Under the pieces are notes generated by a model. It was not told where the DNA came from. It ran no database searches and saw only the letters and a list, made by a program, of their open reading frames with translations. The translations under genes and the position numbers were made by a program. A stretch of 8,873 nt of DNA from positions 1-8,873 of the forward strand of contig CACZAK010000275.1 in the NCBI GenBank assembly GCA_902779075.1, read 5' to 3'. The DNA is from an uncultured bacterium (GTDB taxonomy: Bacteria > Verrucomicrobiota > Kiritimatiellia > RFP12 > UBA1067). Shown one piece after another: positions 1 to 8,873 of the stretch. Within the stretch, counting starts at the first letter, position 1. Each line of letters opens with the position of its first letter.

Positions 1-3000
1 TCTGCGTGATGTCGAGGTTGCCGGACGACGTGCCGGTGAAATACGTCGTCGCGCTGTTGGAGTGCGTGATCGCCGCGCCGTTCGCGTTGAACGCGCCCGA
101 ATAGGTGACGTTCTGGTTGCCCGTCATCGCGAGCGCGGCGCCGGAGGCGACGTTCACATCGCCCTTGACGGTGTTTGCCCCTCCCTGCGCGTAGAATGTG
201 CCGCCGTTCGACGTGACGCTGATCGGCATCGTGGTGCGGTATGTCGAAGAGTAGAACTGTAGCGATCCGCCATCGATGACGACGCCGCCCGGAACGTCGC
301 ATTGGATCGAATCCGTATAGTACGCGGGCAGAAGTTCCGCACCTGACTTGACGACGATGGATTCCACGTCGATCGGCTGTCCGTATGGGCAGAATATGTT
401 CGTCTTCACCGTGAGCGTCTTGCCGGGACCGTAGATGCCGGGCGTCGCCGTCGCCGAGGTTGGACCCGTATGGACACGCATGTCGATGCGGTCCGTTCCG
501 CCGATGGTCGCGTCGTCCGCGAGTTCCACGCGGCGCAGCAGCGCGTTGTAGTAGCCATGCGAGGTGCGACCGTCAAGAGAGTCGTTCACGATCGCGCCGC
601 GTCCGTCGGGGCCGTCGCCCGCGATGACGAACGTCTTATGCGTTGTGATTTCCGCGCGCGGGGAGTTGTTGCCGTTCAAGATGTCGGTGTAGTTGATGTT
701 GAACTGACCGCCGCCGCCGATCTCCACCTTGCCGCCAGTCGAACCGCTGTCCGTGCCGAGTGCGTTCTGAGAGGCGTTGGGGCCGAGTACGACCTTCTGT
801 CCGTTCGTGATGACGATCGTCTGGTCGCCGAAGCTCGCGCCGTCGAGCGTGACCGTGCCCGTGCCTCCGAGCGTGACCGTGTCGCCGCCCGCGAGCGTGC
901 CGTCGCCCTTGAACGTGTAGTCGTTCGCGCCCGTGAGGGTGATCGGCCCGGCGAACATTTCCCCGCTCACCGTGATGTCGCCGGACGCGGTCTCCGCGCC
1001 GTCGATGAACGCGGGCACGTAGGGGACGAATCCGCCCGTCGTGCCGCCGTCGTAGAGCCAGTTCGCGCTCGTCGTGTTCCAGCCGAGGTCGGCGGCGCTC
1101 GCGGGACGCCACGTCTGCGATGTCACGGAGGACGAAACCGCAATGGTCATCGTCAGCTTCCCGTCAACGACGGCGAACGTGGCGGACGCACCGGCGCCGA
1201 CGGTCGCCGTGGGCGCGAACTGCGAAAGCGACGTGATGCCGCTTCCCGCCTGCATGACCGTGTAGGTGCCGGGCACGAGGGCCGTCGCATCGACGTTGAC
1301 TGCGAGCGGAGAACCGGATGGAAGCGTCACCGCGCCCGTCGTCGCAATCATCGGCTCGGAGGCGGAGGGATTGACGACCGTGACGGACGCCCCTTCCACG
1401 AAATCGAGGTTCTTGCCGCCGCCCACGTTGCCGTCGACGACGTAGCCGCTCTTGTAGATGAACGTGTCGTCTGAACGCGCGGCGGTGGGGTTGCTGCCCA
1501 TCCATTTCGCGGCGAGGTACGCTTCGATGGCTTCGCGGTCGGAATCGGAAAGCGCGGTCTGGAACGCAATCAACTCGGAGAGTTCGCGTCCGGCATGGCG
1601 CTCATAACTACCTGTCGTAGTTCCGGCATTGCGGTCGCAAGTAAGGCGATCTGAAGAGCAGTTCGCCGCAGTGACGGTGGAATACACATGGCGGTCCGAC
1701 GGGACTTTCGTATTGAGATTATCCGCCACCAGCTCGCCGTCGCAGTAGATTTTACCGTTCTTCCAGAGCGCGCTGGAGCTGTTGTAGCAGTACTGTCCGC
1801 TTGCGCCACGATGGAAATGATAAGTGGAATTGTCGCCGAGGAAGAACGCGGGTTGTTCCTGGCGGATCGACATCGCCCAGAACACAGAGCGGATGGTCGT
1901 CATCCGCGTGTACTTGAGGTCGATCCCGCTGTTGCACGCACCCATGCAGTAGGCCGGGACACCGTTCGTGACCATGAGAGTTCCCCAGTCGGGTTCATGT
2001 ACTGGCACGGTGTACGCCGTCGCGTCGCGCTTGTAGGCGGACTTGTCCTTCCACGTCGTGACGAATCCGAAGGTATTGTCCTTGAACTCGAAGTTCGCGG
2101 CATCCGAGGCGTCAAGCCAGATGAGCGCGTTCGCCGCGATGTACGGCTCGATCCACGCGGTCGCGTCGTAGGCGGCGACGCCTGCCGTGACGACGGCGGC
2201 GCCGTCGAGCGAGGTTGCGGCGGCCGTGCCGAACAGCACGCCGTTGTGCGCGGGCCGTGCGGAAATCTTCGACGCGTCGATGGAACCGGCGTTCGTGAAG
2301 AGCGTCGCGGCGGTTCCGGCAGGGAGGTCGGTGACGCCGACCGTTATCGGCGCCGTCACGGAGGATCCGGCGGCGAGCGCAATCGGTGCGCCATTGGCGA
2401 TGGCGAGCGACGGGCCCGCAAACTCGATCGGATACGCGGGCGTGGCGGTGGGCAGCGACACCGTGCCGTCGCCCGTCAGGCGCACGGTCGGGAGGGACGC
2501 GCTTGTCGCGTCCGCAACAATCTCCGGAAGCGGCAGGACCGCCGCGTGGTTGGAAAGCCCCGTCGCCTTGTCCGCTACGAGTTCCAGCTGCGCGGCGGAT
2601 GTCGCCACGGTGAAGCCGTTCGTGTTGGCAAGCGCGATCTTCGCGGGCGAGACGAAGTTCATTGAACCCGTGTAGTAGTAAATGCCGCCGTATGCGCAGG
2701 GCCCGACTTCGACGAACGCATTCGCGCACGTGCCGCTCGCGTTGCCTTCCTCCGCCGTCGCCGCCTCCTGCACGAAGAGGCCGGTCTTCTGACTGGCGGT
2801 GTATGCCTTGAAACCACCCTTGAACTTGACGTGCGCGTTCTCGCAGCAGGCCGCCGTGAGCGTGTAGGCATTGACGACCGCGACCGGCGGCTCGATCTCA
2901 ACAGTGCCGTCGAACACGACGCGGCTGTCGCGGTAGGCGTAGAGGCCGCAGTAGGAGTCGCCCGCGCCGATTACGCGAGAACCGTCGTGGAAGAAGAACT

Positions 3001-4112
3001 TGCCGCCGTCGATGCGCTGACGGTAGGCCTGCGCGTCGAGCGTGCCGTAGAGGTGGAACACCGTTGTCGTCGCGCCTTGGAACGCCTCGTTGATGTTCAT
3101 GCGGAGCGTCGCGCCCGCGTTGACGGTGAGGTTGCCTTTGATGGTGTTCGCGGCGAAGGTGAAGAGTGACGTGCCGTCGGCGACGGTTACGGAACCATTC
3201 GCGTCAATCGTCGTCGTGCCGGCGACGTTAAGGTTTCCGCGCGTCGTGAGCGAACCGCCATCGCGGACAGTGATCGCTCCCTGCCACGTCGCGCCCTCGC
3301 CCGCGTCGATCGTGATGTCGTCCGCGATGGTGAGCGCCTTGCCCCACAGCGGATCGGAAGGCGTGATCGTCGGCGTGTTCGCAGTCGTGAACACGCCGGT
3401 CAGGGTGTTCGTGAGGAACGTGGAGCGGACGAGGTCGTAGAGGCCGAGTTCGCCGTCCGCGTCGCGCTTGGCGGGCACGAGGTCGAGGCGGAGGTTCCCG
3501 GACGAGTCACGCAGCTTGAAGGAATAGAGCGTGTAGGAGCCGTAGTTGCCGTTGCTTGTCGTGGGGAGGCCGTTGTGCGAGCAGAGGAGGCACAGCTCGG
3601 AGTTGGGCGTGTACTCGTCCGCGCCTCCCATCCTCGGTGTTCGCGGCGATGTTCGTGACGACGGCCGTGCGCGCGCCGTAGTCCGCGACGACGAGGTAGT
3701 TTGTGCAGGCGAGGAGCGTCGTCGTGCTCGTGACCTGCACCGTGTCGCGGTCGAAGCGCATCTTGCCGTTGGAGGTGTTCAGCACGAACGCGCTGAACTG
3801 GCGCTCGGTGCCGTTGGTGCGCGAACACCAGAGCTGCTGCGTCGCGTTCACGACGGACGGGCGGAACACCATCTCCGCCTTGTCCGCGCCGTTCGGCACG
3901 AGGCCGGTTCGCACCTGGCAGTTGCCGTTCGCCTTGAGGTACGGCACTTGCGTGTAGCCTGCGGGCAGGCCGTCGCCCAGTGCCGTCACCGCAAGAGCCA
4001 GAACTGCCGGGAGGGTCGCACTAGTCGCAACCTTGCGAACCAGAGCAACAACACGAGCGAAACTAGAAGTTTTCGCCCCCCCCCTACGGGAGTTGCAGAT
4101 AAGTTTTTCCAT
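1..4112 (-). CDS. Giant secreted LamG/beta-helix adhesin-like protein, frameshifted, 3' end beyond window
   Basis: The start is the ATG at 4110-4112, chosen because AAAGAGG lies 8 bases upstream. The frame from 4112 runs about 161 codons to the bases near 3630. The same protein then continues one base out of frame and stays open to base 1, giving about 1370 residues with the C-terminus missing. Residues 1-46 look like a signal peptide with an unusually long basic n-region and a hydrophobic core (LPAVLALAVTAL). Residues 47-230 form a LamG-like module starting GLPAGYTQVPYL and ending SGNLRLDLVPAKRDADGELG followed by LYDLV, a pattern known from many gut-bacterial surface proteins. Residues 231-650 are Gly/Thr/Val-rich beta-helix-like repeats. 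Residues 651-870 are a second LamG-like domain, from NALIWLDASD to ELSELIAFQTALSDSDREAI and AYLAAKW, with six cysteines that could pair. From about 1000 on, repeats of the autotransporter-associated type resume (WNTTSANWLYDG). The likely role is surface adhesion or glycan binding; the ligand is unknown. It may be a pseudogene if the frameshift is real. Confidence 0.82.
3626..3631 (-). other. One-base frameshift in the giant gene (one extra G in a GGG)
   Basis: Upstream of this point the reading frame gives TNIAANTEDG, downstream the next frame gives GGADEYTPNSELCLLC. Removing one G of the GGG at 3627-3629 joins them into a continuous LamG-like domain. Without correction the upstream frame drifts into Arg/His-rich sequence and stops near 3507. 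An ATG at 3629-3631 lies in the downstream frame directly after GAGG, so a separate start there cannot be excluded, but it would begin in the middle of a domain and without a signal peptide. The cause may be a true mutation or a sequencing or assembly error. Confidence 0.82.
4076..4084 (-). repeat. Poly-G run of nine in the start region of the giant gene (contingency-type tract)
   Basis: The plus strand shows nine C, read as nine G in codons 10-13 of the gene starting at 4112. The present length keeps the hydrophobic signal-peptide core and the first LamG-like module in frame. If one G were lost, translation would end at the TGA at 3986-3988. If one were gained, it would end at the TAG at 4063-4065, only a few codons on. 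Runs like this in surface-protein genes of other bacteria change length by slipped-strand mispairing and switch expression on and off. Whether this one varies is inferred. It is also a place where sequencing errors are common. Confidence 0.7.
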
Positions 4113-4120
4113 CGTTTTTT

Positions 4121-4127
4121 CCTCTTT
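4121..4127 (-). promoter_or_regulatory. Ribosome binding site of the giant gene
   Basis: The minus strand reads AAAGAGG, then eight bases (AAAAAACG... region), then ATG at 4112. This decides the start against the in-frame TTG at 4199, which would add 29 residues ahead of the signal peptide and has no comparable site. Confidence 0.65.
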
Positions 4128-4169
4128 GTAACTGTTGAAGATTCCTTCTTGGCAAGTTGAATTGGCATA

Positions 4170-4199
4170 ATGATACCATAATTTCACCACCAAGCGCAA
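4170..4199 (-). promoter_or_regulatory. Possible promoter of the giant gene
   Basis: The minus strand has TTGCGC at 4199-4194 and TATCAT at 4175-4170, 18 bases apart, in an AT-rich stretch within an otherwise GC-rich region. The -35 half matches the general sigma-70 consensus only in TTG, so this is a weak call. A transcript starting a few bases downstream would have a leader of roughly 50 bases before the ATG at 4112. Confidence 0.3.
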
Positions 4200-4216
4200 G
4201 GCGAAATTACGGTCAG

Positions 4217-4304
4217 GGGACGTGAGACGAGGGACGTGAGACGAACAGCTCGTCTCGCGTCTATCGTCTCACGTCTCGGCTCGTCTCACGTCTATCGTCT
4301 CACG
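4217..4304. repeat. Cluster of direct and inverted 12-base repeats between the lyase and the giant gene
   Basis: Two tandem perfect copies of GGGACGTGAGACGA lie at 4217-4230 and 4231-4244. The reverse complement of their core, TCGTCTCACGTC, follows at 4264-4275 and 4281-4292, with a one-mismatch copy at 4250-4261 and a 10-base partial copy at 4295-4304. A 24-base block at 4250-4273 recurs at 4281-4304 with a single mismatch. The opposed copies can fold into several alternative hairpins in RNA. The cluster ends two bases before the lyase stop codon region, so it could act in transcription termination or mRNA protection; no U-run follows. It also resembles dispersed REP-type elements. Function is unknown. 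Confidence 0.75.
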
Positions 4305-4305
4305 C

Positions 4306-7300
4306 CTACTTATATTCAAGCTGAATAAAATCGTAGGATATTTCGCCACTGTTGATTTCAAGTGTAATCTTGTTTTGGCCGGTTTTGAGCAATGCCTTGT
4401 CAAACTCAATCGGGTTAAATATCAATTTGCCGTATGAGTGTGTCCTCATGACCATCGAGTCGTCGGCTGAATAGTCCAGCGTCTTGATCAGAGACCCGTT
4501 GACAGATACCTTAAGTCCGTAGCCGGACGTGTTACGCGAGCTGCAGGTTACAACCGTGAGCACGGGCTGGCCGTCAGGTATTTCGTCCATGTTCCAGACA
4601 ATGCTGAAAGGGAGAGGCGTGGTACGGTAGGTGTCCATCTTTATCTGGGCGTAGTTCCAATCGTACTTGGGCAGGCTTTCCCCGACCTTGAACTCAACGT
4701 CGTTGGGGAACCGTATGGGGTAATAATGAAGCAGTTCCCAGCCGAAGTTTTTCTCGGAATCGTAAAGCCAGGTTCTGTCGGCATCGCCCACGCGCCAGGC
4801 AAGCCTGCCATTTGAATATTCTCTGAACACCAGCGTGCCCACATCGGTGTTGCGGGATTTCTCCACAACAACGTTTTCCTTCGCGACTTCGCCTGGATAG
4901 CCCTCTTTCCATACGGTCACGGTGTAGGTGTCGGCATGGACCTTGTCTATGCTCCAACAGCCGTTCTCGTCCGCACGCGTCCAGTACTGATACGGGCTGT
5001 TGCTCTGATTCCACGTCACGTAGCGCTCGTCTTTCTTGCCTCTCGTCTCGCCCGGCACGTTCACGACAACATAGGCGCCCTTGGGTGACGAGCCGTCGAA
5101 CATTTCAACTTTGCCGCGTAGTGAGCCCCGTTCAAAATAGTGGGCGTCTTCCATCCAGGCATAGGGCCACCGCGCCTGCTCGCAGACAAGCTTGCTCTTG
5201 GCGTCTTCATATTTTGCCATAAGCGTGTCGCCCCTGTTGAAATAGACCAGGATCGGACCGTACACCTTATGGTACCTGCCCTCCGGAATGGGGCGCTCGG
5301 ACCAGGTGAAGTACTCTCCTTCAAACATCCCGTTGTCGTTCTTGAGAAGTTTGCATATCGAATCCTTCGACACCGTCAGAATCCACATGCCCAGCCGGTC
5401 GTTTGCACTGCCGCTTATGGATGAATCCAGCTGATAGGGGTTTCGTTCGTGCTTGGCGTTGAGCTCGCCGTTCTGATTGCGGTAAACCGACTGATAAATG
5501 TCTTTCCTGCCGTACTCCGTGTCGATCGGCCGGGCATCCTCGATTATTCTGCTGTTGAATTGAAGTTTATCGTGCTCGATCTGATATTCCCAGACGTCGG
5601 AACTCTTTCTGAACATAGGCGCACAGTACAAATGCGAACAGGAAGTCGTGCCCTCAGCCTTGTCGACTGTATAATACAAATAGAATCCGCTTTCACCCCT
5701 CGGAATCCTGTACACGACCTCCAAAGTATAGGGGAACCGCTCCGTGGGAGAATATGTATACGCATATTCGGCGTAATCGGCATTTGCAGTTTTCAAGCCA
5801 CGGGTTCTTTTTCCGTCGTGCTCGATTATGCGGCCGAACGCACCAGAATTCCATGTGATGAAGCCGTAGCCTTTCAAGAGGCTGTTTGTGCTGTCGCAGG
5901 TTGTAAGCTTCTTGACTCCGGCCCACGAATTCCTGTCGCCTGCGTCGAACATCAGGCAAATGTTGCCGTTGCTGATCGTCACGACCTTGTTCGACGGAAC
6001 TGCGTCGCCGTATTTGTATTCGACGCCGTCTATGATCGTCACGACATCCTGCGTACTGTCGTTGTAGGGCGTGAGAGCGGATGTTGGCGTCTTGTCCGGC
6101 GTGCCGCCCAGGTCCTTTATGGCAACGCACGCCCTTTCTGCAACATGCGGATTGCCGTGGCCGAGCAGCTTTTGCAGGGCGGGAACGGCTGCTTTCGCCT
6201 TTTCTTCCAACTGAGGGTTCCGGCCCTTTCTGCCCAGGGTGTCAACTGCCCGCAGGACGACTTCCGCATCCGGATTTGAAAGCGCGTTTACAAGAGCGTG
6301 GACAGACGCTTCGTCATCTGTCATTTCAAGTATGTCCTGCGCCTTGTTAAGCAGGTGACGCGTAACTTTCATCGCCTTTGTCTTAAAGGCAAGAGTCCAG
6401 GTGTCTTTTTCGGCAAGGTCCTCTCTGTCCAGCAGATACAATGCACGCAAGGCGTACAAGCGCACATCCTCGTCCTCTTCGGGATTGTTCGCCAGCATGG
6501 CCATATTGCCAGCAGAGAGCAGATTCAGCCGGCCATACACCAATTCCATGTAGGCCTTGTCCGTCTTGCCGATCTGGTATTCCCTTAAGTCAAATATGAT
6601 AAATTCGGACAGCGCCCGTATGGCGCGGATTCGCTCTTCTTTGTCCGTGCTGCTCAGCACGACATCCAGCATCGAGTTGAAGACTCGATACGGAGTGATG
6701 TTCTCAAGCATCATGGTCTCAAGCGCTTCTTCGCGGTAGTAATAGTAGTCCTGGAGCATGGCGTCTATAAAGGTTCGGCCAATGCTCTCCCCTGCCTTGT
6801 TCGAATGCAGGTTATACAAAGTTTTGTCTGTCCCTTTTATCTGTACGCCCAATGCGTAAAACATGATTTGCGCAGCCAGACCTCGTGTCGCCAGCTCGCC
6901 GGTGTGCACGTTCAGGCCTCTGGAGATGTATTTTTCGTTGCCGACCCTTATGTATCCCATGGGATAGCCGCCCTTTGCCACTGCCTCGTCGCCATAGCCG
7001 AGCGCTTCCACGACCATCTTGACGGCGTCTTCTTCCTTGAGGGGGGCTTCAGACCCAAATCGTCCGTCGCCAGGACCACGCTTGAACGCCCTTGAAACGA
7101 CTGCCGCAAATTCCGCTCTTGTAATTGTATTGTCTGGCCTGAACGTGCCATCCGCATAGCCGTTCATGAGGCCAAGATGGCTTAAGGTCAAGGCGGCGAT
7201 TTCCGCAGGGTGTCCGTTGAAATGTCGAGAACCCTTTCTGTCGGGCTTCCCCACCATGTCGGAGAATCGATGGTCCAGAACTTTTGCCGTGGGCTCCCGG

Positions 7301-7458
7301 GCAAGGAGCCCTTCTCCCTTCGAAGTTTGCGCAGAGCGAGAAGCCGGCTTGGGGAACCTCCGAACCTTTTCAAAATCTGCACCGCTGACAACGGTTGCCA
7401 TTCCAATCATCATGGCAAGCGTGCACATGACAGATGCAAGAGTGCAGGGTCGCCTCAT
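4306..7458 (-). CDS. Secreted SLH-HEAT-rhamnogalacturonan lyase (polysaccharide lyase family 4)
   Basis: This enzyme probably cleaves the rhamnogalacturonan I backbone of pectin by beta-elimination at the rhamnose-galacturonic acid bond, outside the cytoplasm. The ATG at 7458 (1050 residues, stop TAG) is preferred over a TTG seven codons upstream because AGGAAGGGGG precedes it. Residues 1-27 are a signal peptide ending VVSGA. Residues 65-125 are an S-layer-homology module (NGYADGTFRPDNTITRAEF), and 139-203 look like a second, diverged one (ELATRGLAAQIMFYAL). Residues 223-452 are helical with HEAT-like units (ASVHALVNALSNPDAEVV, AVPALQKLLG). Residues 472-778 match the PL4 catalytic domain (VVTISNGNICLMFD, GPILVYFNRG, WPYAW). 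Residues 778-881 are the fibronectin III-like domain (RGKVEMFDG, TYTVTVWKEGYPGEV), and 882-1050 the C-terminal carbohydrate-binding-like domain (LAWRVGDADRTWLYD, YPIRFPNDVEFKVG, ending DFIQLEYK). Fungal PL4 uses a Lys and a His; Lys652 (YGRKDIYQ) and His730 (RYHKVYGP) are candidates by position only. G+C is clearly lower than in both neighbours. Confidence 0.88.
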   Translation of the reverse strand: MRRPCTLASVMCTLAMMIGMATVVSGADFEKVRRFPKPASRSAQTSKGEGLLAREPTAKVLDHRFSDMVGKPDRKGSRHFNGHPAEIAALTLSHLGLMNGYADGTFRPDNTITRAEFAAVVSRAFKRGPGDGRFGSEAPLKEEDAVKMVVEALGYGDEAVAKGGYPMGYIRVGNEKYISRGLNVHTGELATRGLAAQIMFYALGVQIKGTDKTLYNLHSNKAGESIGRTFIDAMLQDYYYYREEALETMMLENITPYRVFNSMLDVVLSSTDKEERIRAIRALSEFIIFDLREYQIGKTDKAYMELVYGRLNLLSAGNMAMLANNPEEDEDVRLYALRALYLLDREDLAEKDTWTLAFKTKAMKVTRHLLNKAQDILEMTDDEASVHALVNALSNPDAEVVLRAVDTLGRKGRNPQLEEKAKAAVPALQKLLGHGNPHVAERACVAIKDLGGTPDKTPTSALTPYNDSTQDVVTIIDGVEYKYGDAVPSNKVVTISNGNICLMFDAGDRNSWAGVKKLTTCDSTNSLLKGYGFITWNSGAFGRIIEHDGKRTRGLKTANADYAEYAYTYSPTERFPYTLEVVYRIPRGESGFYLYYTVDKAEGTTSCSHLYCAPMFRKSSDVWEYQIEHDKLQFNSRIIEDARPIDTEYGRKDIYQSVYRNQNGELNAKHERNPYQLDSSISGSANDRLGMWILTVSKDSICKLLKNDNGMFEGEYFTWSERPIPEGRYHKVYGPILVYFNRGDTLMAKYEDAKSKLVCEQARWPYAWMEDAHYFERGSLRGKVEMFDGSSPKGAYVVVNVPGETRGKKDERYVTWNQSNSPYQYWTRADENGCWSIDKVHADTYTVTVWKEGYPGEVAKENVVVEKSRNTDVGTLVFREYSNGRLAWRVGDADRTWLYDSEKNFGWELLHYYPIRFPNDVEFKVGESLPKYDWNYAQIKMDTYRTTPLPFSIVWNMDEIPDGQPVLTVVTCSSRNTSGYGLKVSVNGSLIKTLDYSADDSMVMRTHSYGKLIFNPIEFDKALLKTGQNKITLEINSGEISYDFIQLEYK

Positions 7459-7464
7459 TTTTTG

Positions 7465-7474
7465 CCCCCTTCCT
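7465..7474 (-). promoter_or_regulatory. Ribosome binding site of the lyase gene
   Basis: The minus strand reads AGGAAGGGGG followed by CAAAAA and ATG at 7458. The TTG at 7479 lies upstream of this site and would add seven polar and basic residues (MAGRGQK) in front of an already complete signal peptide. The ATG is therefore the better start. Confidence 0.65.
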
Positions 7475-7517
7475 GCCAATTTGCAAATCCTATTTCTCGA
7501 TCAGGCGCCAGCTACGA

Positions 7518-7548
7518 GTGGCAAAACCGGTCAGACCGGTTTTGCCAC
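7518..7548. terminator. Perfect 31-base inverted repeat, probable terminator or hairpin after the upstream gene
   Basis: The arms GTGGCAAAACCGGTC (7518-7532) and its exact reverse complement (7534-7548) flank a single A, giving a 15-pair stem before loop relaxation. It begins three bases past the stop codon of the gene at 7552-8873, and lies upstream of the lyase ATG. In the minus-strand transcript no U-run follows the stem, so it is not a classical intrinsic terminator. A factor-assisted terminator, an mRNA-stabilising hairpin or a protein-binding palindrome are the alternatives. Confidence 0.6.
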
Positions 7549-7551
7549 ACC

Positions 7552-8873
7552 CTACCGCACGATGAGGGTCATGCCGGTCGGCTTCTTGACGTCGAGCATG
7601 AACGCGCCGTCACACGCCTTCAGCCTGGCACGCCACCCGGCACTCGGGAGCGTCAACTCCGTCGCGTCGAGCGTGAGCGCCTCCACGGACGCGCCTTCGG
7701 CAAGCGTGCCGAGCGTAATCAAGACCTTGCCGGTCGCAGTGGAAAGGTCGCCCACCACCTTCAGGTTCGCCGTGCCGGTGGAAGGCGTGGCAATCGTGCC
7801 CACGACGGATGTCCCCGCCGCCGTGCGCGCCTCCGCGCCGTCGATCAGCAGCGTGGCGTTCGCGGCGAGCGTCACCGCATTCGTGACCGATACCCCTTCC
7901 ATGAGCTCAAGCGTGCCGTCCGCGCCCACCGACGCCGCCCCCGTGCCGAGGGCGTGGTCGTGCGCGGCCAGCAGCGTGCCGCCGTTCACGGTCGTGCCGC
8001 CGGTAAACGTGTTGTAGCCGGAAACGACGAGTGTGCCCGCGTTCTTCTTGATGATCGCGCCGCCCACGTCGTAGCGGCCGGGCGAATAGGTGCCGACAGA
8101 TTTTCCGTCCTCCACGTCTGCCGAGATGCAGACGGTTCGGGCAGCTCCCGCGGCAGAATCGTAGGTGTCGAACGTGACAGGGGCGTGGAAATGCACCTTG
8201 CTGCCTGTGCCTTCATAGCGAATCGCGTAGTCGGCCAGCGCACCGAGCGTGATTTGCGGCCCGATGCCGATACCCGTGACGTCCGTCGCCTTCACGACGA
8301 TGCCTTCCGAACCCAGATTGAGCTTCCGCTGTTCGATCCACTTGGGAGACGTCGTCGTCGAGTCGGCGACAATCCCCTTGAGGTTGAAAGTGCCTGTCGC
8401 CTGCAGGTTGTTGTTCCCCTGCTGCTTGAAGATGCCGATGCGGCCACAGTTGTTCATGTTGTAGCTTTCGGACACATTCAACGCCCCGGTCCCGTTCACG
8501 TACACGACAACGCCGTCACCGACGCCGTTGTAGTAAGTGGTCGATCCGTTTTGCTCAACCTTACGGCAGTTGATCGTGCCGCCGTCATCGACCTGGAGAA
8601 GCGCGCGCTGGTTGTAGCTCGCGCTGCGGTGGGGCAGAATCAGCGTCGGACAGGTCACCGTGGCGCCGTTGCGCACATAGCATGCGTTGCCCGTCGTGGA
8701 CGGCACGGTCCAGTCTTCGGTGAACGTGATGTTGCCCATGAACTCGGAAGTGGGAGCGGCGGCCGTGTTCGCGTCATCCCACGTCGTGGCCGTGGCGCCG
8801 CCCGTGAAGTTGACGGCCTTGTTCGTGAAGGAGACGGTGTACTTGCCGGTGAACTGCACCTTGCACCCGACCA
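7552..8873 (-). CDS. C-terminal part of a secreted autotransporter-repeat (beta-helix) protein, 5' end beyond window
   Basis: The frame is open from the right edge to a TAG at 7552-7554, about 440 residues. It reads through a GTG at 8859 without a ribosome binding site, so the true start is outside the window. The sequence is rich in Gly, Thr, Val, Ala and Asn with short alternating beta-strand patterns. The stretch GAIIKKNAGTLVVSGYNTF, continuing TGGTTVNGGTLLAAHDHALG, is a textbook autotransporter-associated beta-strand repeat, which in PVC bacteria occurs in very large exported proteins. There is no beta-barrel domain and no PEP-CTERM-type tail. The protein ends with a compact module (GWRARLKACDGAFMLDV, then KKPTGMTLIVR). 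A surface or extracellular structural or adhesin role is likely. The substrate is unknown. High G+C matches the giant gene at 1-4112, and the two may be paralogues in one surface-protein family. Confidence 0.8.
   Translation of the reverse strand, partial: VGCKVQFTGKYTVSFTNKAVNFTGGATATTWDDANTAAAPTSEFMGNITFTEDWTVPSTTGNACYVRNGATVTCPTLILPHRSASYNQRALLQVDDGGTINCRKVEQNGSTTYYNGVGDGVVVYVNGTGALNVSESYNMNNCGRIGIFKQQGNNNLQATGTFNLKGIVADSTTTSPKWIEQRKLNLGSEGIVVKATDVTGIGIGPQITLGALADYAIRYEGTGSKVHFHAPVTFDTYDSAAGAARTVCISADVEDGKSVGTYSPGRYDVGGAIIKKNAGTLVVSGYNTFTGGTTVNGGTLLAAHDHALGTGAASVGADGTLELMEGVSVTNAVTLAANATLLIDGAEARTAAGTSVVGTIATPSTGTANLKVVGDLSTATGKVLITLGTLAEGASVEALTLDATELTLPSAGWRARLKACDGAFMLDVKKPTGMTLIVR

Follow-up and report, generated by a model that had tools for sequence, protein, structure and literature searches.

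The window, that is, the whole 8,873-nucleotide stretch of DNA analysed here, carries the beginning of a very large surface protein gene, and the region upstream of this gene and its first codons belong to a leader cassette that recurs in related genomes. The features of the locus are as follows:

4194..4199, minus strand: putative -35 box TTGCGC, separated by 18 bases from the -10 box, a weak match to the consensus
4170..4175, minus strand: putative -10 box TATCAT with TGG ahead (extended -10 like), conserved in the alignment, its promoter function predicted
4119..4124, minus strand: GAGGAA, a putative Shine-Dalgarno sequence ahead of the ATG at 4112, with GAGG conserved in the alignment
4037..4206, minus strand: dispersed leader cassette of ~170 bp comprising promoter-like region, 5' UTR, ribosome site, and 25 leader codons, delimited by blastn boundaries common to many loci and by alignment
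4076..4084, minus strand: nine-G tract, the proposed slippage site, counted in the window; the 22 unbroken copies have either 9 or 10 G
3507..4112, minus strand: leader and the surface protein's N-terminal part (201 codons), in an ORF closed by a second frame break
2..3631, minus strand: giant protein continued in another frame and running off the window, the database protein P0001 aligning across both frames

The minus-strand tract (4084..4076) numbers exactly nine G and makes up codons 10–13 (AGG GGG GGG GCG) of the reading frame that starts with the ATG at 4112, which agrees with the original prediction. It is the sole homopolymer of at least 7 bases within the window. The mere presence of the run is only mildly unusual, because at least one such run appeared in 9 of 200 dinucleotide shuffles of the window (mean 0.07 runs). 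With its 9 G at codons 10–13, the ORF contains a homopolymer of at least 7 G/C, the cut-off for translational contingency loci that the available part of a Campylobacter study applies (PMC6321876). Frame bookkeeping in the window shows that a run of 8 G closes at TGA 3988..3986 after 41 codons and a run of 10 G at TAG 4065..4063 after 16 codons, so both stops foreseen for one G fewer and one G more were recovered. The neighbouring lengths are out of frame, yet the 9-G frame of the window itself closes after 201 codons at TGA 3509..3507. The earlier assertion that only the observed frame is open was therefore not confirmed, since the 9-G frame also ends and the giant ORF lies in a different frame.

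The start at 4112 reads into the giant ORF (2..3631) at none of the run lengths from 5 to 13 G. Alignment with P0001 places a second break inside the giant protein at ~3633-3688 on the minus strand, and no homopolymer of at least 6 bases was found around it. P0001 is an unbroken database protein of 2243 aa that is nearly identical to the window's product, matching it at 100% over residues 1-160 and at 98.7% over residues 147-1375, in overlapping pieces that lie in different frames. An intact version of nearly the same gene therefore exists. The original prediction overlooked both this second frame break near 3631 and the membership of the tract in a common leader cassette.

Comparison of the window with related loci by blastn revealed that the ~170-bp unit (window 4206..4037) precedes many otherwise different genes, here called passengers. 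When 34 of the 41 copies were aligned (L111, L112, L113, L114, L115, L116, and L118 omitted), the promoter-like boxes, the 5' UTR, the GAGG motif, and the leader were all conserved; exceptions at the -10 box are L099, in which it is replaced, and a few variants, and the sequence of L096 does not reach the box. No Pfam family matched the leader-bearing ORF at E 0.01, and Rfam gave no match over the window at gathering scores. The short repeat GGTAGGGCGCGATCACCGAGCGCGCC or a near-variant stands directly ahead of the cassettes L081, L082, L086-L088, L091, L102, L109, and L110, and in L099 a repeat of the GGTAGGGCGCGATCACCGAGCGCGCC type stands where the promoter part would be. Between the cassette of the window and the neighbouring gene, intergenic short repeats of the CGTGAGACGA type were recognised by eye at 4215-4310. 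This neighbouring gene (4306-7449, minus strand) carries SLH, HEAT, and polysaccharide-lyase-4-like domains.

Cassette matches numbered 20 in assembly G001, 14 in G002, and 10 in G003, with none in G004. Within the genus, the cassette was found in four of 16 genomes, the fourth being G009 with one match, and within the family in at least six of 114 genomes, up to seven candidates per genome being scored. The 45 match rows (44 plus the one from G009) yielded 40 loci, one row falling inside L113 and four matches of 38-57 bp being left out; together with the window, 41 copies were analysed, and weak single matches in G040 and G088 were left out. Relatives were found at 18 loci, 17 in RUG assemblies, a label that we take to denote rumen assemblies, and one in a contig labelled Lentisphaerae. 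A few more distant homologues are annotated as Kiritimatiellae, and the cassette-bearing genomes appear to be those of Kiritimatiellota-like, uncultured gut bacteria. In viral contigs, a 25-base piece of the cassette had no exact match, and the window protein had no relative.

An unbroken run was present in 22 of the 41 copies, with 9 G in 19 and 10 G in three. The 10-G copies, L080 (G001), L093 (G003), and L095 (G002), occur once per assembly and precede different passengers. All three stop at codon 16, and the frame behind the run is open over 991 codons in L080 and 997 in L093, in both to the contig end, and over 1568 in L095, to a stop. The nearest leader of each 10-G copy is that of a 9-G copy (distances 0.009, 0.091, and 0.073); since the passengers also differ, the three 10-G copies look like separate events. 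Length variation in an otherwise intact gene, a hallmark of contingency loci, is thus found between cassette copies of several assemblies and not between strains of one locus. Among the 9-G copies, L082, L085, and L088 are too short to judge (20, 30, and 20 codons), and further frame breaks occur in the window, L090, and L113, with an earlier stop in L090 as well. Doubtful terminal frame changes were suggested by homology in L111 and L118. L111 and L112 lack a start, the contig ending inside the cassette, and so does L113, in which the middle of the cassette is missing.

The other 19 copies lack an unbroken run. The original prediction had named homologues encoding the same residues without a G run as evidence against a switch, and such leaders do exist in part: the run is interrupted in four copies (L086, L097, L102, and L117), shortened and still in frame in L109, and absent in ten with a P/W-G-K-like leader (L092, L098, L100, L101, L104-L108, and L110). 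L115 and L116 carry another leader, L114 is run-free and closed at codon 5, and L118 has no start at the expected place. The four interrupted copies retain the R-R-G leader. The interruptions show that the tract is dispensable.

For the 22 tracts, 0.006 breaks would be expected compared with three observed, given a background of four breaks (three clear and one allowed) over 134,849 bases of sequence behind the cassettes, which include some sequence beyond the ORFs and omit L114, L115, L116, and L118; the breaks were counted by homology (window, L090, and L113), which undercounts where a homologue is missing. The passenger ORFs contained no homopolymer of at least 7 in 107,046 bases. Encoding R-G-G by AGG GGG GGG is rare, with a frequency of 8.5e-4 according to rough codon usage in 107 long open stretches, where GGG accounts for 11% of glycine codons and AGG for 7% of arginine codons. 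Out-of-frame leaders were not significantly enriched among copies with an unbroken run (3/22 vs 0/17 in other copies; Fisher p 0.24), a comparison that omits L118 and the run-free L114, which is itself closed at codon 5. In the 24 R-R-G copies, third-position diversity was 0, 0.23, and 0 at codons 10, 11, and 12, against a mean of 0.06 at the other leader codons, so the tract is not specially conserved. Selection on the tract is accordingly unsupported by the silent sites.

The passengers are diverse large secreted proteins of Kiritimatiellota-like genomes. P0019, a close relative of the L095 passenger (97% identity), carries a C10 peptidase domain but differs in having an unrelated N-terminus, and P0021, which shares 78% identity with that passenger, bears the cassette leader in frame. 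The L093 passenger looks mosaic, its N-terminal part matching P0016 and L103 (57-64%) and its residues 194-997 matching P0014 at 87%. The window passenger, too, is found with several other leaders, and the cassette leader occurs in 7 of its 39 database homologues. Three of the 39 (P0139, P0141, and P0153) begin exactly at the first in-frame start codon past the leader, two (P0140 and P0142) begin ~eight codons ahead of it, one has V as its first residue there, and the other 26 have different beginnings. The shortened N-termini are suggestive of what gene callers would give for off-state alleles, and may also have other causes; these homologues are not close alleles of the window gene, P0139 being 76% identical to P0001 overall.

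No Pfam family was matched by P0001 at E 0.01, and no type Va autotransporter barrel was detected at E 0.01 in P0001, P0011, P0012, P0018, or P0019, in some of which PATR or beta-helix repeats were the only families. Eighteen of the 24 proteins P0001-P0024 end in a short hydrophobic stretch followed by arginine (e.g., TGMTLIVR and AGITIIVR), and window positions 7552-8871 are listed alongside them; this C-terminus is perhaps a sorting or anchoring tag.

Long G tracts are not confined to the cassette in this lineage. Runs of at least 9 G numbered 59 in G001, 23 in G002, and 23 in G003, of which 21 are cassette runs; the non-cassette runs occupy 84 places in 81 distinct contexts, and few are clearly inside ORFs. 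In eight of the 81 contexts the run stands between TTGACA and TAAAAT, the spacers measuring 17-19 bases (L160, L176, L179, L199, L205, L209, L236, and L237). The pattern TTGACA-G(≥8)-TAAAAT gave 22 matches in eight of 345 genomes of the class, compared with one for the reversed control pattern, and TTGACA-G(≥7)-TAAAAT gave 19 matches in seven of 114 genomes of the family, with one for the control and spacers of 15 to 19; the matches are not independent, because they are partly homologous to one another. An ORF of at least 80 codons lies behind 17 of these 19 promoter tracts and is open to the end of the sequence at hand in 16 of the 17, the ORF lengths being given without a control and the signal-peptide look of the N-termini being judged by eye. 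The loci with G tracts of the TTGACA/TAAAAT kind also include L244-L262 and L270-L273, tract lengths ranging overall from 7 to 12, and in G072 the tract adjoins the -35 box rather than the -10 box.

A second leader family (MKLLKTSKI...) gave seven matches. In G003, the long-run copies L263 (C49) and L265 (C62) are closed at codon 13 with an open frame behind the run, and the short-run copies L267 and L269 are in frame. In G004, the short-run copy L266 is in frame, the long-run copy L264 is closed without a long frame following the run, and L268, which has no long run, is closed at codon 13. The G004 copies are thus partly degenerate, which speaks against a clean picture in that genome.

The layout of the cassette, the variation between 9 and 10 G with intact frames, and the G tracts found elsewhere in the lineage together make slipped-strand phase variation the best explanation of the run, which probably serves as the switching tract of the common leader cassette, although switching within a population is deduced here from assembled sequences. 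In the copies that include the start, the leader is in frame with 9 G and meets a stop at codon 16 with 10 G, the passenger frame behind the run being intact as far as the sequence reaches; both lengths occur in related assemblies. A G gained or lost at replication would turn the translation of each giant secreted protein off or on independently, and the population would display differing mixtures of surface proteins. The switch originally proposed thus gains support that the window alone could not give: tract length varies between copies (9 G in 19/22 and 10 G in 3/22), and the 10-G frames are intact behind the run over the available sequence.

It is also conceivable, but unlikely, that the duplicated G-rich leader is a neutral hotspot that merely mutates faster, the 10-G copies being ordinary loss-of-function alleles with no selected switching. 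Such an origin would fit tract codons that show no more conservation than the silent sites around them, the existence of interrupted and run-free leaders, the other frame breaks in the window, L090, and L113, and L114, a broken copy without a run. Against it stand the absence of any second frame break from the 10-G genes over the 991-1568 codons available, the lack of homopolymers of at least 7 bases in the passenger sequence, and the recurrence of G tracts both between promoter boxes and within the second leader family. Contigs end at the repeated cassette, so that tract lengths in the assemblies may be unreliable. The 10-G copies might be errors, made during sequencing or assembly, in a repeat that contains a homopolymer. 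We consider this improbable: several cassette copies do lie at contig ends and L113 lacks the middle of the cassette, but a 10-G copy occurs once in each of three separate assemblies, and G runs of at least 10 were assembled elsewhere in the same genomes, so the assembly does not force one length. Least credible is that the tract merely encodes the basic n-region of the signal peptide and that transcriptional or ribosomal slippage buffers the frame and keeps the output constant; the basic residues retained by run-free leader variants (R-G-K and W-G-K) agree with this, whereas a run of 10 G is predicted from the reading frame to lead to a stop at codon 16.

The proposed phase-variable cassette is distinct from known cases in that a single promoter-leader-tract unit is common to many different surface genes. 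In Mycoplasma, Vlp-type lipoproteins combine a conserved promoter and leader with divergent surface proteins and a homopolymer that controls expression; there, the homopolymer is a poly-A in the promoter, the proteins are lipoproteins, and the host is wall-less. In Campylobacter, the genes generally have tracts of their own, unlike the one tract-bearing cassette common to many passengers, and switching has been shown in that genus whereas it is proposed here. The systems are alike in having an in-frame G tract, 9 and 10 as the commonest lengths, and many loci per genome: the Campylobacter study, in the part available, reports poly-G/C tract lengths peaking at 9 (53%) and 10 (26%), with 77% of the tracts of the genus lying within ORFs (PMC6321876). 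The TTGACA-Gn-TAAAAT tracts of these genomes resemble instead the promoter of Neisseria meningitidis porA, where poly-G separates the -35 box from the -10 box and expression depends on the length of the tract (PMC3639595). The porA tract acts on transcription, whereas the tract of the window lies in the coding frame. No extended signal peptide region (ESPR) is known to carry a poly-G tract. The ESPR of autotransporters resembles the leader in that very large secreted proteins bear a long signal sequence (PMC2805444), but the leader-bearing ORF has no Pfam match. Identity with an ESPR or a known autotransporter was rejected for lack of a profile match, repeat families aside.

In the library consulted, no paper on phase variation in Kiritimatiellota was found, and among the papers listed for Lentisphaerae and Verrucomicrobia none reports such a system by its title, which is not proof of absence. 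The terms Verrucomicrob and Akkermansia are likewise absent from the main text of a 2025 review of phase variation (PMC11868660). If the phase-variation reading is true, multi-locus bet-hedging as in host-adapted pathogens would extend to Kiritimatiellota-like gut bacteria, a group known chiefly through metagenome assemblies, and the switch would have spread as a ready-made promoter-leader unit. Gene callers may shorten or miss the off-state surface proteins in such assemblies. A more tentative possibility is that the cassette is portable, recombination moving the promoter-leader-poly-G unit onto many unrelated surface genes. In that event, the bacteria would possess giant secreted proteins that switch independently of one another and can be combined in many ways, and poly-G promoter switches would add to this repertoire at other surface genes.

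Long G runs also occur in two types of dispersed repeats in these genomes, one of the GTCAGGCAGTGA-Gn-TATTTGC-like type with G10-13 and the other of the GCGCAGTTAGC-Gn-CACAATTTTT-like type with G9-15. The loci of both types are L155, L171, L192, L194, L206, L215, L222, L225, L226, and L239, and L159, L169, L178, L211-L214, L220, and L234. At L174 (G001:C30), G runs of 10 and 11 stand in a repetitive stretch that resembles a leucine-rich surface protein, and the 11-G run may break the frame.
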